From Candidatus Symbiopectobacterium endolongispinus (GTDB lineage: Bacteria > Pseudomonadota > Gammaproteobacteria > Enterobacterales > Enterobacteriaceae): a stretch of DNA of 64,000 nt. A model generated the notes under the pieces. That model saw only the letters and a program-made list of their open reading frames with translations. It was not told where the DNA came from and made no database searches. The translations under genes were made by a program, and so were the position numbers. Each line of letters opens with the position of its first letter. The first letter of the stretch is position 1. Where the stretch lies: contig NZ_JAFJYB010000001.1 of NCBI RefSeq assembly GCF_018777385.1, positions 744,001-808,000 on the forward strand, read 5' to 3'. Shown here in pieces: positions 1 through 64,000 of the stretch.

Positions 1-7
1 AATAAGC

Positions 8-879
8 ATGAGCGATGCGGCACAACTGACACACTGGCCATCTCCGGCCAAACTCAACCTGTTTCTGTATATCACCGGTCAGCGCGCCGACGGGTATCAC
101 CTGCTGCAAACGCTGTTTCAGTTTCTGGATTATGGCGACACGGTCGACATCCGATTACGCAACGACGGCATTATCCAGCTACTCACCCCGCTGCCCGGCG
201 TGCCTGACGACACCAATCTGGCCGTACGCGCGGCACGTTTGTTACAGGCCTACAGCCAGGAGCAGGGGCGCACACTGACCTATAACGGTGCTGACATCGC
301 TATCGATAAATGCCTGCCAATGGGCGGCGGTCTGGGCGGCGGATCTTCCAACGCTGCTACGGTGCTGGTTGCGTTGAATCATCTGTGGCAATGTGGCCTT
401 GATGAGGACACGCTGGCGCAGTTGGGATTACGACTAGGCGCAGATGTACCAGTGTTTGTACGCGGGCATGCCGCTTTCGCCGAAGGCGTTGGTGAGATAC
501 TGACACCCGCCTCACCACCGGAAAAATGGTATCTGGTGGTACATCCCGGCGTCACCATTCCGACCCCGCTGGTGTTTAGCGATCCGGACTTACCACGCGA
601 CACACCGGTACGCACATTAGATGAGCTACAAAAACAGACCTTCGTCAATGATTGTGAATCTACCGTAAGAAAACGTTTTCGCGAGGTTGAACAGCGACTC
701 TCTTGGCTGCTAGAATACGCACCGGCGCGCCTGACAGGAACGGGAGCTTGTGTGTTTGCCGAATTCGACACCGAATTCGCCGCTCGTCACGTGCTTGACC
801 AGGCCCCGGAAACGCTGAACGGTTTTGTTGTGCGTAGCGTGAACACCTCGCCGCTGCACTGTGTGCTTTCCGGGCAACG

Positions 880-883
<4 letters not shown>
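8..883 (+). CDS. ispE: 4-diphosphocytidyl-2-C-methyl-D-erythritol kinase
   Basis: IspE phosphorylates the 2-hydroxyl of CDP-methylerythritol with ATP, the fourth step of the MEP isoprenoid pathway, in the cytosol. The 291-residue product has the GHMP-kinase layout: an N-terminal [17 protein letters not shown] block with the substrate-binding lysine and asparagine, then the glycine-rich ATP loop [14 protein letters not shown] near residues 102-115, and a C-terminal [10 protein letters not shown] motif. E. coli IspE is 283 residues, so this copy is full length. The ATG at 8 is the first start in the window. The upstream partner lolB, usual in this order, would lie outside. prs follows on the same strand after about 150 bases. 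No lesions are visible and the identification is secure. Confidence 0.97.
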
Positions 884-1983
<1,100 letters not shown>

Positions 1984-2010
1984 TCAACAGCGTCCATTTC
2001 TGTTGTCAAC

Positions 2011-2039
2011 AAAACGCCAGCCCTCGGGTGGCGTTTTTT
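2011..2039 (+). terminator. Intrinsic terminator of prs
   Basis: AAAACGCCA, a short GC-rich loop region, then TGGCGTTTTTT forms a stem followed by a T-run, 28 bases after the prs stop codon. Confidence 0.85.
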
Positions 2040-2190
2040 ATTTCTCGTGGATATGGTCACGTATTGCACATAATATCGTTTAGCGTGGCAATAATATTGC
2101 CCGCGAACAGTGGCGATAATTATTTACGGGGTCAACTACATCGCAGGAGGAATATAATCAGCACGCAAAGTGGGTATTATCTGCAAGCAG

Positions 2191-2231
2191 AAAAAAACAT
2201 CCTGGCGCCTGCCGAACAAGCAGGCGTCTGG
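2191..2231 (-). terminator. Likely terminator of ychH (minus strand)
   Basis: CCTGGCGCCTGC at 2201-2212 pairs with GCAGGCGTCTGG at 2220-2231 with two mismatches. Read on the minus strand the stem is followed by ATGTTTTTTT. It lies just beyond the ychH stop codon. The 2040-2190 stretch between it and the prs terminator shows no gene. Confidence 0.65.
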
Positions 2232-2236
2232 TATCA

Positions 2237-2509
2237 TCAGGAATGAGGTTGCTGACGGCGGCAGCGTTTATCAAAATGCTTTACCCACCAATAGCGATCG
2301 GCGACGGCTTCACGGCCGCCAATGCGTGCCCCAACCAGCCAGGTCATGGCACCAGCGAAAATGGCCATTAGGTCGAAATAGGTAAAGTAGGCGGGCAAGT
2401 TCAGCTCAGGTAATTGGCTGATAATGGTGAAGGCGATCCCCTCGACCATTAACACCATACCGATGCCCATAAATACGTTGCCCAGCATGACAGCATTTTT
2501 GCGTTTCAT
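2237..2509 (-). CDS. ychH: YchH, small stress-induced inner-membrane protein
   Basis: This 90-residue protein matches the YchH family, which in E. coli is a CRP-affected gene linked to stress and biofilm responses. Its molecular role is not established. Two hydrophobic segments are visible: roughly residues 5-31 (VMLGNVFMGIGMVLMVEGIA) and 44-61 (FDLMAIFAGAMTWLVGA). A basic tail follows. It is divergent from pth and convergent with prs, the standard enterobacterial arrangement. The ATG at 2509 is preceded on the minus strand by AGGAGGTGACAG, a strong ribosome site. Confidence 0.92.
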   Translation of the reverse strand: MKRKNAVMLGNVFMGIGMVLMVEGIAFTIISQLPELNLPAYFTYFDLMAIFAGAMTWLVGARIGGREAVADRYWWVKHFDKRCRRQQPHS

Positions 2510-2873
2510 CTGTCACCTCCTGTAAGGGTCAGGTAAAATACGTGACCGTTCGGAAAAATGAAAATGCTACGTAACCGTCCTTGTTCTGATGTAATTATAT
2601 ACGCTGTAGGCAATAAGGTATTGCGTAGGCGATCACAGATAAGCAAGTGTAGAAACGTTTTTTTACATTTAGAGCTGACCAAATGTGAATATAATTAATA
2701 ACAAAATTGAATTATTACCAAAGTAAATTGTTTCCAGCCATTTTTTGCTACACGTTCGTCGAGCGCGCGACAAACAACCTGCTGAAGGCTTTTTCACTGC
2801 CCTACTCCTGTGTAAACTACACGTTTGACTTTCTTTTATCGGGCGTCGCGAGACGCAAAATCTGGGACTTAAC
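2510..2873. promoter_or_regulatory. ychH-pth divergent intergenic region with a weak CRP-like site
   Basis: About 360 bases without a gene separate the divergent ychH and pth starts, so both promoters must lie here. TGCGTAGGCGATCACA at 2622-2637 matches the right half of a CRP site (TCACA) perfectly and the left half in three of five bases. ychH is known to respond to CRP in E. coli, which makes the site plausible, but the match is weak. The middle of the region is AT-rich and shows nothing else I can name. Confidence 0.3.
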
Positions 2874-3461
2874 GTGAGCAGTATCAAATTAATCGTCGGA
2901 TTGGCGAATCCGGGAGCTGAATACGCCGCCACGCGCCACAATGCCGGTGCCTGGTACGTTGACCAGTTAGCTGAGGTTTATCGGCAATCGCTTAAGGAAG
3001 AGGCCAAGTTCTTTGGCTATACCGCGCGCCTCACTCTGGCCGGTCATGATGTTCGCCTGCTGGTGCCAATCACCTTTATGAACCTCAGTGGTAAAGCCGT
3101 GGCGGCAATGGCAACCTTTTACCGCATCCAACCGGATGAAATTCTGGTAGCGCACGATGAGCTGGATCTTTTACCTGGGGTTGCCAAACTGAAACTGGGC
3201 GGCGGACACGGCGGGCACAACGGCTTGAAAGACATCATGAGCAAATTAGGTAACAACCCTAATTTTCACCGTTTGCGCATTGGCATCGGCCATCCCGGCG
3301 ATAAAAGTAAGGTTACCGGTTTCGTGCTGGGCAAACCACCCGCCAGTGAACAGATGCTGATCGACGGCGCGATCGACGAAGCCATTCGCTGCACCGAGAT
3401 TTTGCTGAAAGACGATATGGTGAAAGCAATGAATCGACTGCACGCCTATAAACCTGCGTGA
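2874..3461 (+). CDS. pth: Peptidyl-tRNA hydrolase
   Basis: Pth releases peptides from peptidyl-tRNA dropped by stalled ribosomes, recycling tRNA, and is essential in enterobacteria. The 195-residue product carries the family signature: [17 protein letters not shown] with catalytic His22 and substrate-contacting Asn12, then [19 protein letters not shown] (the catalytic aspartate region) and [13 protein letters not shown]. The start is GTG at 2874. The next in-frame candidates would remove conserved residues, so GTG is accepted. ychF follows after about 130 bases with its own probable promoter. No lesions. Confidence 0.97.
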
Positions 3462-3483
3462 AATGATATTCCCGCGCAGTCGG

Positions 3484-3513
3484 TTCGAGTTAACGCGCCA
3501 TTCCGTGTATAAT
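3484..3513 (+). promoter_or_regulatory. Candidate sigma-70 promoter for ychF
   Basis: A perfect -10 box TATAAT at 3508-3513 lies 76 bases upstream of the ychF ATG. The best -35 match is the poor TTCGAG at 3484-3489 with an 18-base spacer. The -10 is convincing and the -35 is not. Confidence 0.5.
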
Positions 3514-3589
3514 TGGCGCTAACGTATTTATTTGTTCAGATGATAAAACATAACCATCTGATTGATAAGCTATTTAAGGTGATAAAAGT

Positions 3590-4681
3590 ATGGGATTCAA
3601 GTGCGGTATCGTTGGGCTGCCTAACGTGGGTAAATCTACGCTGTTTAATGCATTGACCAAAGCCGGTATCGAAGCGGCCAACTTTCCGTTTTGCACCATA
3701 GAGCCCAACACTGGCGTGGTGCCGATGCCCGACCCGCGTTTGGACAAGCTGGCTGAGATTGTTAAACCGCAGCGTATTCTCCCCACCACGATGGAGTTTA
3801 TTGATATCGCGGGTCTGGTAAAAGGTGCGTCCAAAGGTGAAGGTCTGGGCAACCAATTCCTGACTAACATTCGGGAAACGGAAGCGATCGGCCACGTGGT
3901 GCGTTGCTTCGAAAACGACAACATTATCCACGTTGCGGGCAAGGTCGATCCGGCAGACGACATTGATACCATCAACACAGAACTGGCGTTGGCGGATCTC
4001 GATACTTGCGAGCGTGCACTGCACCGCGTGCAGAAGAAAGCCAAAGGCGGCGGCAAAGATGCAAAAATTGAACAGGCCGCGCTGGAAAAATGTCTGCCAC
4101 AGTTGGAAAAAGCGGGCATGCTACGCGCGCTGGATCTGAATGCTGAAGAGAAAGCAGCCATTCGTTACCTGAGTTTCCTGACGCTCAAGCCCACCATGTA
4201 CATCGCTAACGTCAATGAAGATGACTTTGAAAACAACCCCTACCTGGATCGGGTGCGCGAAATCGCTGCCAGCGAAGGTTCTGTGGTTGTCCCGGTGTGT
4301 GCCGCGGTAGAATCCGACATCGCCGAGTTGGACGATGCAGATCGCGAAGAATTTATGGCGGAACTGGGGCTGGAAGAACCTGGCCTGAACCGCGTGATCC
4401 GTGCCGGTTATGAACTGCTAAACCTGCAAACCTACTTTACCGCAGGCGTAAAAGAAGTGCGCGCCTGGACCATCCCTGTCGGTGCGACGGCCCCACAGGC
4501 CGCGGGTAAAATCCACACCGATTTTGAAAAAGGCTTTATCCGCGCGCAAACCATCGCGTATGAAGACTTTATCACCTACAAAGGTGAGCAAGGCGCGAAA
4601 GAAGCAGGGAAAATGCGTTCTGAGGGCAAAGAATACATCGTTAAAGATGGCGATGTGATGAACTTCTTGTTTAACGTATAA
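3590..4681 (+). CDS. ychF: Redox-regulated ATPase YchF (OLA1 family)
   Basis: YchF is a ribosome-associated Obg-family P-loop protein that prefers ATP over GTP. It affects translation initiation at non-canonical codons and the oxidative-stress response. The 363-residue sequence has Walker A GLPNVGKS near residues 8-15, switch motif [24 protein letters not shown] in place of the usual NKxD specificity motif (the reason for ATP preference), a central coiled-coil with KKAKGGGKD, and a C-terminal TGS domain ending in [13 protein letters not shown]. It follows pth as in other enterobacteria and ends the core block before the accessory region. Confidence 0.97.
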
Positions 4682-4741
4682 AATCGCTTCTGTTGTCTCA
4701 TGAGATCTCACCGCATCTCGTGAAGGCTGACAAAACCTCAT

Positions 4742-4769
4742 AAAATCCAAGCAGTTGCGTGGATTTTTC
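4742..4769 (+). terminator. Intrinsic terminator of ychF
   Basis: AAAATCCA and TGGATTTTT pair around the loop AGCAGTTGCG and run into a T-rich tract, about 60 bases after the ychF stop. Confidence 0.7.
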
Positions 4770-4848
4770 TTTTCATGACGCCTCACATTATCTCATGACA
4801 GCGTAGTCAAAAATGAGTACAAGAAATGAACTCAACGGCAAATCCAGC

Positions 4849-5330
4849 ATGTTTGCGTTGGGTGAGTATCCAGCGGTAAAAGGTGGCGACGCTCAGAGCA
4901 GATAGCGATCCTGTCTGGCCGGTACGTAAAGCTCTTCCGGCAAACAAAACGCAGCACAAACAGGCATTGAACTCGCAGCAAATTGGAAAGCTGTTAAGCT
5001 GTTTTGACAACAGTCGTGGCTCATACCAGGTTAACTATTGCATGTGGTTGATGTGGTGGACACTAGCGCGGCCAGCCGAAGTTACCGAGGCAAAATGGGC
5101 AGTATTCGATCTCGATAATGCACTGTGGACCATTCCGGCGACGCAGATGAAAGCCTGCAGAGAACACGTTATTCCCCTTCCCTCCCAAGCTGTCAACATG
5201 CTCAGGACGCTATAAGGATTAACCGGGCATCGGCAGCATCTCTTCGGTACTTCAAAAGCCACTGACCGAATGCGAGCATGTACGCATTCATCCACCGCCA
5301 AGGTTGATACAACTTACAGCCTATCATAGT
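4849..5330 (+). pseudogene. P4-type tyrosine integrase remnant
   Basis: Pieces of a prophage/island integrase can be followed through three reading frames. MFALGEYPAVK at 4849 resembles the N-terminal arm of DUF4102 integrases. Residues from 4883 include QALNSQQIGKLLSCFD and the catalytic-domain stretch MWLMWWTLARPAEVTEAKW with the box I arginine (ARPAE), then AWTIPATQMK-like ALWTIPATQMK and HVIPLPSQA. Beyond the stop at 5215, HRQHLFGTSKATD and AFIHRQG continue the family pattern in other frames. The catalytic box II histidine and tyrosine are not in one frame. The gene is dead. It probably marks an old island end, but no tRNA gene or attachment repeat is visible beside it. Confidence 0.75.
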
Positions 5331-5333
5331 ACG

Positions 5334-5465
5334 TCTTTATGCAGCCTGACTCTCCATTCTTCTTCGCCGAAGACTTTCAGGCCAGTGCCGTCGATGACCT
5401 GGTGGGAGATTTCACCCCGAGTTGGTGTCTTTATGCTGATGTTTACGGTCTTTGCCCGCCCCACG
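5334..5465 (-). mobile_element. IS5-family transposase fragment
   Basis: On the minus strand the segment encodes SIKTPTRGEISHQVIDGTG followed by LKVFGEEEWRVRLHK, the catalytic DSTGLKVFGEGEW-like block typical of IS5-family (IS903 group) DDE transposases. Both ends of the insertion sequence and the rest of the transposase are missing, and no inverted repeats are seen. It abuts the integrase remnant. The following 200 bases up to the IclR gene hold no recognisable gene. Confidence 0.7.
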
Positions 5466-5690
5466 ACCTGCGCACCAAATTAATGCGATATACGGATCAT
5501 AAACGTTCCGTTGCTCCACGCTGATGCAAGCCGTAAATTTCTCTCAATTGCCCAGTTGAATAATCTCTAAATTCTCTCAACACAATATCCTGTTTATTAA
5601 TACATTCCCTTTTTACGGGAATATATTTCCTTATTTTTGGCACAGTATCTGCAATATTCAATGCGACACCACCACTGTGAATTTAGAGCC

Positions 5691-6485
5691 ATGGATAATT
5701 TTCAAAACCACATTTACACCAAAGAGTCAGTGCCAACATCCGAACGAATTCTGCTGGTGTTACGCATTGTTGCTGGTTTTGGACGCCCGGTGAGCGCCAG
5801 TGAATTAGTCACTGCAAGCGGACTTAATAAAAGCACGCTATATCGCTTGCTCGCCTCCTTGCGACGTTGGGGATTTGTGATGGAAACCGAGTCGCTCTAT
5901 TCGCCGGGCCCTGCCTGTCTACAAATGTCTCTTAATTTTGATGCTGTGCAACTTCTGATACAAAACGCGTATGACGCTATGCACAAGTTAAATGAAATAA
6001 CCCAGTAAACAGTGGCCATTACTGTGGTAATGCAGCAAGAAGCGGTTTGTATCAGCATGTTGGAGCCACGTCAGTCTCTGCGCTGTTCGTTTGAAAAAGG
6101 TCGCAGTCTCCCGTTGCACAATGGCGCAACGGCGAAATGTTTACTGGCTCATCTGCCACCGGTTGTTAGCCAGCACATTCTGCAGAGCCACTTCAGCAAC
6201 ATGTTCGAACGTGAAGCGCGGATAAATGAACTCTCCACGATCCGACAGCAGGGTTATTCCTGTTCTGAAAGTGAAGTTGATGCCGGCGTGTGGGGCGTCA
6301 GTGTCCCGATCCTGACGCAAAGTCATCAGCTTTTGGGTGCGCTGACCCTCATGGCGCCAGTCATTCGAGCCCAGAATCAGCACCAGAAACTCATCAATGC
6401 AACGTTGAGTGCTGCAAACGATATTCATCAACGACTGAGTACCACCTTTACGCATGGTTCTCCTACTTTTTCTAATCAACCTTAA
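5691..6485 (+). pseudogene. IclR-family transcriptional regulator, in-frame stop
   Basis: The reading frame from ATG 5691 codes for an N-terminal winged helix (ILLVLRIVAGFGRPVSASE, then LNKSTLYRLLASLRRWGF) and a C-terminal IclR effector domain (CSFEKGRSLPLHNGATAKCL, QGYSCSESEVDAGVWGVSVP). A single TAA at 6006-6008 after NEITQ interrupts an otherwise continuous 264-codon frame. CAA to TAA is the simplest origin. The gene stands directly before an amino-acid ABC transporter and hutFG on the same strand, so it was probably their local regulator. Truncation separates the DNA-binding and effector domains. Partial function or reinitiation at 6012 cannot be excluded but is unlikely. Confidence 0.88.
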
Positions 6486-6501
6486 TTTTAGAATGTGAGA
6501 T

Positions 6502-7253
6502 ATGTCTTTTATTAAATACACCGTTAAACCCACCCTCATCGCTATTTCTCTGCTCAGTACGTCCCTGTCAGCGTTGGCTGCAGGTGCGCCAATTAAAGCG
6601 GTAACGGATGCCACCTTCCCGCCGATGGAATTTACCGAGAATCAAAAAATGACCGGCTTTGATATTGAACTGGTTGAAGCGATGGGTAAAAAACTCGACC
6701 GTCCAATTCAGTGGACCAATGTTGACTTTAAAGGCCTGATCCCAAGCTTAACGGCCGGTCGCGCAGATATTACCGTTTCGGCAATTTACATCACCCCCGA
6801 ACGTCAGCAGGTGGTGAATTCACCGAGCCCTACCTGGCAGGTGGCCTGGTGGCGCTGGTTAAAGACGACAATACCACCATCAATAGCGCTGAAGATTTAA
6901 AAGGGGAAAAAATCAGTGTGCAGACGGGCACTAAATCGGTTGAATGGTTGCGTACCCATCTTCCTGAAGCCCAAACCATTGAAGTCGAAAAAAACCAGAA
7001 GATGTTTAACCTGGTCAGCATCGGTCGTGTTGAGGCCGCGGTTACCGGAAAACCTGCTGCATTCCAGTACGCGCGCACCCGTGGTGGCGTGAAAATATTG
7101 CCAAAATCACTTACCAGCGAAGAGTACGGCATTGCAGTGCGAAAAGATGAACCCACTTTAGTGGCTGATATGAACAACGCCCTGTCGCAGCTTAAAGCCG
7201 ATGGCAGCTATCAACAGTTGTTGGATAAGTGGTTCCCCAACCCTGTTAAGTAA
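6502..7253 (+). pseudogene. Amino-acid ABC transporter substrate-binding protein, frameshifted
   Basis: The first frame gives a Sec signal peptide (KPTLIAISLLSTSLSALAAG) and a family 3 solute-binding domain (KAVTDATFPPMEFTENQKM, DVDFKGLIPSLTAGRAD-like text). At about 6818-6822 one base is missing: the frame turns to nonsense while VALVKDDNTTINSAEDLKG resumes in the next frame and runs to 7253 (YQQLLDKWFPNPVK). Restoring one T in the AATTCACC region would give the expected FTEPYLAGGLVALV. The protein would bind a polar amino acid in the periplasm. Given hutFG downstream, N-formiminoglutamate or a relative is the inferred ligand. Confidence 0.9.
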
Positions 7254-7271
7254 CTGACTGTAGGAAAATCC

Positions 7272-7943
7272 ATGAGTTTAGATCTGAATTTTGCACCGGT
7301 TTTTGCCAGCAGTGATGCGCTACTGGCAGGGACGCTGGTCACGATTGAAATCACGATCTGCGCCTTGATTCTGAGTTGCCTACTTGGGCTTCTCATTGGT
7401 GTAGCGAGAATTAACCCGCAGAGAAAAGTGTTGTATGGCATCGCGAGTAGCTATGTCGCGATCATTCGCGGCACGCAATTACTTGTGCGGTTATTCATCT
7501 GGTATTACGGTTTGCCACGCCTTGGCCTGATGTTGCCTTCGTTCTTTTGTGGTGTCATTGGCCTGGGCCTCTATTCAGCGGCTTATGTTTCAGAGATTGT
7601 ACGCGGTGCCATTATGTCGGTTGATCGTGGGCAAAATGAAGCGGCGCGTTCGCTTGGCATGTCGTCCAAACAGGCGATGAGGAAAATAATCCTACCGCAG
7701 GCCATTGTTCGTATGTTGCCACCGCTGGGTAATGAATTTATCGCCTTGATCAAAAACTCGGCGCTGGTTTCTCTTATCACCATTCATGACGTGATGCAGC
7801 AGGGTAATACCATTATCAGCAACACCTATCGCGATCTCGAGACGTATCTGGTTATCGCCGTGATCTACTTTGTTCTGACCAGCCTGACCGTAACAGCATT
7901 ACGCCATTATGAAAAACGGCATCATCAGAAAGGGGGGCAATAA
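7272..7943 (+). CDS. Amino-acid ABC transporter permease (HisM/GlnP family)
   Basis: This intact 223-residue inner-membrane permease shows five or so hydrophobic spans and the ATPase-coupling EAA loop [22 protein letters not shown] near residues 121-142. The order binding protein, permease, ATPase matches polar-amino-acid uptake systems that use one permease as a homodimer. It overlaps the ATPase gene at 7943 by one base (TAATG), indicating translational coupling. Substrate cannot be read from sequence. The neighbours suggest a histidine-degradation intermediate. The gene itself is undamaged although both partners are damaged or altered. Confidence 0.9.
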
Positions 7944-8680
7944 TGACCACCATTGACACTCGCCAGCAGGCACAAATCAGTATTCGTGACTTGCACAAGC
8001 GTTTTGGCGATAACATTGTACTTAATGGCGTTGATTTTGATGTGTTACCGGGTCAGGTGATCGTCATTATTGGTCCAAGTGGTTCCGGTAAGAGTACCTT
8101 TCTGCGTTGTTGCAATGGCCTCGAAATGCCTGAACGCGGTGATATTACGGTATGTGGCAAAACGTTGCTTCGCCACGGCAAACCTTTGCCTGAAAAACAG
8201 CTCAATGCGTTGCGTCAAGACGTCGGAATGGTATTCCAGCCCTTCAATTTGTTCCCTCACCTCACCGTTATGGAAAATCTGTGCGTTGCCCCGGTCATGT
8301 TGCGCGTGCTGGAGAAAGTTGGTCTGAGCAGCAAAGCTAAGGCGATGCCCGGCAGTCTGTCTGTTGGGCAGAAACAACGTGTGGCCATCAGTCGTGCATT
8401 AGCGATGTCCCCCAGCGTCATGCTGTTTGATGAGCCGACCTCTGCACTCGATCCTGAGTTGGTCGGCGAAGTTTTACAGGTCATGAAGATGCTGGCCAGC
8501 GAAGGGATGACAATGATAGTGGTGACCCATGAAATGGGCTTTGCGCGTGAAGTCGCCGATATTGTGGTGGTCATGGATGGAGGTGGAATTGTGGAATCGG
8601 GGCCGCCTGAACAGATTTTAACCTCCCCCAAAAATGAACGCACTCGCCAATTTCTCAATGCCGTATTAACGCGCCAGTAA
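7943..8680 (+). CDS. Amino-acid ABC transporter ATPase, probably impaired
   Basis: The 245-residue protein has Walker [10 protein letters not shown] at about residues 44-52, Q-loop VFQPFN, Walker [15 protein letters not shown] and H-loop VVTHEMGF. Two oddities suggest loss of function. Between APVMLR and [11 protein letters not shown] about 15 residues usual in the helical domain are absent without a frameshift. The ABC signature, normally LSGGQ, reads LSVGQ. The family length is commonly 240-260, so the missing stretch is masked by a longer N-terminus. It belongs to the same operon as the permease and hutF. Classification is secure. Activity is doubtful by inference. Confidence 0.85.
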
Positions 8681-8702
8681 GCATCGATCGGAACTTTTAT
8701 TA

Positions 8703-10087
8703 ATGAGTAACAAACAACTCTTCGCGCGTCATGCCTGTCTCAAACAGGGATGGCAACAAAATGTACTGATCAGTTGGGATGACTGCGGCATTATCACAGA
8801 TGTTGCCATCGGCGCAGCACAACCAAACCATCAGGAATCCGTAAGTTGGTTACTGCCCGGTATGCCAAATTTGCACTCGCATGCTTTTCAGCGCATTTTT
8901 GCCGGGATGACCGAGTATCGTCAGCATCCATCCGATAGCTTCTGGAGCTGGCGCCGCCTGATGTATGCTTTTGCCCAACACATGACGCCCGAACAGTTGG
9001 AAACCGTTGCCACAGCGCTTTATCGCGAAATGCTGGCAGCAGGCTATACGTCGGTGTGTGAATTCCATTATATTCACCACCAACCGTGGGCACACCTTAC
9101 GCTAACACCATCTCTATGAGTGCCGCGCTGCTCAGGGCGGCGCAATCCACTGGTATTGGCATGACGCTTTTGCCCGTACTGTATCAACACAGTGGTTTTG
9201 GCAATCAGGCACCAGAAACGCATCAACGCCGCTTCGTTCATGATCAAACCGCCTTTCTGGCGTTATGGGACCAGCTTTTTGACTTATGTCACGCGGAGGG
9301 GGCGAAGCTGGGTGTGGCTCCGCATTCATTACGGGCGGTGAATCCCGATGATTTACGTTCGATGCTATCACACGTCTTTGCTGCTGATGCGGCCGCGCCA
9401 GTGCATATTCATGTGTCAGAACAGCAGAAAGAGGTTGATGACAGCCTGGCCTGGAGTGGTAAGCGCCCGGTGCAGTGGTTACTGGATAATTTTGATGTTG
9501 ATGCGTGCTGGTGTCTTATCCATGCCACCCATATGGATGACCGGGAATATCAGCAGGCCGCTGCCAGCGGCGCGGTTATCGGCTTATGCCCGACCACAGA
9601 AGCAAATCTGGGTGATGGCATATTTGACTTCCGCCAATGGCAGCGCGTGCGCGGAACCTGGGGTATCGGTTCAGACAGTCACATCGCGGTGAATGCTGCT
9701 GAAGAATTGCTCCAGCTTGAATATTCACAACGACTGCGGTTTCAGCAGCGCAACATCTGTTGTGATGAGGCTGAACCAGACGTCGCCATTTATCTCTATA
9801 GACAAGCCCTGCTGGGCAGCGCAAAAGCATCCGGCCGTCGGATCGCCGGTATAGCTCGTGGCGAACAGACAGATTTTGTTGAACTCGATGCCGGACACCC
9901 ACAGCTTGATGGCCTGTCAGCAGAATATGTTCTGTCTACACATATATTTGCCAGCTCCCGTCAATCGACAATTAAAAATGTTTGGACGCGCGGTATACAG
10001 CGCGACATCTCCCGGCTATCCACGGTGAATAAAGTCACTTGTATTCGTCAGAAGATCATTGCGGCATTGGAACAGGAATCATCATGA
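8703..10087 (+). pseudogene. hutF: Formimidoylglutamate deiminase, frameshifted
   Basis: HutF hydrolyses N-formimino-L-glutamate to N-formyl-L-glutamate and ammonia in the five-step histidine degradation route. The first frame (8703-9119) carries the metal-binding LPGMPNLHSHAFQR (His58, His60) and SFWSWRRLMY. The rest (from 9086) continues in another frame with GIGMTLLPVLYQHSGFG, HIHVSEQQKEVDD, CLIHATHMDDRE and GSDSHIAVNAAEELLQLEY, which supply the remaining zinc ligands. The break is near 9084-9088, where GTPYANTISM loses its link to EFHYIHHQP by one base. The stop overlaps the hutG start (ATGA). The match to HutF rather than other amidohydrolases is good because hutG follows. Confidence 0.9.
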
Positions 10088-10902
10088 TTGAGACAGAGGA
10101 TTATATTTTTTATCCCGGCACTGCACCGCTGTTCATCACCATGCCACATGTCGGTACTGCCATCCCTGCGGGAATGGCAAAACGGCTGAACAGCGACGCG
10201 CTCACTGTGCCGGATACGGACTGGCATATTGAAAAACTTTATGCATTTGCACGTGAGATGAATGCCTCGGTTCTGCAGGCAAAATGGTCACGTTATGTGG
10301 TGGATCTAAATCGTCCTCCGAATGATCAATCACTTTATCCTGGACAGGCAACCACCGGGTTATGTCCGGTAGTGAGTTTCAACGGCAGCGAAATTTACCA
10401 GACGGGTCAGCAACCTGATGCCACAGAGATCGCCTTACGCCGGGAGCAATATTGGCGTCCCTGGCATGATAAGTTGCAGGAAACGTTACGCTCGTTCCAT
10501 GCGCAATTTCCTCGTGTGGTGATGTGGGATGCCCATTCAATTCGCTCCGTATTGCCGCAGTTTTTTACCGGTAAACTGCCCGATTTCAGCATTGGGACGA
10601 ATGATGGAAACAGTTGTCATCCAGAACTTGAACAGCGGATTTTCCATCTGGCCCAGCAGAGCTCCCCGTTCACTGCCGTTAATAACGGCCGATACAAAGG
10701 GGGCTACATCACTCGCCATTATGCCGATCCGGCACAGGGTATTCACACGATTCAGATGGAGTTGACCCAGAGTGCCTATATGCAGGAAAGTCCACCGTGG
10801 GACTGGAATGAGGAGCAGGCTGCGGTACTACAACACCACTTGAAATTGATGTTGGAAAGCGCTTTGGCGTTTGCTGAAAGCGCTGATACCAGATTCAATT
10901 AA
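10084..10902 (+). CDS. hutG: N-formylglutamate deformylase
   Basis: HutG hydrolyses N-formyl-L-glutamate to glutamate and formate. The 272-residue product begins at ATG 10084, overlapping the hutF stop codon. An earlier ATG lies inside hutF and is rejected. Visible motifs are FITMPHVGTAIPAGM, PDTDWHIEKLY, RYVVDLNRPPND, MWDAHSIRSVLP (metal-binding D and H) and GGYITRHYADP with IQMELTQSAYM. These are the conserved blocks of the N-formylglutamate amidohydrolase family. The gene is intact and ends the operon. hutH, hutU and hutI are not in the window. Confidence 0.92.
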   Translation: MIETEDYIFYPGTAPLFITMPHVGTAIPAGMAKRLNSDALTVPDTDWHIEKLYAFAREMNASVLQAKWSRYVVDLNRPPNDQSLYPGQATTGLCPVVSFNGSEIYQTGQQPDATEIALRREQYWRPWHDKLQETLRSFHAQFPRVVMWDAHSIRSVLPQFFTGKLPDFSIGTNDGNSCHPELEQRIFHLAQQSSPFTAVNNGRYKGGYITRHYADPAQGIHTIQMELTQSAYMQESPPWDWNEEQAAVLQHHLKLMLESALAFAESADTRFN

Positions 10903-11375
10903 ATATCTATGATTATCTCCGAGCTGAAGCTATGGCAGCAGCGTCTGCTGGAGAAGCTCTGATTGTTTTTACCTACTACCCGCCATGCTGGTACCCAATA
11001 GTAACGATGATACCAACTTAGCTATACGTCGTTTCATTTCTTTAACCGCAAGGCGTAGATAGGTGAACTTCTTACGTGTTGCCTCAAGTAAGGCTTCAAT
11101 GTGTGGATTATTTTACACAGTAATGCGCACAGCAACCGTCCCACTCAGAATCTCCTGTGTTCAGATCAGCAGAACACCAGTCAGTACGCTGTTCAAAAGC
11201 TGAACAATAATCATAAGAACAATGCAGAATGCCAATTTCACCTCAGGTTTGGCGCCTGAAGTCAAAGCGTATTGTCAGGCATCACACTCCCTTGTTCCGT
11301 GCCGTATCCTACCTGCTCTCCCCGATATACTCCGATTGACCTCGTATCCGTACAACCAAAAAAACGGAGTATTTT
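10903..11375. other. Gene-free stretch between hutG and the MFS gene
   Basis: About 470 bases carry no complete gene. On the minus strand around 10990-11105 a short open piece reads HIEALLEATRKKFTYLRLAV and continues with basic helical residues. It may be the scrap of a mobile-element protein, but I do not recognise it. The last 80 bases probably hold the promoter of the glycan-uptake operon. AAAACGGAG at about 11360 serves as ribosome site for the next gene. Confidence 0.4.
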
Positions 11376-12644
11376 ATGTCTGATGTTGTTGAACCTGCCC
11401 GTCGGGATAGCTTCACACTGTTGGTCGGTGTGCTGTTGTTGATCCTGGGCTGCATTCTATTTTTCTTTTCGTTGGACCGACAAATAGTATCGATCCTGAA
11501 AACCACCCTGATGCATGAACTATCGCTCACCAATAGCGATTACTCGATGCTGATCAGTGCATTCATGATCCCCTACACGTTTATGTATTTCTTTGTCGGC
11601 GGGATTGTAGACCGTTTTGGCAGCCGCTATGTGCTGGCCGCGCTGATGGTGCTGATGTCCCTTGCTACGCTGCTCACGGGTTTATCGCACTCACTCACAG
11701 GGTTGATGACCGGACGGGTGTTACTCGGCCTCGCGGAGTCCGGTATCGTTCCCGCATTGACGCTGGCGGTGTTCACTTGGTTTCGGGCTGAACAGCGCGC
11801 CTTCGCGTTCCAGCTCACCAACATTATCCAGTCGCTGGGTTTGATTCTCGCGCCGCCTTTCGTCGCCTGGATTACGCTGTCAGCAGGTTGGCGTTGGGCA
11901 TTCTTTATTCCGGCGATGGCCGGGGTTGCAGTGGGATTGATGTGGTTTTTTGCCAGCCGTCAAACACCCCAGGCCAGAGAACCGCTTGCCGACACGCCAA
12001 CCCGTCAGGTTCCCCTGCTGCAACGCTATAAAATGGTATTAACTTCCACCCCGATCTGAGCTTTGCTGATTGCCCGTTTATTGACTGACCCCTTTTGGTT
12101 CTTCTACCAATATTGGCAGGTGGGATTCATGCAGGAGAAGATAGGTCTAACGCTCGCCGAAGTGGGTAAACTGATGTGATTTCCGCCACTGGTAGCGGTG
12201 TTTGGAGTGCTGGCAGTGTGTTGGGCCTCTGACCGTCTGGTTTCTCGCGGTATGGAACCTACCCGTGCGCGGTTGACCATCATCTGGTCTGTCACCTGCC
12301 TGGCTCCGTTGGTGTTTTTGCTGCCGTCGGTCAGCAATGTCTATGCCGCCATCGGCATCATGACCATCATTAATTTTATGTGCACCGCGTGGTTGAGTAT
12401 GGCGACGATCATTATGGGCGGTCTGGCATCACGCGTGGCGATCGCGACAGCTATCGGCGTTATGGGCGCCTTGGGGGGCGTCACCTCGATCATTTTCAAC
12501 GGTTTTGTCGGTTCGATTATAGACAACTTCGGTTATTCGATGCCGATCTATGTCGGCGCTACCCTGCATCCGCTCGGCGCGCTAGTGCTGGCGGTGTTTT
12601 TCCTTCGTCGTAAATCCCTTATTGCTCGCCAGGAGAGTATCTGA
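11376..12644 (+). pseudogene. ACS-family MFS transporter with two in-frame TGA codons
   Basis: A 422-codon frame encodes a major-facilitator protein of the anion:cation symporter (hexuronate transporter-like) type. It shows about twelve hydrophobic spans, GGIVDRFGSRYVLAALMVL between the second and third spans, and GRVLLGLAESGIVPA later. TGA codons at 12057-12059 and 12177-12179 interrupt it in the same frame, where the context (TPI-ALLIARLL, KLM-FPPLVAV) calls for tryptophan, so two TGG to TGA changes are likely. The 3' end overlaps the BNR_4 gene start (TGATG). The family often imports sugar acids, in keeping with a glucuronate-linked cluster. Function is presumed lost. Confidence 0.88.
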
Positions 12645-13945
12645 TGTTTGATATCGTTGTTGCGCCGGTGGCCGATGCCTGCGCCGATTTCACCGTACTG
12701 TATTGCCTGATTAATCACGGCGACCACCAGTTTGCCGCCTGGTATGATCCCCAGCACAGAATCACAGTGGGGCATCGCCGTTTACCACAGGGGGAATGGC
12801 TCACCTTTCAGCAAGACAGTTTCTGGCTGCCCGAGCGGGAGCACGATGCCCATATTACCGATTTTGATTCCCATAACTACCTGACTCTGGCAGTAGATTG
12901 TGCTGGGTTCCTTCATCTCGCGGGTAATATGCACGTGGATCCGCTGATTTATTTTCGCAGTGAACGTCCTCTGGATATCACCACTCTGGTCAATGTGCGG
13001 CACATGACCGGTGAACGCGAAAACCGGGTCACCTATCCGGTATCTTTCAAAGACAATCAAGGCCGGTTGCTGTTTCGCTATCGCGATGGGTGCAGCGGAA
13101 ACGGCGATGACCTGTATAAAATTTTTGATAGCGATACCCAACGTTGGACACGCTTGCTGGAGACTCCGCTGCTAAATGGCGAGGGGGAGCGTAACGGGTA
13201 TGCTTGCCAGCCACTGTGCGGCCCGGACGGTTATTGGCACATGGTATGGATGTGGCGTGAATCCCCTGCCTGCGAAACCAACAACAATCTGTCTTATGCC
13301 CGTAGCCGCGACCTGACCCACTGGGAAAAATCAGACGGTACACCACCCTCATTGCCGATTTCCCGCACACAGGGGGAAATTGTGGATGATGCCGATGTGT
13401 GTGGCGGGTTGATCAATATGGTGCAAGAGGTGGGATTCGATAATCAGGGGAAACCGGTACTTATTTACCACCGTTATGACGACCAGGGCCATTCACAGGC
13501 ATTTCTGGCCAGACCGGATGAGCAAGGACGGTGGCAAAAAGTGCAAATCAGCCAGTGGGATTTTCGATGGGATTTTTCCGGAGGCGGCTCGATCCCACCT
13601 GATGTCACGCTGAGCGCCCCATGCAGGATAGGAAATAGGTTATTACAGGTCGAATGGACCACCACCTTGGCAGGCAATGGCGTATGGACCATTGATGAAA
13701 CGACACTGAATGTCGTCACAACCCATCAGCTCACACAGAAAGTGCCAGACGATTTACGGCAACCGCGGCAACATCTTTCGCCCTTGGCTGAAGTGCAACT
13801 TATTGCCGCACAAAACAGCGATTACCGGCCACAATCACGCTACTGGCTGCGCTGGGAAGCGCTGCCGATTTTTCGCGATGTGCCCCATGATACGCACGTG
13901 GGAGCAACGCGCCTCGAAGTAATCGATTGCGGTGCCAGATCTTAG
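12644..13945 (+). CDS. BNR_4 family protein, putative polysaccharide/oligosaccharide lyase
   Basis: The intact 433-residue protein resembles the BNR_4 beta-propeller family (Pfam BNR_4), which includes ulvan and rhamnose-glucuronate lyases. Supporting features are repeated aromatic/aspartate blades and the block PDGYWHMVWMWRESPACETN followed by NNLSYARSRDLTHW, a hallmark of this family near residues 196-228, plus HYDDQGH-like YHRYDDQGHSQAFLARPD. There is no signal peptide, so it should act on imported oligosaccharides in the cytosol, unlike secreted lyases. It is coupled to the MFS gene upstream and meets the AraC gene tail to tail with a 4-base overlap. Exact substrate and reaction are inferred from the GH88 neighbour. 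Confidence 0.75.
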   Translation: MFDIVVAPVADACADFTVLYCLINHGDHQFAAWYDPQHRITVGHRRLPQGEWLTFQQDSFWLPEREHDAHITDFDSHNYLTLAVDCAGFLHLAGNMHVDPLIYFRSERPLDITTLVNVRHMTGERENRVTYPVSFKDNQGRLLFRYRDGCSGNGDDLYKIFDSDTQRWTRLLETPLLNGEGERNGYACQPLCGPDGYWHMVWMWRESPACETNNNLSYARSRDLTHWEKSDGTPPSLPISRTQGEIVDDADVCGGLINMVQEVGFDNQGKPVLIYHRYDDQGHSQAFLARPDEQGRWQKVQISQWDFRWDFSGGGSIPPDVTLSAPCRIGNRLLQVEWTTTLAGNGVWTIDETTLNVVTTHQLTQKVPDDLRQPRQHLSPLAEVQLIAAQNSDYRPQSRYWLRWEALPIFRDVPHDTHVGATRLEVIDCGARS

Positions 13946-14747
13946 CGGCACTGATTGGGCGATATGCCGAACTGGCGACGAAAAGCACGGGAAAAGTAGC
14001 TGACGTCGCCAAAACCACAGCGTTCTGCCACCGCATGAATGTTCAGATCGGAAAACCGTAGCAAATAGCGCGCCTGCAATAACCGTACGCGCGCCAGATA
14101 ATGCTGTGGCGAAACACCGGTATATTCGGCAAACCCACGCTGCAAGGTTCGGCGCGCAAGACCAAACTCCTGACACAGCGCATCCATGTCCAGCGGATTC
14201 TGCCACTGGCTTTAAGGCGAATCAGGATCTGACTGATACGATCATCGCTGGAATGAAAGTCCTGCGTTTTGTAACGCCAGTGATTCAAGGTATGCAATAC
14301 TTCAAGAAAAATCATTTCCTTGTGACTTTCTGCCAGAAGTTTGTCCTCGAATGCCTCTTCATGATGGCTTGCCAGACGATCAAACACCTGCTGCATCACT
14401 CTGGTGTCCACCTGCCACACGTTGCTTTCGTCCTGCTGGGGCAACAAGTGGTCAATCCGTTTGATACAATTGAAACTGTCACGTCCCAGATACAGTAAAT
14501 TGACCTGGCAGAGATTTTTCATCTCATCAAACAAATGGTAATCCTGCCGGTTTAGGTAACAAAGAGTGCCAGCAGTCAGCAGATAGGGTTTTTCATTGAT
14601 GACATGAATGCCGCTTCCTTTGCTGACCAGAAACAGTTCGCAGTATTCATGCGTATGTTCATGGCTGATGCTTTTTTCTGGATGCCAGAAATGAAACACA
14701 ACGCTTTCCAGCGGGTGGTGGAAATGTGTCTCTCGGGGTAGAACCAT
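13942..14747 (-). pseudogene. RhaS/RhaR-like AraC-family regulator, frameshifted
   Basis: From ATG 14747 the minus strand gives a cupin sensor (SHEHTHEYCELFLVSKGSGI, then HVINEKPYLLTAGTLCYLNR) close in style to the rhamnose regulators RhaS and RhaR. The frame breaks near 14195-14205, and the two-helix DNA-binding domain continues in another frame (MDALCQEFGLARRTLQRGFA, CGFGDVSYFSRAFRRQFGIS). One base change restores a protein of about 267 residues. It lies convergent to the BNR_4 gene. Similarity to rhamnose regulators is a useful hint that the cluster's inducer contains rhamnose. This is inference from motif resemblance only. Confidence 0.82.
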
Positions 14748-14977
14748 TGCGGATTATCTACTCATAGGCTTCGACAGATCTCACTGATACCATATTGCCG
14801 ATTTTATGCATCTACCTGATTGCCACTCTGTGAACTGGAATGGCATTTACGTCAAGAGAATCGCTCCTATGAAATGACTAGAATATTATGGGTAATACCT
14901 TTTTTCCGTGCGATCTTAGCCACATTAGCTTCAGCTCGATACGGAGATTATCCACGTGTTGCACCCGATCACCACCG

Positions 14978-15829
14978 TCACTTATCCCTGTTTTTCCTGC
15001 ATTGCAACAGCGCTACGCCGATCCCTTTGCGAAAAGTGCTGATAAAGTAGGTCGCGTCGGAAAATCCAACCCGTGTGGCAATTTCATGAACACTCAGTTC
15101 TCTGCGCAACAGGAATTCACACGCTTTCCTGAGACGATAAGTGGTAATGTATTCGTTAATTTTCTCTCCGGTCTCGGCATGAAAGCGACGTGATATATAG
15201 CTTTTGGACTTTTTTAAGTCTGCTGCGATATTATCTAGGCTAAATTTATGCTCATAATTTTCATCCACCCACAGCATTACCTGGCTTGAAAGCCGGTATT
15301 CATCTTCCTGTGCACGTCGTTCTGGCGCGGGTAACATGCTGAATAACGATAACAGCAGTGTCGCGACATTTTCTTTATCCAGCTCATGCCCTTGCGCCAA
15401 TACGCTGTAATGGGTAAAGAGCACATTAAACCAATCATGCAACGCCAGTAAATCAGCAACAAACGCCCCGCTTCCCCTCGTAGAGAACCGCTGAAATTTT
15501 TGTTGATGTTGTTGTAAAGCATCGAACATATGCAGTACAGCATTCTGATCAACATGGATAATTGTCCGTCGGTAATGACTGGCGGCACTCTCTTCCACCA
15601 TGATTTTATGGAGTGTGAACGGCGGAAAAATAAAAAACCGCCCCGGCCGCATGGTGTAATGCCGGTTATCCGCGATAACCACACCATATCCCTCTTCCAC
15701 ATACAGCACTTCAAGACACTGATGCCATTGGTGATAACGCACCGCATTAGCGTTAAGCCTGCTGAAAGAGATCAGGCTGTCTTTCAGAGAAATAAGCTCC
15801 AATTTGTCTGATGATGATGTTGAAGACAT
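14978..15829 (-). CDS. AraC-family transcriptional regulator
   Basis: The intact 283-residue regulator has an N-terminal cupin-like domain (YHQWHQCLEVLYVEEGYGVV, then MRPGRFFIFPPFTLHKI) and a C-terminal AraC domain with two helix-turn-helix motifs (FSLDNIAADLKKSKSYISRR and SVHEIATRVGFSDATYFIST). It is read away from the DUF2264 gene, from which it is separated by about 220 bases that must contain both promoters. It is the only undamaged regulator of the glycan block and probably controls DUF2264-MFS-GH88. The effector is unknown. The 230 bases between this gene and the other AraC gene hold nothing recognisable. Confidence 0.88.
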   Translation of the reverse strand: MSSTSSSDKLELISLKDSLISFSRLNANAVRYHQWHQCLEVLYVEEGYGVVIADNRHYTMRPGRFFIFPPFTLHKIMVEESAASHYRRTIIHVDQNAVLHMFDALQQHQQKFQRFSTRGSGAFVADLLALHDWFNVLFTHYSVLAQGHELDKENVATLLLSLFSMLPAPERRAQEDEYRLSSQVMLWVDENYEHKFSLDNIAADLKKSKSYISRRFHAETGEKINEYITTYRLRKACEFLLRRELSVHEIATRVGFSDATYFISTFRKGIGVALLQCRKNRDK

Positions 15830-16051
15830 AGTGCAATATTCTTATGTTTTTCCCTCATTGGGGATATTAATAAAACGTTTTTTTAAATTTTCAATAACAA
15901 CGTCCCGTCATCATATTCTGTCTGTGACAGCGATAACACTTTAGGCTAAACGCCCTCCTTATGCTCTGTGCATCCACCCGTGCTCTGGGGCGACCTGAGA
16001 CTAACGCGTGTTCGTCGATACGGCCGGGCATTGAAAATAAGGAGTAACACC

Positions 16052-17906
16052 ATGAACTCTCATAAAATAAAATCAAATCGGTTGTCCTCCAGACAGGATG
16101 TAATGCAGTGGCTTTCCGACATACTGACGCCGTTGGATACGCAATTTTCCGCAGGTGATTCAGGTTTTTCCCTCTGGGATACTTGTGCACATTACGGGCC
16201 AGACATCGCGCGTATGGAAGGGTTATCCCGTGCGCTCTGGGGGATCTTCCCGCTGATAGCATCGGGTGAAAAAGAGCCGTTCAGCGCACGTTACATTGCC
16301 GCGATTAAGGCGGGAACCAACCCGCAATCGCCAGCGTACTGGGGCGAAACCGGCCCTTACGATCAACGCTTGGTTGAAATGGCGGTCTATGGCCTAGGGT
16401 TGGCGCTTCTTCAAGATCGTCTGACCGACGCTTTCACGGAAAAAGAGCTAGCTGACTTTTACAACTGGCTGAATCAGATTTCTACCGCGACGATGCCCGA
16501 CAATAACTGGAATTATTTCGCCATCATGGTTCAGTTGGGTTTCAAACGCGCTGGCCTTCCCTGGGATCAAGAGGTGATCAATCAGCGTTTCGCGATGATG
16601 GGAGCCTATTACCTTGGTGAAGGATGGTATTCCGACGGGGAGGGAAGTCCACGAGATTATTATATTTCCATGGCGTTCCACTTTTATGGTCTGATTTACG
16701 CCACGCTAAACCGGGAGGACGATCCCCAAAGGGCTAACGTGCTGCGTGAAAGGGCACGGCGCTTTGCCGAGGATTTTGTCTATATGTCCACCGAGGAAGG
16801 CGCTGCCATTCCTTTCGGACGAAGTCTGACTTATAGGTTTGCCACCAGTGCGTTCTGGTGTGCCGTCGCCTTTGCTGAGTTGGATGTACTGACCCACGGT
16901 CACGTCAAAGGGATTATCCTCAGGAATTTACGCTGGTGGCAAGATAAGCCGATCTTTGACCGGGACGGTATTCTCACTCTGGGCTATACCTATCCCAACC
17001 TTGCGTTTTGCGAGGATTATAATTCACCTGGTTCACCTTATTGGTGCCTGAAAGTATTCCTTATTCTGTCTATTCCAGAAAACAGCCACTTCTGGCAATC
17101 CGACGAACAACCGCTGCCGACGCTGGAAGAAAATCACACGATTACGCACGGCGCGCAGATCATTCTTCACCCCAAGAATGACGCGCATGTTTATATGCTG
17201 ACATCAGGACAGCTGGAGCTGAATAATTACGTCAACACCGAAGCAAAATACACTAAAATTTGCTTACTCAAGCCTGTTTGGTTTCACCATTGAACGTGGT
17301 CGTTTCGGCAGTAAACATGCAGCCTGTTATTCGATGCTGCTGTTATGCGAAAACGATGATTACTGGCGTGGGCGTCGCGACTGTGAACAGGTGTTGGTAC
17401 AATATGATTATATCTGGTCGCGTTGGTCGCCGTGGCACGATGTTCATATCGATACCTGGCTAATTCCTTGCGGAGAATGGCACGTCCGTGTTCACCGCAT
17501 TGACAGTGCGAGAGCGCTAAAAACGCTGGAAGGCGGCTTTGCCGTCATCAACCATGCCGGTGTTTTCGTGCCGGGCGATGGCCGCGACAGCCTGCTGCAC
17601 GCCTGTAATGGCACCAGCCTCATCCATGAATCCTCCCCGCTTTATCATCGAGAACCGGGTCATATTGTCACTCCACCGAACAGCAGCATTGTTTTTGCTG
17701 AATGCGCAGCAATCCCCACATTATCTGGTTCAATTTCTCTGGGCATCAGTTGGCTGTGCTGCGCCGTCGCTGCCACGCACGACATCGCCCGAGAATATTC
17801 AGACAAACCGCAAGTGAGTATAGAACGCAACACCCTTTGTATCCGTCATGCCAACAAAGAAAAAATATCAGTACTACTGACCAATATCCGTCCCTGCAGT
17901 AAATGA
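16052..17906 (+). pseudogene. DUF2264 protein (putative GH154 beta-glucuronidase), frameshifted
   Basis: A frame from ATG 16052, preceded by AAGGAG, encodes a large alpha-helical toroid-type domain with DNNWNYFAIMVQLGFKRAG, EGWYSDGEGSPRDYYISMAF and FGRSLTYRFATSAFW, the DUF2264 signature. Some members of this family have been classed as glycoside hydrolase family 154 beta-glucuronidases. At an A-run (17255-17258) the frame shifts. FTIERGRFGSKHAACYSML and the C-terminal beta-domain resume in the next frame to 17906. Total length about 618 codons matches the family. No signal peptide is present, so action is cytosolic. A homopolymer frameshift could be a sequencing error and should be checked. 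Confidence 0.85.
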
Positions 17907-17927
17907 CTGCATCTTATCGAGGCGTTT

Positions 17928-19201
17928 ATGAAAAATATAACATCGAACAACAGATTGGAATATTATAAAATCAGTGCGTTTATTTTTATGTATTTCTTTA
18001 CCTGGTCTGCAAGTATCGGGCTACTCGCTATCTGGCTGGGCCAAAAAGCAAACCTGAGTGGCACCGTGATCGGCACTGTTTTTGCCGTGAATGGTATTTT
18101 CTCCGTCATATTAAAACCTATATACGGGTATATTCTCGACAAACTGGGCATGAATAAATACTTGCTCTATTTTGTTGTCGCGATGTCAGCCCTTATGGCG
18201 TCATTCTTTATTTATGTCTATCAGCCGTTATTACTTTCCAACACGCTGCTAGGTATTATTATCGGTGCCATTTATCTGAGTTTTGCATGGTATGCTGGCG
18301 TGGCTGCCTGTGAGTCCTACACCGATCGTTACAGCCGCCTTAACGGCATGGAGTTCGGGCAGATCCGCATGTGGGGCTCTTTGGGATGGGCCGTCGCCTC
18401 TTCATTTTCCGGTATTCTGTTTAACCTGTCTCCGGCTTATAACTTTCTTCTGGGCAGTGTCACCTCGCTGGTGATGTTGGCGGTGTTGTTCAGTCTCAAG
18501 GTAAATACATCCACTGCCCATGCGAGTGAGGTTCTGTCGAAAGAAAAAATTGTCCCGTCCGATGTCTATGCACTGCTGAAAACCAGTAAATTTTGGGCGT
18601 TCTGTATGTATATCGCGGGTGTTGCCTGGATGATGTTTATCGCCGAACAACAATTCTCCCGCTATTTTGTGACCTTCTTTGCCGATGTTCATCAGGGAAA
18701 TGCCGTATTTGGTTACCTGGGTACCGTGCAATCCGGTATGGAATTTATCATGTATATGATTATTAAGGCATTCGTGAATTATATCGGCGCTAAAAAGGGC
18801 TTGCTGCTGGTGGGGCTGGTCGTCGGTTGCCGCCTTATCTTATCAGGCGTGTGCGACTCGCATCTGTTGATTTCCGTTATCAAACCCCTGTACGGGCTGG
18901 AAATCTGCCTGTTACTGGTTTCCATCTTTAATACATTGCCGAGCATTTCGACAAACGCGTTAACTCTACCATGTACCTTCTGGGCTATCAGGCCATGCTG
19001 TATGTGGGTAACGTGGTCGTGTCATCACCAGCAGGCCTTCTGTACGACAAAATCGGGTTTGAAAAAACCTACATCATTATGGGGAGTATCGCCCTTGCCT
19101 TCACGTTGATTTCCTCAGTAACCCTCTCCGCCTGCCGAAGTAACAGAGATAAATCGGCCAACACTGTTGGCCAGAATACTCAGGAAGAAATTCATCAATA
19201 G
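17928..19201 (+). pseudogene. LacY-type oligosaccharide:H+ symporter, frameshifted near the C-terminus
   Basis: The protein resembles the oligosaccharide:H+ symporter branch of the MFS. It starts YKISAFIFMYFFTWSASIGL, has ILDKLGMNKYLL in the cytoplasmic loop and the NGMEFGQIRMWGSLGWA block used by LacY, RafB and CscB. The frame from 17928 is lost near 18937-18940 by one base. AEHFDKRVNSTMYLLGYQAM and the last two spans continue in another frame to 19201. Its place between DUF2264 and GH88 suggests uptake of an acidic di- or trisaccharide. Loss of the last spans would inactivate it. Confidence 0.87.
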
Positions 19202-19240
19202 ACAGGTTAAATGTGGCCTGAACGTTATAGGAATCGCAGT

Positions 19241-20427
19241 ATGTTAAATAACATCGTTAAAGAGCCGTTGCGTGGCATGGCAGATGAACCTCATGATAGC
19301 CGCCAGTTTTATGATGAGCTCACTTCAGCACGTGCGCATGTTCTTAAACTGATTAGCCGTAATTTAACGGATTTCGGTGACCGTTTTCCCGCAGAAACCT
19401 GCGTCAATGGCTACTATCCTCTTACCGAGAATGTGGAATGGACCACCAGTTTCTGGACCGGCCAGCTATGGCTTGCCTGGGAGATGAGCGGCGATGAACG
19501 CTACAGCGCCTTGGCGGAACGGCATGTGCGTTCGTTCGGGTTGCGCATCGCCTGGCGGCATGACACCAACACGCACGATCTGGGCTTTCTTTATACCCTC
19601 TCCTGTATGGCGGCATGGCGATTGACTGGCAACACGCAGGCCCGAGGTTTCTCTCTGCTCGCCGCAGATGCCTTGCTGGAACGCTTTCATGACAAAGCCC
19701 GCATCATCCAGGCTTGGGGTGACCTTGCGGACCCCGCTAAGGCCGGGAGAATGATCATCGACTGTAATATGAACCTGCCGCTGCTGTACTGGGCCAGTGA
19801 ACAAACGGGCGATAAGCGCTTTGCTGATGCGGCCTATGAACATGTCCGCCAGGTGGCGCGTTATCTGGTGCGCGAAGATGCATCGACGTATCCTATTATA
19901 TGGATGTCGCGACCGGCGCACCGCGCTACGGCAATACGCAGCAGGGATATGAGGATGACTCCTGCTGATCTCGGGGGCAAGCCTGGGGCATTTATGGATT
20001 CACGCTCAGTTATCTCTATACCGGCGATCGGGAATTGCTGGAGCTGGCGAAGCGACTGGCGGATTACTTTCTAAATCGGTTGCCGGAAGATGGTGTTTGC
20101 CACTGGGATCTAGCGCCGCTTGGCACCGACGCGCTACGCGATTCATCCTCTGCAGCGATTGCTGTGTGCGGGTTGCTTGAACTGTGCAAACATTTGCCGG
20201 TAACGGACCCAGAGCGAGTCCACTACCTGCGTGCAGCCCGACATATTATGTCTTCGCTGACGCAGGATTATCTTGCCAGGCTTGACGATCCTTGCAACGG
20301 TCTGCTCAAACACTCTGTTTATCACCTCGCCAGTCATAAAGGCGTGTATGAATGCGCAAGCTGGGGAGACTATTTTTATGTCGAAGCGCTGGTGCGGATG
20401 CTACAGAGCTGGAAACCCTACTGGTAA
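19241..20427 (+). pseudogene. GH88 unsaturated glucuronyl hydrolase, frameshift plus TGA
   Basis: The family removes 4,5-unsaturated glucuronate from the non-reducing end left by polysaccharide lyases. The start is taken at ATG 19241, after AGGAA, rather than 19211. Conserved pieces are WTTSFWTGQLWLAWE, RHDTNTHDLGFLYTLSC with the catalytic-site aspartate, GRMIIDCNMNLPLLYWAS and RGQAWGIYGFTLSYLYTGD. The frame is lost near 19893. In the correct later frame a TGA at 19966-19968 stands where the family has the tryptophan of SCWSRGQAWG. The last third (to 20427) is open. Two independent lesions make a real pseudogene likely. It ends about 150 bases before the transposon. Confidence 0.88.
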
Positions 20428-20556
20428 ATCCGACGCCCACACGGGCATTGACATGCTGAGGTGAGCGGCGATCTGTTGCTTTGCACTGTTGCCAACATCA
20501 CTCACCTCCGCATGGCCGACATTGAACCCATGCACGACCCCGACAAAGGAAGATGA

Positions 20557-20576
20557 ATGAAAGCAGCATTATTGAT
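20557..20576 (+). pseudogene. Start of a gene cut off by the transposon left end
   Basis: AAAGGA followed six bases later by ATG AAA GCA GCA TTA TTG AT runs straight into the GGGG that begins the left terminal repeat. Ribosome site, spacing and a typical MKAALL start suggest the first codons of a further gene of the sugar cluster whose remainder lies elsewhere or is lost. MKAA beginnings are common in zinc dehydrogenases, but seven codons cannot identify it. Confidence 0.35.
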
Positions 20577-20614
20577 GGGGTCAGTTTGGATATCGAAAAT
20601 TATTGTACGTTAAG
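20577..20614 (+). repeat. Left 38-bp terminal inverted repeat of the Tn3-family element
   Basis: It begins GGGGTCAGTTTGGATATCG and ends GTACGTTAAG. It is the exact reverse complement of 26581-26618. The transposase stop codon (20610-20612) lies inside it, as is usual in this family. Confidence 0.97.
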
Positions 20615-23163
20615 GCTGTTTTTTGACCTTTTCGACTTTAGTTGGTCTCAGGCGGCTAAACTTACCGGAAGCCGGTATCCTGTTGCTTCTCCAGATATAA
20701 TCGCCTGTCAGATTGATATGCTCCCAGCCTAATGGCGACAGATGCGACAACAGTTGCTCGTTGATCTTCAGCCCATTACGCTTCAGGGCATCGACCGCTC
20801 TTTCCATATACACGGTATTCCACAACGAGATCGCTGCCGTCAGCAGCGTCAGTCCGCTGGCACGGTAGCTCTGATTTTCCGGTTTCCGGTCCCTGATTTC
20901 ACCCAGTCGGTGCATAAATACCGCCCGTGCCAGCGCGTTACGGGCTTCGCCTTTATTCAGCCCCGCCTGTACCCGCCGACGCAGTGCCGGATCGCGGAAC
21001 CAGTCGAGCATAAACAGGGTCCGCTCAATGCGGCCAATTTCTCTCAGTGCTTTGGCAAGTCCATTTTGCTTGGGATAGCTGGCAAGCTTTTTCAGCATCA
21101 GGGATGCCGTCACGGTTCCCTGCTTTATTGAGATGGCCAGACGCAGTACTTCACGCCAATGAATTTCAATTTCTTTCAGGTTCAGGCTGGTCGTGGATAT
21201 CAGCGACTGAAGCGCCGGGTATTTAGCCACTTTCCCTTTTATAAATAGCTTTTTGTCGTGGAGATCCCGAATCCGTGGACAGAATGCAAATCCCAGCAGA
21301 TGCATCAGGGCAAAGACATGATCGGTGAAACCTGCGGTATCGGTGTAATGCTCCCTGATTTCCAGGTCGCTTTCGTGGTACAGCAAGCCATCGAGCACAT
21401 AGGTTGAATCCCTTATCCGACTGATTATGCAGGTGTAAAACGGGCTGTATTGATCCGAAATATGGGTATAAAACTGACGTCCTGGATCCTGCCCATATTT
21501 CGGGTTAACCTGCCCTGTGTAGCGACCAGAGCTGCCTGTTCTGAAATTCTGCCCATATGATGATGATGTCGTCCCATTCCCCCAGAATGCAGCTAAAGGT
21601 CGCTTCCCTTGCGCATTCACCAGTTCAGCAAGGGCGGCTAAATATGTTTCGTCACGGATATACCATGCCTGAATATCTTCGAGTGATGATTTGGTGCTTC
21701 CGTGGCAGGCTTCTGCCATTTTGGTCAGACCAAGATTGATGCCATCCGCAAGGATGGTGGTAAGAAGCAGGCGGGTATCGGGACGGGCAATATCATTCTT
21801 TATATGCGAAAAATGTCGGGTAAACGTTGTCCAGCTGTTTACCTCATCGAGAATTTCCGTGATTTTAGGGCGCTGTAGCCGGAACTTTACGTGACTGTTT
21901 CCGGTACATATCTTTGATCAAAACCAGCGCATCGGCCAGAGATTGCGATGGTTGTGACTAACTGTAAAGCGGACAACATGCGCGGGGCATATTTACGTAA
22001 TGTGCTGTATTTCTCAGTAATAATATGCAGCGGGTCAAAATTATTTTTCCTGGCGAGATAGCGTGTTTCCTCCAGACTAGCGACAAACTCAGGCCATGGC
22101 AGTATGTTTTCTATTGCGGGCCATGGATCGCCACCGGAATCACGGGCTTCAGACAGAGCCTGACCGACATCGATGTATTGCCTCAGTTTGGACTGGATCA
22201 GCTTTCCGGTCTGCTGAAGGCGCTCAGCCTGTGTTCTTTGGCTTTGCTGAAAATGCTGTTCAGCATTCGCTCATGCGGCTCAATCACTTCGTCTGTCAGT
22301 GTGGCCCAGGCTTCTTCCAGCACGCACACCAGGATCGCATGACGCCGGGCTGCTGAAAATCGGGTCAAATCCCGACTACTCATCTTTTCGGCCTTCCCGC
22401 GCCAGTTTCAGCAACCGGTTCTGGTGAATGGTACGATCTATACCTTCCGGTAATGTCAGCGATTCAATGCTTCTAAGCCGATCAAGATGTTGCAGCACGT
22501 TCTTACCATTGATTTTACCCGGCGGTTGCAGAAGCCATGTCAGCCTGGAAGGCTGATTATCTGATGACTCAAGTAAACGATCCAGAGCATCCCTGTGAGC
22601 CGGAGTTAACGGGCATTCATGGTCTGAAATACGATTTTATCGCCGCCTGCCATGGCCTCCGCACAGGTACGCTCCACTACATCAATCGCGGGGATCATCA
22701 CGTTGTTCTGCCGGAGATAGACCAATAACTCTTCGGCCAGGAGAATACCTTTATCGGTGCGCGTCGCCATCGACAGCAGGTGTGTAATACAGTCCTGCTG
22801 TATTTTGCCGGTGAACGCCTTTACGCCAAGATAGCGGTACAGTTCGGTTAAATGCTCACGCCGGGTTGTATCCCTGCCGGAAAGGTAAGCAGGCCAGAGA
22901 TCCCCGGTGAGTTTTAGCCTGCTGGCGATATGCTTCAGCAGCGCATCAGATGGTGGAATTTTTTTATCTGGGGCAAAGCCGACATTTTTCAGATAGCAAA
23001 GCAGGACGGCAAAACCAAAACGGTTGGCAGGTTTACAGTGAGCACTGATAAGCGCCAGATCATGTTCACTAAAATACGCCATCCGGGTCAGCGTTAACTC
23101 ATCGTCCGGTAATGCCAGTAATGATTCTCTTTCAGACAGAGAAAGAATCTGCCTCCGTGCCAT
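20610..23163 (-). pseudogene. tnpA: Tn3-family transposase, multiply broken
   Basis: Starting at 23163 on the minus strand, the N-terminal domain reads MARRQILSLSERESLLALP and continues 185 residues. LTPAHRDALDRLLESSDNQ, HAILVCVLEEAWATL and LRKYAPRMLSALQ follow in shifted frames. The C-terminal DDE domain is open for 369 residues with [40 protein letters not shown] (catalytic aspartates) and [15 protein letters not shown] (catalytic glutamate). The region is about 850 codons against about 1000 for an intact enzyme, so some sequence between LSALQLVTTIA and [11 protein letters not shown] is deleted. It cannot drive transposition now. Confidence 0.92.
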
Positions 23164-23211
23164 ATAGTTTCACTCATAAATTATTCGATGCGGTATTTTT
23201 AACAAAAATGG

Positions 23212-23318
23212 TTATCGCATAAGGGTACACCCTGACGCCATAATCAAAATGTGACGACACACGATGAATGACATAACCTATATGCGATAGAATAAATACA
23301 ATAATCTAAATGCGACAA
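23212..23318. promoter_or_regulatory. Candidate res (resolution) site
   Basis: The gap between the divergent tnpA and tnpR holds three related half-sites: TTATCGCATAA at 23212-23222, its near inverse TATGCGATAG at 23281-23290, and AAATGCGACAA at 23308-23318. Position and repeat structure fit the resolvase-binding res region of Tn3-family elements. Subsite limits are not certain. Confidence 0.55.
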
Positions 23319-23330
23319 TGTGGTGAAAAA

Positions 23331-23975
23331 ATGTTCATCAGAGCTTATTTAAGGGCATCGACGGAAGATCAGTTCGCCGATCGGGCAAAAGAGATGCTGG
23401 AGCAGTTCGTTCAGGAGCGGGGGAATAAAATAGCCAGTTAATACCGGGAGAATATCAGCGGTACAAAACTTGACCGCCCGGAACTGGGACGTTTACTGAT
23501 GGACAGTCACCGTAATGATATTTTGCTGGTCGAGCAGATAGACCGGCTGACCCGACTGAGTAACAGTGACTGGATGACACTGAAAAAACAGATCGAACAA
23601 CACGAATTGCGGATTGTCAGTCTGGATGTCCCCACCTCATGGCAGGCGCTGTCAGATACAGACCCTTCGCAGGCCGACCCAATCACCCGCGCAGTGATAA
23701 GCGCCATCAATAGCATGCTTATCGATCTGATGGCTGCGATGTTGCATAAGGACTGGCTGAGTCGCCGCCAGCGGCAAAAACAGGGAATTGAACGGGCACA
23801 TACTCTGGGTAAATATCGGGGAAAACAGACCGATCAGGAGCGGCATCAGAAAGTCCTGTACTACCGGCAGATTAAGAAACTGAGTATTTGTGAAACAGCT
23901 GATGCTACAGGATATAGTTGTTCACAAGTATGTCGAATACAGGCTATATATAAACAAAATAAAGAAATTTTTTAA
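23331..23975 (+). pseudogene. tnpR: Serine resolvase with early in-frame stop
   Basis: From ATG 23331 the frame reads FIRAYLRASTEDQFADRAKE with the catalytic serine (RAST). It meets TAA at 23439-23441 after NKIAS, then continues in frame as YRENISGTKLDRPELGRLL, LLVEQIDRLTRLSNSDW and a C-terminal helix-turn-helix (SICETADATGYSCSQVCRIQ). This is a resolvase/invertase that would resolve cointegrates at the neighbouring res region. The stop separates the catalytic serine from the rest. Reinitiation at 23499 would yield a protein lacking it. Confidence 0.88.
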
Positions 23976-23996
23976 TACACTAAATAAGGATTACAC

Positions 23997-25822
23997 ATGC
24001 GACTCAGAAAGATCAAACTTACCAATTTCAGAGGTTATAGAAACACGATGGAAATTCTTGTCGATGAAGCCATGACAGGAATCGTTGGTCGTAATGATTT
24101 TGGTAAGTCAACAATCCTTGAAGCATTAGCTATATTTTTTGAGATTGATGGAATTAAAGCAGATAAAAATGACATGAATTGCTTTAGTATGGCTGATGGG
24201 GAATCTCACTTTGAAATTTCTTGTGAATTTGATGATCTGCCTTCGGTAATACTTATTGATGAGCGAGTGAGCACGACTCTGTCTTCTGAGCATTTATTAA
24301 ATAGCCATGGGTATTTCGAAATTGTAAAAAAATTCAAAGCGACAACAACTGGAAAACCAGATAAAACATACATTCGCTGCCAGCACCCTTTAGATGAACC
24401 GTTGAACAATTTGCTGGGAATGAAAATATCAGAATTGAAAGCCACAGGAAAAGATATTGAGAAAAACGTGGAGGATAAGCGAATTGCATCTTTATGGCGA
24501 CAGGCTATCAGAGATGCCTCTATGCCATATGAATGTGCTGAAATTTTACTTTATGTGGATAAAGGATTAGGGACAGAAACTAAGTCAATATGGTGACGGA
24601 TTCTTGAACAACTACCAACCTTTGCTCTTTTCAAGGCCGACAGAGAAAGTAGCGATGGTGACTCTGAAGCAAAAAACCCATTACAACAAGCTGTTAAAGA
24701 TGCTCAGGCTGCTTTGCAAGCGGAGATTTCAGCTCTTGAACAAGAAATCCAGGACAGTGTGTTAGATGTTGCTGGGAGGACTCTTGATAAACTGCGAGAA
24801 ATGGCACCAGAGCTTGCGAATGAACTCACTCCTCGGTTTAAAGAAAAACCCAAATGGACATTTAACTTTACACTAGATGGTGAGAATGGAATTCCAATAA
24901 ATAAAAGAGGAAGCGGTGTAAGGTGACTTATTTTGCTTAATTTTTTTAGAGCGGAGGCAGAGAAAGCAGTATCAGGAACCCAGCGCAACGTTATTTACGC
25001 TATAGAAGAACCAGAAACATCACAGCATCCTAATTATCAAATTATGTTGATGAAATCTTTATTGTCACTTTCAAATAAACCTAACAGGCAAATTATTGTA
25101 ACTACACATGTCCCGGCTTTAGCTGTATTAATTCCAGTCGAAGGCGTTCGTTATGTAACAAAAGATCCATATGGACAGCCTGTTGTCAAAATGCCTGATA
25201 ATGCAGTTCTCAGGGAGGCGACAGAAAGTCTTGGCGTTCTGCCAGAAACTGGTATGGAAAGAGCTAAAGGCATAGTTTTAGTTGAAGGGAAATCAGATGT
25301 CACATTCCTTAGACATGCAGGAAAATGTTTAAAACAATCCGGAGATATTCCTGTTAGCCTCGAAGATGTGAATATTGTACCTATTCTGATTGGAGGGTGC
25401 GGAAGTGTTAAGCATTGGGTAACATTACATATGGCAAATGACCTCGGACTACCATGGTGCGTTTTTCTTGATTCGGATATTGGAGGAGATCCAGTACAAG
25501 TTCTTTCGATAGGGAAACGAAAAAAGGAAGTAGAAGAGGCCGGGAAAATGTTTTTTGCCACACGTAAACGTGAAATTGAAAACTATCTTTGCCCGGACCT
25601 AATAAGAGATGAGACAGGAGTTCAGGTTGTTTTCACAGATACATGTGACGCGAAAAAATCATAGGAAGGGCAACCGGCACGAAACCTAATGACGTACTGG
25701 ACAGATTCTGGCCCTTAATGACTGCCGAAAAAATAATAAAATGCTCTACTTATAGGTATGGTAACAGTGACAAAATTGAGCTTAAAGAAATTCTTGAAGG
25801 CATTGTTTCATTAATTGATTGA
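23997..25822 (+). pseudogene. OLD-family ATPase/TOPRIM nuclease, three lesions
   Basis: One frame from ATG 23997 encodes an ATPase with Walker A GRNDFGKSTILEAL, signature RGSGVR and Walker B IYAIEEPETSQHP, then a TOPRIM nuclease domain starting GIVLVEGKSDVTFL. This is the single-chain OLD (overcoming lysogenization defect) architecture, often connected with phage defence. TGA codons at 24594-24596 and 24924-24926 replace what look like arginine codons (CGA to TGA). A frameshift in an A-run near 25655 displaces the C-terminus, which continues as IIGRATGTKPNDVLDRFWPL to 25822. Restored length is about 608 residues. It follows tnpR by 21 bases and is transposon cargo. Confidence 0.88.
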
Positions 25823-25964
25823 TCACGGCCTACGTTGCATAGAGGTCGTGTCAGTTTAAGCTTCTGTGCAACTTGCCTATGCTCAAAAATCGAGATTAAC
25901 GTATAATAATGGGGTCCCTAAAGAGCGGAGAGAGATGAAGGGCTGAGAGCCAGCCCTCAGCTCA

Positions 25965-26441
25965 TCAAGCAAATGTCGTAATCATCTTGAAGAAGTTTTC
26001 TTGGTTGAACTCAATACGCTGAGCTGGAGCATTACCTACACCACCAGAGACAATTACCCATCCAGGCAGTTTGCTTATTCCATCTTTCCAGTGAAGATTG
26101 AATTTATATGTGCTTGGTGCTCGGCTTGGGTTATAAATAGTCACTTCTAGACCACCTTTCATCCCGAAGTAGTAGAGACCTTCAGGGATGATTTTTAGTG
26201 TTTTATCACCATTTTTAAAAGTGATATTTGATACTTCAAATCGGTCGGTATTCTCGGTCACTAGAGTTGTGCTGGCACTAGCTGTTACTGGCGTTCCCTC
26301 AAACCACCCCTTTATCTCTAGAATCAGTGCTTTTGTATCTTCCTGGAACGCTAATACGTCACGTTTAAAGGCTTTTTCACCTTCTTTTTGTGCATTGGCA
26401 TTAGTTTCTAATTTCTGGAAAAACGCGTCTTTTGCTGACAT
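25965..26441 (-). CDS. Hypothetical transposon-borne protein
   Basis: I do not recognise this intact 158-residue protein. The first 45 residues are charged and helical (SAKDAFFQKLETNANAQKEG), possibly a coiled coil. The rest looks like a beta-sandwich with many aromatic and threonine residues (GDKTLKIIPEGLYYFGMKGG, WKDGISKLPGWVIVSGGVGN). There is no signal peptide or membrane span. It is read toward the OLD gene and away from the right terminal repeat. The 140 bases between OLD and this gene contain nothing clear. Being the only undamaged gene in the element, it may be under selection or simply younger. Confidence 0.75.
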   Translation of the reverse strand: MSAKDAFFQKLETNANAQKEGEKAFKRDVLAFQEDTKALILEIKGWFEGTPVTASASTTLVTENTDRFEVSNITFKNGDKTLKIIPEGLYYFGMKGGLEVTIYNPSRAPSTYKFNLHWKDGISKLPGWVIVSGGVGNAPAQRIEFNQENFFKMITTFA

Positions 26442-26580
26442 ATTGGAATCCTCTTTTTAGGGTACCAACTATATGGGGGAGATTGACCATTGTTTCAACA
26501 AGTCACGGGCAGGAAATGGAAATAAAATACCTTATGCTTGGTGGTGACAGTGGGGACTGTACCATCGCTCAAAAAATGTT

Positions 26581-26618
26581 CTTAACGTACAATAATTTTC
26601 GATATCCAAACTGACCCC
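26581..26618 (-). repeat. Right 38-bp terminal inverted repeat of the Tn3-family element
   Basis: It begins CTTAACGTACAATAATTTTC and ends CTGACCCC, the exact reverse complement of 20577-20614. It is joined directly to a truncated yihD two bases later. Confidence 0.97.
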
Positions 26619-26620
26619 AG

Positions 26621-26857
26621 TTACTGCATCCTGCCTGGCAAAAAGATCCGGACCTGAATCTGGTCCAATTTTTACAAAAACTTGCACAGGAGGCGGGGTT
26701 CCAGGGGCAACTAAGTGAGCTGACAGATGATATCCTGATCTACCATTTGAAAATGCGTGACACGGATAAAGAGCAGGTCATTCCAGGCTTGAAAAAGGAT
26801 TATGAGGAAGATTTCAAAACAGCATTGCTGCGAGCTCGGGGTGTTATCAAGGACTGA
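26621..26857 (+). pseudogene. yihD: YihD, 5' end removed at the transposon joint
   Basis: From 26621 the frame codes [19 protein letters not shown], then [18 protein letters not shown] and ends [14 protein letters not shown] at 26857. This is E. coli YihD (89 residues, function unknown) lacking about its first 12 residues and any start codon or ribosome site. In enterobacteria yihD precedes srkA-dsbA, and that order is kept here. The cut coincides with the outer edge of the transposon's right repeat, so the 5' end must lie beyond another breakpoint or be lost. Confidence 0.85.
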
Positions 26858-26926
26858 TGCCTTTATCAACAGGCGCTGCTTTTCCGCGGCTTATTTTGAT
26901 TCCTATTGCGAGTAATGATGACGGCT

Positions 26927-27913
26927 ATGCAAAGTTCAGTGTTTAATTTTCAGACGCTGTTTCCCTCGCTGATTATCGATGCGCTTTTCGCGGTAGGTAT
27001 CCGGGTTGATTCTGGTTTGACGGCGCTCAACAGCTATGAAAACCGGGTTTATCAATTTATGGATGAAGGCCGGCACCGTTTTGTCGTTAAATTCTATCGT
27101 CCTGAACGGTGGACGCAGGAGCAGATTCAGGAAGAGCACGATTTTGCCCTCGCATTGGTTGACGATGAGGTGCCCGTCGTTGCCACCTTGAAACTCAATG
27201 GTCAAACCTTGCATTGTTATGATGGCTTTTATTTTGCTGTTTTCCCAAGCGTAGGGGGGAGGCAATATGAAATGGATAATGACGATCAATTGGAAGGTGT
27301 TGGCCGTTTTCTGGGTCGTTGGCATCAAACGGGGCAAAAAGCGCTTTTTCTTGCTCGTCCTACCATTGGGGTTGAGGAATATCTCGACAGACCTTATCAG
27401 TTATTGACGCAAACACAACGTATTCCTGCCGCGAGCCGAGATTCCTTTTTGCAGTCCACCCAGCAACTTATCGAAATGGTAAAACGCTATTGGACATTGG
27501 ATGCTTCCTTTCTTCGGTTGCACGGCGATCGCCATCCTGGAAATATTCTCTGGCGCGACGGACCACTATTTGTCGATTTAGATGATGCCCGTAACGGACC
27601 CGCAGTGCAGGATTTGTGGGTGTTGCTTCATGGCGAGCGTCAGGAACAGAGAATTCAGCTCGATATTCTGCTGGAAGCCTATAGTGAGTTTATGACGTTT
27701 CAGGAGAAAGAGCTGGCGTTAATTGAGCCGCTTCGTGCGATGAGAATGGTGCATTATTTAGCGTGGATTATTCGCCGTTGGGAAGATCCGGAATTTCCCC
27801 CGAGCTTTCCCTGGATAAAAGATGATGATTTCTGGTTCAGGCAAACAGAAATATTTACTGAACAGGTTAAGCTGTTACAGGAGCCTCCTTTACAGCTATT
27901 GTCCATGTACTGA
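26927..27913 (+). CDS. srkA: Stress response kinase A (YihE/RdoA)
   Basis: SrkA is a Ser/Thr protein kinase of the Cpx envelope-stress regulon that limits MazEF-dependent cell death. The protein aligns with E. coli SrkA from [20 protein letters not shown] onward, which is why ATG 26927 is preferred over ATG 26915/26918 or TTG 26906. Kinase-fold landmarks are [11 protein letters not shown] with the ATP lysine, the catalytic loop [15 protein letters not shown] and the metal-binding [12 protein letters not shown]. Length is about 328 residues. It is followed after 23 bases by dsbA, the usual operon. Its normal upstream neighbour yihD is truncated, so transcription from the native promoter may be altered. 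Confidence 0.93.
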
Positions 27914-27936
27914 TGTTTAACGGAGAGATGTGTTAT

Positions 27937-28560
27937 ATGAAGCGTGTATTTGCGGCATTATTGGGCATCATGTTGGCCTTCGGTGCATCAGCGGCAGGTT
28001 TTTCTGATGTAAAACAGTACGTTGAAGTTAATAAACCGGTGCCTCAATTACCGCAGGTGCTGGAGTTTTTCTCCTTCTACTGTCCGCATTGCTATAAGTT
28101 TGCTGAGGTTTACCATATTCCTGAAGCTGTCAGTAAGGTGCTTCCAGCGGATACCAAAATTACGCGCTATCACGTCGATTTCCTCGGGCCTTTGGGGAAA
28201 GAACTAACGCAGGCCTGGGCAGTTGCCATCGCTTTGGGTGTTGAAGATAAAGTCACCCCGTTAATGTTTGATGCGGTGCAAAAAAGTCAAACACTGAAAA
28301 CCACGGATGATATTCGTAAGGTGTTTGTGGCGGCGGGTGTTAAAGCTGAAGATTATGACGCTGCATTGAATAGCTTCGTGGTTAAGTCGCTGGTTGCCCA
28401 GCAAGAAAAAGCGGCTGCGGATTTGCAATTGCGCGGTGTGCCGGCCATGTTTGTTAATGGCAAATATATGGTGAAAAGCGACGGTTTAGATACCAGCTCA
28501 ATGGATGCATATGTGAAGCAATATGCTGATGTTGTGAAATTCCTTATCGAGAAAAAATAG
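27937..28560 (+). CDS. dsbA: Periplasmic thiol:disulfide oxidoreductase DsbA
   Basis: DsbA introduces disulfide bonds into exported proteins and is reoxidised by DsbB. The start ATG 27937 gives a signal peptide ([20 protein letters not shown]) and a mature thioredoxin-fold protein with the active site CPHC in [15 protein letters not shown]. The cis-proline loop is [12 protein letters not shown]. Length 207 residues fits the family (E. coli 208). An earlier in-frame ATG at 27913 overlaps the srkA stop but would spoil the signal peptide. A hairpin follows the stop codon. The gene is intact. Confidence 0.96.
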
Positions 28561-28576
28561 CACTGGTCTTATAATT

Positions 28577-28594
28577 GCGTCTGATAGCAGACGC
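28577..28594 (+). terminator. Hairpin after dsbA; rest of dsbA-polA gap is gene-free
   Basis: GCGTCTG-ATAG-CAGACGC is a perfect 7-base stem with a 4-base loop starting 17 bases beyond the dsbA stop. The following bases are AT-rich but not a clean T-run, so it may be a weak terminator. From 28595 to 28933 I see no gene. yihF and yihG, found here in E. coli, are absent, and the polA promoter should lie in the last 150 bases. Confidence 0.5.
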
Positions 28595-28933
28595 GGTTAT
28601 ATCCTGGATATATAGTTTATCCGCTACGACAGTTTTGCCTCGGTGACGTTTAATTAGCGTTTGACTAATATCTATCCACAAAAAAATGTTTTTTGTATTA
28701 CTGGTATTTACCGAGGACTTTTTTATCTTGCTGAAAAAATCCATAATATGTGAATCACTTTTTGATATAACATCAGCATCATTCTGATTTTCTCTTTCTA
28801 TGCACAAAGTTATCCACAAGGCATTTGCTTTGCATGTGGCAGATTTGCGGTTTTCTGTGCGTTAACGTTCGTCTCTTGCTGTGAGCTATGGCATGCTTAG
28901 CGCCATGATGGACGACATAGGTCATGACAGAAC

Positions 28934-31726
28934 ATGGTGCAGATTCCGCAAAACCCGTTAATTTTGGTCGATGGCTCGTCGTATTTATACCGTGCCTACC
29001 ACGCATTCCCTCCTTTGACGAATAACGCAGGTGAGCCGACAGGTGCCATGTATGGCGTGCTGAATATGATGCGCAGCCTGTTGCTTCGGTTCTCTCCCAG
29101 CCATGTCGCTGTGGTGTTTGATGCCAAAGGAAAAACGTTCCGCGACGAACTGTTCGAAAACTACAAGGCGCATCGCCCACCGATGCCAGACGATCTGCGT
29201 GCGCAGATTGAGCCGCTGCACGCGATGTTGCGTGCCATGGGGTTGCCTTTGTTGGCTGTAAGCGGTGTGGAAGCGGATGACGTGATCGGTACGCTGGCGC
29301 GTCAGGCGGAAAGTACGGGTACACCGGTACTGATCAGCACCGGTGATAAAGATATGGCGCAACTGGTGTCACCGACGATCACGCTTATCAACACCATGAA
29401 CAATACGGTGCTTGGGCCGCAGGAAGTCTGCGACAAATACGGTATTCCGCCGGAGCTGATTATCGATTTTCTGGCCCTGATGGGGGATGCATCGGATAAC
29501 ATTCCGGGTGTGCCTGGCGTCGGTGAAAAAATGGCTCAGGCGTTACTCCGGGGGGTGGCGGGATTAGATACCCTGTACAGTAATCTGGATAAAATCGCCA
29601 CGCTGTCCTTTCGCGGCGCAAAGACCATGGCGCAAAAGCTGGAACAGCATAAAGAAGCGGCATACCTCTCTTATCAACTGGCGACCATCAAAACTGACGT
29701 CGAATTGGAGCTGACCTGCACTGAGCTGACGGTGAATGAACCAGATGTGGATGCGCTGCACGGGTTGTTTAAGCGCTATGATTTCAAACGCTGGATGGCC
29801 GATGTGGAAAGCGGCACCTGGATGCAAGGTCGCAAGGGGCAATCTGCGGTTCCGCAGCCAACGCCTGCGGCACAAGCGCAGCCACAGTCGCCAGCTGAAG
29901 CAACTGTTGCCTTGAGCCGTGAAGGCTATATCACTATTCAGGATGAGGATACCTTACTGTCGTGGGTTGCCAGTCTCCAAAAGGCAGGAGAGTTTGCGTT
30001 TGATACAGAAACGGACGGCTTGGATACGCTGAGCGCCAATCTAATTGGTATGTCGTTTGCTGTGACGCCGGGTGAAGCGGCGTATCTGCCGCTGGCGCAT
30101 GATTATCTGGATGCGCCGGAGCAAATCGACAGAACTCGTGCACTGGAATTGCTTAAACCCCTGCTGGAAGACAGCGCGCTGCGCAAAATTGGGCAGAACC
30201 TGAAGTTCGATCAAGGCGTGATGAAACGTTATGACATTGAGCTACGTGGTATTGCGTATGACACCATGGTGGAGTCTTACGTGTTAAACAGCGTGGCAGG
30301 CCGTCATTATATGGACAGCCTGGCCGAACGCTATCTGCAACATAAAACCATTTCGTTTGAAGAGATTGCGGGTAAAGGCAAGAACCAGCTTACCTTTAAT
30401 CAGATTCCTGTTGAACAGGCCAGCACCTATGCCGCAGAAGATGCGGATGTCACTTTGCATTTGCATCAAACCCTGTGGGAAAAGTTGCAACAGCAAGGGG
30501 AACTAGTGAAGGTGTTCCGTGATATCGATATGCCGTTGGTGCCGGTGCTGTCACGCATTGAGCGTCAGGGGGTGCTGATTGATGCGGGCATTTTGGCGCA
30601 GCATTCTCAGGAACTGACTACACGTCTGGCTGAGCTTGAAACCGAAGTGCATGAACTGGCCGGTGAAGCGTTTAACCTTGCCTCCACTAAGCAGTTGCAG
30701 GGGATCTTATACGATAAGCTAAAGCTGCCGGTGCTAAAGAAAACGCCGAAAGGTGCCCCTTCCACCAATGAAGAAGTGTTGGAAGAGCTGGCGCATGACT
30801 ATCCGCTGCCTAAACGCATTCTGGAATATCGTGGGTTGGCGAAACTGAAATCGACTTACACCGACAAGCTGCCGCTGATGATCAATCCGCTGACCCAGCG
30901 GGTGCACACGTCATACCATCAGGCGGTCACGGCGACCGGGCGTCTTTCCTCCAGCGATCCCAATCTACAAAACATCCCGGTACGCAACGATGAAGGGCGA
31001 CGCATTCGTCAGGCGTTTATTGCCCCTGAAGGCTATCGCATCGTGGCGGCAGACTACTCTCAGATCGAACTGCGTATTATGGCGCACCTTTCCGGTGACG
31101 CTGGGTTGCTCAACGCGTTTGCTGAAGGGCTGGACATTCACCGCGCCACCGCTGAAGAAGTCTTTGGCTTGCCGCTGGAGAGCGTCACCGGAGAGCAGCG
31201 CCGCAGCGCCAAAGCCATCAACTTTGGTTTGATTTATGGCATGAGTGCTTTCGGTCTGTCACGTCAGTTGGGTATCCCCCGCTCCGAGTCGCAGCGCTAT
31301 ATGAACCTCTATTTCGAGCGCTATCCTGGAGTGCAGGACTACATGGAAAGAACCCGTCAGGAAGCTGCCGAGAAAGGGTACGTGCAGACGCTGGATGGGC
31401 GCCGTCTCTATTTGCCGGATATCCACTCACACAATGCGATGAGCCGCAAGGCGGCGGAACGTGCCGCCATTAACGCCCCGATGCAGGGCACTGCCGCCGA
31501 TATCATCAAGAAAGCGATGATTGCGATCGATAGTTGGCTACAGCAAGAACAGCCGCAGGTGAACATGATCATGCAGGTACACGATGAACTGGTGTTTGAA
31601 GTACATGAGTCGGTGCTGGATGCGGCAAAACAAAAGATCGCTACCCTGATGGAAGGTTGTATGTCGCTAAGCGTTCCGTTACGTGTGGATGTGGGCGAAG
31701 GTAAAAACTGGGATGAGGCGCATTAA
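28934..31726 (+). CDS. polA: DNA polymerase I
   Basis: PolA fills gaps and removes RNA primers. The 930-residue product (E. coli 928) has three domains: a 5'-3' exonuclease ([44 protein letters not shown]), a 3'-5' proofreading domain ([11 protein letters not shown] with the DxE pair, [12 protein letters not shown]) and a polymerase domain ([20 protein letters not shown], motif [21 protein letters not shown]-helix [20 protein letters not shown], motif [11 protein letters not shown]). The linker around residues 295-325 is alanine/proline/glutamine-rich. The start is ATG 28934. spf follows downstream as in E. coli. No lesions. Confidence 0.98.
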
Positions 31727-31869
31727 TGTACAGAAAAACAGGATGTTGCAACTGAACGTTTAATGTGCATTACGTTATTCATTTCTGTAATTAAACTACA
31801 GGATTGGGTGACTTGCTCGACTTTGTGTGACCCATAGCCATTTTTTATGAAACTAAACAAAAAAAACCT

Positions 31870-31897
31870 TTGTTCTGGCGAAAAAATATGGTAGAGT
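31870..31897 (+). promoter_or_regulatory. Candidate spf promoter
   Basis: TTGTTC at 31870-31875 and TAGAGT at 31892-31897 with a 16-base spacer place transcription start near 31905, matching the start of the Spot 42 sequence. TTTGTGTGACCC at about 31821-31832 upstream could be part of a CRP operator, as spf is CRP-repressed in E. coli. That site is weak. Confidence 0.55.
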
Positions 31898-31905
31898 TAA
31901 CGACG

Positions 31906-32002
31906 TGGGGGTACGGAGGTAAGATGTTCTATCTTTCAGACCTTTTACTTCACGTAATCGGATTTGGCTATTAGCCGCTTCGGTGACTGGGGCGTTTTTT
32001 AT
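31906..32002 (+). ncRNA. spf: Spot 42 small RNA with altered terminator
   Basis: Spot 42 is an Hfq-dependent RNA that represses secondary carbon-source genes (for example galK) when cAMP is low. GGAGGTAAGATGTTCTATC and the pairing region CTTTTACTTCACGTAATCGG are nearly identical to E. coli spf, and the position after polA is conserved. The 3' part differs. E. coli has a strong hairpin (CCGCCCCAGTCA...TGACTGGGGCG). Here the right arm CGGTGACTGGGGCG and the T-run are kept, but about 12 bases of the left arm are missing (AGCCGC runs directly into TTCGG). The RNA is about 97 bases instead of 109, with only a weak stem CGCTTC/GGGGCG possible. Confidence 0.93.
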
Positions 32003-32056
32003 TGGGCACGAGTCAGAAAAACGCCGCAAGATCGCTAACGATCGCGGCAGTTAATC

Positions 32057-32707
32057 TTAATTATCGCCGTCGTCTTGCACTGAAGGACGGGGGTTGAACC
32101 ACAGATCGAGTTTCTGACGCAGTTTATCCACCCCTTCTTTTTTCAAGGAGGAGAAGGCTTCGACCTGAATATCTCCGCCAAACGCGAGCACGGCTTCACG
32201 CACAGCATTCAGTTGCGCTTTGCGCGCACCGGAAGCCAGTTTATCGGATTTGGTGAGCAGAATGAGCACTGGCAGATCCACATCCACGGCCCATTCAATC
32301 ATTTGCTGATCGAGATCTTTCAGCGGATGACGGATATCCATCAACACCACCAGTCCTTGCAGACAGGCACGTTTTTGCAGATATTCCCCCAGTGCTTTCT
32401 GCCATTTCCGCTTCATCTCTTCCGGAACTTCGGCATAGCCATAACCGGGAAGGTCAACCAGACGCACGCCGTCTGTGACTTCAAACAGGTTGATAAGCTG
32501 GGTTCGTCCCGGTGTTTTACTGGTGCGCACCAGGCTTTTTTGGTTGGTCAGCGTGTTAAGCGCGCTGGATTTTCCCACGTTCGAGCGTCCGGCAAACGCC
32601 ACTTCAATACCGCTATCGGCAGGCAGGTGACGAATATCGGGCGCGCTGGTGACAAAATGCGTCACATTGTAGTTATGCGTCACGTTTGGGTTCTGTTGTT
32701 CGGTCAC
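32057..32707 (-). CDS. engB: Ribosome biogenesis GTPase EngB (YsxC/YihA)
   Basis: EngB is an essential TRAFAC GTPase needed for 50S subunit assembly and for division in some species. Motifs are G1 [16 protein letters not shown]2 [15 protein letters not shown]3 [14 protein letters not shown]4 LLTKSDKL and G5 FSSLKKEGV. The start is placed at GTG 32707, giving 216 residues (E. coli 210). A second GTG at 32680 is possible. The longer open frame upstream runs into the divergent yihI promoter and is rejected. The gene faces spf and shares a roughly 190-base divergent region with yihI. Confidence 0.94.
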
Positions 32708-32900
32708 AATGGTTATCTCTGTCTGGATAGGGGGTTTTGGGTCTATTATACCTATAACTGACCCGAAACGCGGGGTTATCGGTCGCAGCGTGTAGCGCAC
32801 AAGGCGAATTCGCCCAGTTAGCCGCACCAACCATTTTTTATTGCTGGCCTTTCTGCTAGATTCCGCCGCAATTGTCTTCTGTTTACCTGAGTGTGTTGTT

Positions 32901-33467
32901 ATGAAACAGCCGGTGAAAAATTCGGGCACCAAAGCCCCAGGCGCGAAGGCGTCGACATCGAAAGCCAAGAAAAAGACGCGCGCCGAGCTTAACAGCGAAG
33001 GCTGGGAGCGTAAACGTCAGAAAAAACACAGTGGTCATGCTGCGGGCAGTCGCGCGCATCCTGAGACAGTGGAGGCGGGCAAATCTGGCCAGAGCAAGAT
33101 ACGCGATCCTCGTATTGGGAGCAAAAAACCGGTCGCGCTGATCGTCAGTGATGACACGCCAAAAAGCGCAAAGCCCGCGAAAGCGGCCGTACCGGCTAAA
33201 TCAGACACGCTGGTTGAAACACGGCTAACCCCTGAGCAGGAGCTGGCTCCGCTGGAAAATGACGATCGCCTCGATGCACTGCTGGAACGTCTGGATAACG
33301 GCTAAACGCTGAGTAAAGATGAGCAGAAATGGGTGGACAGCACGCTAGATCGTATCAATGCCCTGATGGATGAGCTGGGCATCGAAATGGATGATGAGGA
33401 AGAGGAAGCGCAGCAGGAAGACATGATGCAGTTCCTCAAACGTAATAACCCGAAAGACGTATTCTGA
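32901..33467 (+). pseudogene. yihI: YihI, activator of GTPase Der, with in-frame stop
   Basis: YihI stimulates GTP hydrolysis by the ribosome-assembly GTPase Der. From ATG 32901 the frame gives the lysine-rich N-terminus ([20 protein letters not shown]) and the conserved C-terminal helices. A TAA at 33303-33305, after LLERLDNG, precedes [17 protein letters not shown] and an acidic tail ([12 protein letters not shown]). E. coli has glutamate at that position, so GAA to TAA is likely. The restored protein would be 188 residues. The truncated product lacks the C-terminal third. This is one of the few core-region genes with a lesion. Confidence 0.88.
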
Positions 33468-33470
33468 TAG

Positions 33471-33647
33471 ATGAAAGGGCTACTGTCTCTCATATTGGTG
33501 TTGGTTGTCTGTTATCTGCTGTGCCTGTTGGTTAAACTGTGGCTGCTTTCCCGGCGTAAAACGCGACTACAGCGCACCGTGTTCGGGACAGGACAGCGTA
33601 AGCTGCCGCTGAAAAGCGCTGCCGGGAAATACAAGCGGAAGGAGTAA
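33471..33647 (+). CDS. Small single-pass membrane protein
   Basis: A 58-residue frame starts ATG 33471, three bases after the yihI stop, and ends just inside the hemN ribosome site. It encodes one membrane span (LLSLILVLVVCYLLCLLVKL) and a strongly basic tail (SRRKTRLQRT, KSAAGKYKRKE). I do not know a named family with certainty. Tight packing between yihI and hemN, a hydrophobic helix and an intact frame support a real gene. The topology would place the basic tail in the cytosol. Confidence 0.6.
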   Translation: MKGLLSLILVLVVCYLLCLLVKLWLLSRRKTRLQRTVFGTGQRKLPLKSAAGKYKRKE

Positions 33648-33651
33648 CAGC

Positions 33652-35025
33652 ATGCAAGATCAACACGTCGATTGGGATTTAGCCCTGATTCAAAAATACA
33701 ACTATTCCGGGCCGCGTTACACCTCGTATCCCACGGCGCTCGAGTTTAATGAACAGTATGATGATACGGCATTCCGCCAGGCGATAGCGCGTTACCCTGA
33801 TCGGCCGCTGTCGCTTTATGTCCATATCCCGTTTTGTCATCGCCTGTGCTATTTCTGCGGTTGCAACAAGCTGGTTACGCGCCAGCAGCACAAAGCAGAA
33901 GAATATCTTGATGTGCTGGCCGTGGAGATTCGCCAGCGCGCGCAGCTGTTTGCCGGGCGCATCGTCACGCAACTGCACTGGGGCGGCGGCACGCCGACCT
34001 ATCTCAACAAAGATCAAATCAGCCGACTGATGGCGCTGCTGCGCGAGAATTTCCAGTTTGCAGATGAGGCGAAAATCTCGCTCGAGGTCGATCCACGTGA
34101 AATCGAGCTGAATATCCTCGATCACCTGCGTGCGGAAGGCTTTAATCGCCTGAGCGTGGGCGTGCAGGATTTCAACAAGGAAGTGCAACGTCTGGTGAAT
34201 CGTGAGCAGGATGAGACATTTATCTTTGCGCTAATTGAACGTGCCAGAGCGCTTGGCTTTACCCCCACCAATATAGACCTTATTTACGGTTTGCCGAAAC
34301 AGACGCCGGAAAGCTTTGCGTTTACCTTGCAACGCGTTGCTGAGTTAAGTCAGCACCGGCTCAGCGTATTCAATTACGCCCATTTGCCGACGCTGTTTGC
34401 TGCCCAGCGTAAAATCAAAGATGCGGATTTACCGAGCCCCGCGCAAAAGCTGGAGATTCTGCGCCAAACCATTACCACGCTCACCCACTCGGGCTATCAG
34501 TTTATCGGCATGGATCACTTTGCTCGCCCAGACGATGAGCTGGCGCTGGCACAACGTGCCGGTAAATTGCACCGTAATTTTCAGGGTTACACCACGCAAG
34601 GTGACACTGACCTGCTGGGCATGGGGGTGTCGGCGATCAGCATGATTGGCGACAGCTACGCGCAAAATGAAAAGGTGCTGAAAACCTACTACGAAAAGGT
34701 GGGGGAACAGGGCAATGCGTTGTGGCGCGGCTTGCGCTTGACGCACGATGACTGCATCCGTCGTGATGTGATCAAAAGTCTTATCTGTAATTTCCGTCTG
34801 GATTACGCAGCGATTGAAGCGGACTATGGCATCGATTGCCGCCTCTACTTCGCGGAAGATTTGCGCCTGCTGGCACCGTTGGTGCTGGATGGCCTGGCTG
34901 AATTGCACCCTACGGGGATCGTGGTAACACCGAAAGGCCGCTTGTTGATTCGCAATATCTGCATGTGCTTTGACAGTTATCTACGTGCTAAAGCACGGAC
35001 CCAGCAGTTCTCACGTGTGATTTGA
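33652..35025 (+). CDS. hemN: Oxygen-independent coproporphyrinogen III dehydrogenase
   Basis: HemN is a radical-SAM enzyme that decarboxylates two propionates of coproporphyrinogen III to give protoporphyrinogen IX without oxygen. The 457-residue product carries the iron-sulfur motif in HIPFCHRLCYFCGCNKLVTR (Cx3CxxC), WGGGTPTYL for SAM binding, NIDLIYGLPKQT and a C-terminal HemN domain ending FDSYLRAKARTQQFSRVI. Length equals E. coli HemN. The start ATG 33652 follows GGAG. The gene is intact. In E. coli yshB-glnG come next, but here about 8 kb of accessory genes intervene. Confidence 0.97.
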   Translation: MQDQHVDWDLALIQKYNYSGPRYTSYPTALEFNEQYDDTAFRQAIARYPDRPLSLYVHIPFCHRLCYFCGCNKLVTRQQHKAEEYLDVLAVEIRQRAQLFAGRIVTQLHWGGGTPTYLNKDQISRLMALLRENFQFADEAKISLEVDPREIELNILDHLRAEGFNRLSVGVQDFNKEVQRLVNREQDETFIFALIERARALGFTPTNIDLIYGLPKQTPESFAFTLQRVAELSQHRLSVFNYAHLPTLFAAQRKIKDADLPSPAQKLEILRQTITTLTHSGYQFIGMDHFARPDDELALAQRAGKLHRNFQGYTTQGDTDLLGMGVSAISMIGDSYAQNEKVLKTYYEKVGEQGNALWRGLRLTHDDCIRRDVIKSLICNFRLDYAAIEADYGIDCRLYFAEDLRLLAPLVLDGLAELHPTGIVVTPKGRLLIRNICMCFDSYLRAKARTQQFSRVI

Positions 35026-35557
35026 CGGTACATTAGCGACAATTACCGATTATGCCGTGTACAGCGTTGTAGAATGTCAAAAAAATTGTGAGTTTTTAAA
35101 TTTTGCACTCATTTTACCACTCACCTATATGAGTTTATTAGGTTTTCTACCTTTATTTCACGGACTAGGTGGTGGGAAAATCAGCGCGTTGCTCTCCCGT
35201 TGTAGAAGGGGATGCTGGCGATGTATTTTGACTGGTAGAATAATAACAGTGGCATGCTTATGAGACTGGAGTCTGAACACCCTCAATTTAATATTTATAC
35301 TGAGTATGTGTATTCCCTGGTGTTTAACTATCGGTTTTCTAACCCTTTGTGTTCGGGGTCTTTTAGTAACTGTCAGTGATAAATACCTCACTATCACTAA
35401 TAGAATAATACAAATAACTGGAAAAATAATCTGACCATAAGTACAGTTTACTTGCTGTATCTTATACCTGTACCCAAACTGATACGAAGGCGGTCATACT
35501 TTCCCATATGCGATATATTATTGAAGGTATACTATTCGCACTTACAAGGATGTTGAT
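35026..35557. other. Gene-free region upstream of luxR with a lux-box-like half-site
   Basis: About 530 AT-rich bases contain no gene I can support. ACCTGTACC at 35466-35474 matches the left half of the EsaR/ExpR-type lux box (consensus ACCTGTA), but the right half is not recognisable. GTACAG-TTTACTTG-CTGTA nearby at about 35440-35458 is a short imperfect dyad. These could be remnants of autoregulatory sites. Confidence 0.35.
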
Positions 35558-36276
35558 ATGTTAATGAAAAGTGAGTGTGATGTTGATGAGGTTATAAAAA
35601 ACAGCTTGAAGCAACGTTAAACACCCTTGAGACATTTACGTGGGCATACGTGGTCTTATCTAAAAAAGATATGTCATGTATCTTTGGTGTAACAAACTAT
35701 CCAGATGAATGGGTCAAACATTACCGAGAAAATGGGCTTCAGTACACGGATCCAGTGGTAATTACTGCGCTAAAAAGGTTAACCCCTTTTCCTTGGAATG
35801 AAAAACTGATGGCCCATTCAGGGTATGACTTTGCAGAACTTTTCAATCAGGCCAGTGAATATGAGGTAGTTGATGGTTATACATTTGTCTTGCATGACTA
35901 TAACAATAATCTTGTGACCTTATCTTTTATTATCCCTTCTGAACGCAATACAATAATAATGCAAACGCTTTTGCAGAATAAAGGAGATATCTCAATGTTG
36001 TTGGCAGCGGTACACGAAACGTACCTGACATTAACATCATTCTCCGAAAAAAACTGAGGATTCCAATAAAGCTAAGCAACTTACTAAAAGGGAAAGAGAA
36101 ATTCTCTACTGGACTAGTGTCGGTAAGACATACCAAGAAATGGGGATTATTCTTGGCATAAAAGTGCGTACCGTTAAGTTCCATATGTTAAATATTGTTA
36201 AAAAATGGGTGTCGCCAATGCCCGGCATGCTGTGCGTCTTGGCGTAGAGCTTCGTCTGATTCAACCGGTTAAGTAA
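35558..36276 (+). pseudogene. LuxR-type quorum-sensing regulator (ExpR/EsaR-like), three frameshifts
   Basis: The pieces assemble into a LuxR-family protein. MLMKSECDVDEVIKN opens the gene. QLEATLNTLETFTWAYVVLS and the autoinducer domain (NYPDEWVKHYRENGLQYTDP, LKRLTPFPWNEKL) follow, then the helix-turn-helix ([35 protein letters not shown]) and [18 protein letters not shown]. Frame changes occur in A-runs at 35596-35601, 36047-36053 and 36200-36205. It is convergent with luxI, the arrangement of expR/expI and esaR/esaI in Pectobacteriaceae. Three homopolymer lesions could in principle be assembly errors, though the luxI gene also has a nonsense codon. Confidence 0.87.
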
Positions 36277-36306
36277 TGATTACTCAGCTATAAAAGACAG
36301 TGGCCA

Positions 36307-36920
36307 TTAGTTTAGTACGTTTTCAAACTGAATGTTGTCCTTGCGTAATATTCTGTCTTTTAGTTCTTTCTGACTCATGAGATCGATATGACCCAGTAGC
36401 AGGTAGACGGGTTCATCTTTCTCAGAAACCCCGGTTTCCAGTACTGTAACATTCCAGCCTGATTTTCGGATGATGCTCATCATTGGGTGACTTGCAACAG
36501 CCAATATGCCGTCATAATGGTGACGTTGGGCATAGTTAATCAATGAAAGAAATAAGGCCAGAGTAATAGAGGGCCTGTTACCAAGAAGTGAACTAACCCT
36601 ATCTTTGTCCACAAAAAACGGGTTGATTCAATGAACTTTCCTTCTGGCAAGTTTACTTCTTTAAAGAAAGACGAAAACGTATCATTCAGCATATTATGGT
36701 GTTTGACATCTATAATACTTGTGCCACAGATGATAACGCCATTTTTCATGCCAAATATATAATCTGTTTTCTCATTGTCAAATTTATCAAACTCTTTCCC
36801 ATCAAAACAACTCACGTCCCATTGTAGACGATCTTTAAATATGTTTTTACGTAAAGTAAATAAATCCTAAGTGTTTCCATTGCTTAGGGATAAGTAATTA
36901 ACGCTGTAAATATTAAACAT
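36307..36920 (-). pseudogene. Acyl-homoserine-lactone synthase (ExpI/EsaI-like), broken
   Basis: From ATG 36920 the minus strand begins MFNIYSVNYLSLSNGNT and meets TAG at 36867-36869 where glutamate is expected. DLFTLRKNIFKDRLQWDVSC then gives the conserved Arg, Phe and Trp of LuxI enzymes, followed by KFDNEKTDYIFG and FIESTRF. A T-run (36613-36618 on the plus strand) one base short shifts the frame before VDKDRVSSLLGNRPSITLAL and HPMMSIIRKSGWNVTVLE. Intact, it would make acyl-homoserine lactones from SAM and acyl-ACP. The 3' ends of luxR and luxI are 30 bases apart. Two lesions of different kinds make loss of signal synthesis likely. Confidence 0.88.
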
Positions 36921-37640
36921 AATGTCACCTGTATCAATGTATAAAATGATTAAGTTCGGTAACATCAGTGAAGCTTTTCCAGTAGCATGCCGGGACTGAG
37001 CAATAATAGTTTTTTTAATTTTTCATACCTACTAAAATCATTAATAAGAATAAGTCGAGAAGGGATAGCTACTTACTCCCCTCTTTCATTTTTATCTTTT
37101 TCACTTCGAGTTTTACTCTAAAAAAATAATGTTGTTTGGTTTTTTATAATAATTATGCTTGAGCTGTTAGATAATTAAGGGATGGCTACGCTGCGTAATA
37201 TTTGTATTCGTAATATATACAAGAGATAAGACGGTATTAAGAAAATGTAAAAAACTCCTAAACTGTCAAAAAGTTAATGTATTGCTATTCGTTTTTTATT
37301 TCTACGCCTCTCTCGCCCCTTCATGATTCCTTAGTTTTCAACTGATTCAACCGCCCCACAGGATAAAGTTCAGCAGCGCTTTGGGAAAATAAACGTTCCC
37401 CTTTCAGACATGCCTCTCATCTGTAAGAAAAGTATCAAATCAATGTGATATTGAGAAAATTACACCAAAAAACCACCCGCAATGAAAAAATAATCAAATA
37501 AGTGTAAACAAATTTAAATATGCACTCTCTATAGTGGCCGCTTTGCTTTGGCAGCTAACCATTCCGTGGTGGCTGCCATCTTTGGGGACCCAATCATCCT
37601 TGCGTGTCATCGCCAGACGCCAACGACGGGAAGAGAGAAA
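36921..37640. other. AT-rich gene-free region between luxI and exbD
   Basis: About 720 bases hold no gene. ACCTGTA-TCAATG-TATAAAA at 36927-36946, just upstream of the luxI start, has a perfect left lux-box half and a poor right half. Further on the sequence is very AT-rich to 37300, then mixed. The promoter of the exbD-tonB operon should be in the last 150 bases. No convincing Fur box is seen. Confidence 0.35.
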
Positions 37641-38048
37641 ATGAGAAACTGGAACGAACCAAAAAGAAACAAAGCCCATATTGAGTTGATCCCAATGATC
37701 GACGTCATGATGTTTTTACTGGTGTTTTTCGTCCTGATCAGTATCAACGTCCTTCCTGCCACGTGTCTGAAAACCCAACTTCCCTCTGCCAGCAGCGCCC
37801 AACAGCTAAAACCGCAGAAAAAAGCCATCGTCACTCTAGGTGAACAAGGCCAACTGCAACTGGACGGTTCACCCATCCTGATTACCGATTTGGTCAGCAC
37901 CTTAAAACAGCAGCAACAGGCTGGAGAGATCACCACCATTATCGTCAACAGCGATAAGTAGGTGGCGGTTGAGCGTCTGGTCACGGTGATGGATACCCTG
38001 CGTCAAGGTTGGTTTACCTCGGTTTCAATCGCAACGCGGAAGCAGTGA
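37641..38048 (+). pseudogene. exbD: ExbD/TolR-family proton-channel subunit, in-frame stop
   Basis: ExbD works with ExbB to energise TonB through the proton gradient. The frame from ATG 37641 shows a short cytosolic N-terminus, the transmembrane helix IELIPMIDVMMFLLVFFVLI with the proton-carrying aspartate, and a periplasmic domain. TAG at 37959-37961 after IIVNSDK interrupts it. VAVERLVTVMDTLRQGWF follows in frame and ends at 38048. CAG to TAG is the likely change. Restored length is 135 residues. tonB starts two bases later, so the genes were an operon. Confidence 0.87.
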
Positions 38049-38049
38049 C

Positions 38050-38772
38050 ATGTATTGGCTTTATCGTTCACGTCATGCCATCAGCTGGTTGCCGCTGCCC
38101 GTAGTGGCTGCATGTCTGATGGTGATGACACAGCAAAGCGCGCTCAACGTTCAGCCCCAGTATGACGACAGTGTCATGGAGCTGTCACACCGCCTGCGCC
38201 GCCCGAAGCGGTGATTCCCCCAGAACCGGAAATGCCCCCCCGAGGAAACGTTGCCAGAGCCGGAGCCTGTTGAGACGCCAGAACCGATCGTTGAGGCACT
38301 GCCACCGAAAGCCGAACCGAAGTCGGAGCTCAAACCCGAGCCCAAACTGGTGCCCAAGCCAAAGCCTGCTCCAGCACCGCGCCCCGCGCCTGTTACCACG
38401 TCCGTAAAAGCTGCCGTGGTAAAAGCCGCTGACGTGCCCACGCCTGCGCCGCCGAAAGTGAACGTTCAGGCGTTGGAAAACAGCTATATCCAGGCGTTGC
38501 GTGGCCAGATTGAGCAGTTGAAGCGCTATCCAACGGGGCGTCAAGCGTCATTGGAGCGCCCGGAAGGAAACGTCGAAATCTGGCTGGAGGTCGATCGCAA
38601 CGGCCGCGTGCTTAACAGCGGCATTAATCAGAAAGCCGCCAGCATGCTGCTCAACCGAGCGGCAACCAGCACGTTACAGAGCATCACGCAGGTCAGGCCC
38701 TTTCCGGCAGAGGCGTTTGCCGGGCAAAACACCAAACGTTTTTTAGCCACATTCCACTATCAAGCGCAGTGA
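38050..38772 (+). pseudogene. tonB: TonB protein, two frameshifts
   Basis: The start region ATG 38050 encodes a membrane anchor (LPLPVVAACLMVMTQQSAL). The frame shifts near 38180 and again at a C-run (38235-38241). The proline/lysine/glutamate-rich periplasmic spacer (PEPEPVETPEPIVEALPPKA and PKPKPAPAPRP) and the C-terminal TonB fold (LENSYIQALRGQIEQLKRYP, GNVEIWLEVDRNGRVL, RFLATFHYQAQ) are open in the last frame. The normal product would couple ExbBD to outer-membrane receptors. This accessory TonB is separate from the housekeeping one. Both lesions remove the anchor from the C-terminal domain. Confidence 0.88.
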
Positions 38773-38810
38773 GCGCCTATACACAACATTGAATCAGGGT
38801 AATTAACACA

Positions 38811-40923
38811 ATGAAATTATTCACAGTTTCAAGGATATCTCTCTCCGTCGCGGCCGCGTTGTGGTCGGGAACCGTGCTGGCAAACGATGCAACAGACATC
38901 GGCTCCATTCAGGTAAAAGGTGCGCCGTTGGGTGAGGGGATGATGATTCAGGAAGAGAGTGCGAAATCTCGCTCGACGGTAACCAAAGAAGCGATGGATA
39001 AGATGCCTGCTACCGGTAACGCCATCGATAAGTTGAAATACACCGCCGGCCTGAATGTCAGCAGTAATGACTCTACCGGCCTGAGCGGTATCGATTACAC
39101 CATGCGCGGTATGAGCAATGACCAGATCGGTCTTTCGGTTGATGGCATCCCGATGAACGATTCGGGCAGCTATAACGTGTATGCCAACCAGTTGGGCGAT
39201 GCGGAAAACCTTGAGCAGATTTTTGTGACCCAGGGTTCTTCAGAGATGAATGGTCCGCATATCGGCTCCAGAGGCGGCAATATCGGTCTGGTGACGAAAC
39301 GCCCAGCCAAAGAGTTTGGCGGATTCATCAAACAGACCTTTGGTAGCAATAACCTGAGCAAGTCACTGATTCGTTTGGAAACCTGGCTGCATGACGGCTT
39401 CAGTAGTTGGTTATCCTACTCCTACTCCTACTCCTACTCCTACTCCTACTCCTATACCGATGCCGATAAGTGGCGTGCCAAAGGAGCCACCCGTTCCAAC
39501 AAGCTGGAATGGAACGGCCTGTATGAAGATGACAATGGCAACAGCAGCAACCTGCTGGTTAAGTACAACAAGCAGGACATGAATAACTACAATACGCTGA
39601 GCAAAAGCACCTTCCTGAATCAGGGACGCTACGTCGATTACCCGACCACGCCAGAATATAACAGCCGTGGACAGTTCTCACGTTACTACAAGATTAACCG
39701 CAACCCGTTTGAAAGTCTGAACCTCACCTTCACGCAGAAACTGCAACTGCGCGATAACCTGTCGCTGACGCTGCAACCCTATTACTACTGGGGCAACGGC
39801 GGCAGTTTCAGCGGTCAATCGGCCTATACGCTTTCTTCCACTACCAACGATAAATCTGGCAGTTATGATCTCAGTAACCTGAGCAGCAATACTTACTATC
39901 GCCCTTCTTGGACAGAAACCTGGCGTCCGGGCATCACCAACACCCTGAAATGGGATGTCAATGACCAGCACAGTCTGGATATAGGTTACTGGTTTGAACG
40001 CGCACGCCAACGTCAGACGCAGCCCTATATCGGTATTAAAGAAGACGGTAACCCGATCGATCTTTCCGGCAAACCCAACAGTTCGCACTTAGTGAAAGAT
40101 GCCAACGGCAAAGTGATTCAGGGGCGCAACCAGTTCACCGTGACACCAGTGCATAAATTCTGGTTGCAGGATACCTGGTTTGTCTCCCCCGACTGGACGC
40201 TCACTGGCGGTCTGGCCTGGCAGCACGTGAAACGTGACGGGCACGATCTGGGCAGTTTGAGTTCTGTGGAGGCGAAAAAGGCGCGCACCTATAAAGAGTT
40301 TCTGCCGAGCTTTAGTACGGCGTACAAAATTAACCCAGAAAATCAGGTGTTTTATAGACTGACGCGCAATATGCGCATGCCACCTAACTACGTGCTCTAT
40401 AACCTGGGTGATTCCATCAACACCAAGCCAGAACTGAGCTGAGCTGAGCTGAAAACTGCCGCATAACTTAAATTACTTTGCCTCTTACACCTATACCGAT
40501 ACCAAGCAGAGAGACGATATCGTCACCAACGGCTTCACGCTGCCAACCACCGGCAAACGTTCCGCCAACACGCCGAAGAACATGCTTAATCTGGGCGTAG
40601 GTTATGACGATAGCCGCTACTACGCAGGCATCAATGGCTGTTATACCGGCGCATTTTACGGTGACATGACCAACGATGAGAAAATTGGCGGGCGTACCGT
40701 GGTCGATCTCAATGCCGGCATTCACTTGCCGGTAGACAAGAAGATCATCAAAAGTGCCACGCTGCGTTTCAACGTTAACAACGTGTTCGATAAGGAATAT
40801 CTGGATTCCGCACGTACAGTGGTATTCAACGCCGCTGTGCACAATGGCGTTCGAGCCAGCACGCCTTATTACAACGTGGGTGAAGAGCGCACCTTTAGCG
40901 TGTTGCTGGACGCCACCTTCTAA
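38811..40923 (+). pseudogene. TonB-dependent outer-membrane receptor, broken
   Basis: From ATG 38811 the protein has a signal peptide (ISLSVAAALWSGTVLA), a plug domain (DKMPATGNAIDKLKYTAG, DGIPMNDSGSYNVYANQLG, RGGNIGLVTKRP) and barrel strands. It stops at 40443 after NTKPELS. LKTAA and, in another frame, NLNYFASYTYTDTKQRDD and the rest of the barrel run to a terminal LDATF with aromatic C-terminus. About 700 codons remain, so some barrel between PELS and AELKTAA seems deleted at the GAGCT repeats. The substrate is unknown. The system lacks visible siderophore genes. A hexanucleotide repeat lies in the first half. Confidence 0.87.
39414..39455 (+). repeat. (TCCTAC)7 hexanucleotide repeat in the receptor gene
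   Basis: Seven tandem copies of TCCTAC, the last ending TAT, encode seven Ser-Tyr pairs between WL and TDADKW. Unit length is a multiple of three, so copy-number change would lengthen or shorten one beta strand or surface loop without breaking the frame. Confidence 0.95.
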
Positions 40924-41032
40924 TCACTCACAAACCTGATATCCCCTGGCGGAGTTTACCCACAGGGGAATTGCTTATTACCGTTACGCGTCAGCAAGGG
41001 CGTGACACGCACCGAAGGAAAATCAGACCATT

Positions 41033-41670
41033 ATGAACGCAAACGATCTGCACGATATTATTTTCTACGTGATGTATGCCTCGCTGGTGGCGGCACTGAT
41101 CATCATTATTGAACGTGGACTGTTCTTTGCTTATACACGCCGTCAGACCATGCGCTTGCTCCGTGCGTTGACCGCCGACATTCGCCATATTCACGATCTC
41201 CCTGCTGAGCTCAGCCAGCGCAACAGCCTGCCGGCAACGATGATTGCTCCGCTGTTGCCGCAGGCGGTAGATCGAGACCGTGATGAGCTCAACGATCTGA
41301 TTGATACCCAATATCTGCAAAGTAAACCGTACATGACGCGAGGATTGTGACTGCTAGAAACCATTGTCACCGCAGCGCCGCTGCTGGGCACCATTATGGG
41401 CATTATCGAAACCTTTAAGGCACTCTCGGCTGCTGGGATTTCTGACCCAAGTCAGGTTTCCTCCGGGATATGGGGACAGCACTGTACGCCACGGGGCTGG
41501 GGATTGCCATCGCGCTGATGTGCCTGCTGGGAAACAATTTCCTGCAAAGCCGCATGGAGCACATCAATGAAGTGTTGAAAGTGCTGTTGCTGCGTGCCAG
41601 AATGCCGCATACCCGCCAGCCAGTCAAGCCTGCGGCGGCGCAGGAAAATGGAGTAAAGCGCTATGCGTAG
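41033..41670 (+). pseudogene. exbB: ExbB/TolQ-family proton-channel subunit, TGA and frameshift
   Basis: ATG 41033 begins a protein with an N-terminal span (DIIFYVMYASLVAALIIIIE). At 41348-41350 a TGA stands between MTRGL and LLETIVTAAPLLGTIMGIIE, where ExbB proteins carry tryptophan (TGG to TGA). The conserved TAAPLLGTIMGI helix and FKALSAAGISDPSQVSSGI follow in frame. A frameshift near 41469 then moves GTALYATGLGIAIALMCLL to the next frame, ending at 41670. Both conserved pore helices are thus separated from the start. The 3' end overlaps the phospholipase-like gene by eight bases. Confidence 0.87.
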
Positions 41671-42906
41671 CGTGTGGGCTATTAAACGCGCTGGACGGCA
41701 GTGGGTGTCGGGCTCGGGCTGTGTTTGGTTACCCCCTTCGGCGCTGGCGGATTTCAGCATCCCCGGTTATGAGTTGGTGTATACCGCGCCAGTAGAAACC
41801 GCGTTACAGGCCCCGGATCTGCGTGCGCCGGATGCTGTTTGGAGTGTGCTGTTCGATGAAGCGCAGCATAGCCTGTCGTTGGGGGAGTTCTACGTTGCCA
41901 ATCAGAGCGGCTCGCGGCTTGATAACGTGTTGCAACATCTGCGCAGCGCGGGAGAGCGCGGTGTAAGAATTCGTTTTTTGTTAGAAGAGAAGGGCATTGC
42001 ACTGTCAACGCCGGAAACGTTGGCGCAGTTGAAGGCGATTCCCAATCTGGAACTGCGGGTCATTCCTTACGGTAAGCTGACCGGCTGGATTCTGCATGCG
42101 AAATACCTGCTGGTGGATGGCAAACGTGCCTACGTCGGCAGCCAAAATTTTGACTGGCGTTCACTCGAGCATATTCACGAAACCGGGTTGCTTATTGACG
42201 ACCCCAGCGTGGTAAACAGCTCAATGCGGTGTTTGAGCAGGACTGGCAGGCGCAGCAAGCACTGGCGCAAGGTATCGCCGTCAAGCCAGTTATGCAGACT
42301 GCTGAGCAGGATGATTCGCGCCCGAATAACTATCTGGTTGCCAGCCCCAAAGCGTTCAACCCATCGGGCGTGCTGGATTCTGAAACGGAATTGCCACGCT
42401 TACTGGCGCAAGCGAAAACCCGCGTGCGCATTCAGGTAATGGACTATGCGCCGCTCTCATATGGTCCGAACCGTACTCGTCCCTATTATGCGTTGATAGA
42501 TAATGCGTTACGCAGCGCAGCAGCACGTGTGGTGAAGGTGGAGTTAATGGTGGCGAACTGGAGCACCAAAAAGCCGAACATTGCTTATCTGAAAAGTTTG
42601 GCGGTGCTGCCGAACGTTGAGGTGAAAATCGTGACATTGCCTGAGGCAAGCAGTGGGTTCATCCCCTTTGCCCGCGTGATTCACAGCAAGATCATGACCA
42701 TTGATGAGCAAAAAGCCTGGGTGGGTACCAGTAACTGGAGCGGTGGTTACCTTGATAACTCGCGCAATCTGGAGATTGTGATGCAAAGCCCGGCGATGGC
42801 TGCGCGTATTGATGCGTTGTACGCCCAGTTGTGGAACAGTGACTACGCGCAACTGATTCAACTGGATAAAGATTATCCAGCACCACGCCCCGGTGGGGCA
42901 CATTGA
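41663..42906 (+). pseudogene. Phospholipase D-like protein, frameshifted
   Basis: Two HKD motifs identify the PLD superfamily: HAKYLLVDGKRAYVGSQNF in the first frame and HSKIMTIDEQKAWVGTSNW in the second. The N-terminus may hold a signal peptide (GSGCVWLPPSALADF). The break is in a short A-run at 42214-42216, where VKQLNAVFEQDWQAQ would be restored by one added A. Restored length is about 414 residues. The partner role with a TonB receptor is unknown. Periplasmic phosphodiester or lipid hydrolysis feeding uptake is one guess. It closes the operon before a terminator. Confidence 0.87.
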
Positions 42907-42924
42907 TTCAAGGAAGAGCAAAAA

Positions 42925-42953
42925 AAAACGCCCCGAGGTTAGCGGGGCGTTTT
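42925..42953 (+). terminator. Intrinsic terminator after the PLD-like gene
   Basis: AAAACGCCCCG and CGGGGCGTTTT form a strong stem around AGGTTAG, 18 bases after the stop codon, with a short T-run. Confidence 0.85.
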
Positions 42954-43051
42954 CTGGTTAAAACGTTTTATAGTTAAACAACGTCATCATCGAGATGATG
43001 GGGGATGTTATTGTGATATAGGACATCAGCCCGATGGCATGTCGGTCAGGC

Positions 43052-43174
43052 CTAAATAAAGAAATTGATCAATGCAGCGCACAGAATCGCAGCAATGGCG
43101 GTTTGCGGTGAGTGACCCGCCGCTACGCCAAGCTCAGCGCCGTGTGTCGCCGCAGAAATAAATAAATCTAGCAT
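43052..43174 (-). CDS. yshB: YshB, 40-residue small membrane protein
   Basis: The minus-strand frame from ATG 43174, preceded by AGGAG, encodes MLDLFISAATHGAELGVAA followed by GHSPQTAIAAILCAALINFF. E. coli YshB (36 residues) shares the HTPQTAVAAVLCAA block and lies at the same place before glnG. YshB is a tiny inner-membrane protein, in Salmonella implicated in intracellular survival. A longer start at 43246 has no support. It is intact despite damage on both sides. Confidence 0.85.
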   Translation of the reverse strand: MLDLFISAATHGAELGVAAGHSPQTAIAAILCAALINFFI

Positions 43175-43657
43175 GGTACTTTCTCCTGAATCAGCGACAC
43201 GATCATACTGCCGGCCTATTTTATGTAAAGAACAAAATATCGACAATTTTGTGCGCTGGCTTGTAATTTCAAGCGATACCTATGAGGGCACGGTAAACGG
43301 AGCGTAAGAGTCACGCTTGTCATCGTTCTGGGTGTTGGCTGGGGGGCTCATTTTGGCGAAATGCGCGTTATCTGTGGGGGGACTCCACAAATTTAGGCCG
43401 AGTCTTTTTGTTGGTACCGTGAATGTTTCGTGCGCGTTAACCCAAGCGGTTATTTACATCGTACATCGCACGCGCCCGACACAGGGCGCTCAATCGCCCT
43501 GGCTTTCCGCGGGAAATAACGCTGCTACGCGGTGCCTTCGGAGCCCGAGCCCACTGACGTTCGCGGCGTCCTGCCGCTCACCCAGTGGTCTCGTTCCCCT
43601 CAGCGTTATTTTTTACGCGATATAACGTCAAACAATTCAAAAAGTAAAACCATGCAG
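43175..43657. other. yshB-glnG intergenic region
   Basis: About 480 bases carry no gene I can support. The open plus-strand frame here has no family features and no ribosome site. The yshB promoter should lie in the first 100 bases. The minus-strand exit of glnG shows no clear hairpin terminator. Confidence 0.4.
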
Positions 43658-45070
43658 CTATTCCATTCCCAGCTCTTTGAGCTTGCGCGTCATGGTGTTA
43701 CGTCCCCATCCCAACAGGCGAGCAGCCTCTTGCTTATGACCCTGCGTATGGCGTAACGCGGTAGTGAGCAGCGTTCTTTCCATCTCCGGTTGCGCTTCCG
43801 AGAGCAGGTTTTGATGACCGGAACGCAGCGCCCGATCGGCCCATTGCGCCAGCAGGGTTGCCCAACTGTCTGGTAGCATGTGCACCGTGGCGTCGGGTGC
43901 CGTGGTTTCAAACAGCTCTGGCGGCAGATCCTGAATCAACACCTCTTGCCCCGCGGCCATAACGGTCAGCCAGCGGCAGGTGTTCTCCAACTGACGCACG
44001 TTGCCCTGCCAGGGCAAGCGCGTTAACGCCGTTTCCGTTTCCGGGTGCAGATTTTTGGGTTCCACTCCCAGCTCTTTGGCGGTTGCCTGCAAGAAGTAGC
44101 GTGCCAGCCGCTGAATATCTTCGCGCCGTTCACGCAGTGGAGGCAGATGGACGCGAATCACATTGAGACGGTGAAACAGGTCTTCGCGAAATTTGCCTTC
44201 CTGAACCCGTAGCTCCAGATTTTGGTGGGTTGCGGCGATGATACGCACATCCACTTTCACCGCTGCATAGCCACCGACGCGGTAGAACTGCCCGTCAGCC
44301 AATACGCGCAACAGCCGCGTTTGCACATCCAGAGGCATATCGCCGATTTCATCCAGAAACAGGGTGCCGCCATCGGCCTGTTCAAAACATCCCTGGCGAA
44401 TCTGATTCGCGCCGGTAAACGCCCCTTTTTCGTGACCAAACAGCTCTGACTCGATCAGATCCTTGGGGATGGCCGCCATATTCAAGGCGATAAACGGTGC
44501 TTTGGCGCGCGGACTGTGGCGATGCAGCGCATGTGCCACCAGCTCTTTACCGGTTCCCGATTCCCCGTTGATCAGCACGCTGATAGATGAACGGGAGAGC
44601 CGGCCAATAATGCGAAACACATCCTGCATGGCCGGCGCTTCACCAATGATATCGGTGGTGGGGCCATTGAGCGGTTGCGCGCGGACCGGCTGCTGCTGTT
44701 CCAGATAGTGACTGATCGCACGCTCAACCAAAGCGACAGCTTCATCGATATCAAACGGTTTTGGCAGGTAATCAAATGCACCCTGTTGGTAAGTGCTTAC
44801 CGCAGCATCCAGATCGGAGTGCGCGGTCATAATAATCACTGGCAGCATCGGATGACGCTGTTTGATCTGTTGAAGCAGCGCCAGACCGTCCATGCCCGGC
44901 ATGCGAATATCGGACAGCAGTACATCTGGCGTTTGGGTTGCCATCGCGTGCAGCGCCTGATTTCCGTTATCAAAGGTGGCACAGGTCAACCCCGCCCCAG
45001 TGAGCGCGCGCTCCAGCACCCAACGGATGGAGCTATCGTCATCGACAATCCAGACTATCCCTCGTTGCAT
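43658..45070 (-). CDS. glnG: Nitrogen regulation response regulator NtrC
   Basis: NtrC, phosphorylated by NtrB, activates sigma-54 promoters under nitrogen limitation. From ATG 45070 the 470-residue protein has a receiver domain ([19 protein letters not shown], phospho-acceptor aspartate in [19 protein letters not shown]), an AAA+ domain with Walker A GESGTGKE, the sigma-54-contacting GAFTGA loop, Walker [12 protein letters not shown], and a Fis-type DNA-binding domain ([20 protein letters not shown]). Length equals E. coli NtrC (469). It is intact although its kinase partner glnL, nine bases upstream, is not. Confidence 0.97.
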
Positions 45071-45078
45071 CGTGAACC

Positions 45079-45783
45079 TCACTGGCGAATGGGCAGGTAA
45101 ACCGAGAATTCGGTATGGCCTGGCAACTGTTAAATTCAATTTTTCCCGAATGCTGATCGATCAAGTTGCGCGCGATCGATAATCCCAGCCCAGTGTCGCC
45201 TTCGCGACCGCCTACCATTGGGTAAAACAGCGTGTCTTGCAACTGTGCAGGGACGCCAGGGCCATCGTCTTCGATATCAATACGCGCCGCCAAGCGATAG
45301 CGCACGCCGTGCAGCGTGAGTTGAAAAGCGGTGCGCGTGCGCAGCGTAATGGTGCCGCCTTCTTTACCCAGCGCCTGGAGCGCATTGCGGGTAATGTTTA
45401 GCAGCACTTGTTCAATCTGGTCTGGGTCATGGGTCAGCTCTGGCAGGCTGGGATCGTAATCTTTCACCAGCATCACGTTGTCAGGTTTTTCTAACGAGAC
45501 CAACTTGCAGACGCGCTCAACGACCTGATGAATACTTTGTGTTACGTGTAAACCCGGCTGCTGCGGCCCTAATAGCCTATCCACCAGATTGCGCAGGCGA
45601 TCGGCCTACTCAATGATCACTTTAGTGTATTCCGTCAGCGCGGGGTCGGGCAGCGCTTTGCGCCAGCAACTGCTGGGCAGCCGGATTAGAATAGTGGATT
45701 GCCAGGTCGTTATCCAGCAATAAAATACTATTGATCAAAGAATTGAGGATCTGCCCAGCATCGGGCAGCGTGCCTGTTGCCAT
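45079..45783 (-). pseudogene. glnL: Nitrogen sensor kinase NtrB with internal deletion
   Basis: ATG 45783 starts [20 protein letters not shown] and [10 protein letters not shown], about 44 residues of the PAS domain. The text then jumps to [17 protein letters not shown] in a shifted frame: about 345 bases encoding the rest of the PAS domain and the histidine box (HEIKNP) are missing. A TAG at 45606-45608 replaces the glutamine before [15 protein letters not shown]. The ATP-binding part ([46 protein letters not shown]) is open, and a missing base near 45118 alters the C-terminus. Kinase and phosphatase activity toward NtrC must be lost. E. coli GlnL has 349 residues. Confidence 0.92.
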
Positions 45784-45882
45784 AACGCAGACTCCTGCAC
45801 CCTCGCGGTGCATTGTAGTTTAGATGATGGATGTTACGTCGCAACGGCCAATATTGATGATAAAGAAATAAGGCCGGTGGTG

Positions 45883-45907
45883 AAAAAAGCCCATCCGAAG
45901 ATGGGCT
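45883..45907 (-). terminator. Terminator of glnA (minus strand)
   Basis: AGCCCATC-CGAA-GATGGGCT is a perfect 8-base stem. Read on the minus strand it is followed by six T residues. It lies between glnA and glnL, where E. coli also has an attenuating terminator. Confidence 0.85.
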
Positions 45908-46021
45908 GAAAAGTTTCCACGGCAACAAAAACAAACTTCTTATAATTCTGTTGATGCTCGGTCATGGCAGGGTTCAGCACGCCCACCACGCCGAGGTAAA
46001 TCATGAGTACGCAGTCGTTGA

Positions 46022-47431
46022 TTAAACGCTGTAGTACAGTTCGAACTCAACCGGGTGCGGCGTCATGCGAACGCGATCGTTCTCTTCACGGCGCAGACCG
46101 ATGTAAGCATCGATAGCGTCGTCAGTGAACACGCCGCCCGCCGTCAGGAATGCACGGTCAGCGTCCAGCGCGTTCAGTGCTTCTTCCAGAGAGCCTGCAA
46201 CCTGTGGGATTTCATTCGCTTCTTCCGGCGGCAGATCGTACAGGTTTTTGTCCATGGCATCGCCAGGGTGGATCTTGTTCTTGATACCATCCAGGCCAGC
46301 CATCAGCAGTGCGGCGAAGCACAGGTACGGGTTAGCCGCCGGGTCTGGGAAGCGCACTTCGATACGTGCAGCTTTCGGGCTGGAAACGAACGGGATACGG
46401 ATAGAAGCAGAACGGTTACGTGCGGAGTACGCCAGCATTACCGGAGCTTCATAACCCGGGACCAGACGCTTGTAAGAGTTGGTGGTCGGGTTGGACAGGG
46501 CGTTGATCGCTTTAGCATGTTTGATGACACCGCCGATGTAGAACAGCGCTTCTTCAGACAGGCCAGCGTATTTGTCGCCGGAGAATTTGTTGGTGCCGCC
46601 TTTGGACAGGGACATATGGCAGTGCATGCCAGAGCCGTTGTCACCGAACATCGGTTTCGGCATAAAGGTGGCCGTTTTGCCGTAAGCTTGCGCTACGTTG
46701 TGAACAACGTATTTGTAGATCTGAATTTCGTCCGCTTTTTTGGTCATGGTGTTGAAGCGGGTTGCCACTTCGTTCTGACCAGCCGTTGCCACTTCGTGGT
46801 GGTGAGCTTCAATAACCAGACCCATTTGTTCCATTACCTGGCACATCTGAGAACGGATGTCTTGTGCGGAGTCAACCGGTGGAACCGGGAAGTAACCGCC
46901 TTTCACTGCCGGACGGTGGCCTTTGTTGCCGCCTTCGTATTTGGTGCCGGAGTTCCAGGCACCTTCGATGTCATCGATAGCAACGTGAGAGCCGGAGATG
47001 CTGCTGCCGAAACGAATGTCGTCAAACAGGAAGAATTCAGGCTCTGGTCCAAACAGAACGGTATCCGCGATACCGGTGGAGCGCAGGTACTCTTCAGCGC
47101 GTTTCGCGATGGAGCGCGGGTCGCGATCGTAACCTTGCATGGTGTTCGGTTCCAGAATGTCACAACGAATGATCAGCGTCGTGTCTTCATAGAACGGGTC
47201 CAGTACAGCGGTGATTGCGTCAGGCATCAGCACCATGTCGGATTCGTTGATACCTTTCCAGCCACCAATGGAGGAGCCGTCGAACATTTTGCCTTCTTCG
47301 AAGAAGTCAGCGCTAACCTGGTGAGCTGGAATGGTGACGTGCTGCTCTTTACCCTTGGTATCGGTAAAGCGTAAGTCGACGAATTTAACTTCGTGCTCAT
47401 TCAGCATCGTCAAAACATGTTCTGCGGACAT
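46022..47431 (-). CDS. glnA: Glutamine synthetase type I
   Basis: GlnA condenses ammonia and glutamate with ATP, the main ammonia-assimilation step when nitrogen is scarce. The 469-residue product matches E. coli. Visible motifs are [32 protein letters not shown] (metal ligands), the ATP site [27 protein letters not shown] and the adenylylation loop [20 protein letters not shown] with the target tyrosine. The start is ATG 47431. Upstream are a sigma-54 promoter and NtrC sites. It heads the glnA-glnL-glnG operon. Confidence 0.98.
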
Positions 47432-47511
47432 ACTTGGATCTCCCGATTTGTCATTTATTGTCGTGGAACGAATATCGTTATGGAATGATGTTTGTTACCG
47501 TAATAGGGTTT

Positions 47512-47529
47512 AAGCTAAAATCATGCCAA
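47512..47529 (-). promoter_or_regulatory. Sigma-54 promoter glnAp2
   Basis: On the minus strand TTGGCATGATTTTAGCTT matches the -24/-12 consensus and resembles E. coli glnAp2 (TTGGCACAGATTTCGCTT). The start would fall about 70 bases before the glnA ATG. Confidence 0.85.
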
Positions 47530-47602
47530 CTCTACGCATGGGGTTGGGAGGCGTTGTTTTCAGGCTTTCATTGAAGGCAGTGCCTGCACCATTAGCGTTC
47601 GT

Positions 47603-47638
47603 TGCACTATTATGGTTCATAATCACCAAAATAGTGCA
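47603..47638 (-). promoter_or_regulatory. Two NtrC enhancer sites upstream of glnA
   Basis: TGCACTATTATGGTTCA (47603-47619) and TCACCAAAATAGTGCA (47623-47638) match the NtrC dyad (TGCACTA...TGGTGCA), about 75-125 bases upstream of the sigma-54 promoter, the usual enhancer distance. Both are well preserved despite loss of NtrB. Together with the two promoters they account for the 370-base glnA-typA gap. Confidence 0.8.
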
Positions 47639-47741
47639 CTGTTTATGTGCGTTTGTTTACTTTCTCTGCGCCGTTGCACCGTGAAAGGGATCACAAAGCA
47701 AGCACCCCTGGGTTGTTTATCGCTTAGGAGTGTGATCTTGT

Positions 47742-47769
47742 TTGGTCCCTCGCTTAATCCGTGTACAAT
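47742..47769 (+). promoter_or_regulatory. Sigma-70 promoter of typA
   Basis: TTGGTC at 47742-47747 and TACAAT at 47764-47769 are separated by 16 bases, 33 bases before the typA GTG start. Confidence 0.6.
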
Positions 47770-47802
47770 AGCGCGCTATTTCTAAATGCCTGAGGCAAAG
47801 CT

Positions 47803-49626
47803 GTGATCGAGAATTTGCGTAACATTGCTATTATTGCGCACGTTGACCATGGGAAAACTACCCTGGTTGACAAGCTACTACAACAATCTGGAACATTGGG
47901 TGAACGAAATGACGCCACTGAGCGCGTTATGGACTCCAACGATCTGGAAAAAGAACGCGGTATCACCATTCTGGCGAAAAACACCGCCATTAACTGGAGA
48001 GATTACCGTATCAATATCGTTGACACCCCAGGACACGCCGATTTCGGTGGTGAAGTGGAGCGTGTAATGTCTATGGTCGATTCAGTGCTGCTGCTGGTAG
48101 ACGCAATGGACGGCCCGATGCCCCAGACCCGTTTCGTTACCCAAAAAGCTTTTGCCTATGGCCTGAAACCGATCGTGGTCATCAACAAAGTTGACCGTCA
48201 GGGCGCGCGCCCTGACTGGGTCGTCGATCAGGTGTTCGATCTGTTCGTCAACCTGGGTGCTACCGACGAGCAACTGGATTTCCCTATCGTTTACGCGTCT
48301 GCGTTGATGGGTATCGCCGGTTTGGATCACGAAGAGATGGCGGAAGACATGACGCCGCTGCTCGAAGCGATCGTCAAACACGTTGAAGCGCCGAACGTCG
48401 ATCTGGACGGTCCGCTGCAAATGCAAATCTCCCAGCTGGACTACAACAGCTATGTGGGTGTTATCGGTATCGGCCGTATCAAACGCGGTCGAGTTAACCC
48501 GAACCAGCAAGTGACGATTATCGATGCGGAAGGTAAACGCCGTAACGGTAAAGTGGGTCAGGTGTTGGGCCATTTGGGTTTGCAACGTATCGAATCTAGC
48601 GTCGCAGAAGCGGGCGATATCATCGCTATCACCGGTCTGGGTGAACTGAACATCTCCGACACCATCTGTGATACCGCTAACGTTGAAGCTCTGCCGCCGC
48701 TGTCGGTGGATGAGCCGACCGTTACCATGTCTTTCGGGGTTAACACCTCGCCGTTCTGCGGTAAAGAAGGCAAGTTCGTGACCTCTCGTCAGATTCTGGA
48801 TCGTCTGAAGAAAGAGCTGGTACACAACGTTGCTCTGCGCGTAGAAGAAACCGAAGACCCGGATACCTTCCGTGTGTCTGGTCGTGGCGAACTGCACCTG
48901 TCAGTGCTGATCGAAAACATGCGTCGTGAAGGTTTCGAACTGGCGGTTTCTCGCCCGAAAGTTATCTTCCGTGACATCGATGATCGCCGTCAGGAACCGT
49001 TCGAACAAGTTACCGTTGATATCGAAGATCAGCATCAGGGTTCCGTCATGGAAGCGCTGGGCCTGCGTAAAGGCGAAATGCGTGACATGAACCAGGACGG
49101 TAAAGGCCGTGTACGTCTGGATTACATCATTCCAAGCCGTGGTTTGATTGGTTTCCGTACCGACTTTATGACCATGACCTCCGGTACTGGCCTGCTGTAC
49201 TCCACCTTCAGCCACTACGACGATTTGCGTCCGGGCGATATCGGCCAGCGTCAGAACGGTGTGCTGATCTCTAACGGTCAGGGTAAAGCGGTAGCCTATG
49301 CGCTGTTCAGCTTGCAGGAACGCGGCAAATTGTTCCTGGGCCACGGTGCAGAAGTGTATGAAGGCCAGATCATCGGTATTCACACCCGCTCCAATGACCT
49401 GACGGTTAACTGCCTGACGGGTAAAAAACTGACCAACATGCGTGCTTCCGGTACTGATGAAGCCACCGTGCTGGTGCCAGCGGTGAAAATGTCGCTGGAG
49501 CAAGCGTTGGAATTTATCGATGACGATGAATTGGTTGAAGTGACTCCGCTGTCTATTCGTCTGCGTAAACGTCACCTGACCGAAAACGATCGCCGTCGCG
49601 CCAACCGCGGGCCGAAAGAGGGCTAA
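47803..49626 (+). CDS. typA: Ribosome-associated GTPase TypA/BipA
   Basis: BipA is an EF-G-like GTPase that binds the 70S ribosome and supports 50S assembly and growth in the cold. The start is GTG 47803 (E. coli uses the same residue alignment, MIEKLRN). The 607-residue protein has G1 [10 protein letters not shown], switch [15 protein letters not shown]4 INKVDR, a domain III segment ([20 protein letters not shown]) and the BipA-specific C-terminal domain ([34 protein letters not shown]). It is divergent from glnA, as in E. coli, and intact. Confidence 0.97.
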
Positions 49627-49652
49627 TCCGCCGCTCTTTACAAAACCGTTCC

Positions 49653-49680
49653 AGGGCGCTTTCAGGCGCCCTGCCTTTTT
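49653..49680 (+). terminator. Intrinsic terminator of typA
   Basis: AGGGCGC-TTTCA-GGCGCCCT forms an 8-base stem followed by GCCTTTTT, 27 bases after the stop codon. Confidence 0.85.
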
Positions 49681-49795
49681 CCAATCCCGCCTGCCCGCCG
49701 TGAGTATTTCGTATACGTTTTAGTTATGTTCCTCCCTGTTTAGCCGCCATGTTTCCCGCTACAGTGAAAAAAAACCATGGCGTCTGGAGGGCGAA

Positions 49796-50434
49796 ATGCT
49801 TTATATCTTTGATTTGGGTAACGTTGTCATTGATATCGATTTCAACCGTGTGTTGGGCGTGTGGAGTAAGCTGAGCGGTGTGCCACTCGCTACGCTGAAA
49901 GAGCGCTTTACCATGGATGAAGCCTTTGAACTGCATGAGCGCGGTGAGATCAGCGATGAAGAATTTGGTGCCCGACTGAGTCAGGAAATGAGCATGCTGC
50001 TGAGCTACGAGCAGTTTACGGCGGGCTGGCAGGCCATTTTTGTTGCGCTGCGTCCTGAGGTACTGGATGTGATGCAGCAACTGCGCCAGCAAGGACATCG
50101 CGCCGTGATTTTGTCTAACACCAATCGCCTGCACTGCGCGCATTGGCCCGCTCTGTTTCCAGAAGTGGCCGAGGCCGCTGATTATCTCTATCTGTCACAC
50201 GATATCGGGATGCGTAAACCGGAGGCGAGAATTTATCAGTATGTGCTGACGCAAGAGCAGGCAACCCCGGCGCAAACGATCTTCTTCGATGATAACGAGC
50301 AGAATATTGCCACTACGCAAGCGTTGGGGATTCGCAGCATTTTGGTGACCGATCGCGATACGGTGCCACAGTTTTTTGCAGAACATCCCATTTCCCCTGC
50401 ACACAATACCGTCGCTAACGCGAGTAAGCTGTGA
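49796..50434 (+). CDS. yihX: Alpha-D-glucose-1-phosphate phosphatase YihX
   Basis: YihX is a HAD-family phosphatase that hydrolyses glucose 1-phosphate. The 212-residue protein begins [20 protein letters not shown], where the first motif has aspartate DLGNV as nucleophile. [10 protein letters not shown] (motif II) and [13 protein letters not shown] with [11 protein letters not shown] (motifs III-IV) follow. E. coli YihX is 199 residues. The start ATG 49796 follows GGAGGGCGAA. In E. coli the rbn/yihY gene lies between yihX and dtd. Here only 68 bases remain. Confidence 0.94.
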
Positions 50435-50502
50435 TAAAAACGGTTGGCATTTTTGATAATAAATCGATTAAAAGAACAGCGGTTCAGGAGTGGTTGTCGT
50501 TT

Positions 50503-50943
50503 ATGATTGCGTTGTTAATTCAGCGTGTTACCCGCGCCAGTGTGACGGTGGACAATGCCATTGTGGGGGAGATCGCAGGCGGATTGTTGGTGCTGTTAGG
50601 CGTCGAGCAAGGGGATGATGAACGTAAGGCGGCGCGCCTGTGTGAGCGCGTGCTCGGCTATCACATTTTCAGCGATGAGCAGGGCAAGATGAACCTTAAC
50701 GTGCAGCAAACCGGGGGCAGCGTGTTGGTGGTATCGCAGTTCACGCTGGCGGCGGATACGCAAAAAGGCATGCGGCCCAGCTTTTCCCGCGGCGCAGAAC
50801 CTGCCGAGGCGGACAGGCTGTATCAATGTTTTGCCACCCAGTGCCGTGAACGAGGCACCCACACGCAAACCGGCCGCTTCGCGGCAGATATGCAGGTTGA
50901 CTTGGTTAACGACGGGCCAGTCACGTTCTGGCTTCAGGTGTGA
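50503..50943 (+). CDS. dtd: D-aminoacyl-tRNA deacylase
   Basis: Dtd removes D-amino acids and glycine from mischarged tRNAs. The start is set at ATG 50503 ([18 protein letters not shown]), giving 146 residues, close to E. coli (145). The longer frame from 50431 begins inside the yihX stop and adds residues not seen in the family. Active-site motifs [18 protein letters not shown] and the Gly-cisPro loop NDGPVTFWL are present. It is followed by yiiD after 71 bases. Confidence 0.96.
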
Positions 50944-51014
50944 CGATGCCGTGCGCGGCAGCGCGCCCGTTGTCACCGATATGCAACACCGCCAATCGGA
51001 AGGAGGAGGAGGCA

Positions 51015-51956
51015 ATGTATCACCTGAGAGTGCCTGAAACCGCTGAAGAGATGAACGCCTACTACCAATTCCGCTGGGAGATGCTGCGTAAGCCATTACA
51101 CCAGCCATTAGGGTCGGAACGGGATGCCTATGACGCGCTGGCGCACCATCAGACCGTGGTGGATGAGCAAGGGCGGTTGGTGGCTATTGGACGCCTCTCC
51201 ATTAATGCCGATAACGAAGCCGCCATTCGCTTTATGGCGGTGCATCCCAGCGTGCGGTGCAAAGGGCTGGGCACACTGGTAGCGATGACGCTGGAGTCCG
51301 TCGCGCGTCAGGAAGGCGTCAAGCGCGTGGTATGCAGCGCGCGGGAAGATGCCGTGGCGTTCTTTACCAAGCTGGGCTTTTCCCTGCAAGGGGAGATCAG
51401 CGCACCGCAAACCACCCCCGTGCGTCATTATCTGATGACCAAACCCATTGCTTCACTGTATGATATCCTGCATCGCCCTGATTGGTGCGCACAGTTGCAG
51501 CAAGCCTGGTATGACCATATCCCGCTCAGTGAAAAAATGGGCGTGCGAATCAACCAATACACTGGGCAAAAAATTATCACCACCATGCCGGAAACGGGCA
51601 ACCAGAATCCGCACCATACGCTGTTTGCCGGTAGCCTGTTTTCATTGGCGACGCTGACTGGATGGGGACTGATTTGGTTATTGCTGCGTGAACGGCATCT
51701 GGGGGGCACCATAATTCTGGCCGATGCGCATATCCGTTACAGCTCGCCGATTACCGGCCGCCCCAGCGCGGTGGCCGATCTAGGCTCGCTGAGCGGCAAC
51801 CTTACGCGTCTGGCGCGCGGGCTTAAAGCGCGCGTGCAACTGAACGTTGAGCTGTTTGGCGATGATAAGGCCGGTGCGGTGTTTGAAGGCGTGTATATCG
51901 TGCTACCCGCGCAGCCTGCCGATCCCTTGGAACAAGGCGGCTCGGAAGCCGGGTAG
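51015..51956 (+). CDS. yiiD: YiiD (FabY), GNAT-thioesterase-fold fusion
   Basis: YiiD joins an N-terminal GNAT acetyltransferase domain ([39 protein letters not shown] acetyl-CoA loop, [12 protein letters not shown]) to a C-terminal hot-dog domain ([20 protein letters not shown]). In E. coli it has been reported to support initiation of fatty-acid synthesis when FabH is missing, hence the name FabY. The start ATG 51015 follows an unusually long purine-rich ribosome site, AGGAGGAGGAGGCA. Length is 313 residues (E. coli 329). The gene is intact and convergent with yicH, 11 bases away. Confidence 0.9.
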
Positions 51957-51967
51957 CTGTACGGTCA

Positions 51968-53659
51968 TTAGTGCGCGCTGCTCACTTCACCGTGTTGAAT
52001 CTGCTGCCTTACGCCGGTGCCATCGCTGGTGGTCCCCTGTAACAGACCGTTCAGCGTCGGTTTAAGCGGCGTGTTGGCGGCCAGATTTCCCGTTAAACGC
52101 AGTTGCAGATTGCTGTCGGTGCTGGGAAGGGTTTCAGACGCTTGCCAGCCCCAGTGTGTCAAGGTATCCATCGGCACTGAACGCCCGTTTAGTGACAGTG
52201 TGAATGCGCGGCCTGGCTGCTGCTCAATAGTGGCCTGCGCCTCAAGCAGACCACGTTGCGTAAATGCACTCAGTTCGGTAATGGCTATTTGCGCATCGCC
52301 GGCGTTTAGCGCGAGAGAAGGGCGGCGCACATCGAGTTTGTTGAAGGTGGCATTGCTGGCGTTCAGGTTCAGTGTGCCCTGCCAAACGCCCCACTGTTGC
52401 TGACGCGCCAGCAACAGATTATTGCCGTAGCCACCCAGCGCGGTGAGCTGGAACGGGAAATCCGGGTTGATGTCGATGAGCAGGTTGCGGTTAGCGCGGA
52501 ACTTCTTCACCCCAACATCGCTCAGCCAGTCCGGTAATGTCTTCTGCCAGCGCTCACGCCAGTCCATGGGCAGGGTATACTCCATCCCAGCGACCACGAC
52601 TTCATTCAAGGTCAGACGGTGGTTATTGCGCGTCCACATGCCATCGGTGCGCATCAAACCGCCTTCCCAGCGGGTTGTAAACTGTTTGATAGCCACCCCT
52701 TGCGGCGAAACGGCAAGGTTAACAATAGGGTCAATCAGGTGCATGCTTCCGTTGACGATGTCGCTGGCATTAAACGACAGCGTGCCGTCGTCGCTTTCCC
52801 AACTGTGCTGGCGGAAGGTGATATTTTGCAACGTGACGTCGAGATCGCTAAACGCCCAGCCGGGCCCTTCAATGCGTGCATCCACCATATCGAAGCGGGA
52901 AACCGCTACCGAAGGCAGTTCGGCCACCGGCTGCCAGAAATCTTCCAGCGATTTTGTTGTTTGTAAACGCACATTGCTCAGGCGCAGGTTATCCACCTGC
53001 CAACTGCCATCTTCTGCACGTCGGGCATTACCAGTTAACTGACCGCCCGCAACGTCTGCACCAAAATTGGTTAACGTGAGCTGGTTGTTGTTGATCTCAC
53101 CCTGAATCAGCACCTGGCTGGCGGGAACGTCATTGAGGCGCAGCGAGCGAGCGCTGAGTTGAAAATTACCCTGCGTGCCGAGCAGATGCCCCTGTTCTGG
53201 CTGCCAGGGGGTGATGCCACCGTTAATTTGCTGCCCGTTCAGCGACCAATCACCGTCTTGCGATTGCAGCGCCATGGTGCTCAATTGCAGCACATCGGCC
53301 ATGAACGGAACGGCAATGCTGTTGCCAGGCAGCAGATTTAATGTACCTTCCAGTTCCAGGCTGGCAAAGTGGCTCGGTTCTGTCAGTTGGCGTGCGCTTA
53401 AACCAAAGGATATTTTACGTGCCGCCAGGGTCAACGGCTGCCCTTTGACGCCAAAGGTGACATCGCTGAACACGATATGGTCGGTTTCTGACCAGTTATG
53501 CTCGATTTTTCCCAGCGTTAACTGGTAGTCAGTATTGTCATTTACCCAAGAAGTGACGCGGTTTGCGGCCCAGTGGGTTTGCAACACAACGTAAATGATG
53601 ACCAGTGCCAACAGGGCTAGCAACAGCAAGGTGAGCAGTAGTTTCCCGAGAAATTTCAT
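51968..53659 (-). CDS. yicH: AsmA-family protein YicH
   Basis: YicH belongs to the AsmA-like bridge proteins suspected of moving phospholipids between inner and outer membrane. The start ATG 53659 gives MKFLGKLLLTLLLLALLALV, a single membrane anchor, then a long periplasmic beta-rich repeat region (VTFGVKGQPLTLAARKISFG, and similar blocks). It has 563 residues (E. coli 569). An upstream in-frame ATG at 53707 lacks the hydrophobic start. The gene is intact. It faces yiiD and is followed on the other side by a shared terminator. Confidence 0.92.
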   Translation of the reverse strand: MKFLGKLLLTLLLLALLALVIIYVVLQTHWAANRVTSWVNDNTDYQLTLGKIEHNWSETDHIVFSDVTFGVKGQPLTLAARKISFGLSARQLTEPSHFASLELEGTLNLLPGNSIAVPFMADVLQLSTMALQSQDGDWSLNGQQINGGITPWQPEQGHLLGTQGNFQLSARSLRLNDVPASQVLIQGEINNNQLTLTNFGADVAGGQLTGNARRAEDGSWQVDNLRLSNVRLQTTKSLEDFWQPVAELPSVAVSRFDMVDARIEGPGWAFSDLDVTLQNITFRQHSWESDDGTLSFNASDIVNGSMHLIDPIVNLAVSPQGVAIKQFTTRWEGGLMRTDGMWTRNNHRLTLNEVVVAGMEYTLPMDWRERWQKTLPDWLSDVGVKKFRANRNLLIDINPDFPFQLTALGGYGNNLLLARQQQWGVWQGTLNLNASNATFNKLDVRRPSLALNAGDAQIAITELSAFTQRGLLEAQATIEQQPGRAFTLSLNGRSVPMDTLTHWGWQASETLPSTDSNLQLRLTGNLAANTPLKPTLNGLLQGTTSDGTGVRQQIQHGEVSSAH

Positions 53660-53750
53660 CGTATCAGTCCATGCCTTGTCATCGTGAGTACTTGTGTTAT
53701 GCCGCAATTCTTCCTGCGTCTCAATACTTAACCGTGGTTACAGACAATAA

Positions 53751-53782
53751 AAAACGGCCAGTGTTTCCACACTGGCCGTTTT
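53751..53782. terminator. Bidirectional terminator between yicH and xanP
   Basis: AAAACGGCCAGTGT-TTCC-ACACTGGCCGTTTT is a perfect 14-base stem flanked by A and T runs, 40 bases beyond the xanP stop. It ends xanP transcripts on the minus strand and could act on either strand. Confidence 0.93.
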
Positions 53783-53820
53783 ATCATACCCAAGTTGGAC
53801 GCTATTGCCTCTGCCTGGTT

Positions 53821-55215
53821 TTATTTTTCTTCGTGCGGTAAGACAAGATTAAGAACAATCGCGGTAATACCCCCAGCGGCAATGCCGGAGGAAAGCAGGG
53901 TTTTCAGCCAATCCGGTGCGAATTGCAGAATCAATGGCTGCTGTGATACGCCCAGGCCGACAGCCAGCGACAGTGCAATGATCATGATGGCGCGGCGGTT
54001 AAGCGGCTCGCGCGAGACAATACGCACGCCAGAGGCTGCAATGGTACCGAACATCACGATGGTCGCGCCGCCCAGTACCGGTTCAGGGATGTGCTGCACA
54101 AAGCCGCTGACTGCCGGGAACAGGCCCAGCACGATCAGCATCAGTGCAACCACAAAACCCACGTAGCGGCTGGCAACGCCGGTAAGCTGAATAACGCCGT
54201 TGTTCTGGCCGAAGCAGGAGTTAGGGAAGGTGTTGAAAATGGCGGACAGGCAGGAGTTCATGCCGTTAGCCAACACGCCGCCCTTAAGGCGCTTCATGTA
54301 AAGCGGGCCGCTAACTGGCTGTTCGGAAACGTCGGAGGTGGCGGTGATATTACCGATGGTTTCCAATGAGGTCACCATAAACACCAGCATCAGCGGAATA
54401 AGCAGGTTCCAGTCAAAGCCGAGGCCGTAATAGAGCGGTGTCGGGATCATGATCGCTGAGGTGTGCGTGGCCGACGTGTCTTGCGGCAGCATGCCCATCG
54501 CCCAGGCGGCAAAATACCCGACCGCCATGGCAATCACCAGAGAGGCGACGCGCAGGTAGGGGTTGCGCTGGCGGTTCAGCAGGATGATAACCAGCAGGAC
54601 GATAGCGGCCAGTGCCAGATTTTTGGGGGCACCGAAGGTGTGATCGTTCATGGCAGTAAAGCCGCCGCCGATCGATGTTAATCTCACCTGAATCAGCGAC
54701 AGGCCGATAATCATCACGACCACGCCGGAGACCAGCGGCGTAATGATGCGGCGCGCCAGATGCAGGAAGCGGGAAAGGATGATTTCAGTGAAAGACGCCA
54801 CCATCAGAGTGCCGAACAGTGCGGCCATCATGGTGGGCACATCGGCACCGCCATTTTTTAGCGCCAGACCACCCATGATTAACGGGGTAACAAAGTTAAA
54901 GCTGGTGCCCTGAATAGAAAGTAACCCCGATCCTACCGGACCCCAGGTTTTAATTTGCAGAATGGACGCCAGGCCGGAAGCAAACAGCGACATGCTGATG
55001 ATGTGCTGGGTATACTGCGCGGGCAAACCGAGTGCCTGGCAGATCAGCAGGGCTGGGGTAATCACCGCCACAAACATAGCCAGAAGATGCTGGCTGGCGG
55101 CAAACAACGTTTGCGCTAACGGTGGTCTGTCTTCCAGACGATAAATCAATCCACTGTTACGGGGCGCAGCAGTTGGCGTCTCCGTTTGGGGCAGTTCCGT
55201 GGTGGTGGTAGTCAT
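53821..55215 (-). CDS. xanP: Xanthine:H+ symporter XanP
   Basis: XanP is a NAT/NCS2-family high-affinity xanthine permease of the inner membrane. From ATG 55215 ([15 protein letters not shown]) the protein has 464 residues (E. coli 463) and about fourteen hydrophobic segments. The NAT signature is [19 protein letters not shown], and the substrate-site region is [20 protein letters not shown] (family QNNGVI motif). The longer frame upstream is rejected because it lacks conservation and a ribosome site. Intact. The 55216-55482 gap to recG shows no gene. gltS, present here in E. coli, is absent. Confidence 0.96.
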
Positions 55216-55482
55216 AATCAAGAGTGTCCTGAAACGGCAAAGAGGGCATTTTAATGATCTGCTTTGCAAAAGCAATCGTTTGCGGGGCGATTACAAAACA
55301 ATCTTGTGTCATGTCTGATGACGGTAGGGATTTTTTGAATACCTCGTTATCAATGTGTCAAAAAACGTCGATTTTTTTATCGTGGCGACGAGCAATTTAA
55401 TGCTTAGAGGAGGGGGGGCTTTATACGCGTGCTGCACTACAAAGGTTATTTGCTACCTTTTTTCTGCGTCTCACCTAGGGCG

Positions 55483-57567
55483 CTAGGCATTGGTATAGCG
55501 CACTCGCTCCGGTAACCAACGTTCAATTAGCGCTTTGGCATGTTCTGGATAGTGTGCATGAAGGTGACGAGCCACGCGCTGTACTTCGGGGATCAGTGCC
55601 TGATCGCGCAGTAAATCCGCTACTTTAAACTCGGCGCTGCCGGTTTGCCGTGTACCCAGCAGTTCGCCGGGACCGCGAATCTCTAAATCCCGTTGCGCAA
55701 TAACGAAACCGTCGTTGCTGTCGCGCATCACCTGCAAGCGCTGCTGTGCAGTTTTACTTAGCGGTGTCTTATAGAGCAATACGCAGTGGGAGGCGATGGC
55801 ACCACGTCCGACTCGACCGCGCAACTGGTGCAATTGTGCCAGACCCAGCCGCTCTGGGTTTTCGACGATCATCAGGCTGGCGTTGGGCACATCTACCCCC
55901 ACTTCGATGACCGTGGTTGCCACCAGCAGTTGCAGTTTGCCCTGTTTGAATGCCTGCATCACCGCCTGCTTCTCTTGCGCTTTCATCCGGCCGTGTACCA
56001 ATCCAATTCGCAGACCTGGCAGTGCGGCCTTCAGTCCTTCGCAGGTGGCTTCAGCGGCTTGTGCTTCCAGCAGGTCGGACTCTTCAATCAGCGTGCAGAC
56101 CCAATAGGCCTGTCGCCCTTCTTCCCGACAGGCACGATCGACGCGGGTGATAATATCCTCACGGCGAGAATCGGGGATGGCGACCGTTGTCACAGGCGTT
56201 CTGCCCGGCGGCAGTTCATCGATGACCGACGTATCCAGGTCGGCATAGGCAGTCATCGCCATCGTGCGTGGGATTGGTGTTGCTGTCATGATCAACTGGT
56301 GAGGGTGAAAGCCCTGTTCCACCCCTTTTTCCCACAAGGCTAGTCGTTGATGCACACCAAAGCGGTGCTGTTCATCGATGATCACCAGCGCTAGCCCACT
56401 AAATTGCACCTGCTGCTGAAAAATAGCGTGCGTACCCACGATCATACTGACCTGACCATTGGCAATGGCTTCTTGTTGCGCAACGTGTGCTTTGCCCTTT
56501 TGCTTGCCGGCCAGCCAGCCGACCTCAATGCCAAGGGGTTCAAACCAATGACGAAAGTTTATGGCGTGTTGTTCCGCGAGCAGTTCGGTGGGTGCCATTA
56601 ACGCCACCTGTTTGCCGTTAGCGATGGCGCGCAGTGCCGCCATGGCCGCCACCAGCGTTTTTCCAGAGCTGACATCCCCTTGTACCAGACGCATCATGGG
56701 GAGAGGTTTCTCCATGTCGGCTTCAATGTCGTTGATGACGCGGGTTTGCGCCTGAGTCAGCGCGAACGGGAGGGCGGCCAACAGTCGCGTTTTTAATTCG
56801 TCCTGTGCTTGCAGTGCAAGGGCGCGATGGCGCTGCGCACCGGCGCGTACCGCCAGCATGCTTAAGTGATGCGCCAGCAGCTCTTCCATGATTAAACGCA
56901 CTTGCGCTGGGTGTTTGCCGTGCTCAAGCTCATTCAGTTGCGTGCCTGCCGGGGGACGGTGCAGAGTATGTAACGCTTCAGGCAGCCCAATCATGCCGCG
57001 GCTTAGCTCCCGCGGCAGCAACTCTTCTATCGGTTGTGCATCCAGACGCTCCAGCGCCTGATCGGTCAATTTGCGCAGCGTGGCCTGGCGCACTCCTTCC
57101 GTGGTTGGGTAAACCGGCGTCAGTGAGGCCTGTAATTCCACCGGTTGCTGTGCATCGCCCTGTACGCGGTATTCTGGGTGGATAATCTCTGCCCCATTCT
57201 TACCTCGTTTGATTTCACCGTAGGCGATAACGTGCTGGCCTGGAGCCAGGCTATTTTTCATTGCGGCATTGAAGTTGAAGAAGCGCATCGTCAGCACGCC
57301 GCTGCCGTCGCTGATTTGGCAGGTCAGCATACGTTTGCGTCCAAAGACGATATCGTTGCGCAACACGTCACCTTCCACGGTGGCATAGATACCGGGCAGC
57401 AGGTCACCAATAGCGTAGAGGTGGGTGCGATCTTCGTAACGCAGCGGCAGGTGCAGCAACACGTCCTGCACGGTTTCCAACCCGAGGCGCGCGAGTTTAG
57501 CCGCCTGACTGGCACCGACCCCCGTGAGGGTGTTCAACGGTTGGTTATTCAGCAGGTGGCTTTTCAT
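55483..57567 (-). CDS. recG: ATP-dependent DNA helicase RecG
   Basis: RecG reverses stalled replication forks and processes Holliday junctions. From ATG 57567 (MKSHLLNNQPLNTLTGVGAS) the 694-residue product shows an OB-fold wedge domain (YATVEGDVLRNDIVFGRKRM), helicase motif I, DEQH box VIIDEQHRFGVHQR, motif III TATPIPRTMAM, motif V VATTVIEVGVDVPNA and motif VI QLRGRVGRG. The Walker A loop reads GDVSSGKT instead of the GDVGSGKT usual in enterobacteria, still within the GxxxxGKT pattern. It follows trmH by 11 bases, part of the spoT operon. Confidence 0.96.
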   Translation of the reverse strand: MKSHLLNNQPLNTLTGVGASQAAKLARLGLETVQDVLLHLPLRYEDRTHLYAIGDLLPGIYATVEGDVLRNDIVFGRKRMLTCQISDGSGVLTMRFFNFNAAMKNSLAPGQHVIAYGEIKRGKNGAEIIHPEYRVQGDAQQPVELQASLTPVYPTTEGVRQATLRKLTDQALERLDAQPIEELLPRELSRGMIGLPEALHTLHRPPAGTQLNELEHGKHPAQVRLIMEELLAHHLSMLAVRAGAQRHRALALQAQDELKTRLLAALPFALTQAQTRVINDIEADMEKPLPMMRLVQGDVSSGKTLVAAMAALRAIANGKQVALMAPTELLAEQHAINFRHWFEPLGIEVGWLAGKQKGKAHVAQQEAIANGQVSMIVGTHAIFQQQVQFSGLALVIIDEQHRFGVHQRLALWEKGVEQGFHPHQLIMTATPIPRTMAMTAYADLDTSVIDELPPGRTPVTTVAIPDSRREDIITRVDRACREEGRQAYWVCTLIEESDLLEAQAAEATCEGLKAALPGLRIGLVHGRMKAQEKQAVMQAFKQGKLQLLVATTVIEVGVDVPNASLMIVENPERLGLAQLHQLRGRVGRGAIASHCVLLYKTPLSKTAQQRLQVMRDSNDGFVIAQRDLEIRGPGELLGTRQTGSAEFKVADLLRDQALIPEVQRVARHLHAHYPEHAKALIERWLPERVRYTNA

Positions 57568-57578
57568 TGGCGCTCTCG

Positions 57579-58271
57579 CTATTCGGCGGCGGATTGCATG
57601 GCTGCCCACCATGCCGTGTCGGCAATGATCTGGCCCTGATTGTCGATGCGCGGGCGGGGGAGTTTTTTCCGCGTCGCTACGCGCGCCAGCACCGGATAGC
57701 CTCCTTCGAACAGCAAGCGCTGTTGTTCATTGTCATAAAGCATGCCCGCTTCACGCTGGTACATACCCGCGTTTTGACGTTGGCGTTGGGCTTCGTAAAG
57801 GATCAGCGCAGAAGCGACCGACACGTTCAGGGATTGCACCATGCCGATCATCGGAATGATGATGTCCTGGTCGGCCAGCGCGAGCGCTTCCTGCGTGATG
57901 CCGGTTTTTTCCTGACCGAGCAGGATGCAGGTCGGTCGCGTGTAATCTACTTCACGAAAATCGACCGCTTTGGCTGACAGGTTGGTCGCCAGAATCTGCA
58001 TGCCTTGTGTTTTTAAATGCGAGACGGCATCGGAGATGGTGCGATGTGTTTTGACCTGTACCCAACTGTTGCTGCCTGCTGCTGATGACACCAGTGTACG
58101 CATGCGGCTGGTAGGCCAAACGGCGTGGACTTCGTGGACGCCAACGGCATCGGCGGTACGAATTACAGCGGAAATATTGTGGGGTTTGTGCACCTGTTCC
58201 ATACACACCGTCAAATCGGGTTGACGGCTTGTCAGCATCTCTTGGATGCGGGCGTAGCGTTCTGGTGTCAT
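57579..58271 (-). CDS. trmH: tRNA (guanosine-18-2'-O)-methyltransferase
   Basis: TrmH (SpoU) methylates the 2'-hydroxyl of G18 in several tRNAs using SAM. The 230-residue protein (E. coli 229) has SPOUT motifs: NISAVIRTADAVGVHEVHAV with the catalytic arginine, CILLGQEKTGITQEAL, and PMIGMVQSLNVSVASALILY that builds the trefoil knot. The start ATG 58271 aligns with E. coli TrmH. It lies between recG and spoT as usual and is intact. Confidence 0.96.
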   Translation of the reverse strand: MTPERYARIQEMLTSRQPDLTVCMEQVHKPHNISAVIRTADAVGVHEVHAVWPTSRMRTLVSSAAGSNSWVQVKTHRTISDAVSHLKTQGMQILATNLSAKAVDFREVDYTRPTCILLGQEKTGITQEALALADQDIIIPMIGMVQSLNVSVASALILYEAQRQRQNAGMYQREAGMLYDNEQQRLLFEGGYPVLARVATRKKLPRPRIDNQGQIIADTAWWAAMQSAAE

Positions 58272-58346
58272 ACGATGTCTCTTGCGTTATCCCGGTACCA
58301 TATGTGCGACCGGGATCGTCAGGGCTATCATTGGTTACGGTGGCGA

Positions 58347-60449
58347 TCAGTTGCGATTACGGGTCACTTTGATGACATCCGGCATCACGCGGATTTTACG
58401 CATGACGTTAGCCAGATGTACCCGATCGCGCGTGGTCAAACGGATAAAGGCGCTATACACGCGTCCATCCCGCTCTTCCGTATTGATACTCTGAATATTG
58501 GAGTTGGCGGCATTAATCGCTGCGGTCAGGTTGGCCAATGCTCCCTGATGGTTGAACATGTCGACTTTAATCTCAGCGATAAGCTCTTGTTCGGTAACCT
58601 TATCCCACTCGACCGCCATGAATTTTTCTGGCTCTTTCTGGTAGCCGCGAATGTTTCGACAAGACTCATGGTGAACCACCAAACCTTTACCGGGACTGAC
58701 GTGGGCCACAATCGGGTCACCGGGGATCGGGCGGCAACATTTGGCGAACGTAATCAATACGCCATCTGCGCCTTTGATCGGCAGCTTGCGCAAACCGGTG
58801 TGCTCTTGCTGTAACGGCTGCTCATCCAACAGGTTTTTCGCTACGACGATGCTCATGGCGTTACCGAGGCCAATCTCTGCCAGCAGGTCATCGAGCGAGG
58901 TGAGTTTCATGCGATCCAACTCAAGCTGGATGCTGGTTTGTGGAATATCGCTGAGCTTTCTGCCATTACCCAAAGCATGATTTAATAAACGACGTCCCAG
59001 GCTCACGGAATCGTCACGCTTGAGATTCTTCAGCATTTGGCGAATCTTGGCGCGAGCGCGCGAACTAACGACAAAGTTTAACCATGCCGCATTGGGGCGA
59101 GCGCCGGGAGCGGTAATGATCTCCACCGTTTGCCCACTGCTCAGCGATTGAGAGAGCTGGTAGGGCTGTCTGTCGACGCGGGCGCCGACGCAGGCATGCC
59201 CGATATCCGTATGTACCGCGTAGGCAAAATCGACCGGTGTCGCGCCTGCCGGTAGCTCGATGATGCGTCCTTCCGGAGTGAACACATACATTTCATCGGG
59301 GAACAGATCGGATTTGACGCTCTCGATAAACTCGAACGAGCTGCCCGCACTTTGTTGCAGCTCCAGCAGGCTCTGCATCCATCGCTGTGCACGGACCTGT
59401 GCCGTAGTGCTGCTTTCACCTTCTTTGTACGCCCAATGTGCTGCCACACCCATTTCGGCCATCTGGTCCATGTCTTCGGTACGGATCTGTACTTCGACCG
59501 GCACGCCGTGCGGCCCAATCAACGAGGTATGCAGCGATTGGTAGCCGTTCGCCTTCGGAATAGCGATGTAATCTTTGACGCGGCCAGGACGCGGTTTGTA
59601 CAGGCTGTGCACCTGTCCGAGCACGCGATAGCAGGTATCCAGCTCTTTAACGATCACCCGAAACGCGTAGATATCCATGATGGAATGGAAACGCTGTTCT
59701 TTCAGGTGCATCTTGCAGTAGATGGAATAGAGATGTTTTTCGCGTCCGCTGACGCGACAGGGTATGCCTGCTTCGTTCAACCGCCCTTCGATTTCGGAAA
59801 GGATTTTTTGGATCATTTCCTTGCGGTTGCCGCGCGCGGCTTTGACCACTTCCTTGATCACACGATAACGGTTTGGATACAGCGCCTCAAAACCCAGCTC
59901 TTCCAACTCGGTTTTCAGATGATGAATACCCAAACGGTGCGCCAATGGGCTGTAAATTTCCAGCGTTTCACGCGCAATACGACGACGCTTGTCAGGACGC
60001 AGCGAGCCCAGTGTGCGCATGTTATGCGTACGGTCAGCCAGTTTGATGAGAATAACGCGGATGTCCTGAACCATCGCCATAATCATCTTGCGGAAGTTCT
60101 CGGCCTGCGCTTCTTTCTTGTCGCGGAATTTCAGCTTGTCCAGCTTCGAGACGCCATCTACCAGTTCGGCGACGCTCTTGCCGAATTGTTGCTCAATATC
60201 CTGGTAGGTAGTGGAGGTATCTTCGATGGTGTCATGCAGCAGCGCGGCCATCAGCGTCTCATAGTCAAGACGCATCTCCGCCAAAATACCGGCAACAGCG
60301 ACGGGATGGGTGATGTAAGGTTCACCGCTGGAGCGAGTCTGCCCCTCGTGAGCATCACGTGCAACAATATAAGCCCGCTGAAGGCGCTTGATCTGGTCTT
60401 CCGGCAGATAGCGCTGTATCAGCAGATTGAGGCTTTCGAAGATATACAA
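58347..60449 (-). CDS. spoT: Bifunctional (p)ppGpp synthase/hydrolase SpoT
   Basis: SpoT degrades and, under carbon or fatty-acid stress, makes (p)ppGpp. The start is TTG 60449 (TTG TAT ATC TTC), the same rare start as in E. coli spoT. The 700-residue protein has the HD hydrolase domain (GEPYITHPVAVAGILAEM, LLHDTIEDTS), a synthetase domain (YSIYCKMHLKEQRFHSIMDI, IPKANGYQSLHTSLIG), TGS (VFTPEGRIIELPAGATPVDF) and a C-terminal ACT domain (MFNHQGALANLTAAINAANS). It sits in the gmk-rpoZ-spoT-trmH-recG operon, 18 bases after rpoZ. Intact. Confidence 0.98.
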   Translation of the reverse strand: MYIFESLNLLIQRYLPEDQIKRLQRAYIVARDAHEGQTRSSGEPYITHPVAVAGILAEMRLDYETLMAALLHDTIEDTSTTYQDIEQQFGKSVAELVDGVSKLDKLKFRDKKEAQAENFRKMIMAMVQDIRVILIKLADRTHNMRTLGSLRPDKRRRIARETLEIYSPLAHRLGIHHLKTELEELGFEALYPNRYRVIKEVVKAARGNRKEMIQKILSEIEGRLNEAGIPCRVSGREKHLYSIYCKMHLKEQRFHSIMDIYAFRVIVKELDTCYRVLGQVHSLYKPRPGRVKDYIAIPKANGYQSLHTSLIGPHGVPVEVQIRTEDMDQMAEMGVAAHWAYKEGESSTTAQVRAQRWMQSLLELQQSAGSSFEFIESVKSDLFPDEMYVFTPEGRIIELPAGATPVDFAYAVHTDIGHACVGARVDRQPYQLSQSLSSGQTVEIITAPGARPNAAWLNFVVSSRARAKIRQMLKNLKRDDSVSLGRRLLNHALGNGRKLSDIPQTSIQLELDRMKLTSLDDLLAEIGLGNAMSIVVAKNLLDEQPLQQEHTGLRKLPIKGADGVLITFAKCCRPIPGDPIVAHVSPGKGLVVHHESCRNIRGYQKEPEKFMAVEWDKVTEQELIAEIKVDMFNHQGALANLTAAINAANSNIQSINTEERDGRVYSAFIRLTTRDRVHLANVMRKIRVMPDVIKVTRNRN

Positions 60450-60467
60450 GGGCGACCCGTAGCGAGA

Positions 60468-60743
60468 TTAACGACGACTTTCAGCAATCGCGGTGACCGC
60501 CTGGATCTCTGCGGCTTCTTGCTCTTGCTGTTCCTGAAGCTCACGCACATCCAGAATCTGGTTGTTGATCAGGCCTTCTTCGATTTCGCGCAGCGCAATC
60601 ACGGTGTATTTGTCGTTCTCTTCAGGGACCAGCGGATCTTTTCCGCCTGCTTGCATCTGGCGGGCGCGGCGAGCAGCGACCAACACCAGGTCAAAACGGT
60701 TACCAATTTTCTCAACAGCGTCTTGAACAGTTACGCGTGCCAT
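60468..60743 (-). CDS. rpoZ: RNA polymerase omega subunit
   Basis: The omega subunit helps assemble RNA polymerase and forms part of a ppGpp site. The 91-residue protein ([51 protein letters not shown]) has the E. coli length. It follows gmk by 53 bases on the minus strand and precedes spoT, the usual operon. The glutamine/glutamate-rich tail is typical. No lesions. Confidence 0.97.
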
Positions 60744-60796
60744 AATGTGCTACTCCACAGGAAATAAAATGACTGCGCATCATACTGAAAGTGATG

Positions 60797-61582
<786 letters not shown>

Positions 61583-61752
61583 TTAAATTTTCATGTGATA
61601 TGCATTTTTCGCGCGTTCTTTGGTTTCTGAGGCGTTTTGGTGTGTGCCAGCATAACGGCAGAAACGTACAAGGATGCGCTTATGAGACAATCTGTTCTCC
61701 AATATACGCTCTGTCTTTGGGATGTTACATATCATAAACGGAGCGTGTGAAA

Positions 61753-62289
61753 GTGAATATCAATAAAAAGCTATTGGCATTATCTGTGGTATTGGCCGCA
61801 ATAAGTGGCTGTGTTATCGCTAAGGCAGATACGCATACACTCAGCCTGGGTTATTCTCAGGGAAAAGTGACTGATTTTAAAAATCTCCGTGGTGTCACAG
61901 CGAAATATCACTATCAGCCTGACGGTTCACTGGGTTTTATCAGCTCGCTAACCTATATGGGTGGATCTAAAAACTTTGATATCAATGGATATAAAGGAAA
62001 TGCACCGATAAAGTATTATTCGCTGTTAGTGGGTCCATCTTATCACGTTAATGAATTTGTTAGCCTTTACGGTTTAGTCGGTGCCGCACATGGTAAAGCG
62101 AAAGGATCTGTAACTAATCATGCTGGCGATTATGACTCTGGTAAAGGTAACGATACCGTTTTTGCCTATGGTGCTGGTGTTCAGATAGTGCCAGCAGCAA
62201 ATTGGAGTATTGATGTGGGCTATGAAGGATCAAAGTTCAAAGCAGTAAAAATCAACGGATTTAATATCGGCCTTGGCTATCGATTCTGA
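61753..62289 (+). CDS. Ail/OmpX/PagC-type outer-membrane protein
   Basis: The product is an eight-stranded beta-barrel protein of the Ail/Lom family, members of which bind host surfaces or resist complement. Features are a signal peptide (LLALSVVLAAISGCVIAKA), alternating strands with aromatic girdles (HTLSLGYSQGKV, KYYSLLVGPSYHVNEFVSLY) and the C-terminal INGFNIGLGYRF ending in phenylalanine for BAM recognition. GTG 61753 is preferred to GTG 61747 because GGAG at 61740 is spaced nine bases from it. AT content is higher than in gmk-spoT, hinting at acquisition. The gene is intact and ends at a hairpin terminator. Confidence 0.85.
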   Translation: MNINKKLLALSVVLAAISGCVIAKADTHTLSLGYSQGKVTDFKNLRGVTAKYHYQPDGSLGFISSLTYMGGSKNFDINGYKGNAPIKYYSLLVGPSYHVNEFVSLYGLVGAAHGKAKGSVTNHAGDYDSGKGNDTVFAYGAGVQIVPAANWSIDVGYEGSKFKAVKINGFNIGLGYRF

Positions 62290-62304
62290 TCCCGAATCGC
62301 GTGG

Positions 62305-63944
62305 CTACGCCGAAGTGGACTTCGGCGTTTCCTTTCCCTCTAGAGAATTTGTCATCGCATGCTCGTCGTCAGGCGTAAACGGATGCTTGGCGTGGTAATG
62401 CTGCCACACGGTAAAATTTTCATTATCCATAGGTTTGGCATACAAAAATCCCTGAATGTAGCCCACGCCGTGTTGTGTCAGGTAGTGAAGCTGACGCGCG
62501 GTTTCCACCCCTTCTGCTACTATCTTCAAATTAAGGCGGTGAGCGAGACTTATAATGGTATCTAAAATCGGCGTCTCTTCTTCCTGTGACGAAATAGTGC
62601 GAGCAAACTCCTGATCGACTTTCAAGTAATCAAGCGGGAAGCTTTGCAGGTAAGACAGAGAGCAATGGCCAGTGCCAAAATCATCAATCTCGACATGTAT
62701 GCCTTCCTGACGTAGTTATTGCAAGCGCTGCGCCACTTCCGGTCCTTCGCTAATGAGACTGCGCTCGGTCAGTTCTAGCGTTATCAAAGAGCGGTGGGCC
62801 GCCACATTCGCCGCAAACTGGCGGATATCGGCGATAAATTCGCTGTCTTGCAGATGCTCAGCCGACACATTCAAGCCCAGATGAAAATTCGGCTCGATAT
62901 GCCAACTGGTAACGTCTTCCTCCACCAGTTTCAACAAATGGCGTGTTAGTGGGATAATCATATTTTCCGCTTCAGCGGCGGCAATAAACACATCCGGGCG
63001 AATCCACTGTCCATCGGCGCGCCGCCAGCGCAATAACGCTTCTGCGCCGGTGCAGCGTTGTGCCTCGGTACCGTAAACCGGCTGATAGTAGACAGAAAAC
63101 TCATTGTCGGTGATGCCGCGGCGTAATTCGTCCTGAAAGGAGAGCTTGCGTTTTTGCCAATACAGCGCGGCCAGAATAAACAGCGCGGAAAGTACCAGTG
63201 TGAGCGGCAACAGCGTCAGAAAGGCAAACTGCCAGGCCTTACCCATTTCTGCAGCGGGAGCGGTAATGGAGACAACAATGGGGAAGCGTTCCGATGTGAT
63301 GTGATATTCGACACCAGAAAGCCATTCAGGTTGATGCGGTACGGTGGTGGCACTGGGATGAATCAAATCGCCATCCCCCACTCTGATATTCAGTTGAAAG
63401 CCGCGCAGCTTGTTGACAGCATTCATTAGCGTCACCAGATATTGCGCATCAACCAGGCCAAAAGCACCCCAACCATCGTCCGGCGTGCGAATAAAAATGA
63501 GTGTTGGGCTGATGTCGGCATCTTTGATCTGATCGGCAGAGAGGCTCCAGGCGGGAGGTAATTTTTCCGGAAGCGGCATCATGATCACATCGCTGATTTC
63601 CAGAGCGTTATGGGCAAACAGCGAGGAGCAGTAAATGCTCTTGTCATAGGTCAGGCCGATGGAGCGAAAATAAGCGAACTGCGCGCTGAGCCGTTGGAGA
63701 TCGTCTCTGATATCCTCACACAGCTTTCCTTGCAGCGGTTGCAGGGCTTCCAGCAGTGACCAGGCGCGGTGGTAATGCTTTCCGCCTGATCGAGCGCCAG
63801 CGTTGCCGTGGATTGCAGATCCCATTGCCCGATTTGTCGTGATTCAACAAAGGTGAAAAGTAATATCAATAGCAATGGGAATACCCCGGCGCAGAGAATC
63901 AGCCAGCGGCCCCGTTGTTGCGCGCGTTTATGCTGTGGACTCAC
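62305..63944 (-). pseudogene. CSS-motif EAL c-di-GMP phosphodiesterase, stop and frameshift
   Basis: From GTG 63944, after AAGGAG, the frame gives a membrane span (WLILCAGVFPLLLILLFTFV). It shifts near 63765, then continues as a periplasmic CSS domain (KSIYCSSLFAHNALEISDVI), a second span (FLTLLPLTLVLSALFILAAL) and an EAL domain (GAEALLRWRRADGQW, LGLNVSAEHLQ, ITLELTERSLI). A TAA at 62716-62718 (likely CAA before it) precedes the metal-binding VEIDDFGTGHCSLSYLQSF and KIVAEGVETARQL. Intact, it would hydrolyse c-di-GMP under control of periplasmic disulfide state. Both lesions make it inactive. The last 35 bases of the window hold no gene. Confidence 0.88.
62307..62330 (+). terminator. Hairpin terminator between ail-like gene and EAL gene
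   Basis: ACGCCGAAG-TGGA-CTTCGGCGTTT is a perfect 9-base stem ending in a short T-run, 18 bases after the Ail-like stop. It overlaps the 3' end of the convergent EAL pseudogene. Confidence 0.8.
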
Positions 63945-64000
63945 GCCACTACTCCTTGGTACCACGTAGATATGACTCTGCCTGTCGTGGCGTATAGCAA

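Follow-up and report, generated by a model that had tools for sequence, protein, structure and literature searches.

Unequal flanks of a Tn3-family transposon in Candidatus Symbiopectobacterium endolongispinus mark a joint between two insertion sites that probably arose by assembly collapse

A transposon with perfect ends and unequal target duplications raises the question of how its two sides came together. The Tn3-family transposon studied here (6,042 bp, 20577..26618) is flanked by TTGAT on the left (20572-20576) and AGTTA on the right (26619-26623). Its left 38-bp terminal repeat (20577..20614, plus strand) and right repeat (26581..26618, minus strand) are exact reverse complements. An earlier note had read both the repeats and the flanks in this way, and had offered homologous recombination between two copies as the simplest explanation. 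The window is the whole stretch of 64,000 nucleotides that was analysed, positions 744001-808000 of contig C4, and the assembly holds 4,492,448 b in 10 contigs. One report (PMC13345370) describes S. endolongispinus as a symbiont of the mealybug Pseudococcus longispinus with a genome of 4.492 Mb. SrkA, encoded beside the joint, was closest among eight loci to two Candidatus Symbiopectobacterium records (94-95% identity). It was 93% identical to a locus labelled Serratia marcescens, and Lonsdalea and Dickeya came next at 69-71%. The comparison used four congeneric genomes (G001-G004, of which G002 is a single contig), and yihD was compared with the loci L051, L052 and L053 and with G002.

The terminal inverted repeats of about 38 bp begin with GGGG, as in the Tn3 family. 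The transposase gene tnpA (20610..23163, minus strand) is broken by frameshifts and stops, with PF01526 (E = 2.1e-129) and PF13700 in separate frames and NF033527 above its cut-off for a 369-aa piece. When an intact plasmid TnpA was aligned to the element by tblastn, the match was spread over three frames and contained stops. The cointegrate resolvase gene tnpR (23331..23975, plus strand) carries one in-frame stop, matches PF00239 and is 92% identical over 211 aa to a plasmid recombinase. A passenger gene for an AAA ATPase with an OLD-like TOPRIM domain (23997..25819, plus strand; PF13175 and PF20469) is also broken, by two stops and one frame change. Its product shares 93% identity over 554 aa with the AAA ATPase of the Erwinia tasmaniensis plasmid pET46. 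There the ATPase gene directly follows a recombinase gene, as it does here, but forms an open frame of 608 aa. The other passenger ORF (158 aa; 25965..26441, minus strand) had no match in Pfam or NCBIfam at E ≤ 0.001.

The tnpA-tnpR shell is commonly carried by enterobacterial plasmids. Its best plasmid matches have about 91-92% identity and span 56-57% of the element, with passengers that vary among the best 25 matches listed. Comparable unit transposons lie on Pantoea agglomerans pPAB03, Enterobacter bugandensis pEC105227L and Serratia proteamaculans unnamed4; their 38-bp ends are identical to those of the element or one base off, and their passenger genes vary around a shell with the same 91-92% identity. 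The element differs from them in being chromosomal, in its broken tnpA, tnpR and ATPase genes, and in its mismatched flanks. Equal 5-bp flanks were found in four of the five plasmid copies of this shell whose edges were read; the fifth (...TATATA-IR...IR-TATATA...) is ambiguous. From these sequences, unequal flanks do not appear to be a property of this kind of element, and they therefore need explaining here.

The left flank falls within a DJ-1/PfpI-family gene, of which the first 20 nt remain (20557..20576, plus strand) according to alignment with the uninterrupted gene of G004. Its left neighbour is a glycosyl-hydrolase-88-like gene in two frames (19211..20427, plus strand); the first piece matched PF07470 below the cut-off, and the second piece had no PF07470 match. 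The DJ-1 gene also adjoins a glycosyl-hydrolase-88-like gene in G004, where it starts ATGAAAGCAGCATTATTAATTGCTGATGG without interruption. The left repeat does cut a frame, as the earlier note had held, but the gene that is cut, after 20 nt, is not the sugar gene itself; it is the next one. The other half of this gene turned up at one end of contig C5, whose final 40 bases match the right end of the transposon and, read in reverse, are followed by TTGAT and by the remainder of the DJ-1/PfpI gene, a piece of which matched PF01965 (DJ-1_PfpI, E = 2.6e-13). TTGAT therefore stands on both sides of this insertion as a 5-bp target duplication split over C4 and C5, its left half at 20572..20576 (plus strand) and its partner beside the transposon end on C5. 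When one TTGAT was dropped, both halves aligned to G004 with no indel at the site, which indicates that the insertion in the DJ-1/PfpI gene was ordinary, its halves now lying on two contigs.

The gene order of the relatives agrees with this. The counterparts of the left part of the window and of the C5 end lie on one contig, in the same order and orientation, in G001 (C38), G002 (2.10-2.12 Mb) and G003 (C10, with inserts between them). In G004 (C34), the counterpart of the C5 end follows immediately on that of the window's left flank. Among the four congeners, the cut gene and its sugar neighbour were matched in G004 only.

In the right flank, yihD begins at the second base of codon 11, codons 1-10 being absent (26619..26857, plus strand, by alignment to relatives). 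Uninterrupted yihD begins ATG AAA TGT CAT CGC GTT AAC GAG TTG GTC GA/A TTA in relatives, where the slash marks the cut. The right repeat does cut yihD, as had been proposed, although within codon 11 and not at codon 13. The bases at the cut place are AGTTA in L051 and AATTA in L052, L053 and G002, so the AGTTA of the window (26619..26623, plus strand) is presumably the right-hand member of the pair duplicated at the yihD insertion. In G002, yihD maps to 4.54 Mb, whereas the sequences next to the left site map to 2.10-2.12 Mb (the cut gene had no match there), and the two surroundings are indeed far apart, as the earlier note had supposed from E. coli. Because the left part of the window goes with the C5 end in the relatives and yihD is so distant from it in G002, the joint in the window is not ancestral. 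The window holds the left half of one insertion joined to the right half of another, and both insertions are themselves real.

The reciprocal flanks were then sought. A genome-wide search for the 38-bp end (≤3 mismatches) gave three sites: both ends of the element in the window and the extreme end of C5. No second full copy was found in the whole assembly, so the copy in the window is the only full one matched. The only other matches, apart from the C5 end, came from a different Tn3-like element, present as four copies plus a partial one, with 71-77% identity over parts of tnpA. The relatives have mobA and mobB on the stretch from yihD to an rRNA operon. With 1,700 bp of a relative's sequence as query, covering the yihD 5' part and mobAB, neither was found in the assembly, and the matches were confined to rRNA parts (six operons) and the 3' part of yihD; a repeated search for mobAB in 1.9 Mb of the genome's sequence also found none. 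Half of the predicted reciprocal pattern was therefore recovered: the right end stands with TTGAT and the remainder of the cut gene at the C5 end, whereas the assembly yielded no yihD start with AGTTA. With a 6-kb transposon on one side and an rRNA operon on the other, a stretch of about 1.3 kb would easily go missing.

We consider that the joint is probably an assembly collapse of two identical, directly repeated transposon copies, and we favour this over a real rearrangement. The chromosome would carry two copies in the same orientation, one in the DJ-1/PfpI gene (TTGAT) and one in yihD (presumably AGTTA). The assembly would have kept a single copy, with the left flank of the DJ-1 insertion and the right flank of the yihD insertion. 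The right flank of the DJ-1 insertion would then be stranded as the broken end of C5, and the short piece with the yihD 5' end and mobAB, which in relatives lies between yihD and the rRNA operon, would have been dropped. We infer that the second copy resembles the first over its full length, and that the two copies are direct repeats.

The same assembly offers a precedent at another repeat. On contig C7, the EF-Tu gene (tuf) is preceded by coaA and four tRNA genes and followed by bfr, rpsJ, rplC and rplD. These surroundings are the classical contexts of tufB and tufA, and the C7 tuf is a tufB-tufA hybrid. Contig C8 (256,538 b) starts with a tuf tail that is followed by nusG; at its other end, fusA is followed by the first 45 nt of tuf. 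In G002 there are two tuf genes in direct orientation, 279 kb apart, and both C8 ends adjoin them; in G003 the C8 ends likewise adjoin two tuf loci, which lie there on different contigs. C8 therefore belongs inside C7 and was skipped by the assembly. The ends of C8 share 41 and 45 nt with the tuf repeat, and C5 shares 40 nt with the transposon. At tuf, the assembly left a direct repeat by the wrong exit, and the contig set aside in this way stops about 40 nt inside the repeat, like C5. Two marks of a collapse are present: another contig stops at the edge of the repeat (C5, 40 nt inside the element), and another direct repeat is mis-joined in the same assembly (hybrid tuf on C7, with C8 left out).

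The orientation of the two copies depends on the order of the contigs, and the argument from this order is the weaker one. They would be direct repeats on one molecule only if the end of C7 leads through an rRNA operon and mobAB to yihD. That it leads there, into the 5' half of yihD, is conjectured by elimination. The starts of C5 and C7 overlap by 15 nt and carry two halves of one phage-type ORF. The other end of C7 lies at gmhB, which in G002 stands about 370 bp before a 16S gene. The C7 end is a good, if unproven, candidate for the way to the missing rRNA-mobAB-yihD 5' piece. Against this link, the rRNA operon beside mobAB in G002 has a neighbour other than gmhB on its 16S side. The terminal 6 kb of all 20 contig ends were free of rRNA sequence. 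Placement in relatives covered the ends of C5, C7 and C8, and another end could border the rRNA operon beside mobAB. Were the C7 end indeed the way to the missing piece, C5 and C7 would, with a real joint, form a separate circle of 1.62 Mb with dnaA. The genes dnaA and gyrB lie at 242-248 kb of C7, and mnmG lies at 76-78 kb of C4; mnmG adjoins oriC in E. coli. Such a split would hardly be viable, whereas two direct copies enclosing C5 and C7 would be normal.

A real rearrangement, with homologous recombination and replicative transposition taken together, appears rather unlikely. Two insertion sites do contribute to the joint, as the earlier note had held, but homologous recombination is not singled out as the simplest explanation, since collapse accounts for the contigs no less well and one-step transposition would produce identical flanks. 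Recombination between copies in the DJ-1 gene and yihD would produce an inversion or similar change, with the reciprocal copy hidden in the gap at the C5 end; this is unlikely. It would account for the exchanged flanks and for the one reciprocal flank that was found, and other synteny breaks relative to G002 exist. The gap at C5 would then consist of the transposon, about 1.3 kb and the rRNA operon, a compound repeat that might defeat an assembler, whereas a simple 6-kb copy would be spannable. The genome project reportedly used long reads, and if it did, they should span a 6-kb repeat, which would speak against collapse. However, under the suggested contig order the copies are direct, so that recombination would excise C5 and C7 and not invert them, and the tuf mis-join shows that the assembly is untrustworthy at repeats.

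Alternatively, the DJ-1 copy may have moved into yihD by a single intramolecular replicative transposition, which would leave each copy with the old TTGAT on one side and a new AGTTA on the other. This event requires no prior second insertion, and by our derivation it assigns flanks to ends exactly as homologous recombination does: the left end beside TTGAT and, elsewhere, beside AGTTA, and the right end beside AGTTA and, elsewhere, beside TTGAT. PMC9330008 gives intramolecular replicative transposition, by attack in cis and in trans, as characteristic of the IS6 and Tn3 families. According to PMC5142620, attack in cis yields a circle and attack in trans an inversion, with one target duplicate at each copy. 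The cis product meets the same geometric problem, as C5 and C7 would be cut out, and tnpA and tnpR are now broken, so the event must predate their lesions. We regard this route as improbable. A deletion beside a single insertion, involving one site only, would be permitted by the unequal flanks alone, but the right half of the DJ-1 gene survives on C5 beside TTGAT and the right end of the transposon, and this explanation is scarcely credible. Recombination at direct repeats could also maintain subgenomic circles (C5 with C7, C8 at tuf, and C1) beside a master chromosome in a many-copy cell, as in plant mitochondria. The two ends of C1, a 149-kb contig, close exactly inside fliF. We consider such circles very unlikely.

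Breaks elsewhere in the genome were compared with the transposon copies. Of 32 sampled pieces of C4 and C5, 28 were placed in G002, and the placed pieces of C4 (19 of 20) formed about eleven blocks. The second Tn3-like element has four complete copies. Its copy at 301 kb of C4 has equal flanks (TAAAT) and that at 133 kb of C8 has flanks differing at one of five bases; both sit in stretches collinear with G002. The copies on C1 and at 436 kb of C4 have unequal flanks. Next to the latter, the match to G002 stops no more than about 115 bases from the partial copy at 430 kb of C4, and the sequence beyond that partial copy had no match in the G002 stretches compared. A break relative to G002 thus falls at a Tn3-like element with unequal flanks (C4, 430-439 kb). 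Unequal flanks and breaks coincide in the three comparable copies, which is expected for real breaks and mis-joins alike. Given the many breaks relative to G002, one of them at such an element, real transposon-linked rearrangements in this genome are plausible. The C1 copy was also tested as a partner of another copy in an exchange of duplications, and the flanks did not pair.

GC skew was computed for 60 stretches of 20 kb and a 400-kb run of C7. Near the joint it was -0.053 at 725-745 kb of C4, -0.063 at 930-950 kb of C5 read in reverse, and +0.034 at 790-810 kb of C4. These nearest samples agree with a continuation of the left part of the window into C5, but the 20.6 kb directly left of the element has almost no skew (-0.002). 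The sign flips at many places, and C4 and C7 give no clean pattern in either order. GC skew is therefore set aside as evidence on the joint. A search with an E. coli dif sequence (≤5 mismatches) found no dif-like site in the portion of the genome searched.

The element belongs to a known family, and the type of joint is likewise known. In He et al. 2016 (PMC5142620), target duplications are used to trace transposon-driven plasmid rearrangements, and the joints there resemble the present one in having a full element with flanks from two sites. Those plasmids came from successive isolates, whereas the present joint lacks one of its reciprocal flanks and lies in an assembly with a repeat error elsewhere.

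Unequal target duplications flag a joint, but they cannot tell recombination, transposition and mis-assembly apart. Studies of gene order based on this assembly call for caution at repeat joints, as it was wrongly joined at tuf and probably at the transposon too. Should the joint prove real, it would add another example of chromosome reshuffling seeded by transposons in a young insect symbiont, which is a known process.

The passenger module of the window transposon (23997-26441) comprises a gene for an OLD-like AAA ATPase and an unassigned 158-aa ORF. The ATPase gene, which is broken, lies immediately 3′ of the resolvase gene, and an AAA ATPase likewise follows the resolvase directly in the Erwinia plasmid pET46. 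A second Tn3-like element of 3.05 kb was found in the sequence stretches L015, L016, L017 and L018; its copies share 99.6-99.8% identity, and the flanks are unequal in two of the four complete copies.

Broken sugar genes occupy the end of contig C5 (L014, 5075-9167), which stops 40 nt inside the right end of the window transposon. There, galE is split over several frames and a GAPDH-like gene over two. In a single open frame, the N-terminal 143 residues of galactokinase run on into the final part of an FtrA-like regulator. This fusion may mark another deletion or joint. The rRNA operon at about 992-995 kb of C4, the contig that holds the window (L093, 4700-7205), joins the last third of a 23S gene to a full 16S gene and lacks about 2.7 kb relative to G002, a relative assembled in one contig, indicating either a deletion or a further mis-join.

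Contig C1, of 149 kb, has ends (L069 and L079) that meet exactly inside one reading frame, named fliF-like by eye, and is therefore circular as assembled. The tuf gene on C7 (206.3-207.5 kb; L090/L154) is a tufB-tufA hybrid, and both ends of C8 (L076 and L085) hold parts of tuf. The proper place of this 256-kb contig, which stands apart in the assembly, is between the two tuf genes.
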